Shown one piece after another: positions 1-64,000 of a DNA stretch of 64,000 nucleotides. Location: assembly GCA_900315665.1 (NCBI GenBank), contig OMZX01000026.1, positions 23,784-87,783 of the forward strand, read 5' to 3'. Origin of the DNA: an uncultured Eubacteriales bacterium. GTDB taxonomy: Bacteria > Bacillota > Clostridia > Lachnospirales > Lachnospiraceae. How positions within the stretch are numbered: the first letter of the stretch is position 1; every line of letters starts with the position of its first letter. A program made the translations under genes and the position numbers. Under the pieces are notes generated by a model, which was not told the DNA's origin, did not search any database, and was given only the letters and a program-made list of their open reading frames with translations.

Positions 1-1
1 G

Positions 2-433
2 GATAATCTGGCCGCAGTGCTTGCCTCCATTACAGCCGGTACCGTGAGCTCCCTCCTCAGCATCCTTCTCATGGGAAAGCTGTTTGGTCTTTCCAATGAG
101 CACATCACGACACTGCTTCCAAAGTCAATTACAACCGCGATCGGAATGGGTGTCTCTCAAGAAGCGGGAGGTATCGTCACACTGACGGTTGCCGGCATTG
201 TCATGACTGGTATCCTCGGAAATATGATCGCAGAGACTGTTTTTCATGTCTTTCACATCGATCATCCGATTGCAAGAGGGCTGGCGCTCGGTACCAGCGC
301 ACATGCTGTCGGTACTGCGAAGGCCTTGGAGCTCGGGGAAATAGAAGGCGCGATGAGCTCTCTCAGCATCTGTGTTGCAGGTGTTCTGACTGTAATTCTG
401 GTGCCAGTGATCAGTGGTATTGCATTGCAATAA
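2..433 (+). CDS. LrgB family membrane protein, 3' part only
   Basis: The reading frame is open from the window edge, so the start and about the first third are missing. The visible 143 residues are strongly hydrophobic. They carry the LrgB-type stretch PKSITTAIGMGVSQEAGG and a later HAVGTAKALELGE segment, both typical of the C-terminal half of LrgB/CidB proteins of about 230 residues. The family are inner-membrane partners of the LrgA/CidA holin-like proteins and are tied to murein hydrolase control or to glycolate/pyruvate export. An lrgA-like gene would be expected just left of the window. The family call is from motifs; the transported substrate is not inferable. Confidence 0.85.
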   Translation, partial: DNLAAVLASITAGTVSSLLSILLMGKLFGLSNEHITTLLPKSITTAIGMGVSQEAGGIVTLTVAGIVMTGILGNMIAETVFHVFHIDHPIARGLALGTSAHAVGTAKALELGEIEGAMSSLSICVAGVLTVILVPVISGIALQ

Positions 434-520
434 AATATTCACGACTGTTTTGATTGCTTCGCCGATTATTATTCGGCTTCCAACTGGTATTACGGGAATA
501 AAATCATAAGGAGGATTTTT

Positions 521-904
521 ATGTTCACATTCAACCATTTCAACTTCAACGTTAAGAATCTCGACACAAGTCTTAAATTTTACAAGGAAGCCCTCGGCCT
601 CGAGCCCCTTACTGTCAACGACCAGCCGGAGTTCACGATCGTTTTCCTTGGGGACGGCAAAACCGGCTTCCGCCTCGAGCTCACCTACATGAAGAACCGC
701 ACCGAACCCTACGACCTCGGCGAACAGGAATACCATCTCGCCATGACTGCCTCCGACTACGAAGCCGCCCATGCCCTTCATCAGAAAATGGGCTGCATCT
801 GCTTCGAAAACCCAACGATGGGCATCTACTTCATAGAAGACCCCGACGGCTATTGGATCGAAATCGTCCACAACGGCAGCTATATGGAAGAACATACGAG
901 ATAG
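521..904 (+). CDS. VOC/glyoxalase I family protein
   Basis: A 127-residue protein with the beta-alpha-beta-beta-beta layout of the vicinal oxygen chelate fold in two halves (NHFNFNVKNLDTSLKFYKEALGL, then EYHLAMTASDYEAAHALHQKMG). Candidate metal ligands sit where glyoxalase I has them: an early His (FNHFN), Glu in FRLELTY, His in EYHLAM, and Glu in YWIEIVHN. Length matches lactoylglutathione lyase (about 130). The start follows AAGGAGG nine bases upstream. Most likely a lactoylglutathione lyase-like enzyme that clears methylglyoxal, although firmicutes use thiols other than glutathione, so the true substrate is uncertain. It ends 45 bases before a hairpin at 949-973. Confidence 0.8.
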   Translation: MFTFNHFNFNVKNLDTSLKFYKEALGLEPLTVNDQPEFTIVFLGDGKTGFRLELTYMKNRTEPYDLGEQEYHLAMTASDYEAAHALHQKMGCICFENPTMGIYFIEDPDGYWIEIVHNGSYMEEHTR

Positions 905-948
905 AAACGTAGTCTTAAACATATGTGCAGTGCTACTAAATTGATTTA

Positions 949-976
949 GGGACTATGCTAAAAGCATAGCCCCTTT
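949..976. terminator. Hairpin terminator between convergent genes
   Basis: CTATGC/GCATAG stem extended by GGG/CCC across one mismatch, with a five-base A-rich loop, followed on the plus strand by TTTATT. It lies between the stops of the VOC gene and the convergent GntR gene and could serve both. Confidence 0.6.
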
Positions 977-990
977 ATTGCGATTAAATA

Positions 991-1806
991 TCAATTTGAC
1001 TCTTCTAGTTTGAACATTGCACGTGCGATTTCGTCCTGCAGCACACCGTTTTCCAGCGTGTGGTTGATGTTCCGGAAATGGCGGCGGAGCTCATGCTCGA
1101 GCTTCGCGCGGTCCCCGGTATCGACCGCATCGACGATCGCACGATGCTGTGACACGATATTGATGCTGTCATCGAGGCGATTCTTATCGTTTCTCTCGAT
1201 ACCAAGCGCGAAGCGGCGCGCGCGAAGATAATGTATGTCGTGATAGCCGGTGTGATCCTTCACAAACTCCTTTTTCTGCAGATGATAGAAGAGATCATGA
1301 AATTGATAATCAAGATCGGTCATCTTTTCGAGCTCGTTATACCGGATGGCCTTTTCCTGCTTTTCCAGCATAGAACGGAGCAGCGGCACAAGCGGTGTGA
1401 TGAGCCCGGCATCGTAGGCATCCAGCACGACACGGGTTTCCAAAACCTCCCGAAGATAGCGTACCTCCCGGACATGCTGCATATCGATGAGGCTCACGAA
1501 GCTGCCGCGCTGTGGGAAGGATTCGAGAGCACCTTCACGGTTCAGACGCTGCACCGCTTCACGAACTGGTATACGGCTGCAGTCAAACTGCCGTGCAAGT
1601 CTTGCTTCACTGAGCTTTTCGCCGGGCTTAAGTGTCAGTGCGGCGATTTCATTCCATAAATAATGATGAATTTCCTGTGGGAGCGAAACGGCTTCTGATC
1701 GGGACAATGCCTCAGATGGGGCGGCTGTCGCTTCTGGCGAAGTATTCACTGTAGGCGGAAACAGTTCGTTTGAAGGAGCGAGATTCGTTTTGTTTTCTGT
1801 GTTCAT
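991..1806 (-). CDS. GntR family regulator, FCD type (UxuR/ExuR-like)
   Basis: A 271-residue transcription factor. After a poorly conserved, Ser/Pro/Ala-rich N-terminal tail of about 45 residues, which is unusually long for the family, comes a winged helix (LWNEIAALTLKPGEKLSEARLARQFDCSRIPVREAVQRL, roughly 50-110). An all-helical FCD ligand domain follows, with the His-containing metal/ligand pattern (FHDLFYHL, QHRAIVDAV, LRRHFRNINH). It is transcribed divergently from uxuA, and the gap holds two copies of the putative operator TGGTATACA, with a third before uxuB. This strongly suggests it is the hexuronate-responsive repressor of uxuAB and of itself. There is no strong ribosome site before the ATG at 1806, so the exact start is less sure. 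Confidence 0.85.
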   Translation of the reverse strand: MNTENKTNLAPSNELFPPTVNTSPEATAAPSEALSRSEAVSLPQEIHHYLWNEIAALTLKPGEKLSEARLARQFDCSRIPVREAVQRLNREGALESFPQRGSFVSLIDMQHVREVRYLREVLETRVVLDAYDAGLITPLVPLLRSMLEKQEKAIRYNELEKMTDLDYQFHDLFYHLQKKEFVKDHTGYHDIHYLRARRFALGIERNDKNRLDDSINIVSQHRAIVDAVDTGDRAKLEHELRRHFRNINHTLENGVLQDEIARAMFKLEESN

Positions 1807-1890
1807 ATTTTTCAGTATCAGATTGTCTATTAGAGCAATCCTGATTTTCCTTCCTGCTATTTTGATCTATTATACACGATTTTTGAAAAG

Positions 1891-1899
1891 TGGTATACA
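1891..1899. promoter_or_regulatory. Putative GntR/UxuR operator, copy 1
   Basis: TGGTATACA with the palindromic core GTATAC, 85 bases upstream of the regulator start and 33 bases left of the uxuA -35 box. The position fits autoregulation. The same nonamer occurs at 1975 and 3237. Confidence 0.5.
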
Positions 1900-1931
1900 G
1901 TTATACAAAACAAAAAACTTCCATAAAGTGG

Positions 1932-1960
1932 TTGACCATACAAAAAAAATAAGCTACTAT
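1932..1960 (+). promoter_or_regulatory. Promoter of uxuA
   Basis: TTGACC at 1932-1937, a 17-base A-rich spacer, then TACTAT at 1955-1960. Transcription would begin near 1967, just before the operator copy at 1975, as expected for a repressible promoter. Confidence 0.65.
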
Positions 1961-1974
1961 GAAGCTACAAAAAC

Positions 1975-1983
1975 TGGTATACA
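1975..1983. promoter_or_regulatory. Putative GntR/UxuR operator, copy 2
   Basis: TGGTATACA directly downstream of the predicted uxuA start point. It is preceded by CTACAAAA and followed by TTT, the same flanks as the copy before uxuB, so the conserved block extends well beyond the nonamer. Confidence 0.6.
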
Positions 1984-2043
1984 TTTTTGAAAAAGTATTG
2001 AAACCATCTATTTATACGCTCATTGCGAGAAGGAGAATTAACT

Positions 2044-3150
2044 ATGGAAATGACATTCCGATGGTACGGCTCGAAGTTTGACACCGTGACACTCAAGCAG
2101 ATCCGGCAGATTCCGGGCGTGACCGGTGTCATCACGACACTGTATGACACGACGCCGGGTGAGATGTGGACGAAAGACGCGATTCGTGCGTTGAAGCAGG
2201 AGGTAGAGGATAACGGCCTTCACATCAGCGGTATCGAATCGGTCAATGTCTGCGACTCGATCAAGGTCGGCGACAAGGATCGCGACATGTACATCGAGAA
2301 CTATATCAAGACCCTCGAGCATCTCGGCGAAGAGGGCATCCACATGGTCTGCTACAACTTCATGCCGGTGTTTGACTGGACGAGAACCGAGCTTGCGAGA
2401 AGAAATCCGGATGGCTCAACTGTACTTGCCTACAACCAGCACGCAATCGACCAGATCGATCCGTCAGATTTCGGTGCTTCCATGGAGCGCATGGCAAACG
2501 GTCAGACCCTTGCCGGCTGGGAGCCGGAGCGTATGGCGAAGATCAAGGAGCTCTTCGAGATGTATAAGGATACAGACGGCGAGAAACTCTTCCAGAATCT
2601 CGTGTACTTCCTGAAGGCGATCATGCCGACCTGTGACAAGTATGATATCAACATGGCGATCCATCCGGATGATCCGGCCTGGTCCGTGTTCGGCCTTACC
2701 CGTATCATCAACAGTGAGAAGAATATCCTTCGTCTGATGGATGCTGTTCCGGATACGCATAATGGCGTAACCTTCTGCTCGGGCTCCTACGGCACAAACC
2801 TTGAGAATGACCTGCCGCACATGATCCGCGTGCTGAAGGGCCGGATTCATTTTGCACATGTCAGAAACCTCCGCTTCAACAACACAAACAAGGCGGATCT
2901 CGATTTCCAGGAGGCATGCCATATTTCCAAGGACGGCAACTTCGATATGTACGAGATCGTCCGCGCACTTTATGAGACTGGCTTTGACGGACCGATTCGT
3001 CCGGATCACGGTCGTATGATCTGGGACGAGGTTGACAAGCCGGGTGTGATGCCGGGCTATGGCCTCTATGACCGCGCACTCGGTGCGACCTATATCCAGG
3101 GTCTCTGGGAAGCCATCGAGAAGAGTGAGACGAGACTTCTCAACAAGTAA
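2044..3150 (+). CDS. uxuA: Mannonate dehydratase
   Basis: A 368-residue UxuA protein, the usual length being 350-395. UxuA removes water from D-mannonate to give 2-keto-3-deoxygluconate in the cytoplasmic glucuronate pathway. Family features are plain: MTFRWYG start, the GIESVNVCDSIKVG strand, CYNFMPVFDWTR, AIHPDDP, TFCSGSYG, the metal-site region HFAHVRN, and IRPDHGRMIW near the C-terminus. The ATG at 2044 was chosen over an upstream TTG because AAGGAGAA sits eight bases before it. It is the first gene of the uxuA-uxuB locus; the 206-base gap to uxuB holds a second copy of the regulatory block, so both genes probably answer to the divergent GntR protein. Confidence 0.95.
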   Translation: MEMTFRWYGSKFDTVTLKQIRQIPGVTGVITTLYDTTPGEMWTKDAIRALKQEVEDNGLHISGIESVNVCDSIKVGDKDRDMYIENYIKTLEHLGEEGIHMVCYNFMPVFDWTRTELARRNPDGSTVLAYNQHAIDQIDPSDFGASMERMANGQTLAGWEPERMAKIKELFEMYKDTDGEKLFQNLVYFLKAIMPTCDKYDINMAIHPDDPAWSVFGLTRIINSEKNILRLMDAVPDTHNGVTFCSGSYGTNLENDLPHMIRVLKGRIHFAHVRNLRFNNTNKADLDFQEACHISKDGNFDMYEIVRALYETGFDGPIRPDHGRMIWDEVDKPGVMPGYGLYDRALGATYIQGLWEAIEKSETRLLNK

Positions 3151-3194
3151 CATGCCAATGCTTCCTTCCGAAGCATCTTCACGAAAGCTGATTC

Positions 3195-3245
3195 TTGAGG
3201 CTCCGGAAGGTATGAAATATCGTGGACCTACAAAACTGGTATACA
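3195..3245 (+). promoter_or_regulatory. Putative uxuB promoter with GntR operator copy 3
   Basis: TGGTATACA at 3237-3245 is preceded by CTACAAAA as at uxuA. A weak promoter, TTGAGG at 3195 and TATCGT at 3218 with a 17-base spacer, places the operator 13 bases after the -10 box, against 14 bases at uxuA. The matching geometry supports a separate regulated promoter for uxuB. Confidence 0.5.
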
Positions 3246-3356
3246 TTTATATAGAATCTTGCCGGATTTGTATCAAAAAAATCCGGACAGAATGAAAGAA
3301 GTTCGACGGATTCGAATCAAAATAGAAAATCGAAACAGGGTAGAAAGAGGAATAAC

Positions 3357-4940
3357 ATGAAACTAACACTAGAAGGATTGAAGGATCGTGCAGCCTGGGA
3401 GAAGGTTGGTGTAAGCATTCCGAGCTATGACATCGTGAAGGTTGCAGAAAATACAAAGAAGGCACCGATCTGGGTGCATTTCGGCATCGGAAATATCTTC
3501 CGTATGTTTATCGGCGGCCTGGCAGATACACTGATCGAGAAGGGCGAACTTGACAAGGGCATCACCTGTGTCGAGACCTTCGATTTTGATACCGTTGATA
3601 TGATCTACAAGCCGTATGACAATCTCGTACTCGGCGTAACACTCCGGGCTGACGGCTCTACGGATAAGCACGTGATCGGCTCTTTGACCGAAGCCATCAA
3701 GGCACAGTCCTCTGTACCGGAATATTGGAATCGTCTGAAGGAGATCTTCACGAATCCGGCGTTCCAAATGGCGACCTTTACGATCACGGAGAAGGGTTAT
3801 GCACTGAAAAACGCGGCTGGTCAGTATTTTCCGTTTGTACAGGCAGATATCGATCAGGGGCCGGAGAAGCCGGGTGCCGCGATGGCGATCGTTGCCTCCC
3901 TTCTTTATGAGAGATTCAAGGCAGGTGCGTATCCTGTAGCCATTGTCAGCTGCGACAACTGCTCACACAATGGCGAGAAGCTGATGAATTCTGTTGTGAC
4001 GATGGCAAAGGAATGGGAGAAGAAGGGCTTCGTGCCGGCCGAGTTCGTCGCATATCTTCAGGATGAGAAGAAGGTAGCTTTCCCGTGGTCCATGATCGAT
4101 AAGATTACCCCGCGTCCGGCACCATCTGTCGAGAAGGAGCTCGAGAAGCTCGGTGAGGGCCCGCAGTATCTTGTTATCGAGGACAAGTTCCCGAACGGTC
4201 GTCCGAAGCTGGAGGATGCCGGTGTTTATATGACAGATCGTGATACCGTGAACAAGGTGGAACGAATGAAGGTAACGACCTGTCTTAACCCGCTGCACAC
4301 AGCGCTTGCCGTATATGGCTGTGTGCTCGGTTACACGCTGATTGCGGATGAAATGAAGGATCCGGAGCTTAACAAGCTTGTGCGTGAGATCGGTCTCGTC
4401 GAGGGTATGCCTGTTGTGACGGATCCAGGTATCCTTAGTCCGAAGGACTTCGTGGATGAGGTCATCAATGTCCGTATCCCGAACCCTTTTATGCCGGATA
4501 CGCCGCAGAGAATCGCTACCGATACCTCGCAGAAAGTGGGCATCCGTTATGGTGAGACCATCAAGAGCTATGTCGCGAAGTATGGTGATGCGAAGAAGCT
4601 CCGGTTCATCCCGCTTGCGATCGCCGGCTGGCTCCGCTATCTTCTTGGCGTCGATGACGAGGGAAAGACCTTTGAGCGCTCCTCCGATCCGATGCTCGAT
4701 AGCCTGACGGAGGCACTTTCAGGAATCACGCTTGGCAACGCGACAGCCACTGCTGACGCGGGATCTTCTGTGGACTCTGCCATGATCAGCACGAAGCTTC
4801 ACCCGATTCTTTCCAATGCTAACATCTTCGGCTCAGACCTCTACGCTGATGGTATCGGTGAGCTGGTGGAAGAGTACTTCCGCGAAGAGATCGCCGGCCC
4901 GGGAGCGGTGCGCTCGACACTGAAGAAGTATCTGGATTAA
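3357..4940 (+). CDS. uxuB: D-fructuronate reductase (mannitol dehydrogenase family)
   Basis: A 527-residue NAD(P)-dependent polyol dehydrogenase of the long-chain mannitol dehydrogenase family. It begins with an N-terminal Rossmann region (WVHFGIGNIFRMFIGGLADTLIEKG), then the linker motif CDNCSHNGEKL, and the catalytic helical domain with TCLNPLHTALAVYGCVLGY and IPNPFMPDTPQRIATDTSQK. Beside uxuA and under the same operator block, the expected reaction is fructuronate to mannonate, the step before UxuA. The ATG follows AAAGAGG. At about 527 residues it is slightly longer than E. coli UxuB, as is common in clostridia. Tagaturonate reductase activity is the main alternative, but the uxuA linkage argues against it. 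Confidence 0.9.
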   Translation: MKLTLEGLKDRAAWEKVGVSIPSYDIVKVAENTKKAPIWVHFGIGNIFRMFIGGLADTLIEKGELDKGITCVETFDFDTVDMIYKPYDNLVLGVTLRADGSTDKHVIGSLTEAIKAQSSVPEYWNRLKEIFTNPAFQMATFTITEKGYALKNAAGQYFPFVQADIDQGPEKPGAAMAIVASLLYERFKAGAYPVAIVSCDNCSHNGEKLMNSVVTMAKEWEKKGFVPAEFVAYLQDEKKVAFPWSMIDKITPRPAPSVEKELEKLGEGPQYLVIEDKFPNGRPKLEDAGVYMTDRDTVNKVERMKVTTCLNPLHTALAVYGCVLGYTLIADEMKDPELNKLVREIGLVEGMPVVTDPGILSPKDFVDEVINVRIPNPFMPDTPQRIATDTSQKVGIRYGETIKSYVAKYGDAKKLRFIPLAIAGWLRYLLGVDDEGKTFERSSDPMLDSLTEALSGITLGNATATADAGSSVDSAMISTKLHPILSNANIFGSDLYADGIGELVEEYFREEIAGPGAVRSTLKKYLD

Positions 4941-4979
4941 AAAGAATAGCATCACGATAAACAGAATAGTTGATTGAAG

Positions 4980-5020
4980 GCAGATATTTTGGGCATTTCA
5001 CAAAATATCTGCTTTTTTTT
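4980..5020 (+). terminator. Rho-independent terminator of uxuB
   Basis: A perfect 12-bp stem, GCAGATATTTTG with CAAAATATCTGC, a nine-base loop, and eight Ts. It lies 40 bases after the uxuB stop. Confidence 0.9.
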
Positions 5021-5096
5021 CTTTCAGAAATATATTTCATTCATATCAAAATAGCAGTATATTTACATTTATGGAATACGCAATTATGCGTATCTA

Positions 5097-6434
5097 TTAG
5101 ATGCGTTTCAATACAAGTGGGGCCAGATATAGGGGCTTCAACTCCAGCATATTATCATTACCTAAATCTTTTTGTGAGAACAAAATTCTTCTTGAAATGA
5201 CACTTGAATATTTTTCCACGAAGGCATCCATAGATTTATGGCTTTTAATGGAAGCAGATTTCACTTCAATCGGAATAACCTTCGATTTTGAGGTTAGCAA
5301 GAAATCGATTTCAAAATAATGCGTGCTGCTTTCTTTTTGCCATGTATGGTAGTAAAGATTTTTGTTCAGCGATGAAATGATCTGGGCGACGGCATTTTCA
5401 TATAAATATCCAAGATTTGTATCAAGTTTATCGCTCAGAAGCTTGGCATAGATATCTGTATGTATTTCTCCTTCATTGTTAAAAAGGAGCGTCGTGAACA
5501 GTCCTGTATCTGATAAATACATTTTATAGGAATCTTCTGTGATGCATTGTGAGAGTGCTGCATTTACATTGTTGGTATTATAAGAAATAAGAACTGTCTT
5601 CGAATCTATAAGATCGGAAAGAAGCTCTTTATCCTTTTCGGTTGTTCTCTTGCCTATGGCATTTGATATGACGTAGCGTTTTTTATTGGATGCAAGCTGG
5701 CTTGGAATTGCATCATACATTTTGGAAATTCGTCCGCTGCTATCAATTTTATAGAAATCATTCTTGTAAAGTTCAATTATCTCACGCTTGATTCTGTCAA
5801 TTTCATTGAAATTTTCCTTATCAACATAGGCTTGTACAGCCTGTGGCATACCGCCAACAGCAAGATATATACGAAAATCACGCATTAATTTTCTATTTAC
5901 GGCGTTTCCCATTGAAATGTTGCTACGTTCAATTTCCTCAAGAATTTCCCAGGATTGATTTTCACAAGCCCACAAGAACTCTTCGTAATCCATGGGATAA
6001 AGATTGATTTTATGTTCCTCGGAGGGAATCAAGATATTTTTAACATTTTTCTTAATGCTGATTAGAGAACCAGTTTCGATATAAGCATAGCGTCCGTCTT
6101 TTACTAGATATTTGATAGCTTGTCGTGCTTTTGGAAAAAGTTGGATCTCGTCGAAAATAATGACAGACTTTCCCACAATAAGATCTACACCAGTAACAGC
6201 CTGGAGTCTTAAAAAGAAAATATCCAGCTGTGAAATATCGTCAAAGATACGAAGGATTTCTTCCGTCACATTGCCAAAGTCAATTAGAATATATGATTCG
6301 AATTCATTCCTAGCAAACTCTTCAGCAAGCGTGGATTTTCCAACACGTCGTGCGCCTTCAATGAGTGCTGCATATTTTTGGCAATATTTATTCTTCCACT
6401 CCAAAAGTTCAGCATAGGCTTTTCTTTTAAACAT
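5097..6434 (-). CDS. AAA-type ATPase with DUF4143 C-terminal domain
   Basis: About 445 residues. Walker A GARRVGKST at about 27-35 and Walker B VIIFDEIQLF at about 100 define the AAA_14 domain. The C-terminal third (YLYENAVAQIISSLN, then FEIDFLLTSKSKVIPIEVKS) is the DUF4143 nuclease-like domain with its E-D-xV-K pattern. Such proteins are common, patchily distributed accessory genes of unknown role. Two ATGs lie six bases apart; AAAGGAG is nine bases from the second (6434) and three from the first (6440), so I favour 6434. The gene is AT-richer than its neighbours and is flanked by decayed sequence, which fits acquired DNA. Confidence 0.85.
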   Translation of the reverse strand: MFKRKAYAELLEWKNKYCQKYAALIEGARRVGKSTLAEEFARNEFESYILIDFGNVTEEILRIFDDISQLDIFFLRLQAVTGVDLIVGKSVIIFDEIQLFPKARQAIKYLVKDGRYAYIETGSLISIKKNVKNILIPSEEHKINLYPMDYEEFLWACENQSWEILEEIERSNISMGNAVNRKLMRDFRIYLAVGGMPQAVQAYVDKENFNEIDRIKREIIELYKNDFYKIDSSGRISKMYDAIPSQLASNKKRYVISNAIGKRTTEKDKELLSDLIDSKTVLISYNTNNVNAALSQCITEDSYKMYLSDTGLFTTLLFNNEGEIHTDIYAKLLSDKLDTNLGYLYENAVAQIISSLNKNLYYHTWQKESSTHYFEIDFLLTSKSKVIPIEVKSASIKSHKSMDAFVEKYSSVISRRILFSQKDLGNDNMLELKPLYLAPLVLKRI

Positions 6435-6619
6435 GTGCATGCACTCCTTTAAATCTGCATTATTTCAAAATTTATTTTAGCAAAAAATGTTATTATTTCA
6501 ATTATTTATTGGAGGAAAAATGCAGATATTTCAATTTGCGAGCTGCAAATAAATGCAGATATTTCAGCAATGATCGATTTATATCGTAATAGCTTAACAG
6601 ACTGTCAATCCGGAAAATT

Positions 6620-6796
6620 TCATCCTGCCTGTGTAGCACGGATCACCCGCGTCATCGCGGAGATCTGCCACATTGCATGGTACCAGCCCTCGAAGGCCTT
6701 CAACGTTTCTTCTCTATAGTGAAACCATTCTGTGAGATAGTCACCCATGCCCCATTTGGTCGTGATTGTCTTTAAGGCACTTTGATAAAGGCTGGT
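6620..6796 (-). pseudogene. Small decayed coding remnant
   Basis: An open frame of about 59 codons without a plausible start. It ends in a Trp/Tyr-rich segment (KWGMGDYLTEWFHYREE, then KAFEGWYHAMWQISAMTRV) whose composition looks like real protein rather than random translation. A second frame just upstream encodes MKSKLIETLNQPLSKCL and may once have been continuous with it. I do not recognise the family. Confidence 0.3.
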
Positions 6797-6944
6797 TCAG
6801 CGTTTCGATCAGTTTACTTTTCATACTCAATACTCTGCCTTTTCCATACGTGCTCCCTTCTATATTGACTTTGAAAATTATTTTTTCATCAAGTAGTGGC
6901 ATAAAATTACTTTTGTGTGCCACTACCCTGACCATCTAAATCTT

Positions 6945-7021
6945 GTAAAAGGGGGCGAAGCAGAAGTGATCCGGTCAGTGACAATTGGATGTCACTGGCC
7001 GGATCACTTCTGCTTCGCCCC
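6945..7021 (-). terminator. Long-stem terminator of glgP
   Basis: A 32-bp stem with only one G-U wobble (arms 6952-6983 and 6990-7021, six-base loop), followed on the minus strand by CCCCCTTTT. It starts 28 bases after the glgP stop. Part of the arm, AGCAGAAGTGATC, recurs in the hairpin at 52796-52873. Confidence 0.75.
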
Positions 7022-7048
7022 TTAGTTTGTCAAAGGTGCCTAATAAAA

Positions 7049-9364
7049 TTATGACAGGTGCCAGATGTCGGCATTGTACTGCTTGATGGTACGGTCGGAG
7101 CTGAAGTAGCCTGCCTTCGCGATGTTCACAAGCATCTTCTTTTCCCAGGCCTCGCGGTTTTCGTAATCTGCGAAGCACTGATCCTTTACGCGGATGTAAT
7201 CCTCGAGGTCGATGAGCGCCATGAACCAGTCCTTGTTGATCATGTCGTTTTTAAGGCGCTCGAGGCGTTCCTTGTCTCCAATCGCGAGGGTTTCCGGACC
7301 GGTAATGAAATCAACCGCTTCCTTAATAACCGGATCCTTTTCGTAGTAGTCGCGCGCTACGTAGTCGGAATTCTTGTAGTGTGCAATCACAGTGTCCGCA
7401 TCCACACCGAAGCTATAGATATTGTCATCACCGACTAAGCTCCGGATTTCAACATTTGCACCATCGTTTGTGCCGAGTGTCACGGCGCCATTTAACATGA
7501 ACTTCATGTTAGAGGTGCCGGAAGCTTCCTTTGAAGCCAATGAAATCTGCTCGGACACGTCGCCGGCCGGGATGAGCTTTTCAGCATAGGTTACGTTATA
7601 GTTTGTGACAAACACAAGCTTCATATACGGACTGACATCCGGATCCTGATCGATGATCGTCTGAAGCACAAGCAGAAGATGGATGATGTCCTGCGCGATA
7701 ATGTAGGCAGGCGCGGCCTTCGCACCGAAGATGAAATTGAGCGGACGAACCAGCTTCTTGCCTGATTTGATCTCCAGATATTTATGGATAATATAGAGTG
7801 CATTCATCTGCTGGCGCTTGTACTCGTGAAGGCGCTTTACCTGGATATCAAAGATACCCTCCGGGTTAAGCGCGATGTGTTCATTGGCGGCGATGACTGA
7901 TGTCAGAGCTTTCTTGTTCGCTTTTTTGATTTCACCAAAACGCTTAAGCACCTTCGGGTCATCCTTGTAGGCGAGCAGCTTCTCAAGCTCATCCGCATCC
8001 TTGTGGTAGCCGGTGCCGATCGTCTCATCGAGGAAATCAGCAAGCGCCGGGTCACAATCAAGGAGCCAACGGCGGAAGGTGATACCGTTTGTCTTGTTGT
8101 TGAACTTCTGCGGATAGAGCGTCGCGAAGTTATGAAGCTCTGTATTCTTCAGAATATCCGTATGAATCTGCGCTACGCCGTTTACGGAGAAGCCATAGTG
8201 GAGATCGATGTGTGCCATATGGACGGTATCACCACGGTCAATGATGGCTGTCGAGAGGTCATCGGTGCGACGGCGGGCACGGTCATCCAGGATCTCAATG
8301 ATCGGCACGAGCTGCGGTACGATTTCCTTAAGATATGCAAGCGGCCACTTCTCGAGCGCTTCAGCGAGAATCGTGTGGTTTGTATATGCGCAGGTCTTCT
8401 GCACAACCTCGATTGCGTCATCGAGGCTCAAGCCCTCCTCCATAAGCTGCCGGATGAGCTCAGGAATCACCATCGTCGGATGGGTATCGTTGATCTGGAC
8501 GACAGCATATTTGTCGAGATCCGTGAGCTTCGAGCCCTTTGCCTTTGCCTCCTCGATGAGAAGATGGGCAGCATTTGCAACAAGGAAATACTCCTGATAA
8601 ACACGGAGCTTGCGGCCGTCATCATCCGAATCATCCGGATAAAGGAACAGCGTCAGATTCTTATCAATCGCAGTTTTATCGAAATCGATGCCATCCTTCA
8701 CGATCGAATCATCGACGGTGTCGAGATCGAAGAGATGCAGGTGATTTGTGCGTCCCTCGTAGCCGGTCACAAGGATGTCATACATATGGGAATGATAGGT
8801 CTTCCCGGCGAGACTGACATCATAGCCCTTCTTTGTATCGATTTCCCAGCTGTCCGAGGTGATCCAGCGGTCTGGTGCTACGTTCTGCACATGATTTGCA
8901 AGATCCTGATGGAACAGACCGAAATGATAATTCAGCCCGACGCCGTCGCCATTTAAGCCGAGGGTCGCGATCGAGTCGAGGAAGCAGGCGGCAAGCCGTC
9001 CGAGACCGCCATTTCCGAGGCTCGGCTCATTTTCAAGCTCTTCGATCTTCGCAAGGTCCTTACCGTTCTCCGAAAGCAGTGCCTTCACATCCTTATAGAT
9101 CCCGAGGTTGATGAGATTGTTTGAGAGAAGCTTGCCGATCAGAAACTCTGCGGAAATATAATAGAGCTTCTTGCCGGTGTTTTCTTCCTTCTTCTCTGCA
9201 CGTGCCTGCGAGATCATCAGGAGTGCACGATACAGATCCTCATCCTTTGCAGCCCGGATCGATGTGCCGAGAATCGCTTCAAGTGCTGTTTTCAATTCAG
9301 TCTTACTGGAAGTCTGTTCTACGTGTGATTTTTCTAAAATATTAACATGATTACGTTCGTTCAT
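7049..9364 (-). CDS. glgP: Glycogen/maltodextrin phosphorylase
   Basis: A 771-residue GT35 phosphorylase (usual length 750-840) that releases glucose-1-phosphate from alpha-1,4-glucans. Diagnostic blocks are the N-terminal [40 protein letters not shown], the active-site region [12 protein letters not shown], and the PLP site [20 protein letters not shown], in which the Lys after Asn-Met forms the Schiff base. The ATG at 9364 was chosen because AAAGGAGG lies seven bases upstream; earlier Met codons at 9421 lack one. It stands alone, divergent from an AraC regulator, and is closed by a long hairpin. No other glycogen gene lies in the window. Confidence 0.95.
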
Positions 9365-9435
9365 GGGATACCTCCTTTGAAACGGAAAATTCTTTTCTGA
9401 TAGTACAAATTCTAACATCATGAGGCAGAGAGGTC

Positions 9436-9465
9436 TTGCACTTAACCATCATAAAATGATACTAT
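9436..9465 (+). promoter_or_regulatory. Putative promoter of the AraC-type gene
   Basis: TTGCAC at 9436, an 18-base spacer, then an extended -10 TG-A-TACTAT ending at 9465, within the gap divergent from glgP. Confidence 0.4.
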
Positions 9466-9568
9466 ACTGACATATCGGACGAGAGTGAACCAATCAAAAC
9501 GACGAATAATGATACAAAAGTTGATTAAGCTACGTATATTCTAGAGATAAACTAAGGAGCCTGAGACC

Positions 9569-10606
9569 ATGGATGCAATACAATACTATGATTATAAGGA
9601 AAATAAAAGGCATACGCCGGCCGACTTCCCATATAATGTCTATCCCTGTACCATTCCGCTGGATTTCCCGGATGTTCCACTCCACTGGCATGATGAAACA
9701 GAGATTATTGCTGTTAAAAAGGGGAGCGGCATCATCTCGGTTGACCTTCGGGAGGAGAGGGTGCTGGCAGGAGACATTGTGCTTGTACTGCCGGGGCAGC
9801 TCCACGCGATTCGTACCTACGGGCGGTATGAGATGAAGGACGGCCAGGACAACCTGAAGGAGGAAGGACAGGCAAAGGAAAGAACAGGGGAAGGTATCGC
9901 TGCCAAAAAAATTTCCACGGAGTATACTGATGAGAGCTCCGGGAAGGGGGCACGATTCAGAAATCTTCACGAGATGGAATATGAAAATATCATCTTTTCC
10001 GAAAAACTGCTACTGTCGAGTGATACGGCTGAGAGTATCTACAGAGCACTTATTCCGTTTTTTTCAATGGACCGAAATAATCTGCGGACACCTTCCTTTA
10101 TAACAGGCATTAGTCCAGCCAGGACGCAGCTTTTTTCTCTCATTGAGGAAACAGATCGGATTTGTGACAAACGTCCGGAGGGCTGGCAGATTATGGTGGA
10201 GGCTAATCTTCTTCGCTTTTTCTTTGTACTTCTTCAGCATGTTGATGAAAGTAGTGACAATGCTGACACCGGCCTTCCGGCAAGGAACCTTGACCGGCTG
10301 CGGAAGGTAACAGAGTATGTGGGAAGCCACCTTGAAGAAAAAATAAGCATTGAACAAATGTCGGGTCTGACCGGCTACAGTGAGACACATTTTATCCGTT
10401 TTTTCCAGAAGACGACCGGACTTCGCTTTACAGACTGGCTGAACCGCTATCGCCTTTCGATGGCGACGAGACTTCTGACCCTTTCGGATGATCCGATCAC
10501 GGATGTAGCGGCACAGACCGGGTTTAATAATCTCTCGTACTTTAATCGGAGCTTTAAACAGAAATATGGTATGACACCGCACGAATACCGGAAGCAAAAT
10601 CGATGA
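9569..10606 (+). CDS. AraC family transcriptional regulator with N-terminal cupin
   Basis: 345 residues. The first 90 form an AraC-type cupin sensor (PLHWHDETEIIAVKKGSG, then VLAGDIVLVLPGQLHAI). A charged low-complexity insert follows at roughly 90-130. The last 100 are the double helix-turn-helix DNA-binding domain (ISIEQMSGLTGYSETHFIRFFQKTTG and DPITDVAAQTGFNNLSYFNRSFKQKYGMTPHEYRK). AAGGAG lies nine bases before the ATG. It is divergent from glgP with a 204-base gap, so a carbohydrate-linked role is plausible but not shown by the sequence. Confidence 0.9.
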   Translation: MDAIQYYDYKENKRHTPADFPYNVYPCTIPLDFPDVPLHWHDETEIIAVKKGSGIISVDLREERVLAGDIVLVLPGQLHAIRTYGRYEMKDGQDNLKEEGQAKERTGEGIAAKKISTEYTDESSGKGARFRNLHEMEYENIIFSEKLLLSSDTAESIYRALIPFFSMDRNNLRTPSFITGISPARTQLFSLIEETDRICDKRPEGWQIMVEANLLRFFFVLLQHVDESSDNADTGLPARNLDRLRKVTEYVGSHLEEKISIEQMSGLTGYSETHFIRFFQKTTGLRFTDWLNRYRLSMATRLLTLSDDPITDVAAQTGFNNLSYFNRSFKQKYGMTPHEYRKQNR

Positions 10607-10758
10607 TTTAAAATGGACATGTTTCACTGGATGTGACGATTACTCCTGTCTGAAGCTCCATTGAATGCCTGTCTAATCATTATATTTTTATAAACTCGAA
10701 TATTTTTGCAAAACCTGTGCGATAATATAAGTAATTTCATAGAAGGAGGTACAAACCA

Positions 10759-11304
10759 ATGGACGATATGCAGATCTCGGAAGATTGTGTGGGATATCTT
10801 ACAAAGCACTATAGCGGGGCAGAAGATATCCTCAGAAATGTCGGTTACCGGCAGCTCCGCAATTTTCCGAGACACAAATACACTAACACGATGGATCACT
10901 CGATCAGGGTTGCATGCGTCAACCTGTATCTAGCTGACAGATTTCATGTATCGGAGGAAAGCGCCGTAAAGGTTGGCCTTCTTCACGATTTCTGCCTCGT
11001 TGACTATTATGAGGAACCGCACCTCGATAAGTCGGAACGGCATCCCGGTATCTACGCGTTCTATCATCCTGTAGAGGCGGTTGAGAACGCCGAGGGAATC
11101 TGCGAGCTGACAGAAACAGAGAAAAAAGCGATCAAATCGCATATGTTTCCACTGGCTGTACGGATCCCGACCTCGAGACTCGGATGGCTTCTCACGATTT
11201 CTGATAAAATTGTTGCAACCTATGAAAGCTTTTACGGCATTCGTGCCTTCCATCGCGCGATGATCAGTGCCGGAAACAGAGCTGTCGTACGAATTGCAGC
11301 ATGA
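10759..11304 (+). CDS. HD domain-containing protein
   Basis: 181 residues with the H...HD...D metal pattern of the HD phosphohydrolase superfamily: MDHSIRVACVNLYLA, then VGLLHDFCLVDYY, then a late Asp in TISDKIVATYESFYG. The preceding AGAAGGAGGT site fixes the start. Proteins of this size in clostridia are predicted nucleotide or phosphate-ester hydrolases; the substrate cannot be told. A hairpin terminator follows at 11337, so it is probably monocistronic. Confidence 0.8.
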   Translation: MDDMQISEDCVGYLTKHYSGAEDILRNVGYRQLRNFPRHKYTNTMDHSIRVACVNLYLADRFHVSEESAVKVGLLHDFCLVDYYEEPHLDKSERHPGIYAFYHPVEAVENAEGICELTETEKKAIKSHMFPLAVRIPTSRLGWLLTISDKIVATYESFYGIRAFHRAMISAGNRAVVRIAA

Positions 11305-11336
11305 ATTCTTGGTTTAGGATATTTTAGATGTATAGG

Positions 11337-11365
11337 AGCCGTAGCATATTGCTGCGGCTTCTTTT
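11337..11365 (+). terminator. Terminator after HD gene
   Basis: Stem AGCCGTAGCA/TGCTGCGGCT with one wobble, three-base loop, then TCTTTT. Confidence 0.75.
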
Positions 11366-11522
11366 GACGTAATCCCGGAATAACGCACTTGTGCGGCCTG
11401 ACTTCAGGGTGTTATAAGCAAATTAATTCATTGTGCTGGATTGATGATTTTGGTACGATAGATAGAACTTCAGCTTCGTATTTTGATGCTGAGTATCATA
11501 TGAATATTACGAGGAAAATCAA

Positions 11523-11927
11523 ATGGCAGATTTTATGGAGAGAGCGAAGGAGCTTCGTGCAGATACAACACGGCACTATAACTGCGCACAGAGCGTATTG
11601 ATTCCCTTTGCTGAGGCGAAGGGTTATACGACAGAGCAGGCCTATTCGATCGGCAGAAACTTCGGGACCGGCATGAAGATGGGTGGCACCTGTGGCGCAA
11701 TCACCGGAGGGCTCATGGCACTTGGTATGTACGATGTCGATGATGCCGCAACAATCGGTAATTATTTCAAGGCACTTCGGGAGCATCACGAAGGCCTCAT
11801 GGACTGCGCTGATTTGCTCCGCGTGAATACGGAGCGCGGTGGACAGCGGAAACCGCACTGCGACGGCATGGTATATGAATGCGTTGAGTTGGTGGAAGAA
11901 ATTCTCAAAGAGCATGGAAAGCTCTAA
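11523..11927 (+). CDS. C_GCAxxG_C_C family redox-type protein
   Basis: A 134-residue protein of the family named for its Cys pattern. NCAQSV is the first Cys, GGTCGAITGG is the diagnostic GCAxxG core, then MDCADLL and PHCDGMVYEC supply the later cysteines. The family is widespread in anaerobes and is presumed to bind a metal or cluster or act in redox; no reaction is established. GAGGAAAATCAA precedes the ATG. It is flanked by terminators on both sides and so stands alone. Confidence 0.85.
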   Translation: MADFMERAKELRADTTRHYNCAQSVLIPFAEAKGYTTEQAYSIGRNFGTGMKMGGTCGAITGGLMALGMYDVDDAATIGNYFKALREHHEGLMDCADLLRVNTERGGQRKPHCDGMVYECVELVEEILKEHGKL

Positions 11928-11970
11928 TTCTGCATTTCTGCATATTACTCATTGATTAAATTTATTAGGG

Positions 11971-12009
11971 GAAGGAAGAAATGTAGGATTCATTTCTTCC
12001 TTCTCTTTA
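11971..12009. terminator. Bidirectional terminator
   Basis: A perfect 13-bp stem GAAGGAAGAAATG/CATTTCTTCCTTC with a seven-base loop and T-rich 3' flank, between convergent genes. Confidence 0.75.
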
Positions 12010-12029
12010 TTACAGTAAATATATCTACT

Positions 12030-12359
12030 TTATAAATTGTCTTTGATATAGTTTTCAATATCCATGCCAGCATATAGAACACGTACGATTTCAACTAACA
12101 ATTGATCTTTATCCACTAAAAAGAAAACAATATAGTTATCTACGGGTAGAAAATGCATATGCATTGACTTCCATGGTTCCCACGGAACCTCCGGATGACC
12201 TTCTGGAAACAAATCTAATGAACTTATATATTCTTGGATACGATTGATGAGACCTTTTGCATTTCCCGGTGACTTCAATTCATAAGCAATGTACAAATAT
12301 GTCTCTCGAAGGTCATCTAATGCTTCGGGGGAATAAGAAATCTGGAACATTTCATTCAT
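12030..12359 (-). CDS. RelE/ParE superfamily toxin
   Basis: 109 residues with the compact fold of type II mRNA-interferase or gyrase toxins: YSPEALDDLRETYLYIAYEL, PGNAKGLINRIQEYISSLDLFPEGHP, and a C-terminal strand pair YIVFFLVDKDQLLVEIVRVLYAGMD. Its ATG overlaps the stop of the antitoxin gene, the normal arrangement for relBE-type pairs. RelE versus ParE activity cannot be settled by eye; the IVRVLYAGMD ending resembles YafQ/RelE-like members found with DinJ antitoxins. Confidence 0.85.
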   Translation of the reverse strand: MNEMFQISYSPEALDDLRETYLYIAYELKSPGNAKGLINRIQEYISSLDLFPEGHPEVPWEPWKSMHMHFLPVDNYIVFFLVDKDQLLVEIVRVLYAGMDIENYIKDNL

Positions 12360-12661
12360 ATTCCAAACTCCCCATGTAAACGTTTTATCACTTCATCTGC
12401 CGGAATTCCTTTTCCTTCCTTCAATGATGTAACACCTTTCATCAACGCCTGATCCAGTTGTTCTCTTGTTAATGTATCAATTGCAAGTGGATGATTGACG
12501 GGAAGATGCATATCAAAGGGCATCCCGTTTTGAAGGACAATCTGACTATAGAGCATTTGAATCGCACTAGTAGGTGTAATGCCAAGTTTAGCAAGGATAC
12601 CTTCTGCATTTTCTTTTAAATCTGAATCAATACGTGCGTAAACCGCAGTTGTGTTAGCCAT
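12356..12661 (-). CDS. RelB/DinJ family antitoxin
   Basis: 101 residues. The N-terminal part (TTAVYARIDSDLKENAEGILAKLGITPTSAIQMLYSQIV) is the ribbon-helix-helix DNA-binding region typical of DinJ/RelB. The C-terminal half binds and neutralises the toxin encoded immediately downstream with a 4-base overlap. The promoter region just upstream (12692-12718) carries repeated TGCATGCA/TGCAAGCA motifs, likely the autoregulatory operator. Confidence 0.88.
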   Translation of the reverse strand: MANTTAVYARIDSDLKENAEGILAKLGITPTSAIQMLYSQIVLQNGMPFDMHLPVNHPLAIDTLTREQLDQALMKGVTSLKEGKGIPADEVIKRLHGEFGI

Positions 12662-12691
12662 TTATTTCACCATCCTTTCAAAATAAATATA

Positions 12692-12718
12692 GCATGCAGT
12701 TGCATGCAAATGCAAGCA
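12692..12718. promoter_or_regulatory. Putative antitoxin operator
   Basis: Three near-identical half-sites, GCATGCA, GCATGCA and GCAAGC, spaced 9-10 bases apart just upstream of the antitoxin start, as expected for cooperative ribbon-helix-helix binding. Confidence 0.5.
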
Positions 12719-12761
12719 TTAGACCCAACTGCTTGGAACGTTTACATCCAAGCATTGGGAG

Positions 12762-12780
12762 CAGGATTAATCCTGACCCC
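12762..12780. repeat. Palindromic repeat copy (CAGGATTAATCCTG type), partial
   Basis: CAGGATTAATCCTGACCCC here is identical to the core and right arm of the 36-base perfect palindrome at 54744-54779. The left arm is not preserved here. Confidence 0.5.
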
Positions 12781-12916
12781 TCGCTTGACTGCTCAGCTAT
12801 AAACATAATCTATAACAGGCCATAAAACTTTCGGATTATTCATTTATTTTTTGACGTGCTAGTATATCGGACATGGAAGTCAGAAACCTGACGGACACAA
12901 ACGGGAGGATGAAAAT

Positions 12917-13960
12917 TTGATTGAGCTTAAGCATATCGTAAAAACCTTCAACGATGGAAAGGACAAGGATGTACATGCCGTAAAGGATGTCACGCTTGAC
13001 ATTAAGGATGGCGAGATTTTCGGCATCATCGGTTTCTCTGGCGCAGGCAAATCCACACTGGTTCGATGTATCAACCTTCTGGAGCGCCCGACAAGCGGTG
13101 AGGTTTTCATCGATGGAAAGAATATTACGAAGCTTCCGGAAAAGGAGCTTCGGGCCGAGCGGAAAAAGATCGGCATGATCTTCCAGCACTTTAATCTGAT
13201 GCCATCAAGAACTGTTTTTGGCAATGTCGCATTTCCTTTGAAGGGCAGCGGTCTTAGCAAGGAACAGATTGCAGCAAAGGTGCATAAGCTTCTCTCCCTG
13301 GTAGAGCTCAGTGATAAAGAAAATGCTTACCCTTCCGAGCTATCCGGTGGGCAGAAACAGCGGGTAGCCATCGCAAGAGCACTGGCAAATGATCCGAAAA
13401 TCCTCCTTTCCGATGAAGCAACCAGTGCTCTTGATCCTCAGACGACGGGGCAGATCCTGAAGCTTCTTAAGGAGCTGAATAAAGAGCTTGGAATCACAAT
13501 TGTCGTCATTACCCATGAGATGGATGTCATCAAGCAGATCTGTAACCGCGTTGCAGTCATGGAGCATGGTGAAGTTGTGGAATGCGGCGATGTCTTTAAC
13601 ATTTTCGCGAATCCGCAGCACGAGCTTACAAAGGCATTTATCAAAACGACATCAAACCTTTCGAAGGTTGAGGATATGCTTCGGGACGGCGTACCTGGTA
13701 TCACACCGGGACCCGGTGAGGTGCTTGCAAGACTTTCCTATGTGCAAAGAGATGTTTCTGAGCCGCTTATCACGACAACGGCAAGAAAGTTTGATCTCGA
13801 CCTGAACATCGAGCTTGCCGATGTCGAAATCGTCGGCGGCGCACCGATCGGTGGAACCGTCGTCATCTTCCATGGAGATAGTCAAAAAATTGATGAAGCA
13901 ATACGGTATTTAAGAGACAAAAATGTAGGGGTGGAGGTGATTCGGGATGCAAGGGCTTAG
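12917..13960 (+). CDS. metN: Methionine ABC transporter ATP-binding protein
   Basis: 347 residues. ABC ATPase domain (Walker A GFSGAGKST at about 38-46, signature LSGGQKQR, Walker B ILLSDEATSALD) followed by a C-terminal NIL/ACT-like domain (about 265-347) that senses methionine and inhibits transport in this family. The start is a TTG with GGGAGG eight bases upstream; no in-frame ATG fits. First gene of metN-metI-metQ; its end overlaps metI by 14 bases. No S-box or T-box was recognised in the 255-base upstream gap. Confidence 0.95.
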   Translation: MIELKHIVKTFNDGKDKDVHAVKDVTLDIKDGEIFGIIGFSGAGKSTLVRCINLLERPTSGEVFIDGKNITKLPEKELRAERKKIGMIFQHFNLMPSRTVFGNVAFPLKGSGLSKEQIAAKVHKLLSLVELSDKENAYPSELSGGQKQRVAIARALANDPKILLSDEATSALDPQTTGQILKLLKELNKELGITIVVITHEMDVIKQICNRVAVMEHGEVVECGDVFNIFANPQHELTKAFIKTTSNLSKVEDMLRDGVPGITPGPGEVLARLSYVQRDVSEPLITTTARKFDLDLNIELADVEIVGGAPIGGTVVIFHGDSQKIDEAIRYLRDKNVGVEVIRDARA

Positions 13961-14624
13961 TACAACTTTTCCAAATCTTATCAATAAATGGCCGGATTTC
14001 CTGGAGGCCATCCGCGATACCTTCATCATGGAGGTGTGGGCCGGTGGCATCGGATTTGTGATCGGACTGACACTCGGCATCATCCTCACGGTGACGAAGC
14101 CGGGCGGTATCCTCGAAAATAAGGGCGTGTTCAAGACGATTGATCTAGTGACGAACCTGTTCCGATCGATCCCTTTCATCATTCTTCTGACGGCGCTCAT
14201 GCCGCTTTCCCGTCTCATCATGGGAACAGCAATTTATGTAAGAGGTGCAATCGTACCGCTGGTATTCGGATCGGTGCCATTCTTCATCCGGCAGGTTCAG
14301 TCAGCATTGGCGCAGACGGATGACGGTCTCATCGAGGCGGCACAGTCCATGGGCTTAGGACCATGGGAGATCATCACGAGAGTATATCTTCGGGAAAGCA
14401 TCGGACCGCTTGCAAGAGCGACCACGATCACAGCCATCAGCCTCCTGGGACTCACTGCAATGGCAGGTGTTGTCGGCGCCGGAGGACTCGGAGATTTCGC
14501 CGTACGGTATGGACATGACCGTAACATGACGGATATTACCTGGGCAACCGTATTTGTCCTGATTATCGTCGTCAGTGCGATCCAGATCACTGGCGATTCG
14601 ATCGCAAGACGAAACACACATTAA
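13947..14624 (+). CDS. metI: Methionine ABC transporter permease
   Basis: 225 residues with about five membrane segments and the BPD-transporter EAA loop (EAAQSMGLGPWEIITRVYLRES), plus the MetI hallmarks GLTAMAGVVGAGGLGDFAVRYG. It forms the channel of the MetNIQ D/L-methionine importer. The start, within the end of metN and behind GGAGGTGATTCGGG, implies translational coupling. A 193-base gap with inverted repeats separates it from metQ. Confidence 0.95.
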   Translation: MQGLSTTFPNLINKWPDFLEAIRDTFIMEVWAGGIGFVIGLTLGIILTVTKPGGILENKGVFKTIDLVTNLFRSIPFIILLTALMPLSRLIMGTAIYVRGAIVPLVFGSVPFFIRQVQSALAQTDDGLIEAAQSMGLGPWEIITRVYLRESIGPLARATTITAISLLGLTAMAGVVGAGGLGDFAVRYGHDRNMTDITWATVFVLIIVVSAIQITGDSIARRNTH

Positions 14625-14631
14625 AAGACAG

Positions 14632-14789
14632 GGCAGGCCGCCCAAGCTTTCATCAGGCTAGAGGCTGTCAATGCTTCCATCAGGCACAAAGGCCTGCCAT
14701 CAATATAAACAATAAAAGCAATAATTGAAATATTGGAGACGGCTTCCGGCAGATTTCTAAAGACAGACCGAAGACAAAGCTCTGCCGGA
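14632..14789 (+). other. Structured metI-metQ intergenic region
   Basis: Two inverted repeats occupy the gap: GGCAGGCC (14632) with GGCCTGCC (14691), and TCCGGCAGA (14745) with TCTGCCGGA (14781). Neither has a T-run, so they look more like RNA-processing or stability elements that let the binding protein be made in excess than like terminators. Confidence 0.4.
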
Positions 14790-14817
14790 GCAATCACGAA
14801 AAGAGGGGAAAAATATT

Positions 14818-15816
14818 ATGAAAAAGAATCTATTTACAGGCGCACTTGCACTTACTATTTCAGCTTCATTTTTAGCAGGATGTGGATCCTCCGGGTCTTC
14901 AGCTTCCACGACAGCGGCAGCCACCCAGACGGCAACGACAGCAGCCGCAGCTGATACGACAGCTGCTGCAGCAGAGGCATCCGGAGATACGACTGCAGCA
15001 GCGGGAGACACAGCCGGAAGCACTTCTGATTATGATTTCACGAAGGATCCGATTGACTTAAAACTTGGCGTGACAGGTTCCATCTATGAGGAAATGTGGC
15101 AGCCGGCGGTTGATCTTCTGAAGGATGAAGGCATCAATCTTGAAATTGTACAGTTCTCCGACTATGTAACACCGAATAATGCACTGAACAGTGGTGAAAT
15201 CGATCTAAATGGCTTCCAGCATCGTATTTACCTCCAGTCAGAAATCGACCAGTACGGGTATAAGATCCAGAATATCGGTAATACCTTCATCACACCGCTC
15301 AATATCTATTCGAAGAAGCTTGGCTCCTTCGACGAGCTGAAGGATGGCGATACGGTTGCAGTTCCGAACGACCCGACGAATGAAGGACGTGCACTCAAGG
15401 TTCTTGCATCGAGTGGTGTCATCAAGCTGAAGGATGATGCAAACTTTAATCCGACGCTCGATGATATCGAAAGCTATACGAAGCAGATCAAGATCGAGGA
15501 GCTTTCCGCAAACACCATTCCGTCGACCCTCGAGGATGTTACAGCCGGCGTCATCAATGGTAACTTTGCTCTCGATTTTGGCCTCAGTGCAGATGATATC
15601 GTATTTAAGGATGACGTGCTTTCGGATCAGCAGTACTGGAACCTGATCGCAGCAAGAACAGAGGATCTGTCCGATCCGAAGCTTGTAGCAGCCTATGATA
15701 AGGTTGTAGAGGCTTATCAGTCACAGGGTACGCAGGATGTCTATGATACTACATTCAAGGGCTTTTATATCGCCGAGGGTTGGGACGAAGATCTCCTTGC
15801 AGACTACAAGAAGTGA
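14818..15816 (+). CDS. metQ: Methionine-binding lipoprotein
   Basis: 332 residues. Signal peptide with lipobox FLAGC (lipidated Cys22), an Ala/Thr-rich linker to about residue 70, then a NlpA/MetQ domain (LKLGVTGSIYEEMWQPAVDLLKDEG, NSGEIDLNGFQHRIYL, VAVPNDPTNEGRAL). The family pattern of methionine-site residues is consistent. AGAGGGGAAAA precedes the ATG. It belongs with metNI, although the spaced gap suggests differential expression. The linker is longer than in most MetQ proteins but matches other lipoproteins in this window. Confidence 0.93.
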   Translation: MKKNLFTGALALTISASFLAGCGSSGSSASTTAAATQTATTAAAADTTAAAAEASGDTTAAAGDTAGSTSDYDFTKDPIDLKLGVTGSIYEEMWQPAVDLLKDEGINLEIVQFSDYVTPNNALNSGEIDLNGFQHRIYLQSEIDQYGYKIQNIGNTFITPLNIYSKKLGSFDELKDGDTVAVPNDPTNEGRALKVLASSGVIKLKDDANFNPTLDDIESYTKQIKIEELSANTIPSTLEDVTAGVINGNFALDFGLSADDIVFKDDVLSDQQYWNLIAARTEDLSDPKLVAAYDKVVEAYQSQGTQDVYDTTFKGFYIAEGWDEDLLADYKK

Positions 15817-15836
15817 ATTATAATTTGGAAGTAAGC

Positions 15837-15865
15837 CTGTCCGGCACCCCAGGGTGTCGGACAGT
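15837..15865 (+). terminator. Terminator-like hairpin after metQ
   Basis: CTGTCCGGCACCC with GTGTCGGACAG and a short loop, followed by TTTCCTGTTT; the T-run is weak, so read-through into the aminotransferase is possible. Confidence 0.5.
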
Positions 15866-15983
15866 TTCCTGTTTCCCATCTGACGAAGCTGACCCGGCGA
15901 AGACCGGAGAGATGAAATGAATCGCAGCATAGTGAGAAGAAGAGACAGATATCAATCTTAAAGCGAGGGGAGAATCATCAAGT

Positions 15984-17180
15984 ATGAAACCTTTATCCGA
16001 AAGAACAGCACATTTTACCGATTCTGTGATCCGTCGTATGACGCGTGTATGTTTGAAGTACGGCGCTGTCAATCTGTCGCAGGGCTTTCCGAATTTTGAT
16101 CCGCCGAAGGCAATCCTTGACCGTTTGAAGGAAGTCGCAGACGAGGATTATAATCAGTATTCCATTACCTGGGGCGCGCAGGATACAAGAGAAGCCCTGG
16201 CTGCAAAGCAATCACATTATATGGGTTTTCCGATTGATCCGAACAGTGAAATCGTCATTACCTGCGGTGGTACAGAAGCAATGATGGCAGCCATGATGAC
16301 CGTGGCAAATCCTGGTGATAAGGTTGCGATTTTCTCTCCGTTCTATGAGAACTATGGCGCAGATACGATCCTTTCCGGCGCTGAGCCAATCTATATTCCG
16401 CTTGTACCGCCGACCTTCAGCTTTGATCCGAATGTGCTGGAGGAAGCCTTCAAGAATGGTGCAAAGGCCTTGATTCTTTGCAATCCGTCAAATCCGAGCG
16501 GCAAGGTGTTCACAAGAGAGGAGCTCCTTACCATCGCAGACATCATAAAGCGGTATGATGGCTATGTCGTGACCGATGAGGTGTATGAGCATATTGTCTA
16601 TAAGCCCCATGAAATGGTCTATATGGCATCACTTCCCGGCATGCGGGAACGGACGATTTCGTGCGGATCATTGTCAAAGACGTATTCGATCACTGGCTGG
16701 CGTCTCGGCTATACGATCGCTCCGCCAGAGATTACGGATCGGATCAAAAAGGTTCATGATTTCCTGACCGTCGGTGCAGCACATCCGCTTCAGGAGGCGG
16801 TCGTGACCGGACTTAAATTCGGACAGGATTATTACGATGAGCTGCTGAAAACCTATACACATAAGCGTGATCTTTTCTGTGATGGACTTGAGGCGGCAGG
16901 GCTCACAATCAACCGTCCGGCAGGTGCTTACTATGTACTTGTTGATATCAGCGAGTGGGGCTACACGAGCGACCTCCAGTTCTGCTATGACCTCGCCGAA
17001 AAGGTCGGTGTCGGTGCAGTGCCGGGCTCAAGCTTCTTTGCAGAGCCGGTGAACCATCTGATCAGATTCCATTTTGCAAAGAAGGATGAAACACTGAACG
17101 ACGCGCTTGCACGCATCCAGGACATCCATAAGAAGATGCCGTATGACGTACATACCGTACCGGTCGGTGAGAATTTCTAA
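15984..17180 (+). CDS. Class I/II PLP-dependent aminotransferase (methionine/aromatic type)
   Basis: 398 residues, fold-type I. Substrate-loop NLSQGFPNFDPP, cofactor contacts TCGGTEAMMAAM, NPSNPSGKVF, VTDEVYEHIVY, and the Schiff-base Lys in SLSKTYSITGWRLGY; the terminal carboxylate Arg is in HLIRFHF. The NLSQGFPNF/ITWGAQDTREA features resemble the YbdL methionine aminotransferase and kynurenine aminotransferase branch. Placed between metQ and a 2-hydroxyacid dehydrogenase, it probably converts methionine or a similar amino acid to its 2-keto acid. Substrate is inference from context; the fold and cofactor are secure. Confidence 0.88.
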   Translation: MKPLSERTAHFTDSVIRRMTRVCLKYGAVNLSQGFPNFDPPKAILDRLKEVADEDYNQYSITWGAQDTREALAAKQSHYMGFPIDPNSEIVITCGGTEAMMAAMMTVANPGDKVAIFSPFYENYGADTILSGAEPIYIPLVPPTFSFDPNVLEEAFKNGAKALILCNPSNPSGKVFTREELLTIADIIKRYDGYVVTDEVYEHIVYKPHEMVYMASLPGMRERTISCGSLSKTYSITGWRLGYTIAPPEITDRIKKVHDFLTVGAAHPLQEAVVTGLKFGQDYYDELLKTYTHKRDLFCDGLEAAGLTINRPAGAYYVLVDISEWGYTSDLQFCYDLAEKVGVGAVPGSSFFAEPVNHLIRFHFAKKDETLNDALARIQDIHKKMPYDVHTVPVGENF

Positions 17181-17285
17181 TATAGAAAAGTGGAATAAAG
17201 ATTATTCTTAAACAGGCGTATAATCTAAGAGATTCTTAAGAGCTTTGTGCTCGATGTGAGCATTGGATTAGAGGAGGATGTTACG

Positions 17286-18245
17286 ATGAGTCAGTGGAAG
17301 GTTGGTATCATTGGTCTTGGACATGTAGGCGCACATGTGCTGCAATCATTGGCACTGCAGGGCTATGCAGATGATTTCGTGCTGTATGATCTCGAGTCGA
17401 ATCGGGCAAAGGCAGAGGCGGAGCGGCAGGATGTGCTGGACTGTATGGAGTTTCTTCCGCATAGGATAGATATCAAGGTTGGCGGAATCGAGGATCTGGC
17501 GGATCGTGATGTGATTGTAAATGCAGTCGGTGATATCTTAGCCCTCAAGGGTACGCATGATCGTAACTATGAGCTAAAGTTCAACATGCATGCACTTTAT
17601 ACCTATGCTGAGAAGCTGAAGGCCTCTGGCTTCCATGGCATCGTCGTGAACATTTCGAATCCGTGCGATGTGATCACCTGGAATCTTTCAGAGATTTTGG
17701 GACTTCCGGCAGGACATGTGTTTGGTACCGGCACAGGACTTGATACCGCGAGACTGAAGCTTCGTCTGCAGCAGCAGACCGGTCTCGATGCGAAGGCTTG
17801 CCAGGCATACATGATCGGTGAGCATGGCAATGCACAGATCGCTGCCTGGTCTGCGGCTAGCTTCAACGGCCAGACACTTGCAAAGGCAGCCGAGACCGAT
17901 GAGAAGTTCCGTTTTGATCAGGCAGAGATGGAGAAGAGCGCAAGAGAGGGCGGCTGGACGACCTATAATGGCAAGTTCTGTACAGAGTATGCGATTGCAC
18001 TCACAGCCTGCCGTCTTGTACATGCCGTAGAGTATGATGAGAAGCTCATCGTTCCGGTCAGCACGAATCTTGCGGGTGCGTATGGTGAGGAGAGGGTCTT
18101 CGCTGGTGTACCTGCTGTTGTCGGTAGATACGGCGTCGAGAAGGTTGTAGAGCTTCCGCTCGATGAGAATGATAAGAAGCGCTTCCACGACTGCTGCGAC
18201 GGTATCCGCGCAAACTACGAGCGGTCACATCAGTACTATTTGTAA
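17286..18245 (+). CDS. L-2-hydroxyisocaproate dehydrogenase-like (LDH/MDH superfamily)
   Basis: 319 residues. GIIGLGHVGAHV is the NAD-binding loop. The catalytic pieces match L-HicDH rather than lactate dehydrogenase: HDRNYELKF around the catalytic Arg, ASGFHGIVVNISNPCDVIT, GTGTGLDTAR and the proton-relay His in GEHGNAQIAAW. It would reversibly reduce branched or sulfur-containing 2-keto acids to L-2-hydroxy acids. The ATG at 17286 follows GAGGAGG. Directly after the aminotransferase, the pair could turn an imported amino acid into a hydroxy acid and regenerate NAD+. A second LDH-family gene at 51800 looks like ordinary lactate dehydrogenase. Confidence 0.85.
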   Translation: MSQWKVGIIGLGHVGAHVLQSLALQGYADDFVLYDLESNRAKAEAERQDVLDCMEFLPHRIDIKVGGIEDLADRDVIVNAVGDILALKGTHDRNYELKFNMHALYTYAEKLKASGFHGIVVNISNPCDVITWNLSEILGLPAGHVFGTGTGLDTARLKLRLQQQTGLDAKACQAYMIGEHGNAQIAAWSAASFNGQTLAKAAETDEKFRFDQAEMEKSAREGGWTTYNGKFCTEYAIALTACRLVHAVEYDEKLIVPVSTNLAGAYGEERVFAGVPAVVGRYGVEKVVELPLDENDKKRFHDCCDGIRANYERSHQYYL

Positions 18246-18247
18246 TT

Positions 18248-18274
18248 CGCTGCAGTTTTGCGAATACTGCAGCG
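18248..18274 (+). terminator. Hairpin after the hydroxyacid dehydrogenase
   Basis: Nine-base stem CGCTGCAGT/ACTGCAGCG, then GGGATTTTA. It begins three bases after the stop codon. Confidence 0.5.
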
Positions 18275-18354
18275 GGATTTTAGGGATGATAAGGAATCCA
18301 CATTACGAGAAATTTATGCAGTAGTTCATGAACTTGACAACGGTAATTTTTCAA

Positions 18355-18390
18355 GGGAATCTTCCGGTGTCGGAGGATTCCCTTTTTTTT
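18355..18390 (+). terminator. Strong Rho-independent terminator
   Basis: A 12-bp stem, GGGAATCTTCCG/CGGAGGATTCCC, with a four-base loop and eight Ts. It lies only 30 bases before the glcD remnant, so it may originally have been a leader terminator of that gene. Confidence 0.85.
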
Positions 18391-18419
18391 AATTTTTTCG
18401 GAAGGAATGGAGGGAAAAT

Positions 18420-18725
18420 ATGGCCATTAATGGACCAGAATTAAAGGAAATCATATCCGATGATGCAAGGCTTTTTTTAGGTGCTGCGATTCCGGATGCC
18501 TACTTGACTGACGCACTCGGACGGCTGCATGGAGAAGCGGAGGCGTTGGTGTTCCCGACATCTACGGAGGAGGTTTCCCAAATTCTTCGCTATGCACATG
18601 CACATTCATCCGGTTGTGGTACCGCTTCGGATTTCGCTGAAGAAGATAGGAGAAGCGAACATCATCTGTGCGCGGCGCCGCCCGAAATATGTCGGTCTGT
18701 TATAAATCCAAACATAAACTATTGA
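18420..18725 (+). pseudogene. Truncated glcD-like FAD-linked oxidase
   Basis: The first 65 codons (DAYLTDALGRLHGEAEAL, then VFPTSTEEVSQILRYAHAH) are the N-terminus of a GlcD/FAD_binding_4 oxidase, normally about 460 residues. After HAHS the sequence no longer fits the family and stops at 101 codons. A second frame across the break encodes a basic tail (HPVVVPLRISLKKIGEAN to 18705) that looks like the end of another protein, so an internal deletion has probably joined two gene ends. GGAATGGAGGG precedes the ATG. Not expected to be functional. Confidence 0.65.
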
Positions 18726-18875
18726 TTTGAATTTTCATAAAGTAGCGGTATCTTCCACAAGGGTTTTACAGCAATGGAAGCTGCCGCTATTTGTGACGAT
18801 GGATTAAAAATGCCTATTCTGTTTGAACAGGGTAGCGTTATAATACAAGAGTGTAATGCAGAACGGAGGTTCATG

Positions 18876-19346
18876 ATGGAAAATACAATCAATCAAACAC
18901 AGAATACCGGCGCAGTTGCCGCAGCGAAAACGCAGAAGGATGTTTATGAATACCTGCGAAACGCAAAGTATTTTACGCTTAGTACCGTCGATGGCGACCA
19001 GCCGTGTGCGAGAATCCTCAGTGCAGTAGCATTTTATGGAGGTAGAATCTACGTTTATACGAATAAGCAGAAGGCTGTGTTTGATCAGATCAGGAGGAAT
19101 CCGAAGTTCGAGATTTTCTGCATGGGAAAGAACTCCTGGCTGCGGCTTCGCGGCAAGCTTGTGGCGGATGAGCGGCAGGAAGCAAAGCAGGCCATGATCG
19201 ATCAGAATGAGCGGATGGATGATCTGAAGCCGGCATTGTCTTATCTCTATAGCTCGACGGACGCTGACTTCGTGCCGCTTTATATGAGAGATTGTTCAGC
19301 AGCGTTCTTCAGTTTTTCGAAGAGCCCGGAGGCGGTTATTTTCTAA
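18876..19346 (+). CDS. Pyridoxamine 5'-phosphate oxidase-fold protein
   Basis: 156 residues with the split-barrel flavin-binding fold: KYFTLSTVDGDQPCARILSAVAFYGGRIYVYTNKQK, the FDQIRRNPKFEIFCMGK strand and WLRLRGKLVADE. This is the small PNPOx-like group of clostridia, predicted to bind FMN or a related cofactor, not necessarily a true PNP oxidase. Two adjacent ATGs at 18873 and 18876; CGGAGG favours the second. An upstream inverted repeat at 18742-18793 lies in the leader. Confidence 0.85.
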   Translation: MENTINQTQNTGAVAAAKTQKDVYEYLRNAKYFTLSTVDGDQPCARILSAVAFYGGRIYVYTNKQKAVFDQIRRNPKFEIFCMGKNSWLRLRGKLVADERQEAKQAMIDQNERMDDLKPALSYLYSSTDADFVPLYMRDCSAAFFSFSKSPEAVIF

Positions 19347-19408
19347 TCGGTATCACTATGTCAATTATATAAACGCATATGCAGGTATATATAGAAAAGG
19401 AGAATCCA

Positions 19409-20287
19409 ATGAGTAAAGCAGCAGAAACGTATTGCTACGACGGAAGTGGTAAATTCTCACTGAAGAATTATCCGACAAACAGCAAGAAGGACGGTCCTGC
19501 CAAGGAAGAAATCGTCGCAAAGTTTGATAAAAACCTGGAGGAAATGGCGAAGCTCCATGATAAGTTCTACGCCGACGGGCGTGAAGGTGTGATTTTCCTG
19601 TTCCAGGCGATGGATGCCGCCGGCAAAGACTCGACGATCAAGCGGGTCATCAATGGCTTCAACCCGGCTGGTGTCTATGTCTACAGCTTCAAGCAGCCTA
19701 CCGCGACGGAGCTCAAGCATGACTATCTCTGGCGTTTTAATCAGGTGCTACCTGCCCGCGGTGAAGTAGCGATCTTTAACCGGAGCTACTATGAGGATGT
19801 CGGTACCGTGCGTCTCCACGAGTTCTGGAAGGGCTACAAGATGCCTGAGAGGAATCTCAAGAAGGATGCCAATGCTTTCTTCAGCGAGCGGTACCAACAG
19901 ATCAACGCTTACGAAGAGTATCTGTATGATAACGGCTACCGCGTCGTCAAGTTCTTCCTGAATCTCTCGAAGGATAAGCAGAAGGAGCGTTTCCTCGAGC
20001 GGATCGATATGCCGGAGAAGAACTGGAAATTCAGTGCCTCCGATCTGTCCGAGCGTGCGCGCTGGGATGACTATCAGAAGCTCTATGATGACATCATCAC
20101 AAACACCTCGACGAAGCATGCGCCGTGGTACATCATCCCGGCCGATCAGAAGTGGTACACCCGTTACTTAGTGAGTGAGGTCATCCTCGACACATTGAAA
20201 TCCTGCAAGTCGAAATATCCGGAGATGTCCGATGAAGAGAAGGCAAACCTCGCCGGTTACAAGAAGACACTTGAAGAAGAGCACTAA
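19409..20287 (+). CDS. ppk2: Polyphosphate kinase 2 family protein
   Basis: 292 residues. P-loop AMDAAGKDS at 67-75, the PPK2 lid and second motif (NRSYYEDVGTVRLHEF) and conserved RFLERIDMPEKNWKFS and RARWDDYQKLYDD. PPK2 proteins transfer phosphate between polyphosphate and nucleotides (AMP, ADP or GDP). Single-domain length fits class I or III; which nucleotide is used cannot be told. AAAAGGAGA fixes the ATG. A PPK1 gene lies 1.8 kb away, so both arms of polyphosphate metabolism are present. Confidence 0.9.
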   Translation: MSKAAETYCYDGSGKFSLKNYPTNSKKDGPAKEEIVAKFDKNLEEMAKLHDKFYADGREGVIFLFQAMDAAGKDSTIKRVINGFNPAGVYVYSFKQPTATELKHDYLWRFNQVLPARGEVAIFNRSYYEDVGTVRLHEFWKGYKMPERNLKKDANAFFSERYQQINAYEEYLYDNGYRVVKFFLNLSKDKQKERFLERIDMPEKNWKFSASDLSERARWDDYQKLYDDIITNTSTKHAPWYIIPADQKWYTRYLVSEVILDTLKSCKSKYPEMSDEEKANLAGYKKTLEEEH

Positions 20288-20321
20288 AAAAGGCTGTCGC
20301 AGAAATGCGGCAGCCTTTTTT
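20285..20321. terminator. Bidirectional terminator between ppk2 and the antiporter
   Basis: AAAAAAGGCTGTCGC with GCGGCAGCCTTTTTT and a six-base loop; A and T runs serve both directions. It overlaps the ppk2 stop codon. Confidence 0.9.
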
Positions 20322-20327
20322 CTGGCT

Positions 20328-21836
20328 TCATGCGGCGGGGTGCTGGTCGGTGTAGCGCTTGATCTGGTTCAAGAGGAAGATGAGAAGGACGATGCCGATC
20401 GCAAGGGAAAGCCACCAGCTCTTCGAGAAGCCGGAAATGATGTAGCAGACGGCACTGACGACGATGACCGGAATGGCGTACTGCATCTGTGTCGAGACGT
20501 GGTTGATGTGATTACACTGTGCACCGGCTGAGGACATGATCGTCGTATCGGAGATCGGGCTGATGTGGTCGCCGCAGACAGAGCCAGCGAGGACGGCGGA
20601 TACTGAGATGATCATCATCGTGGTATCGATGTGGTTAAACATCGGCACGACGATCGGTACGAGGATCGAGAAGGTACCCCATGAGGTGCCGGTTGAGAAG
20701 GCGATAAAGATCGCGATCAGGAAAACGATGACCGGGATGAGTCCGGCACCGGTCGACTGAAGATCGAGCGAGTTGTTTACGAAATCACTGATGCCGAGCT
20801 GGTCCGTGACACCCTTCAGGGTCCAGGCAAACATGAGAATCATAATCGCCGGCATCATCATCTTGCCGCCCTCCGGCAGGGTTTCCATCATTTCCTTAAA
20901 GGTCACAAGCTTCCGCGGAAGGTAAAGAAGGCCGATGAAAATAATCGTAATCAGCATAGAGAAAATAAGCGAGGTTTCTGCATCACAGTTTGCGAAACAG
21001 TCAACGACATTTCTTCCACCGGACAGATAACCGGTATAGATCATGGCGCCGATCGCGACGAAGATCATGACGAGGACCGGAAGCACCAGATCCTTCACTG
21101 TCCCGCGCGGGTTGCCGTTCTCTGACGGGCCGGAGGAGCTGTCCTGCACATCATCATGCGTCGTGAAAAGATCCCCGTTGTCAGCATTCTTCTCATGGAT
21201 GGCCATCAGGCCGAAATCGATGCCGCGGAGTGAGGTATAAAACACCATGAATAGGGTGAGCAGCGCGTAAAGATTAAAGGGAATCGTGCTCAAAAACAGC
21301 TGGAAGCCGCTGACCGGGCTGTCTGCCGGTACATAGGAGTTTACAGCAGCTGCCCAGGAGGAGATGGGTGCAAGAATGCATACAGGTGCGGCTGTCGCAT
21401 CGATGATGTAGGCAAGCTTCGCACGGGATACCTTGTACTTATCTGTGACCGGACGCATGACGGAGCCGACGGTCAGACAGTTAAAATAGTCATCTACAAA
21501 GATCAGAACACCGAGCAGCGCCGTCGTCGCTTCCGCCTGCTTCTTTGATTTGATCTTCGTCGCAGCCCAGCGGCCATAGGCGGCAGAGCCACCGCTTCGT
21601 GCCATCAGTGCGATCAGCATACCAAGCAGTACATCAAAGATGATGATCTTCATGTCTACACTGTTTACCATGGTTTCCACCAGGACAGTGAACGTGTTCC
21701 ACGGATGAAAGCCTGCAATCAGCGCAGAGCCGAGCAGTACGCCGCAGAACAGTGAGACGTAAACCTCCTTAGTAACCAGTGCGAGAACAATCGCGAGAAT
21801 CGGCGGTACGACAGACCACCAGGTGCCGAAAAACAT
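20328..21836 (-). CDS. NhaC family Na+/H+ antiporter
   Basis: 502 residues, about 11-12 membrane segments. Family landmarks: GTWWSVVPPILAIVLALVTK at the N-terminus, FVDDYFNCLTVGSVMRPVTDK, ISSWAAAVNSY, FSTGTSWGTFSILVPIVVP and GDHISPISDTTIMSSAGA. The soluble loop near 215-250 is Ser/Asn/Asp-rich. The start follows AGGGGGAAAG. Members exchange Na+ for H+ or carry substrates such as malate/lactate or tyramine, so the exact cargo is unsure. Confidence 0.88.
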   Translation of the reverse strand: MFFGTWWSVVPPILAIVLALVTKEVYVSLFCGVLLGSALIAGFHPWNTFTVLVETMVNSVDMKIIIFDVLLGMLIALMARSGGSAAYGRWAATKIKSKKQAEATTALLGVLIFVDDYFNCLTVGSVMRPVTDKYKVSRAKLAYIIDATAAPVCILAPISSWAAAVNSYVPADSPVSGFQLFLSTIPFNLYALLTLFMVFYTSLRGIDFGLMAIHEKNADNGDLFTTHDDVQDSSSGPSENGNPRGTVKDLVLPVLVMIFVAIGAMIYTGYLSGGRNVVDCFANCDAETSLIFSMLITIIFIGLLYLPRKLVTFKEMMETLPEGGKMMMPAIMILMFAWTLKGVTDQLGISDFVNNSLDLQSTGAGLIPVIVFLIAIFIAFSTGTSWGTFSILVPIVVPMFNHIDTTMMIISVSAVLAGSVCGDHISPISDTTIMSSAGAQCNHINHVSTQMQYAIPVIVVSAVCYIISGFSKSWWLSLAIGIVLLIFLLNQIKRYTDQHPAA

Positions 21837-21942
21837 AATGCTTTCCCCCTTATGTTAAGATTTGTACGAATCAACATATTTTTCATTATACCGCAGGGAG
21901 AGCACTTACGCACTAATAAATTGCTGTACTAAAGTCATACGT

Positions 21943-21991
21943 AAAAAATAAAGCATTCATACACACAAATTTATCTCGTGTGTATAAATGC
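21943..21991 (-). terminator. Terminator of ppk1
   Basis: A 14-bp stem with one wobble (arms 21953-21966 and 21978-21991), then TTTATTTTTT on the minus strand, 52 bases after the ppk1 stop. Confidence 0.8.
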
Positions 21992-22042
21992 TTTCGTCCA
22001 CTTTAAGTCAAGCTGACAGAGAGAACCGTCCCTGGTGTCAGG

Positions 22043-24133
22043 TTATTTCTCCCCAAGTGCCTTGTACGCGTCCTCGTAGAAGACTTCCTGCGAGTTGATC
22101 GGGGTCTGGTTGATATGGCGGTTATAATAGATGCCGTCAGCGTGGAGCTCCTTGCCCTTTTCGTCATCCTGGAGCATGAGATTAAACATGTAGAGGATGC
22201 GGTTCTTCACATCCGGATCGTAGATTGGCGCGGCGATCTCGACACGGCGGGTCGTATTTCTCGTCATGAAGTCGGCAGACGCGATATACAGTTTCTGTGT
22301 ATCACCCTTTCCGAAGATGTAGATTCTCGAATGCTCGAGGAACCGGCCGACAATGCTGATGATCGTAATGTTGTCGGTCTTGCCCTTTACACCCGGGCGG
22401 AGACAGCAGATACCGCGGACGACGAGCTCGATCTTCACACCAGCCTGGCTCGCTTCGATCAGCTTGTCGATGATTGCCTTATCGGTGAGAGAGTTGATCT
22501 TCGCACCGATGTAGGCTTCCTTTCCTTCGTGCGCAAGCACGATCTGTTCATCCATCATATCGAGAACCTTGTTCTGTAAGCAACGCGGTGCAACGAGAAG
22601 TCTTTGATAGTCATCCCGCATCTCTGCTTTCTGCAGGGCATCGAAAACCATCGCGGCCTCCGCACCCAGCGACTGGTCTGCCGTCATTAAGCAATAATCC
22701 GTGTAGAGACGGGTCGTCTTCTCGTTATAGTTGCCGGTACCAACCTGCGTGATGTAGTTGAAGCCGCCATCCGGAGTCTTTCTCGTGATGAGACAGAGCT
22801 TCGAATGTACCTTATAATGCCGGATGCCGTACAGAATCTGGCAGCCCGCATCCTGCAGACGCTTCGAAACCTCGATGTTGTTCTCTTCATCAAAACGCGC
22901 ACGAAGTTCAACCAGCACGATGACGACCTTACCGTTTTCTGCTGCGTCAATCAGCGCATCCACGATATTACTCTTTTCGGAGTCTACACGATAGAGCGTC
23001 ATCTTGATGGATACGACATCCGGATCCTCCGCAGCTTCCTGGAGAAGTCGTACGAACGGCTTCACGGACTCAAACGGATAGGAGAGGAGAATATCCTTCT
23101 TCTCAATCTGCGGGATCATTTCCTCACGAGCATTGACATTCGCAGAGTTTCTGGGACTTCTCTTCTGATAAAAGAGCTCCGGCTTGCCACGAAGATAGGC
23201 CTGCAACTTAAAGACAAAGGAGAGATCCAGCGGGGTCGAAACATTGAAAATATGCGAGCGCTCGATCTTAAGATATTTCGAAAGCTCCTGCACCGCGGCT
23301 TCATTGATATGACGGGTTAGCTCGACACGCACCGGCTCAAGACGGCTTCTCTTCTTGATAAGATGCTCCATTTCGTCACGATAGTCGAGATCCTCGTCAT
23401 CATCGTAGACATCATCGATATCGATGTCGGCGTTCCGCGTCACACGGATGACGGACTTTTCGCCGATCGTATACTTCTGGAAAAGCTTCGACATGAAGTG
23501 GAGGATCAGCTCCTCGGATAGCATAAACGTGCCCGGTCTCGTCGGGATATCGATGAGACGATTGAACACGGCCGAGTTCTGGCAGTCCACGACACCGATC
23601 CGGTTCTTGCCCTTCTGGGTCTTCAGAAGCGCGATCGCATAGAGCTGCTTGTTGTTAAGGAACGGGAACGGATTCTGCTCGCCGATGATCATCGGGCTAA
23701 GGAATGGCGCGATATGCGCATCGAAAAACTTCTCGAGCTCCTTACCTTCCTCAGCGGACAGCTTCTGGAAATTGATAATGTTTATGCCGAGCGGCTGCAG
23801 CTCGCCGATCAGCTGCTCATAAACGAGCGCCTTTTTCTTTTCGAGCTCCTTCGCCCTTGCGAGGATCGCGTCCACCTGCTCCCGGCTCGTCATCCCGGTC
23901 TTATTATCCTTGATGGTGTTCTTTGACCCCATCTGTGTCATGAGTGTACCGACACGCACCATGAAAAATTCATCGAGGTTAGTCTGATAAATGGACGCGA
24001 AGGTCAGACGCTCAGCGAGCGGTACCCGCGGGTTCGCCGCCTCATTCAGTACACGCTCATTAAACGAAAGCCATGAAAGCTCACGGTTAATAAAGCATGA
24101 CGTATCCTTCGTTTCCTGTAATTCGTTTTCCAT
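22043..24133 (-). CDS. ppk1: Polyphosphate kinase 1
   Basis: 696 residues from the ATG at 24133, the usual PPK1 length. N-domain FINRELSWLSFNERVLNEA, head domain PLGINIINFQKL, and catalytic core IRHYKVHSKLCLI with the autophosphorylated His, followed by QVGTGNYNEKTTRLYTDY and the second His region ITIISIVGRFLEHSRIYIF. It makes long-chain polyphosphate from ATP reversibly. GGGAGAAAGAA precedes 24133 and the protein then begins like its family. An upstream ATG at 24223 with AGGTGG would add 30 residues and remains possible. Confidence 0.93.
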   Translation of the reverse strand: MENELQETKDTSCFINRELSWLSFNERVLNEAANPRVPLAERLTFASIYQTNLDEFFMVRVGTLMTQMGSKNTIKDNKTGMTSREQVDAILARAKELEKKKALVYEQLIGELQPLGINIINFQKLSAEEGKELEKFFDAHIAPFLSPMIIGEQNPFPFLNNKQLYAIALLKTQKGKNRIGVVDCQNSAVFNRLIDIPTRPGTFMLSEELILHFMSKLFQKYTIGEKSVIRVTRNADIDIDDVYDDDEDLDYRDEMEHLIKKRSRLEPVRVELTRHINEAAVQELSKYLKIERSHIFNVSTPLDLSFVFKLQAYLRGKPELFYQKRSPRNSANVNAREEMIPQIEKKDILLSYPFESVKPFVRLLQEAAEDPDVVSIKMTLYRVDSEKSNIVDALIDAAENGKVVIVLVELRARFDEENNIEVSKRLQDAGCQILYGIRHYKVHSKLCLITRKTPDGGFNYITQVGTGNYNEKTTRLYTDYCLMTADQSLGAEAAMVFDALQKAEMRDDYQRLLVAPRCLQNKVLDMMDEQIVLAHEGKEAYIGAKINSLTDKAIIDKLIEASQAGVKIELVVRGICCLRPGVKGKTDNITIISIVGRFLEHSRIYIFGKGDTQKLYIASADFMTRNTTRRVEIAAPIYDPDVKNRILYMFNLMLQDDEKGKELHADGIYYNRHINQTPINSQEVFYEDAYKALGEK

Positions 24134-24517
24134 TTTTTCTTTCTCCCGGACAGATTTGAACAGCTTAAACGAGCGCACGTTCATAAAAAATCTCGCGAAG
24201 CTGTCTCTAGTAAAGCCTTTCATAAAACCACCTGTAAATCTAAATCTTCACAGCTCGAACATCTTCCTTTGCCAATGCCTCCTTCAGGTAAATCCCTGCA
24301 GAGTCAAAAACGAGGAGGGATTTTCCCTCCGCGCACAGACAACCGATTATTCGATGTCAATATATAAACTAATTGTAAAGATTTTATGTATAATATGTAA
24401 AATTTACATCAAAACAGCCGTATTTGCAATGCATAATGATGGTTGGCACAGGGCACTTCGTGTGCTATCATGAAGTTGTTTCAAAAAACGTAAAAACTGG
24501 GGCGAAAGCTTCAGTTA
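24134..24517. other. Divergent gap ppk1 / folT leader
   Basis: This stretch holds the ppk1 upstream region, a GC hairpin (GGAGGGA/TCCCTCC near 24315-24330) and AT-rich DNA at 24350-24420 that should contain the promoter of the folT riboswitch transcript. No further gene seen. Confidence 0.4.
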
Positions 24518-24614
24518 GGCAGAGTAGATCAATGTGGGTCACGTGCCGGTGAGACGGGGAGTTGTTCACCGGACGAAGCAGAAATGCGCTGTACATTGAT
24601 CGCATCCCGCTGTC
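24518..24614 (+). promoter_or_regulatory. THF (tetrahydrofolate) riboswitch
   Basis: Matches the THF aptamer in order: P1 GGCAG/CTGTC (24518-24522, 24610-24614), the AGTA internal-loop bases, P2 GATCAATGT/ACATTGATC (24527-24535, 24593-24601), P3 CCGGTGA/TCACCGG (24546-24552, 24566-24572) with the G-rich loop that forms the pseudoknot, ACGAAGC after P3, and GCATCCCG on the 3' side. It sits in the leader of a folate S-component gene, the classic context. Confidence 0.88.
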
Positions 24615-24675
24615 ACATATAAGGTCATATAGGATTCTCCTTACATGTGGCAATCCGCCGTCCACATGAAAGGAG
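24614..24675 (+). promoter_or_regulatory. Expression platform: SD-sequestering hairpin
   Basis: CTCCTT-A-CATGTGG (24637-24650) pairs with CCACATG-A-AAGGAG (24662-24675): 13 pairs and one A-A mismatch, hiding the Shine-Dalgarno of folT. The competing helix CACATATAAGG (24614-24624) with CCTTACATGTG (24639-24649), 10 of 11 pairs, would free it and shares base 24614 with aptamer P1. This is a readable translational OFF switch. Confidence 0.75.
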
Positions 24676-24683
24676 TTTTTTTT

Positions 24684-25250
24684 ATGGGAAAAACCAGGGA
24701 AACCATCACGAAAACAAGCCAAGGAACAACCAGAGAAACGGTGCTGAAGGCACTCTTTATCGCGCTGCACGTCGTGCTGTGCTATCTCACGATTCGTCTT
24801 TGGAACATGAATATCACGCTTTCGGGCCTTCCAATCATCATCGGCGCCGCGCTGTTCGGACCGGTTGCCGGGCTTGAGATTGGTCTCATCGGAAGCTTCC
24901 TCGCACAGATCCTGCAGTACGGTTTTACCGCGACGACCCTCCTCTGGATCATCCCGGCTGGCGTCCGCGGACTCACGGTCGGGTGGTATGCGATGAAGAA
25001 GCATTATACGATGACGAAGGCGGAGCTCACTGCGGTCGTGATTGTGAGCTCGCTGCTCGTGACGATCATCAACACCGTCGTCATGTATCTTGATTCCGTG
25101 ATCTACGGTTATTTCTCCTACGCCTATGTCTTCGGCGCACTCGCGTTCCGCCTGCTGTCCGCGCTCATCACATCGGTCATCTATGTCACGCTCACGATTC
25201 CTTTTCTACAGCGTAAGGATGTTCTTTTATACGGCAGATATAACGGATAA
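24684..25250 (+). CDS. folT: Folate ECF transporter S component
   Basis: 188 residues, about six membrane segments, with the ECF S-component pattern of FolT: ALFIALHVVLCYLTIRLW, then LSGLPIIIGAALFGPVAGLEIGLIGSFLAQIL and a late Arg-containing FRLLSALITSVIYV. It would capture folate for a shared ECF energy module encoded elsewhere. AAAGGAG eight bases before the ATG is the site masked by the leader hairpin. The THF riboswitch immediately upstream supports the folate assignment over other vitamins. Confidence 0.88.
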   Translation: MGKTRETITKTSQGTTRETVLKALFIALHVVLCYLTIRLWNMNITLSGLPIIIGAALFGPVAGLEIGLIGSFLAQILQYGFTATTLLWIIPAGVRGLTVGWYAMKKHYTMTKAELTAVVIVSSLLVTIINTVVMYLDSVIYGYFSYAYVFGALAFRLLSALITSVIYVTLTIPFLQRKDVLLYGRYNG

Positions 25251-25265
25251 ATTTTGAATCGATCG

Positions 25266-25303
25266 GAGCAGTCCATGGAATTTCAGGACTGCTCTGTGTT
25301 TTT
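25266..25303 (+). terminator. Terminator of folT
   Basis: Stem GAGCAGTCC/GGACTGCTC, 11-base loop, then TGTGTTTTT. It separates folT from the ATP-grasp gene. Confidence 0.8.
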
Positions 25304-25416
25304 ATGAGGCGCGACCTTCGTATGACCTGGATGCACCTTGCTCTAAAGTTTTTGTGATGAATGAAATGTATCGATGAAAAAAGATAGCTAATGAAATATC
25401 GGATGGAGATTAATCA

Positions 25417-26397
25417 ATGAAGCCACAGGGATATCTGATCGAAAAATATGACAATATGGGCGGGGCTTACACCTGCCGACGACTACGTGAAGAAGCGGTT
25501 GCACGAGATATGGAGCTCGAAATGCTCGGCATTCATGATGTGTACAGCACGACAGACGGACTATGTCATGCCGGACAGCGGCTCGCAGCGCGGGACTTCT
25601 GTATCAATCGCTATAAATACGGGCGGCTGAAGGATGAAATCAACACACTGTGTGAACGCGCCTATAATCCGATTTCTTCGTTCAATGCCTACATCAACAA
25701 ATTCACGCAAGTACAGCACATCCGGTCGGATGCGTTTATCATCCCGAACCATTTTGTCGCGGATGGTGCATTTCTCTCCTGCAAAATGATCATTGCAAAT
25801 CACAATGCCTTTAGAAGCACTATGGATTTGAAGCATAGTGCAGACCTGCCGGAATCCGAAGCCTATGATGAAGCTCGCTTCAATTCAAAAGCGAAGGATG
25901 GTTTTACATTTGTGGCGGAAAACCTCGGCGTCCCTTTCGTCATGAAGGGGCTTGAGAGCTCGATGGGCGCGGAAATTTATCTCATCCATGATAAACACGA
26001 GTTTTCTGAAACGCTTCAGAAGTATGCTCCCGAAAAGGAATGGATGTTCGAGGAATATATCAGTACAAGCTATGGACGGGATATGCGGCTTTTCTCGGTG
26101 CGCGGCAAGGTCATCGCTGCGATGGAGAGGCATTCGGAGGGTGATTTTCGCGCGAATGTGGCGCTTGGTGCATCGGTGCGACCTCTTGAAATCACTGACA
26201 CCTTCACAAAAGCAGCGGAAGATATCTACCAGCAGACAAAACTTGATTTTGTCGGCATTGACCTTCTGTACGGGGAGGATAAGTCGTATTTCTGCGAGAT
26301 CAATGTGATGCCTGGTATCGAAGGCATGGAGCAGGCTACCGGCGTCAATGTCGCCGGTGTCATCATGGAGACGATACGGGGAGATTTTCTGTCATGA
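25417..26397 (+). CDS. RimK-like ATP-grasp ligase
   Basis: 326 residues. The C-terminal two thirds form an ATP-grasp fold: FVAENLGVPFVMKGLESSMGAEIYLI carries the adenine-site Lys and Gly loop, MFEEYISTS and GRDMRLFSVRGKVIAAMER follow, and FCEINVMPGIEGMEQATGVNV is the Mg-binding C-terminal strand. The RimK/CofF/MptN group joins glutamate or other amino acids to a carboxylate. Its stop overlaps the start of a Mur-ligase-like gene by four bases (ATGA), so the two act together. GGAG precedes the ATG. Substrate unknown; the folT neighbour makes a folate-like acceptor a reasonable guess only. Confidence 0.82.
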   Translation: MKPQGYLIEKYDNMGGAYTCRRLREEAVARDMELEMLGIHDVYSTTDGLCHAGQRLAARDFCINRYKYGRLKDEINTLCERAYNPISSFNAYINKFTQVQHIRSDAFIIPNHFVADGAFLSCKMIIANHNAFRSTMDLKHSADLPESEAYDEARFNSKAKDGFTFVAENLGVPFVMKGLESSMGAEIYLIHDKHEFSETLQKYAPEKEWMFEEYISTSYGRDMRLFSVRGKVIAAMERHSEGDFRANVALGASVRPLEITDTFTKAAEDIYQQTKLDFVGIDLLYGEDKSYFCEINVMPGIEGMEQATGVNVAGVIMETIRGDFLS

Positions 26398-27740
26398 CGA
26401 AGCAGGAAGCGGAAGAGTATGTATATGCGTCGTATCTGAAGGCGGCACCATACCAGAATTATGCTGCCAAAGATGCGGAAAAACGGCATCCGGAGCTGAC
26501 GCGGGGATATCTGCGTTCACTCTCTAAGACCCCGTGTGTCGTCGTGACCGGCAGCAAAGGGAAGGGGTCTGTTACGAATATGATTGCAAAGATCCTCGAA
26601 CCGTATTTTCATGTCGGACTGATGACGAGTCCGCATATTTTGGATTTCTGCGAGCGATTTAAAGTGGATGGGGTTCAGATCTCTGACGAACAATTTGTGA
26701 AGGTCATGCAGGAGATAAAGTCTTCCTTTGATGAAATCCAAGAGGGATTATCGCGGGATGTGTGCATTAGCCCGATGGGCATCCAAGCGGCAGTAGGACT
26801 TAAGTTTTTCCAGAAAGCTAGAACAGAATTTAATGTGTTCGAATGTGGCAAGGGTGCGCAGTACGACGATGTAAATAATATTCCACATCAGTATGCGGTG
26901 ATTAACTCGATCTTTCTTGAACATACGCGGGAGCTCGGCAGTACGCTTGAGGAAATCGCGTCGGATAAGGCACACGTGATCAACGGGGAACAGAAATGTG
27001 TGTATGCCGGTCCGCAGGCGGATAGCGTCATGCAGGTGATCGAATCCCGCGCGACGGAATATGGAGTGCCGCTTAAATGTTATGGACGGGATTTTTCCGC
27101 GCGTAACATCCGATATACAGAGAGTGGCATGGTTTTCGATGTGGTGACAAATATGCACGAGTATCCGGATCTGCGGGTTCCGCTTCTTGGAGAGCATCAG
27201 GCCAGGAATTGTGCGCTGGCGGTGGCTTTATGTGAGGATGTCGTCGAAAAGCCAGGCGAAAGTTTCCTACAGGGAAATGATGAAGATGGAATGCTGCGTA
27301 AAACCACTCTTCAGGAAAGCCTGGCGGCATTGCATTGGCCGGGACGAATGGAAATTTTATCACAGAACCCGTTTATGCTTTTGGATGCATGTATCAACAG
27401 AACAAGCGCCGAAGAAGTTCTAAAGACGCTTCGAGCGCTTGATATAAAAGATATTACATGTATCATCGGCATCCCGGATGATAAGGATTTTCTCGGTGTC
27501 ACACAGTGCATGCAGCCAATCGCCAAGCACATCATTCTGACGCGTTCACAGAATCCGCACTATGTTTTTACGATAAAGCAGAAGGACATTCTGGAAGACC
27601 AGGGAATAAAAGCAGAATGGATGGATAGCCTGAAATCCGCGTTGGAACTCGCGAAGAGGTATGACGATAAAATCATCATCCTCGGAACAACATCCGTTGT
27701 GGGAGAAGTAGCTTTATATATTCGCAAAATGAAGCATTAG
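26394..27740 (+). CDS. Mur ligase family protein (FolC-like)
   Basis: 448 residues. P-loop TGSKGKGSV at 52-60 followed by LMTSPHILDFCERFKVDG, the FolC-type switch; FECGKGAQYDDVN and a central HTRELGSTLEEIASDKAHVI give the ATPase core; PLLGEHQARNCALAVALCEDV and WPGRMEILSQNPFMLLDACINR mark the C-terminal ligase domain. Dihydrofolate synthase/folylpolyglutamate synthases have this same order, but the spacing differs enough that another carboxylate-amine ligase is possible. Translationally coupled to the ATP-grasp gene. A two-ligase unit is uncommon for plain FolC. Confidence 0.8.
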   Translation: MTKQEAEEYVYASYLKAAPYQNYAAKDAEKRHPELTRGYLRSLSKTPCVVVTGSKGKGSVTNMIAKILEPYFHVGLMTSPHILDFCERFKVDGVQISDEQFVKVMQEIKSSFDEIQEGLSRDVCISPMGIQAAVGLKFFQKARTEFNVFECGKGAQYDDVNNIPHQYAVINSIFLEHTRELGSTLEEIASDKAHVINGEQKCVYAGPQADSVMQVIESRATEYGVPLKCYGRDFSARNIRYTESGMVFDVVTNMHEYPDLRVPLLGEHQARNCALAVALCEDVVEKPGESFLQGNDEDGMLRKTTLQESLAALHWPGRMEILSQNPFMLLDACINRTSAEEVLKTLRALDIKDITCIIGIPDDKDFLGVTQCMQPIAKHIILTRSQNPHYVFTIKQKDILEDQGIKAEWMDSLKSALELAKRYDDKIIILGTTSVVGEVALYIRKMKH

Positions 27741-27803
27741 AAGGCATACTAATAGAAAGTAATAGTATAATTTCTGTAGCGTGTTATTTGCTAAAGACTT
27801 TTT

Positions 27804-27851
27804 CACATTAAATACACATTATATACGCTTGAAATGCACATTAAAATGTGC
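27804..27851. promoter_or_regulatory. Putative toxin-antitoxin operator
   Basis: A palindrome GCACATTAAAATGTGC at 27836-27851 (7-bp arms) plus upstream half-sites CACATTA (27804) and CACATT (27815), all within 90 bases of the antitoxin start. Confidence 0.5.
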
Positions 27852-27888
27852 TAACCTTTGCTTAACAGGAGTCAAAGGAGGTGTTGAC

Positions 27889-28155
27889 ATGAGCACACTA
27901 CAAGAAAGAAGCAATCTTACAATCAGTGTCGACCGTCCAACAAGAGAAGACTTTACAGAACTCTGTGATGGACTTGGTCTTTCAGTTTCTTCATGCATTA
28001 TTGCCTTGATGCGCCAGGCTGTAAGACAGCAGGGAATCACTCTTTCGATGCTGGATGAAAATGGTTTTACCCCTTATGAAGCTGCTGAATTGAAGAGACG
28101 TGCTGAAGATGTAAAGAGGGGACATGTCGAACGACATGAACTGTTCGAGGACTAA
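27889..28155 (+). CDS. Type II antitoxin, RelB/DinJ-like
   Basis: 88 residues. The N-terminal segment SNLTISVDRPTREDFTELCDGLGLSVSSCIIALMRQAV fits a ribbon-helix-helix DNA-binding domain; the charged C-terminal tail (AAELKRRAEDVKRGHVERHELFED) is the toxin-binding part. The ATG at 27889 is set by AAAGGAGG seven bases upstream. It lies two bases before a YoeB-type toxin gene. Confidence 0.85.
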   Translation: MSTLQERSNLTISVDRPTREDFTELCDGLGLSVSSCIIALMRQAVRQQGITLSMLDENGFTPYEAAELKRRAEDVKRGHVERHELFED

Positions 28156-28157
28156 TC

Positions 28158-28427
28158 ATGAGAAATCTGGAATGGCAGTCTGAGGCTTGGTCCGAGTATG
28201 TGGAACTTCAGCAAAACGAAAAGGCTAAACTTAGAAGGGTGAATAGTCTCCTAAAAGACATCATGCGTAACGGTTATCAATGTACAGAAGGAAAGCCAGA
28301 GATGCTGAAAGGTGATCTATCGGGATATGCAAGCGTTAGAATTGACAAAAAGAACAGGCTTATTTTCAAAGTAACAGAAAATCTGGTTACGGTAATCGCT
28401 TGTGGAAATCACTACTCTGATCACTGA
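28158..28427 (+). CDS. yoeB: Txe/YoeB family toxin
   Basis: 89 residues, full length for YoeB. Contains WSEYVELQQNEKAKLRRVNSLLKDI, the family block GKPEMLKGDLSGYASVRIDKKNRLIFKV, and the C-terminal HYSDH with the catalytic-site His-Tyr. YoeB is a ribosome-dependent mRNA interferase. Paired with the antitoxin immediately upstream; more typical YefM partners are replaced here by a RelB-like protein. Confidence 0.9.
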   Translation: MRNLEWQSEAWSEYVELQQNEKAKLRRVNSLLKDIMRNGYQCTEGKPEMLKGDLSGYASVRIDKKNRLIFKVTENLVTVIACGNHYSDH

Positions 28428-28452
28428 TAGCTTTTCTGATTGTTTAAAAAGC

Positions 28453-29317
28453 TCATCGATTCGGATGGTTCTTTTCATAAAAGAAGATATACTGCTGGAT
28501 GAGGCCGGCGTTCGGGCTGTAATTCATGATCTCGGACTCATCGCGGAAGGCCTTTTTTATCGCACGGTTCACCCATACATCAACCGGGAACGCATTCATC
28601 CGTTGGAGTCCGAAAAGCATCACACAGGATGCCACCTTAATGCCTACACCTTTGATCTCCATGAGGGCATCTCTGACCTCATCATCGGTCATGGTTTCCG
28701 ATTCTTTGACAAAATCCGGATGCCTGAGCATCCATTCCGCTGCAGCGAAAATATAAGGCACACGATAGCCGAGACTGCAACTGCCAAGCCCCGCTTTCGC
28801 GAAGGAACAATCGGCGTCACCGTTTTTGTGGCACATATAAAGTAGGTTCAGCCAGAGTCGCAGAAACGGATTGCGTATCGATGATCGGTGCCCCTGCTGC
28901 ACGGCAGAGCTTGTCGACACACTGTGTGATCGCCGGGATATTCTTTCTTTGTGAGATGATGAATGTTACGAGACATTCAAAGAAGTCCTGCCGGATGATA
29001 TGGATGCCATCCCCATAATCCATTGCAGCACGAAGGTAAGCACCGGATGAATCAGACGAAGCTACAGTGTTCCGAATCGCTGTATAATCTGTATCAAGAT
29101 CAAAATAGGGACGCCATATTTTCTCTGCATCTTCCTCACTGCAGTTGAGATGTAGTATCTTCTGATCATTATTTACAGATATTACAACAGATTTGCCAAA
29201 CGCAGTGATCTGATATGCAGTGTCAGCCCCATCACATCGCCGCCAGCGGAAGCATTGACCGCTTTCGGCAGTTTTCTCTAGATCAAATTTCTCTGATAAT
29301 ATAATCTCAGTGCCCAT
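28453..29317 (-). pseudogene. ogg: 8-oxoguanine DNA glycosylase, frame-disrupted
   Basis: Two overlapping minus-strand frames make one Ogg1-like protein. The first (29317 to about 28820) has the N-domain (FDLEKTAESGQCFRWRR, then FIISQRKNIPAITQCVDKLC). The second, in another frame (about 28900 to 28453), continues with LGYRVPYIFAAAEWML and the helix-hairpin-helix IKGVGIKVASCVMLFG holding the catalytic Lys, then FPVDVW with the catalytic Asp. The family needs both parts in one chain of about 280 residues. Catalytic residues are intact, so the break is recent, or is a sequencing error. Confidence 0.75.
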
Positions 29318-29647
29318 ATAAACCTTTCATGCGAATCACAAAACATGGATTGTTCTGTGATTCATACTATACCTTATCGGGTATATTTTCCAGAAACTCC
29401 AGTATGTTTATACCCGATATGGTATAGATTCGTTATTTAATTATGACTGTATTTCACAGGAAAAACACATTTATCTGTATAATGCTTCCTCATGGTGACA
29501 AATCATCAGGTTTGATGTAAATTTTAGGTGTTCAAGTTATTTTCCATAGCAGTTTATATTTGTGGAGATTTTGCTGAAAAGCTGACAGGAACTTTACATT
29601 GAACCTGTATAGTAGCTAAGTGTTTTCATTTGATAAGGAGATTATAC
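29318..29647. promoter_or_regulatory. Control region with tandem dyads TATACC-N6-GGTATA
   Basis: Within this 330-base gap lie two operator-like dyads, TATACCTTATCGGGTATA (29368-29385) and TATACCCGATATGGTATA (29409-29426), centres 41 bases apart, and also inverted copies of each other. They are 51-110 bases upstream of the glycosylase gene. The rest is AT-rich leader before the HAD gene, with nothing else recognised. Confidence 0.55.
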
Positions 29648-30442
29648 ATGATTGATTTTAACAAGATAAAGGGCTTCATCAGCGATATGGACGGTGTCAT
29701 CTATCATGGCAATCAGATTCTGCCGGGTGTTCGGGAGTTCGTCGAGTGGATGCAGAAGAACAAGAAGGGCTATCTGTTTCTCACGAACAACAGCGGCAGC
29801 ACGCCGATGGAGCTTCACCAGAAGCTCGAGAGAATGGGACTGGATGTACCGCCGGAGCACTTCTATACGAGTGCGCTTGCGACAGCGCAGTTCCTGAAGG
29901 AGCAGGCGCCGGGTTGCAGTGCATATGTCATCGGTGAAGCAGGACTCTTAAATGCTTTGTATGATGTAGGCATTACGATGAATGACGTGAATCCGGACTA
30001 TGTGGTTGTCGGTGAAGGAAAGTCTTATTCGCTCGATACGCTGACGACCGCAACGAATCTCGTGCTTAAAGGCGCGAAGCTCATCGGCGCAAACTCTGAT
30101 GTTTCCGGTCCGATCGAAAATGGTATCGCACCGGCCTGTCGCGCACTGACGGCACCGATCGAGATGGCAACCGGCAAGAGGGCCTATTTCTGCGGCAAAC
30201 CAAATCCACTCATGATGCGGACCGGCCTTAAGCTGCTGAACTGTCATTCCGCAGAGGCAGTCATGATCGGCGACCGCATGGATACCGATGTGATTTCCGG
30301 TCTCGAATCCGGCATGTCGACCGTACTTGTGTTGTCCGGTATCTCGACGAAGGAAACCCTCGATGAATATGGCTACAGGCCGACGGAGGTGCTCGACGGC
30401 GTCGGTGATATCGTGAAGGAAGCGGAGAGACTCAAAAAATAG
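29648..30442 (+). CDS. HAD-IIA family phosphatase (NagD-like)
   Basis: 264 residues, the NagD/AraL length. Motif I is degenerate in the usual NagD way, FISDMDGVIYHG; motif II is FLTNNSG; the C2A cap lies at about 80-180; motif III/IV is MIGDRMDTDVISGLESGMSTVLVLSG. Substrates in this branch include nucleoside monophosphates, 4-nitrophenyl phosphate and sugar phosphates. AAGGAG sets the ATG at 29648. It is convergent with the SGNH gene, four bases apart. Confidence 0.88.
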   Translation: MIDFNKIKGFISDMDGVIYHGNQILPGVREFVEWMQKNKKGYLFLTNNSGSTPMELHQKLERMGLDVPPEHFYTSALATAQFLKEQAPGCSAYVIGEAGLLNALYDVGITMNDVNPDYVVVGEGKSYSLDTLTTATNLVLKGAKLIGANSDVSGPIENGIAPACRALTAPIEMATGKRAYFCGKPNPLMMRTGLKLLNCHSAEAVMIGDRMDTDVISGLESGMSTVLVLSGISTKETLDEYGYRPTEVLDGVGDIVKEAERLKK

Positions 30443-30446
30443 TTTT

Positions 30447-31187
30447 TTACATTTCAATGTCCTGCTTCAAGGAGGCTTTCTGCGAGTCTTGCGGTGCCGC
30501 AGCTTCGGCGGCTTCCATCGACCGAATTTTTCCAGCGATAGCCCTTCCAAGCCGGATATGGGAGTCCGGTGTCAGGTGGATGCCATCAAAGATCGAAGCC
30601 TCTGCATAATCATTGCCATCGAGAAACGCGATGTGCTCGGCTTCTGCAACTTCGTGGTATTCTGCAGGAAATTTCTGCGACCAGGCGATGCCGGCTTCAC
30701 GTCCATATTTATCGAAAACATCCCTCCGGTAAGGCGTTTCCTTCATGAAGGTCGGGCATACAAGCAGGATTTTAGGCGGCACATAACCGGCACCAGTTTC
30801 CGGGGCGCCTTTTATGATATGAATCAGCTTTTTGATGCCGTCCTTCATATCATAGTGATCGAATCCATCAGGATGCATCTTCGGCTGGATATCATTGATA
30901 CCAACCATCAGAACGACATAATCTAAAGGACGATGGCTTAAAAGACAGGGCAGAAGATAGGCGTCTGACAGACGATAATCTTCACCTGGTACTTTGTACA
31001 TGGTTGTCCGTCCGCCGAGCCCCTCTTCGATGATATCCCACTGATCGATGCCGAGCGTCTTTTGCATGACACAAGGCCAACGGGTATTCTCATCGTAGCG
31101 GTCGGAGGGATAAGGAGAGGCCTCCTTCTCCGGGATGACGCCATAGGTGTTAGAGTCTCCAAAGCATAAAATCTTTTTTCTTTTCAT
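30447..31187 (-). CDS. SGNH/GDSL hydrolase
   Basis: 246 residues with all four SGNH blocks: ILCFGDSNTYG (nucleophile Ser), EGLGGRTT (Gly), VGINDIQ (Asn) and DGIHLTPDSH (Asp-His). No signal peptide, so cytoplasmic. The GLGGRTT variant is typical of arylesterase/acetylhydrolase-like GDSL enzymes. It may deacetylate sugars given the LacI-controlled sugar-acid genes to the right, but it is divergent from the lacI-type gene and its own control is not clear. Confidence 0.87.
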   Translation of the reverse strand: MKRKKILCFGDSNTYGVIPEKEASPYPSDRYDENTRWPCVMQKTLGIDQWDIIEEGLGGRTTMYKVPGEDYRLSDAYLLPCLLSHRPLDYVVLMVGINDIQPKMHPDGFDHYDMKDGIKKLIHIIKGAPETGAGYVPPKILLVCPTFMKETPYRRDVFDKYGREAGIAWSQKFPAEYHEVAEAEHIAFLDGNDYAEASIFDGIHLTPDSHIRLGRAIAGKIRSMEAAEAAAPQDSQKASLKQDIEM

Positions 31188-31251
31188 CGAAGTGCCCCAT
31201 TTTTAAAATTTTACGTTATGATAGCAGTATCTAAAAAGAGGAAGTGCTATC

Positions 31252-32325
31252 GTGAGTAGAAAAATAACCATCCGCGACGTCGCAGAAAAAGCGGGCGTCA
31301 GCATTAGCTCGGTACACCTTGCGCTCAATGGAAAACGCGGGGTAAGTGAGGAAACAAGGAAGGAAATAAAACGGGTTGCGGAAGAACTCGGCTATCATCC
31401 GAACGTCATAGCGTCTACGCTGAAACGGAAATCCGGATGCATCGCGATTCTCGTGCCGGATGTCATGGACAATAACCGCTACTATTATCCGCCAATCTGG
31501 AAGGGTATCCGCGGCTATATTGACCAGGATATCGCAGGCCTTGAATTTTTGGAATTTCCTTACAATGACTCCACTGCGCGCGAAACCGAGGACAAGCTGT
31601 CCAAGCTGCTGCATGCCCATGAAATCAACGGACTTCTGACCGTCGGACATGAGAATGTCCTGACGGAGGAGGACTGGCGACTCATCGAGGAGCAGGACAT
31701 CAAGGTTGTGTTTATTTCCTCTGTGGAGCCGAACAGGAAGAGACTTACCTCTGTAGAGCCATCCTATGAGATTATCGGCAGAACCATGGCAGAGCTCATT
31801 ACGAGCCGGATAGAACCATATGGAAGCATTTTCCTCTGTGCCGGTAATCCGAAATATCTGGCGCATTCCCGCGTAGTTCGTGGCTTTGACGCGTATCTCG
31901 AGGAGAACAATATCCCGAACCTCGTGTATAAGGATTATTCCTGGACGATCGATGAGTCAAATTATCTTCATATTCTACGGGAGATATCTCGCCAGGATGT
32001 AGCAGCCTGCGCGGCAGTACATTCACAGGGTACGATCCTGATCGGGCGGGCTCTGGAAGAAAGCGGCAAGGCAGGAAACATGATCGCAGTTGGGTCTGAT
32101 ATTTCGGAGGAAACCACGAGACGCATCGAGGCCGGAACACTCACCTATGTTATCCAGAAAAATCCGTATGCACAGAGCTATCTCGGACTGCAGGCACTTG
32201 CAGATTATTTCATGGCCGGTAAGACACCGAAAAAACAGACCATCTATGTGGGCTCCGAAGTCGTACTGAAGAGCAATCTCATCATGTACGAAGACGGCAG
32301 CTATAACGGCATCATGCTAAATTGA
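31252..32325 (+). CDS. LacI family transcriptional regulator
   Basis: 357 residues. The N-terminal HTH and hinge helix are textbook LacI (ITIRDVAEKAGVSISSVHLALNGKRGVSEETRKEI), then a periplasmic-binding-protein-like effector domain. The start is GTG behind AAGAGG. It ends exactly one base before the stop of the convergent SDR gene. Three AAAACGTTTT sites, the classic LacI-family operator shape, occur only in the 34.3-34.7 kb divergent region, so it likely represses the TRAP/dehydratase island on both sides. Confidence 0.9.
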   Translation: MSRKITIRDVAEKAGVSISSVHLALNGKRGVSEETRKEIKRVAEELGYHPNVIASTLKRKSGCIAILVPDVMDNNRYYYPPIWKGIRGYIDQDIAGLEFLEFPYNDSTARETEDKLSKLLHAHEINGLLTVGHENVLTEEDWRLIEEQDIKVVFISSVEPNRKRLTSVEPSYEIIGRTMAELITSRIEPYGSIFLCAGNPKYLAHSRVVRGFDAYLEENNIPNLVYKDYSWTIDESNYLHILREISRQDVAACAAVHSQGTILIGRALEESGKAGNMIAVGSDISEETTRRIEAGTLTYVIQKNPYAQSYLGLQALADYFMAGKTPKKQTIYVGSEVVLKSNLIMYEDGSYNGIMLN

Positions 32326-33075
32326 TTAATACCCGTAAGCCAGTGCGCCACCGTCCACGGCGTAATCCTGCCCGTTGATGTAGGAACCGTGCGGACCGAT
32401 GAGAAAAGCCGCCAGTGCGCCGAGATCCTTCGTATCGCCGAAATCATGCACCGGAATACGATTGAGAATCTGCCCGCGGCGCTTCTCATCCATCACTTCA
32501 TCAAGCATCTTCGAATGGAACCAGCCCGGTGCGATGGAGTTCACACAGATGTTATCATTTGCCCATTCGATGGCGAGACCTCTTGTGAGACCAAGAACTG
32601 CTGATTTCGAAATGCAATAAGGAACAACCAAAGAGAAGCCGAGATGCGCGCTCATACTGGAGATATTAATGATTCTGCCTTTATGAGGACTCTTTTTAAG
32701 ATATGGATAAGCCGCCTGCGACATCATAAAAGCATATTTCACATTTGTATCGAGCACATGGTCAAAGGCTTCCTCCGGAACCTCTTCTGCGCGTGCCTTA
32801 TAAGTTGCGCCGGCGTTATTTACCAGAAAATCGAGATGGCCGTCGTGCTTTTCCGCAAGCTCTTCGATGATTTTCTTCATTTCCGCCTGGTTGCTGATAT
32901 CACCCTTGATGTGGATGGTACCCGGTTCGCTGTCCGGCAGACCTTCCTTTACTTTACCGGTTCTTGAAATGATATAAACAGTCGCACCGGCAAGTGCAAG
33001 CTGATTTGCCACATCGAGACCGATGCCGCTGGAACCGCCGGTTACGATGCCGGCATAGCCTAATAATTCACCCAT
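32326..33075 (-). CDS. SDR family oxidoreductase
   Basis: 249 residues. NAD(P) loop TGGSSGIGLDVA, NNAGAT, catalytic Ser in ISSMSAHLG and Tyr-x-x-x-Lys in YCISKSAVLG; C-terminal INGQDYAVDGGALAYG. Classical SDR length. The ATG at 33075 follows GAGGAGG. Co-directional with the enolase-superfamily gene upstream (98-base gap containing the hairpin at 33144-33166). Resembles gluconate 5-dehydrogenase/KduD-type enzymes acting on keto-sugar acids; substrate inferred only from context. Confidence 0.88.
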   Translation of the reverse strand: MGELLGYAGIVTGGSSGIGLDVANQLALAGATVYIISRTGKVKEGLPDSEPGTIHIKGDISNQAEMKKIIEELAEKHDGHLDFLVNNAGATYKARAEEVPEEAFDHVLDTNVKYAFMMSQAAYPYLKKSPHKGRIINISSMSAHLGFSLVVPYCISKSAVLGLTRGLAIEWANDNICVNSIAPGWFHSKMLDEVMDEKRRGQILNRIPVHDFGDTKDLGALAAFLIGPHGSYINGQDYAVDGGALAYGY

Positions 33076-33143
33076 TTTATTGCCTCCTCTAAATAGGAAT
33101 TTCTTCAAAAAAAGATAAAAGTTATAGAAAGTTACGTAACGAA

Positions 33144-33166
33144 GGCAGGGTTAAACATACCCTGCC
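33144..33166 (-). other. Intergenic hairpin in the enolase-SDR operon
   Basis: GGCAGGGT/ACCCTGCC stem without a T-run; probably an attenuating or stabilising RNA hairpin rather than a full terminator. Confidence 0.4.
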
Positions 33167-33173
33167 CATTCTG

Positions 33174-34298
33174 TCAGCCTTTATATTCCTGACAAATGTA
33201 GTTGTGACAAGCAGACTTGATCAGATCCCAATCCAACTCGACACCTACACCTGGCTTATCCGGCACATGGATGATGCCGTATTCGTCGATCGGAAGATCA
33301 CCCTTCATCGGCAGACGATAATTATCCTCAGGTACGAAGTATTCAAAGTATTTGCAGTTCTTGATGGCACAGCTCACATGAAGATTTGCTACATCCATAT
33401 AGTTCATCGTCGTCGTATGGATCTCGACATTGAGGCCGAAGGCCTCGGCAAGATGTGCAATCTTTAGCGTACCCGTCACGCCATCCTTCCAGGAAACATC
33501 TGCCCGGACGATGTCGGCGGCATGCTGTGCGATTACCTGTGCGACACCCCAGTGACAGCCACGGGTGGTTTCGGTAGCGGCGATCGGAATATCCAGCGTG
33601 CGACAGAGCTCCGTGTATTTATAAAGCTCAAAATCACGGAAGGGCTCTTCAAACCATTCGAAGTTAAGCCGCTCAAGCTGACGGCCGACACGTACTGCCT
33701 CATCGATCGTATAGTCACCAACCGGATCGGTCATCAGGGCATAGTCGGGTCCGACAGCGTCCCGTACCGCCTGGTGAACGGCCATATCAAATTCTACCGG
33801 TCCACCCGGATGCATCTTGTAACCTTTTATTCCGCGCTCTTTATAGTAGAGCGCTTCCTTTACATAATCATCGACTGCCGGCAGGAAATTCGAGCTCGCA
33901 TATACCGGAAGAGAATCCCGATAAGCACCGATGTACTTATAAAGAGGAAGAGAAGCCTCCTTTGCACAAATATCCCAAAGCGCGACATCGACAGGACCCG
34001 GCAGAAAAACAGGGAAAAAGGCTTCATGCCGGTCAATGACCCAAAGCTCCTGGAAGATGGCTTCCCGGTCATGCGGATCACGTCCAAGTACCACCGGCGC
34101 AACCGTTTCATTAAGATAGGATTCAGACACTGCACCGGATCTTGCGGCCATACAGGTTGCGATACCTTCGATGCCGGTATCGGTCGTCAGCTTGATGACC
34201 AGAACATCCCAGCCCATCTTGGCGCCACCCTGACGCTTTTTATCAAAGAGACATTTGCCTCGTTCTACCCACCAGCTTTCAAATTTCTGGATGATCAT
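33174..34298 (-). CDS. Enolase superfamily (mandelate racemase/sugar-acid dehydratase group)
   Basis: 374 residues. N-cap WDVLVIKLTTDTGIEGIA; barrel with the Lys-x-Lys-type GIKGYKMHP, metal ligands in LMTDPVGDY (Asp), WFEEP (Glu) and AATETT (Glu), ADVSWKDGVTG, and a late catalytic His in VEIHTTTMNY. These are the mandelate-racemase-subgroup features used by acid-sugar dehydratases. It begins the minus-strand operon divergent from the TRAP genes, next to LacI-type operators. Dehydration of a sugar acid brought in by the TRAP system is the natural inference. GGAGG lies 12 bases before the ATG, slightly far. Confidence 0.85.
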   Translation of the reverse strand: MIIQKFESWWVERGKCLFDKKRQGGAKMGWDVLVIKLTTDTGIEGIATCMAARSGAVSESYLNETVAPVVLGRDPHDREAIFQELWVIDRHEAFFPVFLPGPVDVALWDICAKEASLPLYKYIGAYRDSLPVYASSNFLPAVDDYVKEALYYKERGIKGYKMHPGGPVEFDMAVHQAVRDAVGPDYALMTDPVGDYTIDEAVRVGRQLERLNFEWFEEPFRDFELYKYTELCRTLDIPIAATETTRGCHWGVAQVIAQHAADIVRADVSWKDGVTGTLKIAHLAEAFGLNVEIHTTTMNYMDVANLHVSCAIKNCKYFEYFVPEDNYRLPMKGDLPIDEYGIIHVPDKPGVGVELDWDLIKSACHNYICQEYKG

Positions 34299-34716
34299 AA
34301 TACGAATTTTCCTCCATGCAATTCATATTAGCTTGCGGAATGAGTAAATCAGAAATGTCGGTTTTCACATTACCGCGGAGCTTATCACTACGTTACAAAA
34401 TAAAACGTTTTAGTGCATTATAACAATAAGATTAAAAAATATCCATAAAAGCTAAAAAATATATTTCATTTCGTGATTATGATAGAAATTCCTGTCGTTC
34501 ATACAGCATATTGCACAATAAAATGAACTAAACAAACTAAAAACGCTGGAAATAATTGACATACTCCCAAAAACATGGTAACGTGATACCAGCAAGTAAC
34601 AAAAACGTTTTAGCTTGCTGCGTAAGCAGTAACTGTTCGTGAAAAAGGTTTGAAATAAAAAACGTTTTTGCTTGAAATTTCATCTCATACACAGCGGTGT
34701 ATGAAAAGGAGGAATC
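34299..34716. promoter_or_regulatory. Divergent control region with three LacI-type operators
   Basis: AAAACGTTTT occurs at 34402-34411, 34602-34611 and 34659-34668. The first is nearer the minus-strand enolase-family gene; the other two flank the start of the dctP transcript. The rest is AT-rich; no gene is seen. Confidence 0.75.
34556..34584 (+). promoter_or_regulatory. Promoter of the TRAP operon
   Basis: Consensus TTGACA at 34556-34561, 17-base spacer, then a weaker TAACGT at 34579-34584. The operator at 34602 lies just after the expected start point. Confidence 0.55.
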
Positions 34717-35838
34717 ATGAAAAAAAGAGTAGTTGCATTAACGATGGCTGGCCTTATGGCGATGTCACTGGCAGCCTGTGGCGGTTCGTCCGGTAGCAGT
34801 ACAGCTACGACAGCAGCACCGGCTGCACCGGCTGAGACGAAGGCTCAGGCAGAGACGACAGCAGCAGCAACAGAAGCTGCGGCAGCACCTGCAGGCGATG
34901 CGATCGTTCTTAAGTGGTCTGAGGTAAATGGCGATGAGTACGGTGCAACCGTAGGTGCAAAGGCATTTGCTGAGAAGATCAAGGAAGTTTCAAACGGACA
35001 GATCACAATCGATCTTTATGAGAATGGAACTCTCGGCGATGAGAAGACCTCGATGCAGGGCATCCAGATGGGCACACTCGATATCTTCCGTGGTAATGCT
35101 TCTTCTCTTCCGAACTATGGCGCACCGACAATCGGTCTTACCGGCCTTCCATACCTCTTTAAGGACATGGATCAGTTTGAGGCTATGGCTGAGTCTGATC
35201 TTGGTAAAGAGCTTCTGGAGTCCGTTGACAAGGATGATTGCGGTTATGTAGCACTCGGCTGGCTGACAGAAGGTCCGAGATCCATGTTTATCACAGAGGA
35301 TACCTATAAGAAGCTGGGCAGCCCTGAATCCGTAACACTTGATATGATGAAGGGACTTAAGATCCGTGTACCGGAGACCGACCTCATGGTTAATACGATG
35401 AAGGCACTTGGTTCTTCTGCAACACCGATTGCTTACTCAGAGCTTTATACATCTCTTCAGTCCGGTGTCGTTGATGGTGCTGAGAACGGTGTTACATCAT
35501 ACCTTTCCAACTCCTTCAATGAAGTTGCTCCTTACTTCATTACAGATGCACACACCTTCGGCTGTGGTGTTATCCTCATGAACAAGGATAAGTGGAACTC
35601 TCTTACCGATGAGCAGAAGGGCTGGATGCAGGAAGCATCTGCTGCAGCATCTAAGGCTTGCTACGAGTACAACCAGAAGCAGGAGCAGGCTGCATTTGAT
35701 TCCTTCGCAGAGAAGGGTGCTACGAAGCTTGAGGTTGCTGATATCGATAAGTGGCAGGAAGCTGTACAGAGCGTATATGCAACCTACGATGCAGATGATC
35801 AGGAGATGATCAAGAAGCTTGGCTCCGGGTCCTATTAA
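34717..35838 (+). CDS. dctP: TRAP transporter substrate-binding lipoprotein (DctP)
   Basis: 373 residues. Signal peptide with lipobox ending at Cys21 (LAACGG), an Ala/Thr/Glu-rich linker to about 65, then a DctP fold: EVNGDEYGATVGAKAFAEKIKEVSNGQITIDLYENGTLG, GLTGLPYLFKD, the conserved substrate-Arg region GLKIRVPETDLM and PIAYSELYTSLQSGVVDGAENG. It delivers an organic or sugar acid to DctQM. AAGGAGG precedes the ATG. With uxaC and dehydratases downstream, a hexuronate or aldonate ligand is likely. Confidence 0.93.
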   Translation: MKKRVVALTMAGLMAMSLAACGGSSGSSTATTAAPAAPAETKAQAETTAAATEAAAAPAGDAIVLKWSEVNGDEYGATVGAKAFAEKIKEVSNGQITIDLYENGTLGDEKTSMQGIQMGTLDIFRGNASSLPNYGAPTIGLTGLPYLFKDMDQFEAMAESDLGKELLESVDKDDCGYVALGWLTEGPRSMFITEDTYKKLGSPESVTLDMMKGLKIRVPETDLMVNTMKALGSSATPIAYSELYTSLQSGVVDGAENGVTSYLSNSFNEVAPYFITDAHTFGCGVILMNKDKWNSLTDEQKGWMQEASAAASKACYEYNQKQEQAAFDSFAEKGATKLEVADIDKWQEAVQSVYATYDADDQEMIKKLGSGSY

Positions 35839-35932
35839 GCAAAAGACTATATAGGAGTTGAAGAATATTGATCGGTAATGTCTACAGCAGGCATCCTTCC
35901 GCTGAAATATTCAATCGATCAATGTCTGCAAT

Positions 35933-35970
35933 GGGAGCTGTAAGTTAATTGCAGCTCCCGTTATTTTTTG
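35933..35970 (+). terminator. Terminator-like hairpin between dctP and dctQ
   Basis: GGGAGCTG/CAGCTCCC with an 11-base loop, then GTTATTTTTTG. Partial termination here would give excess binding protein. Confidence 0.7.
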
Positions 35971-35995
35971 AAATAAGGGATAAGAGGTTTTGGAC

Positions 35996-36487
35996 ATGAC
36001 ACTGGAAAAAATCAAAAAATTCTGGGATCCCATCGATAACGTGATATTTACCGCACTGAAATATCTTTGCGCGGCACTTCTCGGTGCACTGATCCTGATT
36101 GTTTTCTACATCTTCCTTGGAAGATATGTATTTCATCATTCACCGATGTGGGGCGAACCACTTTCTCTGTTCCTTCTCACATGGATGAGTATCCTGGGAT
36201 CGGCACTTGTACTTCGCACCGACGAACATCTGAAGGTTACGATGTTTGATGAAAAGATGGGAAAGAAGGGCATCCTTCTGACAGATATCCTTGCGACAAT
36301 CTGCGTGCTCATCTTTGCTGTGTTCATGATTATCTATGGATGGCAGCTGATGAAGGCAGCCAGAACGAACTCCATGGCCGGCATCAATATTCCGTATAAG
36401 TGGATGTATGCATCCCTACCGGTGACGGGTGTTTTGTATCTTTTCGGCCTTGTATCGCAGTGGGTAAGGAGGCTTGATCAGCGATGA
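35996..36487 (+). CDS. dctQ: TRAP transporter small permease (DctQ)
   Basis: 163 residues, four membrane helices, with the DctQ block FHHSPMWGEPLSLFLLTWMSILGSALVLRTDEHLKVTMFDEK. It is the small integral subunit binding DctM. The ATG at 35996 fits AAGAGG eight bases upstream. Its stop overlaps the dctM start by four bases, showing tight coupling. Confidence 0.92.
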   Translation: MTLEKIKKFWDPIDNVIFTALKYLCAALLGALILIVFYIFLGRYVFHHSPMWGEPLSLFLLTWMSILGSALVLRTDEHLKVTMFDEKMGKKGILLTDILATICVLIFAVFMIIYGWQLMKAARTNSMAGINIPYKWMYASLPVTGVLYLFGLVSQWVRRLDQR

Positions 36488-37788
36488 GTCAGACAGCAAT
36501 TGCAACATTAATCCTTCTGGTGGTTTTTCTGGCGCTTGTATTTCTCAGAGTGCCGATTGTCTATGCGATTGGTATCGCATCACTTCTCGATTTCTTCTAT
36601 CTCGGCATCAATCCGATGCAGATGGCACTGAAATTTGTTTCGAATCTTAATTCCTATACGCTTTTGTCGGTTCCTTTCTTTATCACGATGGGTGAACTGA
36701 TGAGCGCAGGCGGTGTGACAGATCGTCTGATTGATTTCTCAAAGGAACTCGTCGGCTGGGTACGTGGCGGTGCTGCCATGGTAAATGTCGTCGCATCCTT
36801 CTTCTTCGGCGGCATCTCTGGTTCTTCGAGTGCCGACTGTGCATCCCTCGGACCAATCGAGATCAAGATGATGGAGGACCAGGGCTATGACCGTCCGTTC
36901 TCTACCTGTCTTACGATGGCTTCTTCTGTAGAAGGTATCCTCGTTCCGCCATCCCAGAACATGGTTATTTACACACTGGCTGCTGCCGGTGTCACCACGG
37001 TATCGATCGGACAGCTTTTCGTAGCCGGTTATGTTCCCGGCGCCGTACTCTCCATCGTACTGATGATTTACTCCTACTATTACTCCAAGAAGAACAACAT
37101 TCCGGTAACCGGTAAGTTTAACGCCGGCCGCTGTGGACGTTCCTTCCTGGCAGCCATCTGGGGCCTTATGGCCGTTCTTATCGTCGTAGTCGGCGTCATT
37201 GCCGGTGTCTTCACGACGACAGAATCCGCAGCGGTAGCCGTCATCTGGTCCATGATCGTCGGCCTCTTTATCTACAAGGGCTTCAAGTTCAAGGACATCC
37301 CGACCATCTTCAACAACGTTACCATGACACTTGGTAAGGTTCTGATCCTCATCGGCGTTTCCGGTTCCTTCACGTATCTCCTGACCTATCTTAAGGTTCC
37401 GGAGCAGGTGACGAAGCTTCTCTTCAGCATCACGGATAACAAGATCGTGATTCTGATTCTTCTTAACATTCTCATGCTGATCCTCGGTTGCCTCATCGAG
37501 ATGGCCTGCCTCATTCTAATGCTTACACCGGTCATCCTTCCGATCTGGATGTCGCTCGGCCTTTCACCGATTCAACTTGGTATCGTCATGGTACTGAATC
37601 TCGGTATCGGTCTTCTGACACCGCCGGTTGGCTCCACGCTGTTTATCGGCTCGGCGATTTCAGGCATACGAATCGAGAAGCTGTCGAAGGCAATGATTCC
37701 GTTCTATATCACGATGACCGTTGCACTCTTAATTCTTACGTACTTCCCGCAGAGCTTCATGTGGCTTCCGAATATGATGTACGGCTAA
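36484..37788 (+). CDS. dctM: TRAP transporter large permease (DctM)
   Basis: 434 residues with about 12 membrane segments. Family signatures include LRVPIVYAIGIASLLDF, SVPFFITMGELMSAGGVTDRLIDF, FFGGISGSSSADCASLGPIEIKMMEDQGYDR and the C-terminal MVLNLGIGLLTPPVGSTLFIGSAISG. It moves the substrate with Na+ together with DctQ. The gene starts inside the dctQ stop. Confidence 0.94.
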   Translation: MSQTAIATLILLVVFLALVFLRVPIVYAIGIASLLDFFYLGINPMQMALKFVSNLNSYTLLSVPFFITMGELMSAGGVTDRLIDFSKELVGWVRGGAAMVNVVASFFFGGISGSSSADCASLGPIEIKMMEDQGYDRPFSTCLTMASSVEGILVPPSQNMVIYTLAAAGVTTVSIGQLFVAGYVPGAVLSIVLMIYSYYYSKKNNIPVTGKFNAGRCGRSFLAAIWGLMAVLIVVVGVIAGVFTTTESAAVAVIWSMIVGLFIYKGFKFKDIPTIFNNVTMTLGKVLILIGVSGSFTYLLTYLKVPEQVTKLLFSITDNKIVILILLNILMLILGCLIEMACLILMLTPVILPIWMSLGLSPIQLGIVMVLNLGIGLLTPPVGSTLFIGSAISGIRIEKLSKAMIPFYITMTVALLILTYFPQSFMWLPNMMYG

Positions 37789-37805
37789 ATGATTGAGAAT
37801 TGACA

Positions 37806-37833
37806 CAGGCTGTATTCACCATGATACAGCCTG
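37806..37833 (+). terminator. Hairpin after dctM
   Basis: A perfect 10-bp stem CAGGCTGTAT/ATACAGCCTG with an eight-base loop followed by CTTTC; weak T-run, so partial read-through into the RraA-like gene is likely. Confidence 0.5.
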
Positions 37834-37887
37834 CTTTCATAAGAAGTTTTTACTTGCTGCGATGCGTGCAGCAGAATGGAGCATAAC

Positions 37888-38598
37888 ATGGAAAAGCAAT
37901 GGAAAGATGATGATGAGATGTTCAGCCTCATGAAGGAAAAGCTGTACACACCGGTGGTTGGAGATATCCTGGACCAAATGGGCTACAGCCACCAGTTCCT
38001 GCCGGCTGAGATCAGACCTCTGGAGTCAATGATTCCGGCGGAAGCCTTCATTGACCGGTCTGTACCGGATAATCGGTTAAAGGTTGCGGGCTACGCCTGC
38101 ACTGTTCTTGAAAATGATGTCTATGGTGCACCGGATAAGCCATTCGGGTACATGACAGAGGCATTGGACCAGTTACAAAAGAATGAGATTTATGTTGCGA
38201 CAGGCGCACATAATTCAGCACTCTGGGGTGAGCTTCTGACTGCGACGGCAAAGGCAAGAGGCGCAGTGGGTGCGATCCTCGATGGGTATGTCCGTGATAC
38301 GCCACAGATCATGTCCCAGAATTTCCCGGTTTTCTGCAAGGCAACCTGGGCGCAGGACAGTTCAATCCGGACATATGTGTTTAAGTATCGTGTGCCGATT
38401 GAGATCGGACAGGTGACGATCCATGACCAGGATATCCTGTTTGGTGATATCGATGGTGTGCTGGTGATCCCGAAGGAAGTGAAGGACGAGGTCATCGAAA
38501 AAGCGCTCGTCAAGGCATCTGGTGAAAAGGTTGTCCGTAAGGCCATCGAAGGCGGTATGTCATCGACGGAGGCCTTCGCAACCTATCATATTCTTTGA
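37888..38598 (+). CDS. RraA family protein (aldolase-type)
   Basis: 236 residues. The RraA core GAHNSALWGELLTATAKARGAVGAILDGYVRD contains the Gly-rich loop and the Arg-Asp pair that bind metal and substrate in 4-hydroxy-4-methyl-2-oxoglutarate/oxaloacetate aldolases; GDIDGVLVIPKE follows. The ATG at 37888 is preferred over 37876 because GGAG precedes it. Family members are either RNase E inhibitors in proteobacteria or aldolases/decarboxylases. In a sugar-acid cluster a lyase for a keto-acid intermediate is more sensible. Confidence 0.85.
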   Translation: MEKQWKDDDEMFSLMKEKLYTPVVGDILDQMGYSHQFLPAEIRPLESMIPAEAFIDRSVPDNRLKVAGYACTVLENDVYGAPDKPFGYMTEALDQLQKNEIYVATGAHNSALWGELLTATAKARGAVGAILDGYVRDTPQIMSQNFPVFCKATWAQDSSIRTYVFKYRVPIEIGQVTIHDQDILFGDIDGVLVIPKEVKDEVIEKALVKASGEKVVRKAIEGGMSSTEAFATYHIL

Positions 38599-38695
38599 TG
38601 AAGTGAAGCGCTTTGATGAAGTTGAAGATAATTTCTGACCATGCCGGTGCTTATGTTCCTTTGTTTTGCTGCGATGAGATGGAGAGGATAGTTTT

Positions 38696-39028
38696 ATGAA
38701 CGAAAGAGTTTTTCAGGTCAATATCCGCGATAATGTCGCGACAGCACTGGAGGAGATACCGGCCGGGATGACGATACCGGTGATCGGCGATACAGAGGTG
38801 AAAGAAATCACAGCGCTTGATCCAATCCCGAAGGGACATAAAATTGCGGTCTCGGATATTCAAAATGGAGCAAGTGTCATCAAATATGGTATCGTGATTG
38901 GTTCTGCCACGAAGGATATCAAAGCCGGAACATGGGTGCATCTCAACGCGATGCGCTCAAACTATGATGAACGTTCCAGTCATCTTGATCCGGTGACAGG
39001 CGCACCGCTTGATACGAAATATCAGTAA
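38696..39028 (+). CDS. UxaA family dehydratase, small (SAF-domain) part
   Basis: 110 residues, a stand-alone SAF domain as at the N-terminus of altronate and galactarate dehydratases: DNVATALEEIPAGMTI and DPIPKGHKIAVSDIQNGASVIKYGIVIG with the conserved HKIA and KYG. Lies 11 bases before the large part, so the two polypeptides form one enzyme. GAGAGG precedes the ATG. Confidence 0.9.
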   Translation: MNERVFQVNIRDNVATALEEIPAGMTIPVIGDTEVKEITALDPIPKGHKIAVSDIQNGASVIKYGIVIGSATKDIKAGTWVHLNAMRSNYDERSSHLDPVTGAPLDTKYQ

Positions 39029-39039
39029 AGGAAAAGCAC

Positions 39040-40257
39040 ATGAAACTAGATGAAATAACCTTTCAAGGCTATAAGAGAAAAAATGGAAAACCCGGCATCC
39101 GGAACAGGGTACTTGTGGTTTATACGGTGAAATGTGCTGAGTTTGTTGCGAGGCAGATCGTGGATCGCTCCGATGATCCGGATGTCGAGCTGGTTGGCTT
39201 CGACGGATGTACCGATAATCAGTATGCTGTAAACCTGCTGATCAGTCTGATTCGTCATCCGAATGTCGGCGCCGTACTTAGTGTAGGCCTTGGCTGTGAG
39301 TACATACAGCCTGAATGGCTTGCCGATATTGCGACGAAGGAGGGAAAGCTCTCCCAATGGATGTTTATCCAGAAGGAGGGTGGTACCCGCAGTGCGATGG
39401 AGAAGGGACTTGCCTTCGTACAGTGGGCTTTGAAGAAGCTGAAGGAAACGCCGCGTGTGCCGATGAAGCTTTCAGATCTCGTGATTGGTGCAGAATGCGG
39501 CGGATCCGACTATACGTCTGGACTTGCCGGCAATGCGCTCGTCGGACGGTTTTTTGACAAACTAACTGATCTTGGCGGGACAGCCATCTTTGAAGAAATC
39601 GTGGAAGCGATCGGTCTTCGAGATATGCTGGTTGAAAGAGGTGCAGATCCGGAGGCGAAAAAGGAAATCGGCGACACCTATGATAAAGCCCTGGACTACT
39701 GTCGTTCTGTACGACAGTACTCCATAAGCCCGGGTAACTTCGCCGGCGGACTGACGACCATCGAGGAGAAATCGATGGGAGCGCTCGTGAAGAGCGGTTC
39801 GAGGCCGATTCAGGGCGTTTTGAAGATTGCAGAGGCGCCGGAGAAGACGGGACTTTGGCTTCTTGATTCTACACCGGATCCGTACTGGATGCAGTTTGGC
39901 ATCACAAATCCGAATGACAATGAAGGCCTCATGGATCTCGTCAGCTGCGGGGCACATCTTGTGTTCTTAGTGACGGGACGGGGCAGTGTCGTCGGCAGTG
40001 CAGTCGGTCCCTGCGTAAAGATCACGGGAAATCACGATACCTACCGGAATATGTCAGAGGATATGGAATTTGATGCCAGTCCGATTCTTTTTGGAACGAA
40101 AAGCCAGGATGAGATGACCGAGGAGCTTGCCCGGTATGTCGCAGCAATCGCCGGCGGAGAAATGACGAAGTCCGAAGCACTCGGGCATAAGGAATTTTAT
40201 ATCCCGTACAAGTATCAGGATAAGGATGTCTACCGCAAAAAGCGCTGTGAGGCATGA
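39040..40257 (+). CDS. UxaA family dehydratase, large part (altronate/galactarate type)
   Basis: 405 residues. Begins GYKRKNGKPGIRNRVLVVYTVKCAE and contains FDGCTDN, VGLGCEYIQ, AECGGSDYTSGLAGNALVG, the TTIEEKSMGALVKSG block and the C-terminal VTGRGSVVGSAVGPCVKITGN, all UxaA/GarD features including the Cys residues that bind iron. Substrate could be altronate, galactarate or another aldonate; the split small/large form and the adjacent SDR and uxaC do not decide it. A clean tagaturonate reductase gene (uxaB) is not present here. Confidence 0.88.
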   Translation: MKLDEITFQGYKRKNGKPGIRNRVLVVYTVKCAEFVARQIVDRSDDPDVELVGFDGCTDNQYAVNLLISLIRHPNVGAVLSVGLGCEYIQPEWLADIATKEGKLSQWMFIQKEGGTRSAMEKGLAFVQWALKKLKETPRVPMKLSDLVIGAECGGSDYTSGLAGNALVGRFFDKLTDLGGTAIFEEIVEAIGLRDMLVERGADPEAKKEIGDTYDKALDYCRSVRQYSISPGNFAGGLTTIEEKSMGALVKSGSRPIQGVLKIAEAPEKTGLWLLDSTPDPYWMQFGITNPNDNEGLMDLVSCGAHLVFLVTGRGSVVGSAVGPCVKITGNHDTYRNMSEDMEFDASPILFGTKSQDEMTEELARYVAAIAGGEMTKSEALGHKEFYIPYKYQDKDVYRKKRCEA

Positions 40258-40364
40258 AGAAAGAATAATAACGAAATAATGGTAGTTCTTGTCACCGAGG
40301 CGATTTATAAGATGAAATATCGCGGACATGAAATCGATAGATGAAACAGAGGAAAGGAAGCATT

Positions 40365-41165
40365 ATGGCTGCATTTACAGAGGAAGAGATGAAGAACTTT
40401 TCCATGCAGGGCTGGTATGATCTGCATGGGGATGTGGCAATCGTGACGGGTGGCGCCACGGGACTCGGACTTGCCATCACGAGATGCCTGGTATCGGCAG
40501 GCGCAAAGGTTGCTGTCGTAAGCCGTGCAAACCCTGAGGATGTCAAAGATACGCTGGCGGAGTTTAAAGATGCGGTTCGCTTTTATCAGCATGATATCAC
40601 GGATACGGATCACGCACAGGCGCTGGTAGACCAGGTTGTAAAGGATTTCGGCAAGGTAACCATCCTTGTGAACAACGCCGGCAATCATTGCAAGAAATTT
40701 ATCTGGGATATGACGGTGGAGGACTATGAGATGGTGCTGAAGACCCATCTTGTGGGTTCCTTTGCGATGACAAAGGCAGTTGTGCCGTATATGAAGGATC
40801 AGAAATTCGGCCGCGTGATTTTCCAGGCGTCCATGACCTCCTATATCGGGCAGCCGATGGTAGCAGGCTATTCGACGGCAAAGGCAGGCTTCCTCGGCAT
40901 GATTCATACATTAACCGCGGAACTCGCTGAATATGGCATTACTGTAAACGCCATTGCACCGGGTTGGATCGATACGCCGATGTTCCATAAGGCTGTGGAT
41001 AACGATCCGCCAAGACTCGCAAAAATCATGGGCCGTATCCCGGCGAAGACGGTCGGCGATCCGATGGATGTCGGTATGACTGCGGCGTTTCTCTGCTCGA
41101 AGGCAGCACGGTATATTTCCGGCTCCTGCATCCCGGTAGATGGTGGTGCCCTGATCGGATTCTAA
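40365..41165 (+). CDS. SDR family oxidoreductase (sugar-acid dehydrogenase type)
   Basis: 266 residues. TGGATGLGLAITRCLVSAG cofactor loop, NNAGNHCKKF, catalytic Ser in FQASMTSYIG and Tyr-Lys in YSTAKAGFLGM, C-terminal ISGSCIPVDGGALIGF. The WYDLHGDVAIVTGG start resembles gluconate 5-dehydrogenase and KduD-like enzymes. AAAGGA precedes the ATG at 40365. It sits between the UxaA-type dehydratase and uxaC and is probably co-transcribed with them. Confidence 0.88.
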   Translation: MAAFTEEEMKNFSMQGWYDLHGDVAIVTGGATGLGLAITRCLVSAGAKVAVVSRANPEDVKDTLAEFKDAVRFYQHDITDTDHAQALVDQVVKDFGKVTILVNNAGNHCKKFIWDMTVEDYEMVLKTHLVGSFAMTKAVVPYMKDQKFGRVIFQASMTSYIGQPMVAGYSTAKAGFLGMIHTLTAELAEYGITVNAIAPGWIDTPMFHKAVDNDPPRLAKIMGRIPAKTVGDPMDVGMTAAFLCSKAARYISGSCIPVDGGALIGF

Positions 41166-41272
41166 CTAGAAAATAAAAGGCATGCCCGATGTCTCATACT
41201 TTGTGCAAAAGAAAATCTCCCGGCACGTTAATGTGTGTAGGCATTGGCATGGAACAAATAAAAGGAGTATCC

Positions 41273-42697
41273 ATGAAACTTAATGCAAAATTTTCGGAAG
41301 AGCTTTTTCTGACCAATGAAACCGGGCGGGAGCTCTATCATAAATATGCAGAACATATGCCCATCATCGACTATCATTGCCATATTTCCCCGAAGGCAAT
41401 GGTCGAGAACAAGGAGTTCGAGGATCTCGGCGAAATGTGGCTTGAGGGCGATCATTATAAATGGCGCGCGATGCGGACCTTCGGGATCGATGAGAAATAT
41501 ATCACCGGTACAGAGACCGATTTCCATGAAAAGTATCTCGCTTTTGCGAAGGTGCTTCCGAAGATGGTGGGAAATCCGATCTTTATCTGGTGTGCCCTGG
41601 AATTGAAGCGCTATTTTGATATTGATGAACCGCTGACGGAAGAAAATGCGGAGGAAATCTATCAGAAGACAAAAGCACTGATCCATGAAAAGCATATGAC
41701 ACGCCGCTGGTGCATGGAGCACTCGAATGTGAAGCTTGTTTCGACGACAGAGGATCCGGTCGATGATCTTCGTTACCATAAGGCGCTGGCGGTAGATCCG
41801 TCGCTGAAGGTCCGCGTTATCACGGCGTTTCGCCCGGATAAAGCGATGTTCCTCGAGCTTCCTACTTTTGATGCTTATCTAAATGAGCTATCGGATGTGT
41901 CTGGTGTAGGCATTACTGATTTCCATAGTATGCTCGAAGCGCTCGAAAAGAGACTGCAGTATTTCAAGGAGACGACGGGCACGACAGTTTCCGATGACGG
42001 CATCCCGCATTTCACCTGGGCGGATTACACCGAAGAGGAGATTGAAACAATCTTCAAGAAAGCACGTGCAAATGAGCCGCTGACAGCGGATGAGGTGGAT
42101 CAGTACCAGAGTGCGTTCCTCTATGAGATGGGCCGTATCTATCATCGTAATGCCTACGTCATGCAGCTTCACATCGGGACCTATCTTGATGCGAATACGA
42201 AGGGCGTTAGGGAGGTTGGACAATCAACCGGTTTTGACTGTACGGATGATCAGTGCTCAGTAACCTCTGTCGGTGAGCTCCTGAACCGTCTGACGCTTGC
42301 AGGTGAGCTTCCGAAGACGATTCTGTATCCGCTGGATGGTACAAAGATTGAAACCTGGGCCGTGCTCGCAGCAGGCTTCTGTGACAATGATACGAGATCA
42401 AAGGTACAGCTTGGCGCACCATGGTGGTTCAATGATCAGCAGTTCGGCATCGAGCGGCAGTTCGAGGCTTGTGCGAACCTCTATCCGGTGAGTCTTAGTG
42501 TCGGTATGCTGACAGATTCCCGTTCCTTCATCTCTTATCCGCGACATGAACTTTATCGCCGCGTGTTCTGTAACTATCTCGGAACACTCTGCGAGAGAGG
42601 CGAGTATTTTGGCTCGGAAAAGAATCTTCAGGAAATCATCGAAGATGTTTGCTTCAATAATGTAAACAACTTCTTCGAATTTCATGTAACCCGTTAA
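41273..42697 (+). CDS. uxaC: Glucuronate isomerase
   Basis: 474 residues, the usual UxaC length of 465-475. Family blocks PIIDYHCHISPKAMVENKEFEDLGEMWLEGDHYKWRAMRTFG with the metal-binding HxH, TTEDPVDDLRYHKAL, RNAYVMQLHIGTYLDANT, GAPWWFNDQQFG and LTDSRSFISYPRHELYRRVFCN. It isomerises D-glucuronate to D-fructuronate (or galacturonate to tagaturonate). The ATG at 41273 is set by AAAGGAG. UxuB and UxuA at 2.0-4.9 kb would carry fructuronate onward, so the pathway is split across 36 kb. Confidence 0.96.
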   Translation: MKLNAKFSEELFLTNETGRELYHKYAEHMPIIDYHCHISPKAMVENKEFEDLGEMWLEGDHYKWRAMRTFGIDEKYITGTETDFHEKYLAFAKVLPKMVGNPIFIWCALELKRYFDIDEPLTEENAEEIYQKTKALIHEKHMTRRWCMEHSNVKLVSTTEDPVDDLRYHKALAVDPSLKVRVITAFRPDKAMFLELPTFDAYLNELSDVSGVGITDFHSMLEALEKRLQYFKETTGTTVSDDGIPHFTWADYTEEEIETIFKKARANEPLTADEVDQYQSAFLYEMGRIYHRNAYVMQLHIGTYLDANTKGVREVGQSTGFDCTDDQCSVTSVGELLNRLTLAGELPKTILYPLDGTKIETWAVLAAGFCDNDTRSKVQLGAPWWFNDQQFGIERQFEACANLYPVSLSVGMLTDSRSFISYPRHELYRRVFCNYLGTLCERGEYFGSEKNLQEIIEDVCFNNVNNFFEFHVTR

Positions 42698-42736
42698 ACC
42701 TCTTATCCAAACTAAACGTCGATGCATAGCGACGGA

Positions 42737-42784
42737 GAAGCGCCCCGCGTAGAGACATTTAAGTGTGTCTATGCGGGGCGCTTC
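42737..42784. terminator. GC-rich hairpin between convergent uxaC and amt
   Basis: GAAGCGCCCCGC with GCGGGGCGCTTC, extended by AGACA/TGTCT. A very stable stem but no clear T-run on either side. Confidence 0.6.
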
Positions 42785-42802
42785 TGAATTGCCGGGCTGG
42801 AA

Positions 42803-44548
42803 TTACTCGACGTCCTGTAGTGCCTGGAAGTTCTCTTCGCCGGTACGAACCTTGACAACCTTCGCAACGTTGTAAACGAAGATCTTGCCATCACCGATGT
42901 GGCCGGTGTAGAGGGTCTTCTTCGCGGTTTCGATGACATCGTCAACCGGGATGGAGGATACGACAACTTCGACCTTAACCTTCGGGATGAGTGTGTTATC
43001 GACGACGGTACCACGATACATCTCGGTGGAGCCCCTCTGGATACCAGAGCCCATGACGTTAAACATCGTCATACCGGTTACGCCGAGCTCGTTCAGGGCC
43101 TTCTTCAGTGCATCGAATTTAGACATGCGGCAGATGATACATACCTTGTAAATGCCGGTAGCCAGCGCATCAGCCGGGGCAGTTTCTACCTTAACGGCTG
43201 CGTTAACCTGTGCAGGAGATGCCTTCGTATATTCATCCTCACCGAGATCGGTGTTTTCGTTTGCAGTTACACCAAGGTCAGTAACATCGGAAATCGCGAA
43301 GCCGGAGTAAGCGCTTGCGAGGCCATGCTCATGGATATCGAGGCCATCGATCTCAACCTGTGCCGGAACACGAAGACCGACGAATTTATCGATGAGCTTG
43401 AAGGCGATAAACATGATCACAAGGACATAGATCGCTACGGATGCGAAGCCGAGGATCTGTACACCAAGCTGATGGAAGCCGCCGCCATAGAAGAGACCGG
43501 TTCCGACGCCGTCTGCACCTGTCGAGAAGAGACCAACTGCAATGGTACCCCAGATACCATTTGCCATGTGAACGGATACAGCACCAACCGGATCATCAAT
43601 CTTTGCCTTATTATCGAAGAATTCGACACTGAAGACAACCAGGAAGCCGGAAACGACGCCGATGATAAAGGCGCCGAGCGGTGATACGCAGTCACAAGGT
43701 GCCGTGATGGCCACAAGACCGGCGAGGGAAGCATTGAATGTCATCGAAACATCGGGCTTACCATAACGTATCCAGGTGAAGATCATTGCGACGACGGTAG
43801 CAACGGCAGCGGCAAGGTTTGTGTTTACGAATACAAGGGATGCGGTTTCCGCGGCATCATCAGAATTCATCGCTACGGTAGAAGCACCGTTGAAGCCGAA
43901 CCAGCAGAACCAGAGGATGAAGACACCGAGTGCGACCGCGGTCATATTGTGGCCGGGGATTGCGCGCGCCTTACCATCCTTGCCATACTTACCGATACGA
44001 GGACCAAGCATCCACGCACCAAGGCAGGCGATGAGGCCGCCGACCATGTGTACGCAGGTGGAACCGGCAAAATCATGAAAGCCAAGTGTGGACAGCCATC
44101 CGCCACCCCAGATCCAGTGCCCGCTGATCGGATAGACGAACAGGGAAATCACTGCGGAGTAGATACAATAAGCCTTGAAGTTCGTCCGTTCTGCCATGGA
44201 GCCGGATACGATTGTCGCGGCTGTCGCGCAGAACACGGTCTGGAAGATAACGTAAGCCATGAGCGGCATCGTCTGCGGCACGACACTGTTTGCTTCTGTG
44301 TAACTGCCGAGAATCATCGGGTCCAGGTGGCCGATGATCGGTCCTGTTCCGCCAAACATCAGTCCGAAACCGACGAGCCAGTAGCACGGTGTACCGATAC
44401 AGAAGTCCATCATGTTCTTCATGAGGATGTTACCGGTATTCTTGGCTCTCGTGAGGCCTGCCTCGCACAGTGCGAAACCGGCCTGCATGAAGTAGACGAG
44501 TACTGCACCGATCAGTACCCAGATTACGGTGGTCATTTCGTATTTCAT
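42803..44548 (-). CDS. amt: Ammonium transporter fused to a PII domain
   Basis: 581 residues. Residues 1 to about 410 are an Amt channel (FMQAGFALCEAGLTRAKN, WIWGGGWLSTLGFHDFAGSTCVHMVGG with the conserved Asp and first pore His, VSVHMANGIWGTIAVGLF with the second). After an acidic linker, residues about 466-581 are a complete PII/GlnK domain (YKVCIICRMSKFDALKKALNELG, MYRGTVVDN, IPKVKVEVVV, GHIGDGKIFVYNVAKVVKVRTGE). The T-loop lacks the Tyr51 used for uridylylation. GGAGGAGAAAGAG precedes the ATG. A leader hairpin lies just upstream. Confidence 0.95.
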   Translation of the reverse strand: MKYEMTTVIWVLIGAVLVYFMQAGFALCEAGLTRAKNTGNILMKNMMDFCIGTPCYWLVGFGLMFGGTGPIIGHLDPMILGSYTEANSVVPQTMPLMAYVIFQTVFCATAATIVSGSMAERTNFKAYCIYSAVISLFVYPISGHWIWGGGWLSTLGFHDFAGSTCVHMVGGLIACLGAWMLGPRIGKYGKDGKARAIPGHNMTAVALGVFILWFCWFGFNGASTVAMNSDDAAETASLVFVNTNLAAAVATVVAMIFTWIRYGKPDVSMTFNASLAGLVAITAPCDCVSPLGAFIIGVVSGFLVVFSVEFFDNKAKIDDPVGAVSVHMANGIWGTIAVGLFSTGADGVGTGLFYGGGFHQLGVQILGFASVAIYVLVIMFIAFKLIDKFVGLRVPAQVEIDGLDIHEHGLASAYSGFAISDVTDLGVTANENTDLGEDEYTKASPAQVNAAVKVETAPADALATGIYKVCIICRMSKFDALKKALNELGVTGMTMFNVMGSGIQRGSTEMYRGTVVDNTLIPKVKVEVVVSSIPVDDVIETAKKTLYTGHIGDGKIFVYNVAKVVKVRTGEENFQALQDVE

Positions 44549-44572
44549 ACTCTTTCTCCTCTCTTCAACAAA

Positions 44573-44609
44573 GAAAAAGGCGCTTTGGTCGCTGGACCAA
44601 AACGCCTTT
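44573..44609 (-). terminator. Leader terminator (attenuator-like) upstream of amt
   Basis: On the minus strand AAAGGCGTTTTGGTC pairs with GACCAAAGCGCCTTT (arms 44595-44609 and 44576-44590, loop CAGC, one G-U pair), followed by TTTCTTTG. It lies after the promoter and before the ATG, so most transcripts could stop here unless antitermination occurs. Confidence 0.7.
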
Positions 44610-44622
44610 GTTTGTTGTGTGA

Positions 44623-44652
44623 ATTATAAAACGTCCTATCCATAAATGTCAA
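44623..44652 (-). promoter_or_regulatory. Promoter of amt
   Basis: On the minus strand a perfect TTGACA (44647-44652), an 18-base spacer and a perfect TATAAT (44623-44628). The start point would be only about 10 bases before the leader hairpin. Confidence 0.8.
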
Positions 44653-44752
44653 GAAATTTATACGCCTTTTCCGTGCCTAAGGGTTATAACTAACCAAACC
44701 TTATTTTAGGAAGAATGGTCAAAGAAAACTTTCGGAAAACGATTTCGATTTC

Positions 44753-44781
44753 TGTACAATTATGGGAAAAGCATTTATAAT
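44753..44781 (+). promoter_or_regulatory. Promoter of the SprA-like gene
   Basis: TGTACA at 44753-44758, 17-base spacer, TATAAT at 44776-44781. It lies in the gap divergent from amt, about 118 bases before the chosen start. Confidence 0.55.
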
Positions 44782-44898
44782 GAGAGCAGTAGAAGCAGTT
44801 TTCCATTTTTTTTTAATGACTTGAGTGATTTGCAGCGAACCGGGTTGTCGAGACAGGCAGCCGGTTTGTTTCCGTATCTAAAGGGCAGAGAGGCATCA

Positions 44899-45594
44899 AT
44901 GGTTACCGGCATTTCTTACTATAACAGAATAAGAAATCCGTATGACAGGCCGTCCGAAGGGATAGCTACCGGTGGCGCGCGTGAAAGATCGGATATGATC
45001 GCGTCGATGCAAAACGCGTATGGAGATGCGTTTTCCGGGAAGGCAGGCAGCATAGATGACTTCGCGAATCAGGCGGTACGCGGTGCAACCGACAAGATCA
45101 CAAATCCCTATCAGGCGAAGCTTGCAGCACTCAGCGGGCATCAGGACGAGGTCGATCCGACTGAGCTGAAGGCCCTGAAGCATGCCGGAATCATCGAATG
45201 TACGACTTGTGCCGGGAGAAAATATCAGGATGGCTCTGATGAGGAGAACGTCTCCTTCAAAACACCGGGTCATGTTGATCCGTCACAGAGCGTGGCTGCA
45301 GTTACAGCCCATGAGCATCAGCACGTTCAGAATGCGATGGCAAAGACGGCCGGAAACGATGCAACCCTTCTCCGTGCATCCGTGACGATCCACTATGCGA
45401 CCTGCCCGGAATGTGGCAGACGCTATGCTTCCGGCGGCGTAACGAATACAGCCATCCGTTACAATAAAAATCAGCAGGAGGCCAAAGAACAGGCGACCCA
45501 AGATGCCATAAAGGCAACAAGCCCGTACCAGAAGGCGGAGGCGGCCGCAGCGAATTTCATGCTGAGCGGTGCGTTGCTAGACGGCAGAGGTTAA
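44899..45594 (+). CDS. SprA-like putative metalloprotease with Cys-rich pairs
   Basis: 231 residues. A HEHQH zinc-binding motif in AAVTAHEHQHVQNAMAKTAGN resembles the SprA-related family (HExxH type). Upstream ECTTCAGRKYQDGSDE and downstream TCPECGRRYASGG supply two CxxC pairs, possibly one zinc ribbon folded around the helix. No signal peptide or membrane segment. The function is unknown in this family. The ATG at 44899 follows GAGAGG; a TTG at 44821 would add 26 residues but lacks a ribosome site. Confidence 0.72.
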   Translation: MVTGISYYNRIRNPYDRPSEGIATGGARERSDMIASMQNAYGDAFSGKAGSIDDFANQAVRGATDKITNPYQAKLAALSGHQDEVDPTELKALKHAGIIECTTCAGRKYQDGSDEENVSFKTPGHVDPSQSVAAVTAHEHQHVQNAMAKTAGNDATLLRASVTIHYATCPECGRRYASGGVTNTAIRYNKNQQEAKEQATQDAIKATSPYQKAEAAAANFMLSGALLDGRG

Positions 45595-45610
45595 AGCGAA
45601 ATTTTTTAAA

Positions 45611-45650
45611 GAACTCTCGGAAAAGATCTTAATTTTCCGAGAGTTCTTTT
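45611..45650 (+). terminator. Terminator after SprA-like gene
   Basis: A perfect 14-bp stem GAACTCTCGGAAAA/TTTTCCGAGAGTTC and four Ts. Confidence 0.88.
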
Positions 45651-45758
45651 AGGTAAAGAATATGTAAATTGCACAAATTGATTTTGATAATAAGAGCGCA
45701 GATATGCCTCCGGAAAGATGTCAGAATCAAAACGGATAAATACCAGGAGGAAAAGAAG

Positions 45759-46097
45759 ATGGCTGATTTTATTACCGTAAAGGAAGATGTAAAGAAAAAG
45801 GGCTTCGGTACCTCACTGTATGATCATGTGAACGGAGAGCCGGTTTACCTGTCACAGGGCGTACGCAGCGCATTTACGAAGGATGAAGCAGGCATTAACC
45901 AAATCCTCACCGCCGTGACCAGCTTCCAGAAAGGCGACTTCGGTGATGCCATAGCCCATGGCAAGACAGAAACCGAAGGCCACGAATACGGCCGCTACCA
46001 ACTCATCACCTTCGAAGACGCAAAAGACGAAGACACTGCCGTCTGGGTCCACCGCGCCGAGAAAAGCATCCTGGTGTATTTCAAATTCGAGCGATAA
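45759..46097 (+). CDS. Small conserved-looking protein of unknown function
   Basis: 112 residues, soluble, no signal. I do not recognise a family. The sequence alternates strands and charged turns (GEPVYLSQGVRSAFTKDEAGIN, then YGRYQLITFEDAKDEDTAVWVH and SILVYFKFER), suggesting a small beta-rich fold. The ATG at 45759 is set by a strong CAGGAGG. Flanked by terminators on both sides, so a monocistronic unit. Coding character is supported by the strong ribosome site and third-position pattern. Confidence 0.75.
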   Translation: MADFITVKEDVKKKGFGTSLYDHVNGEPVYLSQGVRSAFTKDEAGINQILTAVTSFQKGDFGDAIAHGKTETEGHEYGRYQLITFEDAKDEDTAVWVHRAEKSILVYFKFER

Positions 46098-46103
46098 AAA
46101 AAC

Positions 46104-46145
46104 AGAGTGCCGTACGATTTCTATCGTAGTGCGGCACTCTTTTTA
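46104..46145 (+). terminator. Terminator after the unknown gene
   Basis: AGAGTGCCG...ACGAT paired with ATCGT...CGGCACTCT, four-base loop, then TTTTT. Confidence 0.88.
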
Positions 46146-46222
46146 TGCCCATAAATGGTTTGTTTACATTTATTGATAGCACCGTTTATAATATAGCCGA
46201 ACAATATATCGGAGGAACAAAA

Positions 46223-47026
46223 ATGAAATTGACTTTACTCGGAACCGGCAACGCCCTGGTTACAAAATGCTATAACACCTGCTTCGTTCTTTCAGAGAAC
46301 GGAGAGTATTTTCTTGTAGATGCCGGCGGCGGCAACCAGATCTTTTCACAGCTTGAGAAGGTCGGGATGAAGTGGCAGGACATGAAGCATATCTTTGTTA
46401 CCCATAAGCATCTTGATCATATCATGGGTATCATATGGATGATACGAATGATCACACAATATATGAATAAGGATAAGTATGAAGGCGACGCCTATATTTA
46501 TGGACATGAAGAGGTGATCGGTCTGCTCCGCGATTTTGCCGATAAGCTTCTGCCGAAGAAATCCACTCGCTTTATTGATGACCGTCTGCATCTTGTGAAG
46601 CTGAAGGATGGCGATCACTTCGAAGTACTTGGGCATCCGGCGACAGCTTTTGACATTCAGTCGACGAAGGCGAAGCAGTTCGGCTTCATGGTGGAATATG
46701 CGCCCGGGAAGAAGCTCTGTGACTGCGGCGATGAGCCTTATAACCCATGTGAAGAGCAGTATGCAAAGGGCGCAGAGTGGCTTCTTCACGAAGCGTTCTG
46801 TCTCTATGGCGAACGGGATATTTTCTCACCATATGAGAAGCATCATTCGACAGTGAAGGATGCGGCGGAGCTTGCGGAATCGCTGGGCGTAAAGAATCTG
46901 ATTCTTTACCATACAGAAGACAAAAACCTAGAGCATCGTAAGGAACTCTATACAGCGGAGGGTAAGGAATACTACCACGGAAACCTCTATGTCCCGTATG
47001 ACCTTGAAGATGTTAAAGTTTTATAA
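46223..47026 (+). CDS. MBL-fold hydrolase (RNase Z-like)
   Basis: 267 residues. The metallo-beta-lactamase signature THKHLDHIMG gives the HxHxDH zinc site; VDAGGGNQIF, LLHEAFCLYGER (Glu/His region) and ILYHTED (last His) complete it. Opening MKLTLLGTGNALVTKCYNTCF is RNase Z/arylsulfatase-like. It could process RNA or hydrolyse small esters; the exosite needed for tRNA is not obvious. CGGAGG fixes the ATG at 46223. Confidence 0.87.
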   Translation: MKLTLLGTGNALVTKCYNTCFVLSENGEYFLVDAGGGNQIFSQLEKVGMKWQDMKHIFVTHKHLDHIMGIIWMIRMITQYMNKDKYEGDAYIYGHEEVIGLLRDFADKLLPKKSTRFIDDRLHLVKLKDGDHFEVLGHPATAFDIQSTKAKQFGFMVEYAPGKKLCDCGDEPYNPCEEQYAKGAEWLLHEAFCLYGERDIFSPYEKHHSTVKDAAELAESLGVKNLILYHTEDKNLEHRKELYTAEGKEYYHGNLYVPYDLEDVKVL

Positions 47027-47091
47027 ACTCCTTGCAATCCATGACATAAAGTTGTATTTAATCTAAGACTTTTATGAAAAGAGGTGAATGG

Positions 47092-48843
47092 ATGCTGAAA
47101 ACACTTTTAAAACAGGTTAAGGAATATAAGCTGGCATCGATTCTGACCCCAATCTGCATGCTGGACGAGGTTGTCTGCGAGATGGTCATCCCGGTGCTGA
47201 TGGGCCTCATCGTCGACAAGGGCATCTATGGCAATGATATGGGCTACATCTATAGCTCCGGCCTCCGCATGATCTTCGTCGCTCTGTGCGGCCTTGCGTT
47301 CGGTATCGGCGGCGGCTTCTTCGGCGCGAAGGCCAGTGCCGGCTTTGCGAAGAATCTCCGCTGGGCCATGTATGATAACATTCAGACCTTTTCCTTCTCA
47401 AATATCGATAAGTTTTCCCCGTCCAGCCTTGTGACGAGACTCACGACTGATGTGACGAATATCCAGAATGCCTACATGATGCTCCTCCGCATGGGTGTCC
47501 GCGGCCCGATGTCCATGGTGGTCGCCATGGTCATGAGCTTCGTGCTGAGCCCCAGGATCGCCAGCATTTATCTTACGGCAGTGATCATACTCGGCATCAT
47601 CCTGTTCTTCATCATGCGAAGTGCGAACAGCTACTTCCGTTCGGTTTTCACGAAATATGATGCGCTGAATGAAAGCGTAGAAGAGAACGTGACCGCGATC
47701 CGAGTCGTAAAGGCGTATGTGCGTGAAGATTATGAAATCAGTAAATTCCAAAAGGCTGCCGCGAACATCTATCTCATGTTTGTCCAGGCCGAGCTGCGGA
47801 TCGATTTTACCGCTCCGGTGATGATGGGAACCGTCTATACCTGTATCCTCCTCATCAGCTGGATCGGTGCCCACATGATCGTCGGCGGGACCCTCACGAC
47901 CGGTGCGCTCATGAGTCTTCTTACCTACTGCATGAACATCCTCATGAGTCTCATGATGCTGTCCATGATCATCGTCATGATTACGATGTCCGAGGCCAGT
48001 GCAGAGCGAATCGCCGCTGTCATCAATGAGAAATCAGATCTGACGAATCCAGCAAACCCTGTGACCGCAGTGCCTGATGGAAGCATTCGCTTCGAGGGCG
48101 TGGATTTTGCCTATAACAGAGCGTCACAGACGCCGGTGCTTAAGGATATCAATCTCGATATTCATTCCGGTGAGATGATCGGCATCATCGGTGCGACGGG
48201 CTCTGCGAAGTCCAGTCTCGTGAACCTCATCAGCCGGCTGTATGATGTGACGGCCGGTTCTGTCAAGGTCGGCGGGATCGATGTGCGGGATTATGATATG
48301 ACGGCCCTCCGTGACAATGTCTCTGTCGTGCTGCAGAAAAATGTCCTCTTTACCGGTACGATCTACGACAATCTCCGGTGGGGTGATCCGGACGCGACGG
48401 ATGAGGAATGTCAGCATGCGGCGCAGCTTGCCTGTGCATCGGAGTTTATCGAGCGCTTTCCGGATGGCTATAACACCGAGATCACCCAGGGTGGTACCAA
48501 CGTCTCCGGCGGGCAGAAGCAGCGACTTTGCATCGCGCGTGCGCTTCTTAAGAAGCCGAAGATCCTGATCCTCGATGATTCGACGAGTGCCGTCGATACC
48601 GCGACGGATGCGAAGATTCATGAAGCCTTTAAGAATGAAATACCGGATACGACGAAGCTCATTATTTCACAGCGTATTTCCTCGATCTGCGATTGTGACC
48701 GCGTACTCGTGCTGGATGACGGTCGCATCAGCGGCTTCGATTCACCGGAAAAGCTTCTGGAGACAAATGCGATCTACAGTGAGATCTACAAGTCACAGAC
48801 CGAAGCCGGTGCCGGCGATGCAGATTTCGATGAGAAGAAGTGA
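47092..48843 (+). CDS. ABC exporter half-transporter, degenerate nucleotide site
   Basis: 583 residues: an N-terminal six-helix exporter membrane domain (about 1-310) and an ABC ATPase. Walker A is GATGSAKSS, signature NVSGGQKQR, and Walker B ends ILDDSTSAVD with Asp replacing the catalytic Glu. This is the pattern of the non-hydrolysing subunit in heterodimeric exporters such as BmrCD/TmrAB. GAGGTG precedes the ATG at 47092. Its partner follows 140 bases on. Confidence 0.9.
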   Translation: MLKTLLKQVKEYKLASILTPICMLDEVVCEMVIPVLMGLIVDKGIYGNDMGYIYSSGLRMIFVALCGLAFGIGGGFFGAKASAGFAKNLRWAMYDNIQTFSFSNIDKFSPSSLVTRLTTDVTNIQNAYMMLLRMGVRGPMSMVVAMVMSFVLSPRIASIYLTAVIILGIILFFIMRSANSYFRSVFTKYDALNESVEENVTAIRVVKAYVREDYEISKFQKAAANIYLMFVQAELRIDFTAPVMMGTVYTCILLISWIGAHMIVGGTLTTGALMSLLTYCMNILMSLMMLSMIIVMITMSEASAERIAAVINEKSDLTNPANPVTAVPDGSIRFEGVDFAYNRASQTPVLKDINLDIHSGEMIGIIGATGSAKSSLVNLISRLYDVTAGSVKVGGIDVRDYDMTALRDNVSVVLQKNVLFTGTIYDNLRWGDPDATDEECQHAAQLACASEFIERFPDGYNTEITQGGTNVSGGQKQRLCIARALLKKPKILILDDSTSAVDTATDAKIHEAFKNEIPDTTKLIISQRISSICDCDRVLVLDDGRISGFDSPEKLLETNAIYSEIYKSQTEAGAGDADFDEKK

Positions 48844-48983
48844 TGAAGGCTTCACCCTGTGGGGATTGTCGTTTCGATTTTGATTTAATGTTTACAGTAT
48901 TTATGGCTAAGTACCTATTGCTATAAAAGTTAAACTTCTGAAGGTAAATCTAAGGAAGTCATCTGATGAAATAGAGGAATGTT

Positions 48984-50936
48984 ATGGCTGAAGAAAAAGT
49001 AAAGGAAGTGAAAGGACCGGGTGGCAGAAGACCACGTGGTATGCCGCATGAAAAGGTGAAAAATCCGGGAAAGCTCATGAAGCGGACGGTCGGCTATGCC
49101 TTTCAGATGTATCCGTGGCAGATGGTGCTGGTCGTGATCTGCATTTTTACAGCAGTCATCGCAAATGTACAGGGCACGCTGTTTACGAAAACCCTGATTG
49201 ATGCCTACATTACACCGCTGAAGGAAGCAGCGGATGCTGGTCAGACGCCGGATTTCACGGCGCTTCTTGGTGCGATGTCCCGCGTTGCGATCTTTTATCT
49301 CATCGGTATCGCGGCAAGCTTCGTACAGGCCGTGGTCATGACCTATGTGACCCAGGGAACGCTGGCGAAGCTACGCCTTCAGCTGTTCAAGCACATGGAG
49401 ACCCTGCCAATCCAGTATTTTGATCAGAACGCACGCGGCGATATCATGTCGGTCTATACAAATGATATTGATACACTACGGCAGATGCTGTCCCAGTCGC
49501 TGCCACAGCTTCTGAACTCAGCGATCACCGTCGTATCGATTTTCGTTTCGATGCTCATGCTGAACATACCGCTGACCGTCATGTCCATCGCGATGGTTTG
49601 CCTCATGCTTTTCCTGTCCGGCAAGGCAACGAAAATTTCCGGTAAAAACTTCGTCGCACAGCAACATCATCTCGGTGCGATGAACGGCTTCATCGAGGAG
49701 ACGATGTCCGGTGAGAAGGTCGTGAAGGTATTTAATCATGAAGAGCAGTGCCGTGAAACCTTCCGTAAGCTGAACGAGGATCTCTATGAATCCGCGTATA
49801 AGGCCAATGCTTACTCCGCAATCCTCGGCCCGATCAATGCACAGCTCGGCAACACCTCCTATGTACTCTGTGCGATCATCGGCGGTGCCATGGCGTTGAA
49901 TGGTATCGTCGGTTTTACGGTCGGTGCGCTGGCTTCCTTCCTTACCTTTAATAAGAACTTCTCTATGCCGATCAATCAGGTCAGCATGCAGCTTAATGCA
50001 ATCGTCAGTGCGTTGGCTGGAGCGGATCGTATCTTCCGTATGATGGATGAAAAGTCAGAGACGGATGATGGCTATGTGATGCTTGTGAACTCAGAGAAAA
50101 ATGCAGCCGGGGAAATCGTCGAGGCAGACCACCGGACGAAGCACTGGGCATGGAAGCATTATCATAAAGCAGATGGCACGACAGATTACAAGCCGCTCGA
50201 GGGCGATGTCGTATTTGATCATGTGGACTTCGGATATACACCGGAGAAGATCGTGCTTCATGATGTTGTGCTGCATGCGCTGCCGGGGCAGAAGGTCGCC
50301 CTGGTTGGCTCTACCGGTGCCGGTAAGACGACGATTACGAATCTCATCAATCGGTTTTATGACATCCAGGATGGCAAGATCCGGTACGACGGTATCAACA
50401 TCAACAAGATCAAAAAGGCAGATCTCCGGCGTTCGCTCGGCATGGTGCTGCAGGAGACGAATCTCTTTACCGGAACGGTTTCGGACAATATCCGCTTCGG
50501 TAAGCTGGATGCGACGGATGAAGAGGTTGTGGCAGCGGCGAAGATTGCAAACGCTGACGGCTTCATCCGGCGTCTGTCTAAGGGCTATGACACTGTACTG
50601 ACCGGGAATGGTGCAAGTCTTTCACAGGGTCAGCGGCAGCTTCTTGCGATTGCACGGGCTGCAATCGCTGATCCGCCGGTTCTGATTCTTGATGAGGCAA
50701 CCTCTTCCATCGACTCTCGTACTGAGAAGCTTGTGCAGGACGGCATGGATAAGCTAATGGAGGGTAGAACGACCTTCGTTATCGCACACCGTCTTTCGAC
50801 GGTACGTAATTCGGATGTCATCTGTGTCTTGGAGCAGGGACGCATCGTCGAGATGGGGAATCATGAGGAGCTTCTGAAGCTTCGCGGTCGGTATTATCAG
50901 CTTTATACCGGCAAACGTCCGGAACTCGCCGGATAA
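48984..50936 (+). CDS. ABC exporter half-transporter, catalytic subunit
   Basis: 650 residues. A basic, Gly/Pro-rich N-terminal tail (about 1-40), six membrane helices, and an insert of about 40 residues before the ATPase (SEKNAAGEIVEADHRTKHWAWKHYH) that is typical of the longer partner. ATPase motifs are canonical: GSTGAGKTT, LSQGQRQLLAIARA, ILDEATSSID. Together with the preceding gene it forms a type IV exporter for peptides, lipids or drugs. No substrate gene lies beside it. Confidence 0.92.
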   Translation: MAEEKVKEVKGPGGRRPRGMPHEKVKNPGKLMKRTVGYAFQMYPWQMVLVVICIFTAVIANVQGTLFTKTLIDAYITPLKEAADAGQTPDFTALLGAMSRVAIFYLIGIAASFVQAVVMTYVTQGTLAKLRLQLFKHMETLPIQYFDQNARGDIMSVYTNDIDTLRQMLSQSLPQLLNSAITVVSIFVSMLMLNIPLTVMSIAMVCLMLFLSGKATKISGKNFVAQQHHLGAMNGFIEETMSGEKVVKVFNHEEQCRETFRKLNEDLYESAYKANAYSAILGPINAQLGNTSYVLCAIIGGAMALNGIVGFTVGALASFLTFNKNFSMPINQVSMQLNAIVSALAGADRIFRMMDEKSETDDGYVMLVNSEKNAAGEIVEADHRTKHWAWKHYHKADGTTDYKPLEGDVVFDHVDFGYTPEKIVLHDVVLHALPGQKVALVGSTGAGKTTITNLINRFYDIQDGKIRYDGININKIKKADLRRSLGMVLQETNLFTGTVSDNIRFGKLDATDEEVVAAAKIANADGFIRRLSKGYDTVLTGNGASLSQGQRQLLAIARAAIADPPVLILDEATSSIDSRTEKLVQDGMDKLMEGRTTFVIAHRLSTVRNSDVICVLEQGRIVEMGNHEELLKLRGRYYQLYTGKRPELAG

Positions 50937-51010
50937 TTTTAATCCGTCACACAATAGACGTATTTTTAGTGTATGATGTAAGCATTATCATAATAGCAGG
51001 AGGGCTATCC

Positions 51011-51697
51011 ATGTATTACGACTGGACCTATATATTGGTGCTGATCGGTGCGCTACTCAGTATGCTGGCAAGCATGCGGGTGCAGCGAACCTATGACAAA
51101 TATGCGCGTGTCCGCAGTGCGCGGGGGCTGACCGGCAGGGAGGTTGCGAATTATATCCTCCAGACGAACAATGTGCAGGGCGTGACCGTGCAGCATGTCA
51201 GTGGTTCTCTGACGGATCATTATAATCCGACAAACGGTACCGTAAATCTCAGTGATGTCGTGTATGGCTCGGCGTCTGTCGCAGCACTGGGTGTCGCCGC
51301 TCATGAGTGTGGGCATGTGATGCAGCATGAAACCGGCTATGTGCCGCTTCAGATTCGGGCGTCCCTTGTGCCGATTGCAAACTTCGGTTCCAATGTCGGC
51401 ATCTGGATCGTCATCGCAAGCCTTTTACTCGGTCTCAGCGATAATTTCGTGAATGTCGGAATCTTCCTGTTTTCCTTCGGTGTGCTTTTTCAGCTTGTTA
51501 CGCTGCCGGTTGAGTTTAATGCAAGCCACCGTGCGCTCGTGATGCTGGAGGAATATAATCTATTGTCACCGGATGAGGTGGCAGAGGCCCGGGAGGTTCT
51601 CACTGCGGCGGCACTGACCTATGTTGCAGCGGCTGCATCGTCACTTCTTCAGTTGTTCCGTCTGATTCTTCTCCGGAATTCACGGCGAAGGGATTGA
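51011..51697 (+). CDS. Zinc metallopeptidase, YugP type (Zn_peptidase_2)
   Basis: 228 residues. An N-terminal membrane helix (YILVLIGALLSMLASMRV), then the peptidase part with HxxxH in AAHECGHVMQHETGYVPL, and two further hydrophobic segments (IWIVIASLLLGL, FLFSFGVLFQLVTLPVEFNASHRAL). The C-terminal ANTAALTYVAA-like end is typical of YugP. It is a membrane-bound protease with unknown targets. GGAGGG sets the ATG at 51011. Confidence 0.88.
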   Translation: MYYDWTYILVLIGALLSMLASMRVQRTYDKYARVRSARGLTGREVANYILQTNNVQGVTVQHVSGSLTDHYNPTNGTVNLSDVVYGSASVAALGVAAHECGHVMQHETGYVPLQIRASLVPIANFGSNVGIWIVIASLLLGLSDNFVNVGIFLFSFGVLFQLVTLPVEFNASHRALVMLEEYNLLSPDEVAEAREVLTAAALTYVAAAASSLLQLFRLILLRNSRRRD

Positions 51698-51722
51698 ATC
51701 TATAAACCATTTGCGATAAAAT
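51694..51722 (+). promoter_or_regulatory. Promoter of ldh
   Basis: TTGAAT at 51694, a 17-base spacer, TAAAAT at 51717. It overlaps the stop of the metallopeptidase gene. Confidence 0.5.
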
Positions 51723-51742
51723 GTTAACGGCTTAAAAAGGAC

Positions 51743-51775
51743 AAAGGCGTTCATCTATATAGGTGGACGCTTTTT
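51743..51775 (+). terminator. Terminator or attenuator before ldh
   Basis: GCGTTCATC/GGTGGACGC (two G-U pairs) with a six-base loop and five Ts, 25 bases before the ldh ATG and after the predicted ldh promoter. It may end the upstream gene or attenuate ldh. Confidence 0.65.
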
Positions 51776-51799
51776 AAATGTAAAGGAGAAAATGCAGTA

Positions 51800-52756
51800 A
51801 TGTTCAAGGATTCGAAGATCGTCATCTGCGGCGTCGGCAATGTCGGTGCCACCACAGCGTATACTATCGTAAACCAGGGACTCTGTGAGCAGCTTGTGCT
51901 CATTGACATCAACAAGGATAAGGCTTATGCAGAGGCACTTGATATGTCGCATGCCATTCATTTTATGAACAGAAATATGAAGGTATGGTCCGGCGATTAT
52001 AGCGATTGTAAGGATGCGGATGTTGTGATCCTGACGGCTTCTGCACCGATGCCGAAGGACAGTCATGACCGACTCGAGATGTTGAAACCGAGTCTTACTA
52101 TTATTGGCAGTATCGTAAAATCTGTCATGGCAAGCGGCTTCAATGGCATCTTCGTCGTCATTTCAAATCCGGTTGATATCATGACCTACTACACATGGCG
52201 TATTTCCGGACTTCCGAAGAATCAGGTAATCGGTTCTGGTACGAATCTTGACAGTGCACGTCTATGCTATGAACTTGGTAAGATGTACAATCTTGATTCC
52301 AAGAGCGTACATGCCTATGTCATGGGAGAGCATGGTGACTCTGAGGTCATCTCCTGGGGTACGGCGACGATCGGTGGCAAGAAGGTCGAGAATGTCCTTC
52401 TGGACAATGCTTCCAGAACGAAGGATACGACAAAGGAAAAACTTCGGAAGGAGACCGTCGAGGCCGGCTGGGATATCTTCAATCGGAAGGGAAACACCTC
52501 GTACGGCATCGCTGCTTCTGTCACAGCAATTTGCAAGTCCATTCTTTTTAATGAAAATGCAATCTATCCGGTATCCGTCGATATCCAGGGACAGTATGGC
52601 ATCCATGATGTATTTATCTCTGTTCCGACGATTATCGATAAAAATGGTGCACGTGAGATTGTCGAGATTAAGCTCCGTGAAGATGAACTTCAGGCACTCC
52701 AGAAGTCTGCAGCACTTATGAAGGAGTTCTACCCCGAGCTCGAAAAAACACTTTGA
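51800..52756 (+). CDS. ldh: L-lactate dehydrogenase
   Basis: 318 residues. NAD loop CGVGNVGATTA, catalytic Arg region SHDRLEMLKP, VISNPVDIMTYYTW, GSGTNLDSAR, and the active-site His in MGEHGDSEVISWG. Compared with the gene at 17286 it has the usual LDH loop (TASAPMPKDSHDR) and is the more likely fermentative enzyme converting pyruvate to L-lactate. AAAGGAG lies 11 bases before the ATG; a two-codon reading frame (ATG CAG TAA) ends on the ldh start (TAATG). Confidence 0.9.
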   Translation: MFKDSKIVICGVGNVGATTAYTIVNQGLCEQLVLIDINKDKAYAEALDMSHAIHFMNRNMKVWSGDYSDCKDADVVILTASAPMPKDSHDRLEMLKPSLTIIGSIVKSVMASGFNGIFVVISNPVDIMTYYTWRISGLPKNQVIGSGTNLDSARLCYELGKMYNLDSKSVHAYVMGEHGDSEVISWGTATIGGKKVENVLLDNASRTKDTTKEKLRKETVEAGWDIFNRKGNTSYGIAASVTAICKSILFNENAIYPVSVDIQGQYGIHDVFISVPTIIDKNGAREIVEIKLREDELQALQKSAALMKEFYPELEKTL

Positions 52757-52795
52757 TTGTTTCAAAAGAACTGCTTCAGTCTATCGCTGAAAAAC

Positions 52796-52880
52796 CGAAC
52801 CGCATAGCAGAAGTGATCTGCACAGTGACATTTTAATATATCACTGTGCAGATTACTTCTATCGTGCGGTTCGATTTTTT
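52796..52880 (+). terminator. Long-stem terminator after ldh
   Basis: Outer stem CGAACCGCA/TGCGGTTCG and a long inner stem (52809-52828 with 52841-52860), then ATTTTTT. The arm shares AGCAGAAGTGATC with the glgP terminator at 6952-7021. Confidence 0.85.
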
Positions 52881-52939
52881 GTGCGTTTCTTTTTGAATAT
52901 GCTATACTGAAAGGAACTATCAAGAATTGAGGTGGGAAA

Positions 52940-53404
52940 ATGGCTGTCGAAAAAGTAAAGAAGTATTTTGAAGGAACTGGGATAAAGGTGATTGAACTGC
53001 CCGAGTCTTCTGCGACGGTGGAGCTTGCAGCACACGCACTCGAGACGGAACCTGATCAGATTGCAAAGACGCTTTCGTATCTTGTAGAGGATCAGCCGAT
53101 CCTCATCGTGATGGCCGGCATGGCTAGAGTGGATAACCGGAAATATAAGGATACCTTTCATAAAAAAGCATCTATGATTAAGGCAGAGGATGTCGAACGC
53201 TATATCGGTCATGCGCCCGGTGGCGTCTGCCCGTTTGCAATCAATGCCGGTGTAAAGGTCTATCTGGATGAATCGCTGAAGCGTCATGAATTTGTGTATC
53301 CGGCTGCCGGAAGCAGTAACAGTGCTGTGAAGCTTAGCATTTCTGAACTGGAAAAATATGCCGGAGTTCACGAGTGGGTCGATGTGACGAAGGAAGAATC
53401 ATAA
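52940..53404 (+). CDS. YbaK/EbsC family aminoacyl-tRNA deacylase
   Basis: 154 residues. Family blocks VELAAHALETEPDQIAKTLSYLV with the conserved catalytic Lys, ILIVMAGMARVDNRKYK, and the GHAPGGVCPFAIN loop. YbaK/ProX proteins clear mischarged tRNA in trans; the exact tRNA is not determinable. GAGGTGGG precedes the ATG. Stands alone between the ldh terminator and the receiver gene. Confidence 0.9.
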   Translation: MAVEKVKKYFEGTGIKVIELPESSATVELAAHALETEPDQIAKTLSYLVEDQPILIVMAGMARVDNRKYKDTFHKKASMIKAEDVERYIGHAPGGVCPFAINAGVKVYLDESLKRHEFVYPAAGSSNSAVKLSISELEKYAGVHEWVDVTKEES

Positions 53405-53470
53405 ATTTGTTTGTCAGAAAAACAGTGATGCGGTATGATATAGAAAAGGCTGAACAAGAGAGGTATCGAT

Positions 53471-53848
53471 ATGGCTGAAATTAAAAAGATCATGATTTGC
53501 GACGATTCCATCCTGGTACGTCTGCAGCTTTCTAATCTTATTAAGAATTATCTTCCAGGAGTAGAAATCACAGAGGCTTCAAATGGAGCTGAGGCGATTA
53601 AAAAATTTGATGCGGTACGTCCTGATCTGTCCTTTCTGGACATTGTAATGCCGAAAACGGATGGCATCGCTGCGACGAAGGGAATTCTTGCACTGGATGC
53701 TGATGCCCGCGTCGTGATTGTATCTTCTGTAGGAACGCAGAACAAGCTTCGCGAGGCCATCGAGGCAGGCGCAAAGGATTTCATCCAGAAACCCTTCTCA
53801 GGAGAGCAGATCGAGAAGCTGCTTGAGTTTTATTCCAAGGAGGCCTGA
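53471..53848 (+). CDS. Stand-alone response regulator receiver (CheY-like)
   Basis: 125 residues, a receiver domain only. Acidic pair Asp11-Asp12, phosphoacceptor Asp57 (FLDIVMPKTDG), Ser85 switch position and Lys107 in IQKPF are all present, so it should be phosphorylated. No DNA-binding domain. AAGAGAGG precedes the ATG. Its stop is two bases from the start of the CheX-like gene, so the two are made together. No histidine kinase lies near; it must be served by a distant one. Confidence 0.9.
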   Translation: MAEIKKIMICDDSILVRLQLSNLIKNYLPGVEITEASNGAEAIKKFDAVRPDLSFLDIVMPKTDGIAATKGILALDADARVVIVSSVGTQNKLREAIEAGAKDFIQKPFSGEQIEKLLEFYSKEA

Positions 53849-53850
53849 GC

Positions 53851-54726
53851 ATGTATGCACAGTTTTTCGGAAGCTACCTTCTGAACCAGCACGCTGTTTC
53901 GCCAGAAGCACTGACAAATGCAATACAGCATATGCATGAAACGCATATCAAACTGGGTACGCTTGCTATCCATATGGGCTATATGACCGCTGAACAGGTG
54001 GATGATGTCTGCGAAACACAGAAAAAGGCTGATATGCGATTCGGAGAGATTGCACTTGATAAGGAGTATTTGACACTTCCGCAGGTCAAGGAGCTTCTAA
54101 ATGCACAGCGACCGGAATATCTTTTGCTCGGGCAGGAGCTGATCGATGAGGGTGTGCTTACCAACAGCCAGTTTGAAACACTCCTTGCAGATTATCAGTT
54201 TGATGCAGACATTTCTGATCTTGGCACCGAGGAAAACGAAGAATCTGAAAATATCATTCGGAAATTCTTTGCAGATGCGGAGCGTCCGGTGGATGATTAT
54301 ACGCTTTTGTATCTAAATATGGTGTTCAATGATTTTGTTCGTTTCATTGGCTCGGATTTCACACCGCTTCCGGCTGTCAAGATGCCGACGTATACTTCGA
54401 CGCATTGTATCTCTCAGAATGTGACAGGAGAAATCTCACTGGTTTCAAGGCTCGATATGGATGACCGTGCTGCTATTGGCTTTGCATCACGTTTTGCAAA
54501 GATGGAGTTTGAGAAATATGATGATTATGTCATCGCATCAATTGGTGATTTTCTGAATCTTCACAATGGCCTCTATTCCGTGAATATGTCGAATCAGTAT
54601 GCAGTAGAGCTCGAGCTTGATCCGCCGATGGAAGAAGATAAAAAGAGCATTTCGGTTGACGACCGGACATACGTTATCCCGGTTATCTACCCATTTGGAA
54701 CGGTTCATCTGATTTTAACAATTTAA
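53851..54726 (+). CDS. CheX-like protein with four MshEN-type repeats
   Basis: 291 residues. Residues 5-28, 34-57, 63-86 and 92-116 are repeats of about 24 residues with 5-residue spacers, of form (K/R)LG-x5-G-x-L-T-x2-Q-x7-Q, as in the c-di-GMP-binding MshEN domain (two 24-residue motifs and a 5-residue linker). An acidic linker (117-145) leads to a CheX/CheC-like fold at about 150-291; IGDFLN (Asp233, Asn236) matches the phosphatase E-x-x-N motif with Asp for Glu. AAGGAGG overlaps the end of the receiver gene. I infer a c-di-GMP-tuned phosphatase or partner of the receiver; none of this is tested. Confidence 0.8.
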   Translation: MYAQFFGSYLLNQHAVSPEALTNAIQHMHETHIKLGTLAIHMGYMTAEQVDDVCETQKKADMRFGEIALDKEYLTLPQVKELLNAQRPEYLLLGQELIDEGVLTNSQFETLLADYQFDADISDLGTEENEESENIIRKFFADAERPVDDYTLLYLNMVFNDFVRFIGSDFTPLPAVKMPTYTSTHCISQNVTGEISLVSRLDMDDRAAIGFASRFAKMEFEKYDDYVIASIGDFLNLHNGLYSVNMSNQYAVELELDPPMEEDKKSISVDDRTYVIPVIYPFGTVHLILTI

Positions 54727-54743
54727 AGCTTTTATCATAACAG

Positions 54744-54779
54744 GGGAGTGGGGTCAGGATTAATCCTGACCCCACTCCC
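54744..54779. repeat. 36-base perfect palindrome, terminator-like
   Basis: A perfect inverted repeat centred between 54761 and 54762, with core CAGGATTAATCCTG, between convergent genes. The core and right arm recur at 12762-12780. It lacks a T-run and may be a dispersed repeat used as a terminator. Confidence 0.7.
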
Positions 54780-54792
54780 TAATATTTTTATT

Positions 54793-55431
54793 TTACAGCA
54801 TGGAAACGCCGAACGCGTTCACCAGACCATCAATTGGGACGTTGCCGCGACAGAGAGGGCAGTCATGATAATCTGTGCACTGGTAGTCCGGAAGTTCCTT
54901 CTTCGTGAAGACAGCGCGAACCGGGATGCCATTGACAGCATCGGTCGCAGAAAATACGGAAGCGATGCAGGTCAATGTTCCGCCATAGTAATGGACAGCC
55001 TCTATGACACGATTTGCAGATTTACCTGTCGATACAGAGCCAAACAGGATGAGGACGTTTTTTCCACTAATCATCGGACGGATATTATCCCGGAAGATGA
55101 TCTGCGAGTTTGAGTTAAATTCCGGTGTGACGACATAGATGGTTTTATGCGCATTGGTATTCAGGAAGCCATCCTTTGACAGTTCGTCGGCAAGATAAGC
55201 GCCGATTACCTCTGTGCCTTCATTGCAGATAATTGTATCAACGATGGTACCGAACAGAAACTGCTGTACTAAAGCTTCGGCGATGCCGTGCGCTTCCGAG
55301 GAACGGGACTTTATCGTCGTAAGATCAATATAGTAGTTTGTGTGTGAGTGATTTGTTACGAAATGTCCCTTGGTAACCTTCAGTGGCACTGTCGTGCCGC
55401 CGGCTTCAATCTTTGTGTATTTTTTCTCCAT
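54793..55431 (-). CDS. Orotate-phosphoribosyltransferase-like protein
   Basis: 212 residues. Type I PRTase fold with a PRPP loop region NVLILFGSVSTGKSANRVIEAVHYYGG, in place of the usual acidic pair; FGTIVDTIICNEGTEVIGAYLADEL and the C-terminal CxxC (YHDCPLCRGNVPIDG) are notable. The clipped acidic PRPP motif makes orotate activity uncertain. The CPLC end is common in a clostridial PRTase group of unknown substrate. The ATG at 55431 follows GGGGAGG. Confidence 0.8.
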   Translation of the reverse strand: MEKKYTKIEAGGTTVPLKVTKGHFVTNHSHTNYYIDLTTIKSRSSEAHGIAEALVQQFLFGTIVDTIICNEGTEVIGAYLADELSKDGFLNTNAHKTIYVVTPEFNSNSQIIFRDNIRPMISGKNVLILFGSVSTGKSANRVIEAVHYYGGTLTCIASVFSATDAVNGIPVRAVFTKKELPDYQCTDYHDCPLCRGNVPIDGLVNAFGVSML

Positions 55432-55640
55432 AGTGAGCCTCCCCAGTAAGTCTACAGCATCTGAATGAACGTTCCCATTTCCTCTTCGCACAAAAGAGAA
55501 AATATCTTTTATATAATTCATTATAGACAAATCCATTTCATGACGCAAGATAAAAGTTCTGATGGCGTAATCCGGATGTAGGCATTAGAATAGAAAGTGC
55601 TGATCGCGCAAAGAATATTATAGAGATGGAGGAAGTAGCG

Positions 55641-56942
55641 ATGGATCTTACAAATGCAGGAATAGGTACAAAATGTGTACAAGCCGGCTATACACCGGAG
55701 AATGGCGGACCACGGCAGATACCGATCGTGCAGTCAACGACGTTTAAATATAATACGAGTGAGGATATGGGAAAGCTCTTTGATCTGGAGGCTTCCGGAT
55801 ATTTTTATTCCCGTCTGCAGAACCCGACCTGCGATTATGTTGCTGCGAAGATTGCCGCGATGGAGGGCGGTGCAGCAGGAATGCTTACTTCCTCAGGCCA
55901 GGCTGCAAATTTCTTTGCCCTTTTCAATGTATGCGAGACGGGCGATCATATCGTAGCCTCGTCCTCGATTTATGGCGGCACCTATAATCTCATAAAAACG
56001 ACGATGGCAAAGATGGGCATTGAATCCACCTTCGTTTCGCCGGATGCTTCCGAGGAGGAGTTGAATGCCGCCTTCCGCGACAATACAAAGGTAATGTTCG
56101 GAGAGTCAATCGCAAATCCAGCCCTTACCGTCCTTGATATCGAGAAATTCGCAAAAGTAGCGCATGCACATGGTGTACCACTTGTCGTAGACAATACATT
56201 CCCGACACCTGTGAATCTGCGGCCCATTGAGTGGGGTGCAGATATCGTGACACATTCCACTACAAAATATATGGATGGTCATGGCGTACAGGTAGGCGGT
56301 GCAATCGTCGATAGCGGACACTTCGACTGGATGGCTCATAAGGATAAGTTTCCGGGACTTACAACACCGGATGAATCCTATCACGGTATCATTTATGCAG
56401 AGAAATTCGGCATGGACGGAGCGTTCATTACGAAGGCTACTTCACAGCTGATGCGTGACTTCGGTTCGATTAGTTCGCCACAGAGCGCTTTTTATCTGAA
56501 CCTAGGGTTGGAATCTCTCCATGTTCGTATGCCGCGTCATGTGGAAAATGGACAGGCAGTTGCAGAGTTCCTCGAAAAACAACCGCTTGTTACAAAGGTG
56601 GATTATCCGGGACTTCCGTCAAGTCCGTACTATACACTTGCAAAAAAGTATATGCCGAAAGGCGGCTGCGGTGTCGTTTCCTGCGAACTGAAGGGCGGCA
56701 GAAAGACAGCAGAGAACTTCATGCAGCATCTTAAGCTCGCGGCGATCGAAACACATGTTGCCGATGCGAGAACCTGCTGCCTCAATCCGGCAACCAGTAC
56801 ACACCGTCAGATGAATGATGAAGAACTTGCTGCAGCAGGTGTACCTGCTGGCATGATTCGTATTTCCTGCGGTCTTGAGGATAAGGAAGATATCATTGCG
56901 GATCTTCGCCAGGCGCTAGAAGCAGCGGCGAAAGAAGCGTGA
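55641..56942 (+). CDS. O-acetylhomoserine aminocarboxypropyltransferase (sulfhydrylase)
   Basis: 433 residues, Cys/Met-metabolism PLP family. TKCVQAGYTPENGGPRQIPIVQSTTFKY, SRLQNPTCDYVAAKIAAMEGG, SGQAANFF, the PLP Lys in THSTTKYMDGHG and the long 330-350 region of OAH sulfhydrylases (about 425-435 residues, longer than MetB/MetC). It makes homocysteine from O-acetylhomoserine and sulfide. ATG 55641 follows GGAGG. No S-box was recognised upstream. Confidence 0.92.
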   Translation: MDLTNAGIGTKCVQAGYTPENGGPRQIPIVQSTTFKYNTSEDMGKLFDLEASGYFYSRLQNPTCDYVAAKIAAMEGGAAGMLTSSGQAANFFALFNVCETGDHIVASSSIYGGTYNLIKTTMAKMGIESTFVSPDASEEELNAAFRDNTKVMFGESIANPALTVLDIEKFAKVAHAHGVPLVVDNTFPTPVNLRPIEWGADIVTHSTTKYMDGHGVQVGGAIVDSGHFDWMAHKDKFPGLTTPDESYHGIIYAEKFGMDGAFITKATSQLMRDFGSISSPQSAFYLNLGLESLHVRMPRHVENGQAVAEFLEKQPLVTKVDYPGLPSSPYYTLAKKYMPKGGCGVVSCELKGGRKTAENFMQHLKLAAIETHVADARTCCLNPATSTHRQMNDEELAAAGVPAGMIRISCGLEDKEDIIADLRQALEAAAKEA

Positions 56943-56995
56943 TTTTATTTTGAACGTAAGGATTGAAATCTCTGATATCCTTAAAGAGCAGGAAT

Positions 56996-57035
56996 ATCCG
57001 GGCGTTGACAGTTCAACGCCATCGCCCGGATTTTA
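56996..57035 (+). terminator. Terminator of the sulfhydrylase gene
   Basis: ATCCGGGC/GCCCGGAT outer stem and GGCGTTGA/TCAACGCC inner stem, then TTTT. The two helices share GGC and are alternatives. Confidence 0.75.
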
Positions 57036-57121
57036 AAACAAAAAAGAAGTCGGCCATTATGAATGCGGGACTTCTTTTGATAAGTACAATATTGAAAATA
57101 GATCAGTCGTTAAGAGTTCTA

Positions 57122-57595
57122 TCATTTCAATTTTTTGTTTTTACTTATATTATAATTTTTCTGATCGAGCTCAGGCGTAAGTTCATTAATAATAATTTTA
57201 AGCATGTCTTCAAATTTGTCTATATCTTCAGCAGAGAAACGATCCTCGATTCTTTTCGCCAGTTTATCAGCATAGTCATTTCTTGTATAATAAATATCAA
57301 GAAATTTTTTCGTTGGCTTTAAATAAAACTCTCTTTTATCAAGCATGGATTGCGTTTTCTCTATATATCCTTTACGGATTAGTGCATTCACTTTATAGGC
57401 AGCATTAGGTGCGGAAATTCCCATCATATGTGCAAATTCCTGTACAGAGGGTTCGGCCAAAGCTAAAATGCATTCCATACAGTAAGACTCAACATTTGTC
57501 AGATCGACTTCAGGGGTATCAAATCTGCTGAAAATTTGCGTACAAAAATAAATTCTGGACTTGTTTGATAGACTTGAAATTAGATCCTTAAGCAT
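57122..57595 (-). CDS. MarR family transcriptional regulator
   Basis: 157 residues. Winged helix: SYCMECILALAEPSVQEFAHMMGISAPNAAYKVNALIRKGYIEKTQSMLDKREFYLKPTKK, flanked by helices for dimerisation. The ATG at 57595 fits AAAGGTGG eight bases upstream better than the GTG at 57607. Divergent from the unknown gene at 57958, with a 362-base gap between them; the target is unknown. AT-richer than most neighbours. Confidence 0.87.
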   Translation of the reverse strand: MLKDLISSLSNKSRIYFCTQIFSRFDTPEVDLTNVESYCMECILALAEPSVQEFAHMMGISAPNAAYKVNALIRKGYIEKTQSMLDKREFYLKPTKKFLDIYYTRNDYADKLAKRIEDRFSAEDIDKFEDMLKIIINELTPELDQKNYNISKNKKLK

Positions 57596-57957
57596 TGGTT
57601 CTACCACCTTTTCTAGACTTTACATGGAACCACGTGTTTGCACTTCGTTGTGCTCGAATTATTATACTTTTGACGTGAATCACGAACACTTATTATCTTT
57701 TTCTTAATAGATGTATATCATATTTTTATAGCACTTACAACAAAAATTTCATTGCTGTTTTTTTAATACTTATATTTTATGTAATAATGTCCTTGTGATT
57801 TGTGATAAAATATTGGAAGTAGCACGGAAAAGTAATTAATCAGAATAACAAAATATAAGCCATTTCGCGGTAAAAATTCGGCTTGTCATTTGATAAATCG
57901 TCCGATAATATTAGATGGTAGCACGGACTATCGTGCAATGGATAAAAGGAAGTAGCT
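57596..57957. other. AT-rich divergent gap
   Basis: Holds two copies of AGCACGGA (57821 and 57920) and a small hairpin GCACG-N6-CGTGC at 57921-57936, just before the ribosome site of the next gene. These may be regulator sites. No gene seen. Confidence 0.4.
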
Positions 57958-58317
57958 ATGGCAAAATTCAGAACATATAAAAATGGTATCACGGGTTTAC
58001 GGTATCAAGGCTATTTTATTGTCTCTAATGAAGCAAATCCGGATAAATTTGATATCATTGATGAAAATCATTATCCGCTTGTCCAACTTTATGATTCGAT
58101 TGAGGAGTGCAAGTGGTATCTTGATAAATACACTGCGACACCGGAACAAAAAGAAATGATCGAACAGCTTGCAACGATGGAAATTTATGAGTTAAACCAT
58201 CGCATGATGGAGCTTTTTCGCAAAAACGAAGGAAAGAGAATGGATAAAGCCACACGGCATGAACTGGATATCGTCACGACAGTTCGAAACAGAAAAGTTA
58301 GTGATAAGCCTTTATGA
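57958..58317 (+). CDS. Small protein of unknown function
   Basis: 119 residues, cytoplasmic. The first half (RTYKNGITGLRYQGYFIVSNEANPDKFDIIDENHYPLVQLYDSIEECKWYLDKYT) looks like a small alpha-beta domain with an N-terminal beta hairpin; the second half is helical and charged. I cannot place it in a family. AAAAGGAAG precedes the ATG and the coding pattern is convincing. Confidence 0.75.
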   Translation: MAKFRTYKNGITGLRYQGYFIVSNEANPDKFDIIDENHYPLVQLYDSIEECKWYLDKYTATPEQKEMIEQLATMEIYELNHRMMELFRKNEGKRMDKATRHELDIVTTVRNRKVSDKPL

Positions 58318-58530
58318 GTTAAATTAAGAGAAGTCGGCAATTAAACTTTGTAATTTGATTTGGAAAAGTGAGTGACAATCCGTTGCATTTTTAAACGAGT
58401 AAAGCTTAATCACACCTCTTTATAATTCAGAAAAAAGGTGTATAATGCGCTTATAAATCAAAGATTGATTTACAAAAATGACGCAATATTTAAGTTTTAA
58501 TTCTGATATTTATAAAGGGGAAGAGTATAT

Positions 58531-58764
58531 ATGGCTTTTAAGAAAATTATTAAGATTCAGCCGTCTGACATTGAGACATTTGTAAATCTGGCACATAATT
58601 GTGAATTTGATATAGATGTTGCCGAAATCGATAAAGAACGTCTTACAATCGATGGAAAATCGATACTTGGCGTTCTGAATCTTGATCTTAAGAAAGCCCT
58701 GATTGTTTCTTGTAACGGTGAAGACGAGGAGTTCTCTCGCTTTATGGAGGAGCACGCCGCGTAG
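58531..58764 (+). CDS. HPr-like protein lacking the phosphorylated His
   Basis: 77 residues with HPr-fold spacing (KIIKIQPSDIETFVNLAHNCEFDIDV, then DGKSILGVLNLDLKKALIVSCNG with the HPr-type KSILGVL helix). The HAR active site of true HPr is replaced by IETFV, and the region of the regulatory Ser46 is KSILG, so Ser may remain. Similar His-less HPr-like proteins occur in Lachnospiraceae; a regulatory Crh-like role is possible. AAGGGGAAGAG precedes the ATG. A terminator follows. Confidence 0.8.
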   Translation: MAFKKIIKIQPSDIETFVNLAHNCEFDIDVAEIDKERLTIDGKSILGVLNLDLKKALIVSCNGEDEEFSRFMEEHAA

Positions 58765-58790
58765 TCTGAGACGGTAGATTTTGATTTTTT

Positions 58791-58828
58791 AAATATACAT
58801 TGCCTTTATGGTAATGTATATTTTTTTA
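58791..58828 (+). terminator. Terminator after the HPr-like gene
   Basis: A perfect 11-bp AT-rich stem AAATATACATT/AATGTATATTT, 11-base loop, then a T-run. Confidence 0.85.
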
Positions 58829-58892
58829 ATAAAGCGAATACTTTTTATATACTATTCGCCAATCGATGTGCTAAAATATTAGTTGATAAGGC

Positions 58893-58978
58893 CCTCTTTG
58901 GTGTAATGCTAAAGAGGTTTGATGAGAAATTTAGAATTTCAGGTATTTTCCGATGATTAGACCCATCGTGGAAGATAC
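58893..58978 (+). promoter_or_regulatory. Structured leader of the molybdenum operon
   Basis: Three hairpins in series: CCTCTTT/AAAGAGG (58893-58917), GAAATT/AATTTC (58925-58939), and a 13-pair stem with a two-base bulge (58943-58955 with 58964-58978). The last ends 14 bases before the first gene. It does not match the Moco riboswitch consensus I know, but the position suggests a regulatory RNA. Confidence 0.5.
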
Positions 58979-58992
58979 AGATTGGAGCCGGA

Positions 58993-59991
58993 ATGCATAT
59001 TGGCGCTGTTATCGTAGCAGCGGGAATGTCTACCAGGATGAAAGACTTTAAGCAACTCATGAAGCTTGGAGATATGTCTTTTAGCGAGAGAGTTATTACG
59101 AACTTTCAAAGAGCTGGTGTAAAAGACATTGTCATGGTAACCGGATATCGTAATGAAGAAGTGGAGAAAGCCCTAAAAGGTACCGGAATTGCTTTTCTTC
59201 TCAATCCTGATTACGCTACTACGCGGATGTTTGAATCCGCAAAAATAGGCCTTCGATATCTTAGCGACCGCTGTGACTTCATTTTCTTCTGTCCTGTGGA
59301 TGTGCCTTTTTTTACTATGGAAACAGTAAAGAGAGAAATGGACACTGCTGAAGAAGCAGATGTGATCGTTCCTTACTGCCATGAAAGGCCTGGTCATCCT
59401 ATTCTTCTTAGTAAAAGAGCGGTCCAGTATATTCTTTCTTATCAGGGAGGCCATGGTATGCGCGGCGCCTATGATGCGTTTGCCAATGACCACATCGGTA
59501 CGCTTGCCCGCGTATATGTTGACGACGCTGGGGCAGTAATGGATGCAGATACTAAGGATGATTATGAAAATCTTCTTAAACTTCATAGCGCCAGACTGTT
59601 AAGACCTGAAATTAGACTTCGTATCTGCAAGGAAAAGCCGTTTTTTGGCCCTGGAACTGTTACGCTTTTAAGACAGATTCAGACAACAGGAAATGTACGG
59701 GAGGCTTGTGAACGCTGCAATATGTCATATAGCAAGGGCTGGCAGATTATTCACAGCTGTGAGGATGAGCTTCAGTACAATGTTGTCGAACGAGAACAAG
59801 GCGGGAGAGAAGGCGGCAGCTCAAGACTTACAAAGCATGGGCAGGAGCTGATTCGTTTATATGAAACGCTTGAGAGGGATATAAATGAATATGCGAATAA
59901 ACGGTTTAATGAGATTTTCCTTCATGGCGAATGGCTGAAGAAAAAAGACTCTGGCGGAGATGGCGGCAGTGCATCCGACCGTAGCGCATAA
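58993..59991 (+). CDS. MocA-type cytidylyltransferase fused to a ModE-like DNA-binding domain
   Basis: 332 residues. Residues 1-195 are a MobA/MocA-type nucleotidyltransferase (VIVAAGMSTRM at 7-16, FFCPVDVPFF around 98-107, RPGHPILLSK). Residues about 205-300 are a ModE-type winged helix (LLRQIQTTGNVREACERCNMSYSKGWQIIHSCEDEL, then the wing ERE-QGGREGGSSRLT). MocA makes the cytidine form of molybdenum cofactor; ModE senses molybdate through TOBE domains, absent here. GGAG precedes the ATG. First gene of a five-gene operon with molybdate uptake. Confidence 0.9.
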   Translation: MHIGAVIVAAGMSTRMKDFKQLMKLGDMSFSERVITNFQRAGVKDIVMVTGYRNEEVEKALKGTGIAFLLNPDYATTRMFESAKIGLRYLSDRCDFIFFCPVDVPFFTMETVKREMDTAEEADVIVPYCHERPGHPILLSKRAVQYILSYQGGHGMRGAYDAFANDHIGTLARVYVDDAGAVMDADTKDDYENLLKLHSARLLRPEIRLRICKEKPFFGPGTVTLLRQIQTTGNVREACERCNMSYSKGWQIIHSCEDELQYNVVEREQGGREGGSSRLTKHGQELIRLYETLERDINEYANKRFNEIFLHGEWLKKKDSGGDGGSASDRSA

Positions 59992-60007
59992 TTTTTAGGA
60001 GGTTTTT

Positions 60008-61048
60008 ATGAAGTTAATGAAAACAGAAGATGCTGTCGGACAGATGCTTTGCCAGGACATTACGCAGATCATTAAAGACGTAAAGAAAGGCCCTGTATTT
60101 CGAAAAGGCCACATTATTACAGAGGAAGACGTCCCGGTACTTCTTTCGGTTGGAAAGGACCATGTCTACATTTGGGAAATGAATGAAAGCATGATGCATG
60201 AGAATGATGGGGCGCTTGTTCTGTATAATTTATGCAAAAATGAACATCTTACAAGAACAGAAGATATCAAAGAAGGAAAAGTTGAACTGATTGCAGAAAC
60301 GGATGGACTTTTGAAGATTGATACGGAGCGTCTTCATAAAGTCAATGCCTATGGAGAGGTGATGATTGCATCGATTCATAATAATTTTCCTGTAAAAGCC
60401 GGGCAGCGTGTAGCAGGTATGCGTATTATTCCACTTATTATTGAAAAGAATAAGATGGAAGGACTCAAGAGAGAAATAGGACCTGAACCGCTTTTTACGC
60501 TTCTTCCGTATCAGAAGAAAAAGGTAGGCATTGTAACAACGGGTAATGAAGTCTACTATGGCCGGATTCAGGATACGTTTACGCCGGTTGTAAAGTCAAA
60601 AGTGGAAGGCTTTGGATCGGAAGTGATTGCACATGAGGTGAGTTCGGATGATCCGGAGATGGAGATTCAATGCATACAAAGGGTACTCTCCAAGGGGGCG
60701 GATTTTGTGCTCTGCACGGGAGGCATGAGTGTTGATCCTGATGATAAGACACCATATGCGATCAGAAAAACCTCGGACCGCGTTGTTGCATATGGGTCAC
60801 CTGTCCTACCGGGAGCGATGTTCATGCTTGCCTATAAAGGGTTGCATGATGAAATTCCGATGATTGGACTTCCGGGATGTGTGATGTACGAAAAACGTAC
60901 AGTATTTGATCTTGTATTGCCTCGGGTTTTAGCGGGAGAAATCCTTACAAAAGAGGATATCGACCGAATGGGTGTCGGAGGCTACTGTATGCATTGTCCA
61001 ACCTGTATTTTCCCGAACTGTGCCTTTGCAACGGCCGGATCGGTATAA
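60008..61048 (+). CDS. Molybdopterin-binding protein (MoeA-like fragment)
   Basis: 346 residues. It carries the MoCF_biosynth core (KVGIVTTGNEVYYGRIQDTFTPVV and FVLCTGGMSVDPDDKTPYAI), then PGCVMYEKRTVFDLVLPRVLAGE, and ends in a Cys-rich tail (CMHCPTCIFPNC). It lacks MoeA domains I and IV, as in the molybdopterin-binding proteins tied to selenium-dependent molybdenum hydroxylases. AGGAGG precedes the ATG, 16 bases after the MocA-ModE gene, so the pair is co-transcribed. Probably handles or inserts molybdenum cofactor. Confidence 0.87.
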   Translation: MKLMKTEDAVGQMLCQDITQIIKDVKKGPVFRKGHIITEEDVPVLLSVGKDHVYIWEMNESMMHENDGALVLYNLCKNEHLTRTEDIKEGKVELIAETDGLLKIDTERLHKVNAYGEVMIASIHNNFPVKAGQRVAGMRIIPLIIEKNKMEGLKREIGPEPLFTLLPYQKKKVGIVTTGNEVYYGRIQDTFTPVVKSKVEGFGSEVIAHEVSSDDPEMEIQCIQRVLSKGADFVLCTGGMSVDPDDKTPYAIRKTSDRVVAYGSPVLPGAMFMLAYKGLHDEIPMIGLPGCVMYEKRTVFDLVLPRVLAGEILTKEDIDRMGVGGYCMHCPTCIFPNCAFATAGSV

Positions 61049-61075
61049 ATGATTAATTTTTAGGATGGAAATAAC

Positions 61076-62038
61076 ATGAAACGTATTAAGAAAAAGGGAA
61101 GTGCAATTGTGATGTCGGCAGCAATGCTTCTTGGCCTCGCAGCCTGTGGCGGCAGCTCTACGGCAACCGCAGCAGCTACAGAAGCTACGACAGCGCCTGC
61201 GACAACAACAGCGCCTGCGACAACGGCACCAGCAGAAACGACTGTACCAGCTACAGAAGCCACAACGGATGCCGAATCTAAAGAAGAAACGGAAATTCAG
61301 GTATTTATCGCAGCATCACTTCAGAAATCCATGGAGAAAATTGCAGAGCTCTATAATGAACAGCATCCAGAGGTTAAGATTACGTTTAATGCTGATTCTT
61401 CTGGTAAGCTGCTCGCCCAGATTGAGGAGGGCTATGCCTGCGACGTATTTTTCTCTGCAGCGCAGAAGCAGATGAATACGCTTGAAAAGGATGACGGCCT
61501 TGTCGTAGATGACACGAGAAAGGATGTTCTTAACAATCAGGTTTGTGTGATTACGAGAAAAGACTCGGGCACAAAGGTGACAGGACTTTCTGACATTAAG
61601 AATGCTTCCTCCATCGCTTTAGCGGATGGATCTGTTCCTGTAGGCAAGTATACCAGACAGGCCATGGTCAATGCTGGTATGCTTGGAAAGGTCGATGATG
61701 TTTCAAGGATCACAACTGAGGAGGTTTCTGAACAGCTTGGCGGTGTCGAGATTTCCGAGCAGTCCAATGTGTCAAAGGTTCTCGCAGCCGTCGTAGAGGG
61801 ATCATGTGAGGTTGGTACGACCTATTATTCGGATACCTATGGATATGAAGATCAGGTTAAAATTCTAGAAAAGATTTCTTATGATCTGACAGGTAATGTT
61901 ATTTATCCAATCTGTCAGGTTAAAAATGATGAGGCAGATGATGCTGAGAAGGCGGCTGCTCTTGATTTTGTGAACTTTGTAACATCTGATGAAGCAAAGA
62001 AGGTATTTGATTCCTTCTATTTTGACACAAATGTCTAA
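61076..62038 (+). CDS. modA: Molybdate-binding lipoprotein
   Basis: 320 residues. Signal peptide and lipobox with Cys24 (LAACGG), a Thr/Ala/Pro-rich linker to about 78, then the ModA domain: QVFIAASLQKSMEKIAELYNEQHPEVKITFNADSSGKLLAQIEEG, CDVFFSAAQKQM, and ALADGSVPVGKYTRQAM. The Ser in AASL and ADSSG are the usual oxyanion contacts. Tungstate versus molybdate cannot be told. It overlaps modB by eight bases. Confidence 0.93.
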   Translation: MKRIKKKGSAIVMSAAMLLGLAACGGSSTATAAATEATTAPATTTAPATTAPAETTVPATEATTDAESKEETEIQVFIAASLQKSMEKIAELYNEQHPEVKITFNADSSGKLLAQIEEGYACDVFFSAAQKQMNTLEKDDGLVVDDTRKDVLNNQVCVITRKDSGTKVTGLSDIKNASSIALADGSVPVGKYTRQAMVNAGMLGKVDDVSRITTEEVSEQLGGVEISEQSNVSKVLAAVVEGSCEVGTTYYSDTYGYEDQVKILEKISYDLTGNVIYPICQVKNDEADDAEKAAALDFVNFVTSDEAKKVFDSFYFDTNV

Positions 62039-62729
62039 AGAATTTTTAATGAGTCTTGATTGGAGCCCGCTCTGGATTTCACTAAAAACCGGTATTGTAG
62101 CAACCATAGTTTGCTTTTTTCTTGGTATTTTTGCAGCAAGAAAAATATTGAAGGCCAGAGAACCCTTTCGAAGTATTGTGGATGGCATATTGACACTGCC
62201 AATGGTTTTGCCGCCGACGGTCGCCGGTTTCTTTCTATTGCTTATTTTTTCAAGACGTCGAGCGTTCGGCATTTTTCTTTGGGATGCGTTTCACCTTAAA
62301 GTTGTGCAGAGCTGGCTCGGCTGCATCATTGCGGCTTCCGTTATTTCTTTTCCACTTATGTATAAGAACGCGAGGGCAGCCTTTGAGCTGATTGATGAAA
62401 ACCTTGTATATGCGGGACGCACACTAGGCATGTCTGATTTCAGCATTTTTTGGAAAATCATCATGCCTACGGCAGGCCCTGGTATAGCGAGCGGTACCAT
62501 TCTTACCTTTGCGCGTGCACTGGGCGAATATGGAGCGACATCAATGCTTGCTGGTAATATCCCGGGAAAGACAGCTACAATATCACAGCGTATCGCGATG
62601 GTGATTCAGGATCAGGATTATATGACTGCTGGCATATGGGTGACAATAGTTCTTCTGATTGCACTTATAGCGATGGTACTGATGAACGTAATTTCTAGCA
62701 AAAAGTCTACAAGAAAGGTGCGGTGGTGA
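62031..62729 (+). CDS. modB: Molybdate ABC transporter permease
   Basis: 232 residues with five to six membrane segments and the EAA loop region YAGRTLGMSDFSIFWKIIMPTAGPGIASG, followed by ALGEYGATSMLAGNIPGKTATIS, the ModB/CysT signature. The start inside modA is taken to be translationally coupled; a second ATG at 62049 lacks a better ribosome site. GTG/ATG of modC follows within two bases. Confidence 0.92.
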   Translation: MSKEFLMSLDWSPLWISLKTGIVATIVCFFLGIFAARKILKAREPFRSIVDGILTLPMVLPPTVAGFFLLLIFSRRRAFGIFLWDAFHLKVVQSWLGCIIAASVISFPLMYKNARAAFELIDENLVYAGRTLGMSDFSIFWKIIMPTAGPGIASGTILTFARALGEYGATSMLAGNIPGKTATISQRIAMVIQDQDYMTAGIWVTIVLLIALIAMVLMNVISSKKSTRKVRW

Positions 62730-62731
62730 AC

Positions 62732-63790
62732 ATGGGCATTTCAGTCGATGTGGAACGCTCACTACAGGGCTTTTCTCTTCATATCGAATTTTCAGAGGCA
62801 GGTAAAAGAATCGGTATTCTGGGGGCTTCGGGTTCCGGCAAGAGCATGACATTAAAAATGATTGCAGGGATCGTAAATCCTGACAAAGGAAAAATCGTTT
62901 TTGATGGGACAACATTTTATGATTCTGAACAAAAAATTAATGTAAAACCACAAAAAAGGGAAGTCGGTTATCTTTTCCAAAATTATGCATTGTTTCCGAA
63001 TATGACCGTCCTTGAAAATGTGGGCGCCGGTATCCAAGGCGATAAAAAGAAAAAACTAGAGCTGTCAGAACGAGTGCTCAAAAAATTTCAGCTTGTTGCA
63101 CTAAAGGACAGATATCCGTCTGAACTTTCCGGAGGACAGCAACAAAGAGTAGCGCTGGCCAGAATCATGGCATACTCTCCGAAGGTTATTCTTCTCGACG
63201 AGCCTTTCTCTGCTTTGGATGCATATCTGAAAGACAAAATGCAGGAAGAACTGATGGAAATGCTATCAGATTATCAAGGGACGGTTATTATGGTCTCTCA
63301 TTCAAGGGATGAGATATATTGCTTTAGTGATAGACTTCTGATTGTGGATGATGGACGCGTCATCAGCCACGGCTCTACAAAAGGAATTTTTGCAGAACCA
63401 GATACCATGATCGCCGCAAGACTAGCCGGGTGTAAAAATATATCAAGAGCAGATATTATTAATGCACACACATTACATGCGGTTGATTGGGGCATCGATA
63501 TAACATTAAAAAACAAAATCCCGAATAATACGCACTATGTCGGCTTCAGAGCGCATCAGTTCGAACCGATATGGGGCAAAAGGGAAGAAAATTGTATTAA
63601 ATGTAAACTTTATTCTAAAGCGGAACTTCAGTTCGAAAGGAACTACTATCTTTTACCGGAAACACTTGAGGAAAACCATGATAAGCTTTTATGCTGGTTT
63701 GTACAAAGAGCCTGCTGGGATAAAATAGATACCAAAGGTATGCCTGATTATCTTAAACTCCATGAAAGAGATTTGCTTCTGCTTCAATAA
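62732..63790 (+). CDS. modC: Molybdate ABC transporter ATP-binding protein
   Basis: 352 residues. Walker A GASGSGKSM (Met where Thr is usual), signature LSGGQQQRVALAR, Walker B VILLDEPFSALD, and a C-terminal extension (about 230-352) in the place of a TOBE domain, which looks divergent. It powers ModB. The ATG at 62732 follows GGTGG. Last gene of the operon; the rrn promoter follows 91 bases later. Confidence 0.92.
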   Translation: MGISVDVERSLQGFSLHIEFSEAGKRIGILGASGSGKSMTLKMIAGIVNPDKGKIVFDGTTFYDSEQKINVKPQKREVGYLFQNYALFPNMTVLENVGAGIQGDKKKKLELSERVLKKFQLVALKDRYPSELSGGQQQRVALARIMAYSPKVILLDEPFSALDAYLKDKMQEELMEMLSDYQGTVIMVSHSRDEIYCFSDRLLIVDDGRVISHGSTKGIFAEPDTMIAARLAGCKNISRADIINAHTLHAVDWGIDITLKNKIPNNTHYVGFRAHQFEPIWGKREENCIKCKLYSKAELQFERNYYLLPETLEENHDKLLCWFVQRACWDKIDTKGMPDYLKLHERDLLLLQ

Positions 63791-63850
63791 GCAGGAATCT
63801 TACTAAAGGGATACATAAGATGATAAAAGATCTCCTGGAAAAATAGGTGG

Positions 63851-64000
63851 AAAATTTTTTAAAAAATTTTCGAAAAAGTCTTGACTTTAGAATTTTCATT
63901 CTGTACTATAGGCAAGCTGTCTCGCGAGAGAGAGCAAAGAACCTTGAAAATCAAAGATCGAATAATACACAGACCCTGAAGATTCTTTTAATTAAGATTT
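63851..64000 (+). promoter_or_regulatory. Strong promoter and leader of a likely rRNA operon
   Basis: An AT-tract UP element (63851-63877), TTGACT at 63881, a 17-base spacer, and TACTAT at 63904. The leader contains CTTGAAAATC and AGACC-like boxes and small hairpins (CTCTCGCGAGAGAG at 63920-63933) as in rrn leaders of clostridia. The 16S gene would begin just right of the window. Confidence 0.65.

Follow-up and report, generated by a model that had tools for sequence, protein, structure and literature searches.

Two adjacent genes on the plus strand of the window (the whole 64,000-nucleotide stretch of DNA analysed, from an uncultured member of the Lachnospiraceae) raise the question of whether the second messenger c-di-GMP can be wired to a CheY-like receiver through a phosphatase. 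ORF calling places a stand-alone receiver of 125 aa at 53471-53848 and, at 53851-54726, a protein of 291 aa in which profile matches and the predicted fold identify four MshEN-type repeats followed by a CheX-fold domain. The reading we prefer, to which we give about an even chance of being correct, is that c-di-GMP, via the MshEN repeats, gates a CheX-type phosphatase of a dedicated second CheY-like receiver, with swimming as the output. What we observe in this module is its architecture, predicted fold, conserved polar ligand residues and phospho-residues, dedicated pairing, and association with flagella and CheA.

The initial annotation described the two genes as translationally coupled, and their layout agrees with a tight coupling: the ATG of the MshEN-CheX gene comes 2 nt past the receiver stop codon, and by sequence reading its Shine-Dalgarno sequence, AAGGAGG (53837-53843, plus strand), lies within the receiver gene, 7 nt before that ATG. 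A sigma-A-like promoter, TTGTCA-17-TATGAT (53411-53439, plus strand; 10 of 12 consensus positions), stands 5' of the pair and an intrinsic-terminator-like hairpin with a 17-pair stem was found by hairpin scan 3' of it (54743-54780, plus strand), so that the promoter-like site and hairpin enclose both genes in what looks like a two-gene unit. Sigma-A-like sites in the window region number 3 against a shuffle mean of 2.8, which is weak evidence alone, and terminator-like hairpins 1 against 1.2 in shuffles when stems of 5 or more pairs are counted; sigma-A-like sites (11/12 matched) are enriched in front of 93 homologous copies, with 11 found vs 0.7 expected. Sigma-28-type promoters upstream of the same 93 copies were no commoner than in shuffles, and flagellar sigma-28 control of the pair was rejected on that basis. 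The hairpin contains a perfect 24-base palindrome (54750-54773) with a second copy at 12757-12780 carrying 2 mismatches (0 expected from shuffles), which could represent a terminator, or a palindromic element, repeated within the source genome.

Genes flanking the pair are unrelated to it by Pfam: those upstream encode a protein with an aminoacyl-tRNA editing domain and a lactate/malate dehydrogenase, and the one downstream encodes a Cys/Met PLP enzyme. A minus-strand ORF of 251 aa (54793-55548) has no Pfam match at E 0.001; by eye it resembles an ordinary phosphoribosyltransferase. A conserved third gene was sought among the homologous loci and none was seen: the commonest neighbour, an opposite-strand downstream ORF found nearly always where the receiver is upstream, occurs in just 31/93 loci. 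The start of that neighbour resembles, presumably, threonine synthase. By eye, a GGDEF gene stands beside the pair in at least G018, G146, G219 and G227; at the G018 locus (L020) a divergent GGDEF protein is encoded upstream of the pair on the minus strand (C64:27973-28443), and ORFs related to this divergent neighbour form a cluster in 5 loci.

Conservation of the pair was surveyed in 299 genomes of the window's family, representing 298 genera, at a match threshold of E 1e-8. Matches were found in 97 genomes, 5 of which hold only a short CheX protein lacking repeats as judged from the matched ranges, leaving 92 of 299 genomes, or about a third of the sampled Lachnospiraceae genera, with the MshEN-CheX pair; these include G032 (split over two contigs), G025 (in-frame stop) and G304 (matching positions 1-191 only). 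The matches fall at 98 loci, one of them from another family (G058), and 93 copies out of 90 genomes are full-length after removal of L011, L015, L016, L021 and L108. A receiver is adjacent or fused in 88 of the 93, in three arrangements: downstream (44), upstream as in the window (35) or fused at the C-terminus (9). Among the 5 copies for which none was found, L085 and L107 are each the second copy of a genome in which the other one has its receiver, L008 stops 329 bases short of a contig end, and L097 and L106 are exceptions with no same-strand receiver within a flank of about 1.5 kb, the L106 flank having a receiver-like frame on the opposite strand.

Two wider scans extend this picture. 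In the phylum survey 18 of 398 genomes gave 19 matches; apart from that of the window there are 18, of which at least 3 lack repeats. In all 11 of these 18 that were examined as loci a receiver lies next to the gene, upstream in 7 and downstream in 4; three of the 11 (L208, L210, L213) repeat genomes from the family survey, and the remaining 7 of the 18 include the unpaired copy of L085. Named genomes were scanned with an alignment (A4) of the window's subfamily, and the best 80 of 393 relatives, titled Lachnospiraceae, Roseburia, Pseudobutyrivibrio, Anaerosacchariphilus or (one) Bacillota, show an upstream receiver and Asp at the catalytic position discussed below in 80/80, a set that is query-selected and shares part of its genomes with the survey. 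A single-protein scan of the named-genome contigs yielded 13 pattern matches and 0 confirmed relatives. On these sequence comparisons the pair is a real conserved module, one that other families of the phylum also carry.

The receiver was initially described as a receiver-only protein with a full phosphorylation set, and this holds: it matches PF00072 at 86.2 bits and retains D11, D12, D57, S85 and K107, while D11, D57 and K107 are present in 88/88 paired relatives and D12 in 87/88. Its C-terminus, ...EKLLEFYSKEA, is devoid of Arg and so has no Cle-type Arg-rich C-terminal peptide. The source genome, G030 and G018 each contain exactly two receiver matches (E 1e-15) in frames of <160 aa, which in all three are the flagellar-operon CheY and the paired receiver.

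The N-terminal part of the partner protein was said to carry four repeats of about 24 residues with 5-residue linkers, in the geometry of MshEN domains. We recover four 24-residue repeats at residues 5-28, 34-57, 63-86 and 92-115 (the fourth ending at 115 rather than 116), with 5-residue spacing and a 29-residue period that extends across residues 1-118; self-comparison scores 53 at offset 29 and 16 at offset 58, and among offsets 10-59 a score of 53 was attained by 0/5000 shuffles. The NCBIfam model NF053729 ('c-di-GMP_motif, MshE-related') gives the window protein 67.4 bits against a cut-off of 38 and matches 16/16 members of alignment A4, each of the registers 1+2, 2+3 and 3+4 scores in a scan of the source genome, and a mixed profile (A3) aligns MshE (5htl) to positions 32-86, corresponding to repeats 2 and 3, with E 5.5e-5. 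An AlphaFold2 model of the 291-aa protein, built from a 50-row alignment (mean pLDDT 88.9, pTM 0.81), predicts two helices per repeat, and Foldseek places it on c-di-GMP-bound MshE (5htl_B) over 50 columns at 0.7 A with probability 1.00; the E-value is just 0.84 because the match is short. A helical repeat unrelated to MshEN was rejected on the NF053729 score, the mixed-profile alignment and the Foldseek match, which bear out the MshEN-type geometry.

How many ligands such a four-repeat array could hold is suggested by its residues. Two successive MshEN motifs hold one c-di-GMP through their Arg, Gly and Gln (PMC5013675), and in the window protein these are kept in repeat 2 (53950-54021; K34, G36, Q57, with C54 at the second Leu position) and repeat 3 (54037-54108; R63, G65, Q86), whereas repeats 1 (53863-53934) and 4 (54124-54195) are degenerate, F5 and M28 replacing the Arg/Lys and Gln of the former and L92 and Y115 occupying these positions in the latter (all plus strand). 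The same division runs through the homologues: Arg/Lys at position 1, Gly at 3 and Gln at 24 occur together in 0/93 for repeat 1, 86/93 for repeat 2, 82/93 for repeat 3 and 0/93 for repeat 4, and the full polar set spans repeats 2 and 3 together in 80/93. The doubled MshEN site proposed initially therefore does not stand, since repeats 1 and 4 lack the set in 93/93 homologues, and two c-di-GMP sites were rejected on residues; a single c-di-GMP site per protein is predicted, between repeats 2 and 3. Against this, the profile of the window's own subfamily places MshE on repeats 3 and 4 instead; because the mixed and subfamily profiles disagree, assignment of the site register rests on the residues.

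The identity of the ligand is less straightforward, as the Leu positions that pack on the guanines are only partly retained. V79 and L83 of repeat 3 fit, but V50 and C54 of repeat 2 deviate, and across most relatives repeat 2 has A/V at 50 and N/H/C at 54; its position 21 is C in the window protein and N in 51/53 relatives with a downstream or fused receiver, which counts against our preferred reading. In MshE the two Leu of the motif corresponding to repeat 2 touch one guanine, and the non-binder XpsE is altered at the second Leu motif position (L29R, L58C) (PMC5013675). With one guanine pocket altered, the repeats might recognise a protein, or some ligand other than c-di-GMP, 3',3'-cGAMP for example; MshE itself also binds cGAMP weakly, with a KD of 3.3e-4 M vs 5.0e-7 M for c-di-GMP (PMC5013675). 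We regard this as decidedly improbable, given that most relatives retain Gln and Arg/Lys in each of the two central repeats and that GGDEF proteins are encoded in all 92 pair genomes. Four copies, L086 (G214), L103 (G294), L107 (G127) and L109 (G143), have largely lost the polar set of repeats 2 and 3 and kept the acid-x-x-Asn motif of the C-terminal domain; the genomes of L103 and L107 each hold another full copy. The only other MshEN locus in the source genome is L217 (G000 C78:15944-16102), within a 563-aa frame that presumably encodes a type IV pilus or secretion ATPase.

The C-terminal domain (residues 129-291; 54235-54723, plus strand) was initially called CheX/CheC-like, a call upheld by the predicted fold and not by Pfam. 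Ranks 1-13 of the Foldseek PDB comparison are CheX/CheC-like chains, among them 3hm4, 1squ and 3hzh, the best (3hm4) reaching E 4.6e-8 and a TM of 0.74 by target length for the predicted model, and the mixed profile A3 matches Borrelia CheX of the CheX-CheY complex (3hzh) at E 3.4e-4. The Pfam CheX model PF13690 scores 21.1 bits, under its cut-off of 27, which counts against our preferred reading; among five relatives two lie above the cut-off (27.5, 33.4) and three below. Short CheX-like proteins co-occur with full-length MshEN-CheX proteins within the same genomes: frames of 157-173 aa lacking repeats are present in G092, G094, G114, G148, G232, G280 and G317, and L016 (G024) is a repeat-less CheX-like protein in a 206-aa frame with its own downstream receiver.

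The predicted active-site motif, D233-F-L-N236 (54547-54558, plus strand), lies at the position first proposed, but D-x-x-N is the form of just 37/93 full-length homologues, the other 56 having E-x-x-N; N236 is present in 93/93. That the window protein has Asp rather than Glu as its catalytic-position acid again argues against our preferred reading. The acid inserted by CheZ is an Asp, however, and because phosphatases bridge the receiver Lys by an acid, Asp is by analogy a plausible catalytic acid for the window CheX domain. In both CheZ and the CheC/CheX/FliY family an inserted acid forms a bridge to the receiver Lys, and Asn99 of CheX orients water (PMC3035606).

The distribution of this acid divides the homologues into two subfamilies. 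Copies with the receiver upstream have D233 in 35/35, and their receivers S85-S86 in 35/35; those with a downstream or fused receiver have E233 with D229 in 52/53, and their receivers T85 in 45/53 and A86 in 51/53. Two further D233 copies are L104, with its receiver downstream, and L106, with none. Since the six upstream-type loci outside the family among the seven of the phylum survey have Glu, the family one (L208) having Asp, Asp at 233 looks derived; it is almost confined to the receiver-upstream subfamily. The CheX motif is also altered (N229/D233) in both L104 (G110), where the receiver is degenerate, and L106 (G263), which has no same-strand receiver.

These substitutions bear on whether the domain is an enzyme, for the CheX fold might instead bind the phospho-receiver without hydrolysis, as a scaffold that detects its coincidence with c-di-GMP and acts on the motor or another target. 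Asp in place of Glu in 37/93, the joint change of 229 and 233 in one subfamily along with the receiver's T-A to S-S, and the presence in the Foldseek list of FliM middle domains, which share the CheX fold, would all fit such a scaffold. We nevertheless think it unlikely, as CheX and not FliM heads the fold list, the FliM domains ranking below it, position 233 is acidic and N236 invariant in 93/93, and an acid bridging the receiver Lys together with a water-orienting amide is known chemistry (PMC3035606).

A phosphatase might also have a different substrate, with the CheX domain acting on the flagellar-operon CheY and the paired receiver regulating the CheX protein. CheX proteins do act on CheY, and the source genome has the separate CheY-like receiver along with FliY- and CheC-type matches. 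This wiring is in our judgement quite unlikely, because the receiver is fused to the CheX protein in 9/93 copies and the receiver and CheX subtypes co-vary (35/35 vs 52/53), though shared descent alone could suffice for the latter. In a receiver tree, built on few columns and with a bootstrap that had not settled, a separate clade (100/100) unites the upstream-type receivers, and 8/9 fused receivers cluster (83/86), L099 standing apart. The paired receivers as a whole do not make up a single clade; on long branches, three CheY and two CheB rows are interspersed among the remaining paired receivers, which counts against our preferred reading.

The case for swimming as the output is drawn from gene content. 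CheA is encoded in 88/92 pair genomes vs 66/207 others and FlhA in 86/92 vs 67/207, and GGDEF in 92/92 vs 158/207, all counts that ignore genome kinship; because all 153 FlhA-positive genomes have GGDEF, its co-occurrence adds nothing beyond flagella. The source genome has one CheA, FlhA, a CheY in the flagellar operon (an operon read from ORFs by eye), and at least 11 GGDEF and 8 EAL matches. Three genomes have the pair and neither CheA nor FlhA: the G110 receiver lacks D12 and T/S85, the G214 copy (76% complete genome) is without Arg/Lys and Gly in its two central repeats, and the pair of G274 is intact. G110, where receiver decay accompanies the absence of CheA and FlhA, is a possible natural case of decay. 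That the window pair is itself such a relic, inherited and no longer binding or hydrolysing anything, might be suggested by the 16 other genomes of its genus (four <90% complete), in which no full-length match to the window protein was found, and by the decayed ligand residues of some relatives (L086, L103, L107, L109). This is very improbable for a pair that keeps its phospho-residues, polar ligand residues and N236, and is served by a promoter-like site, a ribosome site and a terminator-like hairpin of its own.

Returning to c-di-GMP gating of a phosphatase, the module might operate as follows. The four-repeat MshEN solenoid would bind one c-di-GMP between repeats 2 and 3, altering the activity of, or access to, the attached CheX-type domain, which would strip phosphate from the paired receiver, a dedicated second CheY-like protein probably charged by the chemotaxis kinase CheA. 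The c-di-GMP level would thereby set the amount of a second phospho-CheY and affect swimming, most likely with that phospho-CheY as a motor bias, a brake signal or a phosphate sink beside CheY. We infer the ligand, phosphatase activity, direction of control, kinase and output from the residues, folds and gene associations given above. That the module is a c-di-GMP-gated phosphatase for a second CheY, conserved in flagellated Lachnospiraceae and other families as an enzymatic junction between messenger and receiver, we rate at slightly under an even chance. If true, one second messenger would reset the phosphorylation of a chemotaxis-type receiver, and two signalling systems would be joined by an enzyme instead of by a motor brake or transcription; the module may be a direct wire between two main controls of bacterial swimming. 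To our knowledge little is settled about how, in Gram-positive gut bacteria, c-di-GMP acts on the flagellar motor, and a compact, widespread pair found mostly in flagellated, CheA-bearing genomes is a direct candidate for such a route.

The pair was initially put forward as a new wiring, and the combination is not wholly new because Wang 2016 names the association of MshEN with CheX in one sentence (PMC5013675), the only place in the literature searched where the two occur together. That report has the same domain pairing and, its supplementary table aside, gives no partner receiver, taxon or function. The titles and abstract openings of the matches listed hold no description of the receiver pairing, and a c-di-GMP-binding CheY phosphatase gave 0 literature matches; in the literature searched, then, the domain pairing is known in passing, and no account turned up of a paired receiver or of a single-site anatomy.

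Among known systems, the repeats are most directly comparable with the MshEN domain (NF053729; Vibrio cholerae MshE, 5htl), sharing its 24-residue motifs and 5-residue linkers, and repeats 2 and 3 match MshE's two motifs in their Arg/Lys, Gly and Gln; in contrast to MshE, the window protein has four repeats with the outer two degenerate, altered Leu contacts in repeat 2 and no ATPase. With the CheX/CheC/FliY phosphatases (PF13690, PF04509; 3hzh, 1squ) it shares the predicted fold and the E/D-x-x-N motif, but it carries an MshEN-type sensor, has Asp for Glu in its subfamily and is not encoded beside che genes. The receiver resembles CheY in being stand-alone with all phospho-residues, and is 43% identical to the CheY of the source genome, yet its gene is separate, lies next to that of a CheX partner and belongs to the distinct clade of upstream-type receivers (100/100). 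By analogy, the nearest functional parallel of the pair is the Cle proteins of Caulobacter, CheY-like c-di-GMP effectors that likewise join a c-di-GMP input to a CheY-like protein in the control of swimming (PMC5677366). In Cle the receiver itself binds c-di-GMP via a C-terminal extension and its activation is independent of phosphorylation (PMC5677366), whereas in the window pair the putative sensor sits on the partner protein and not on the receiver.
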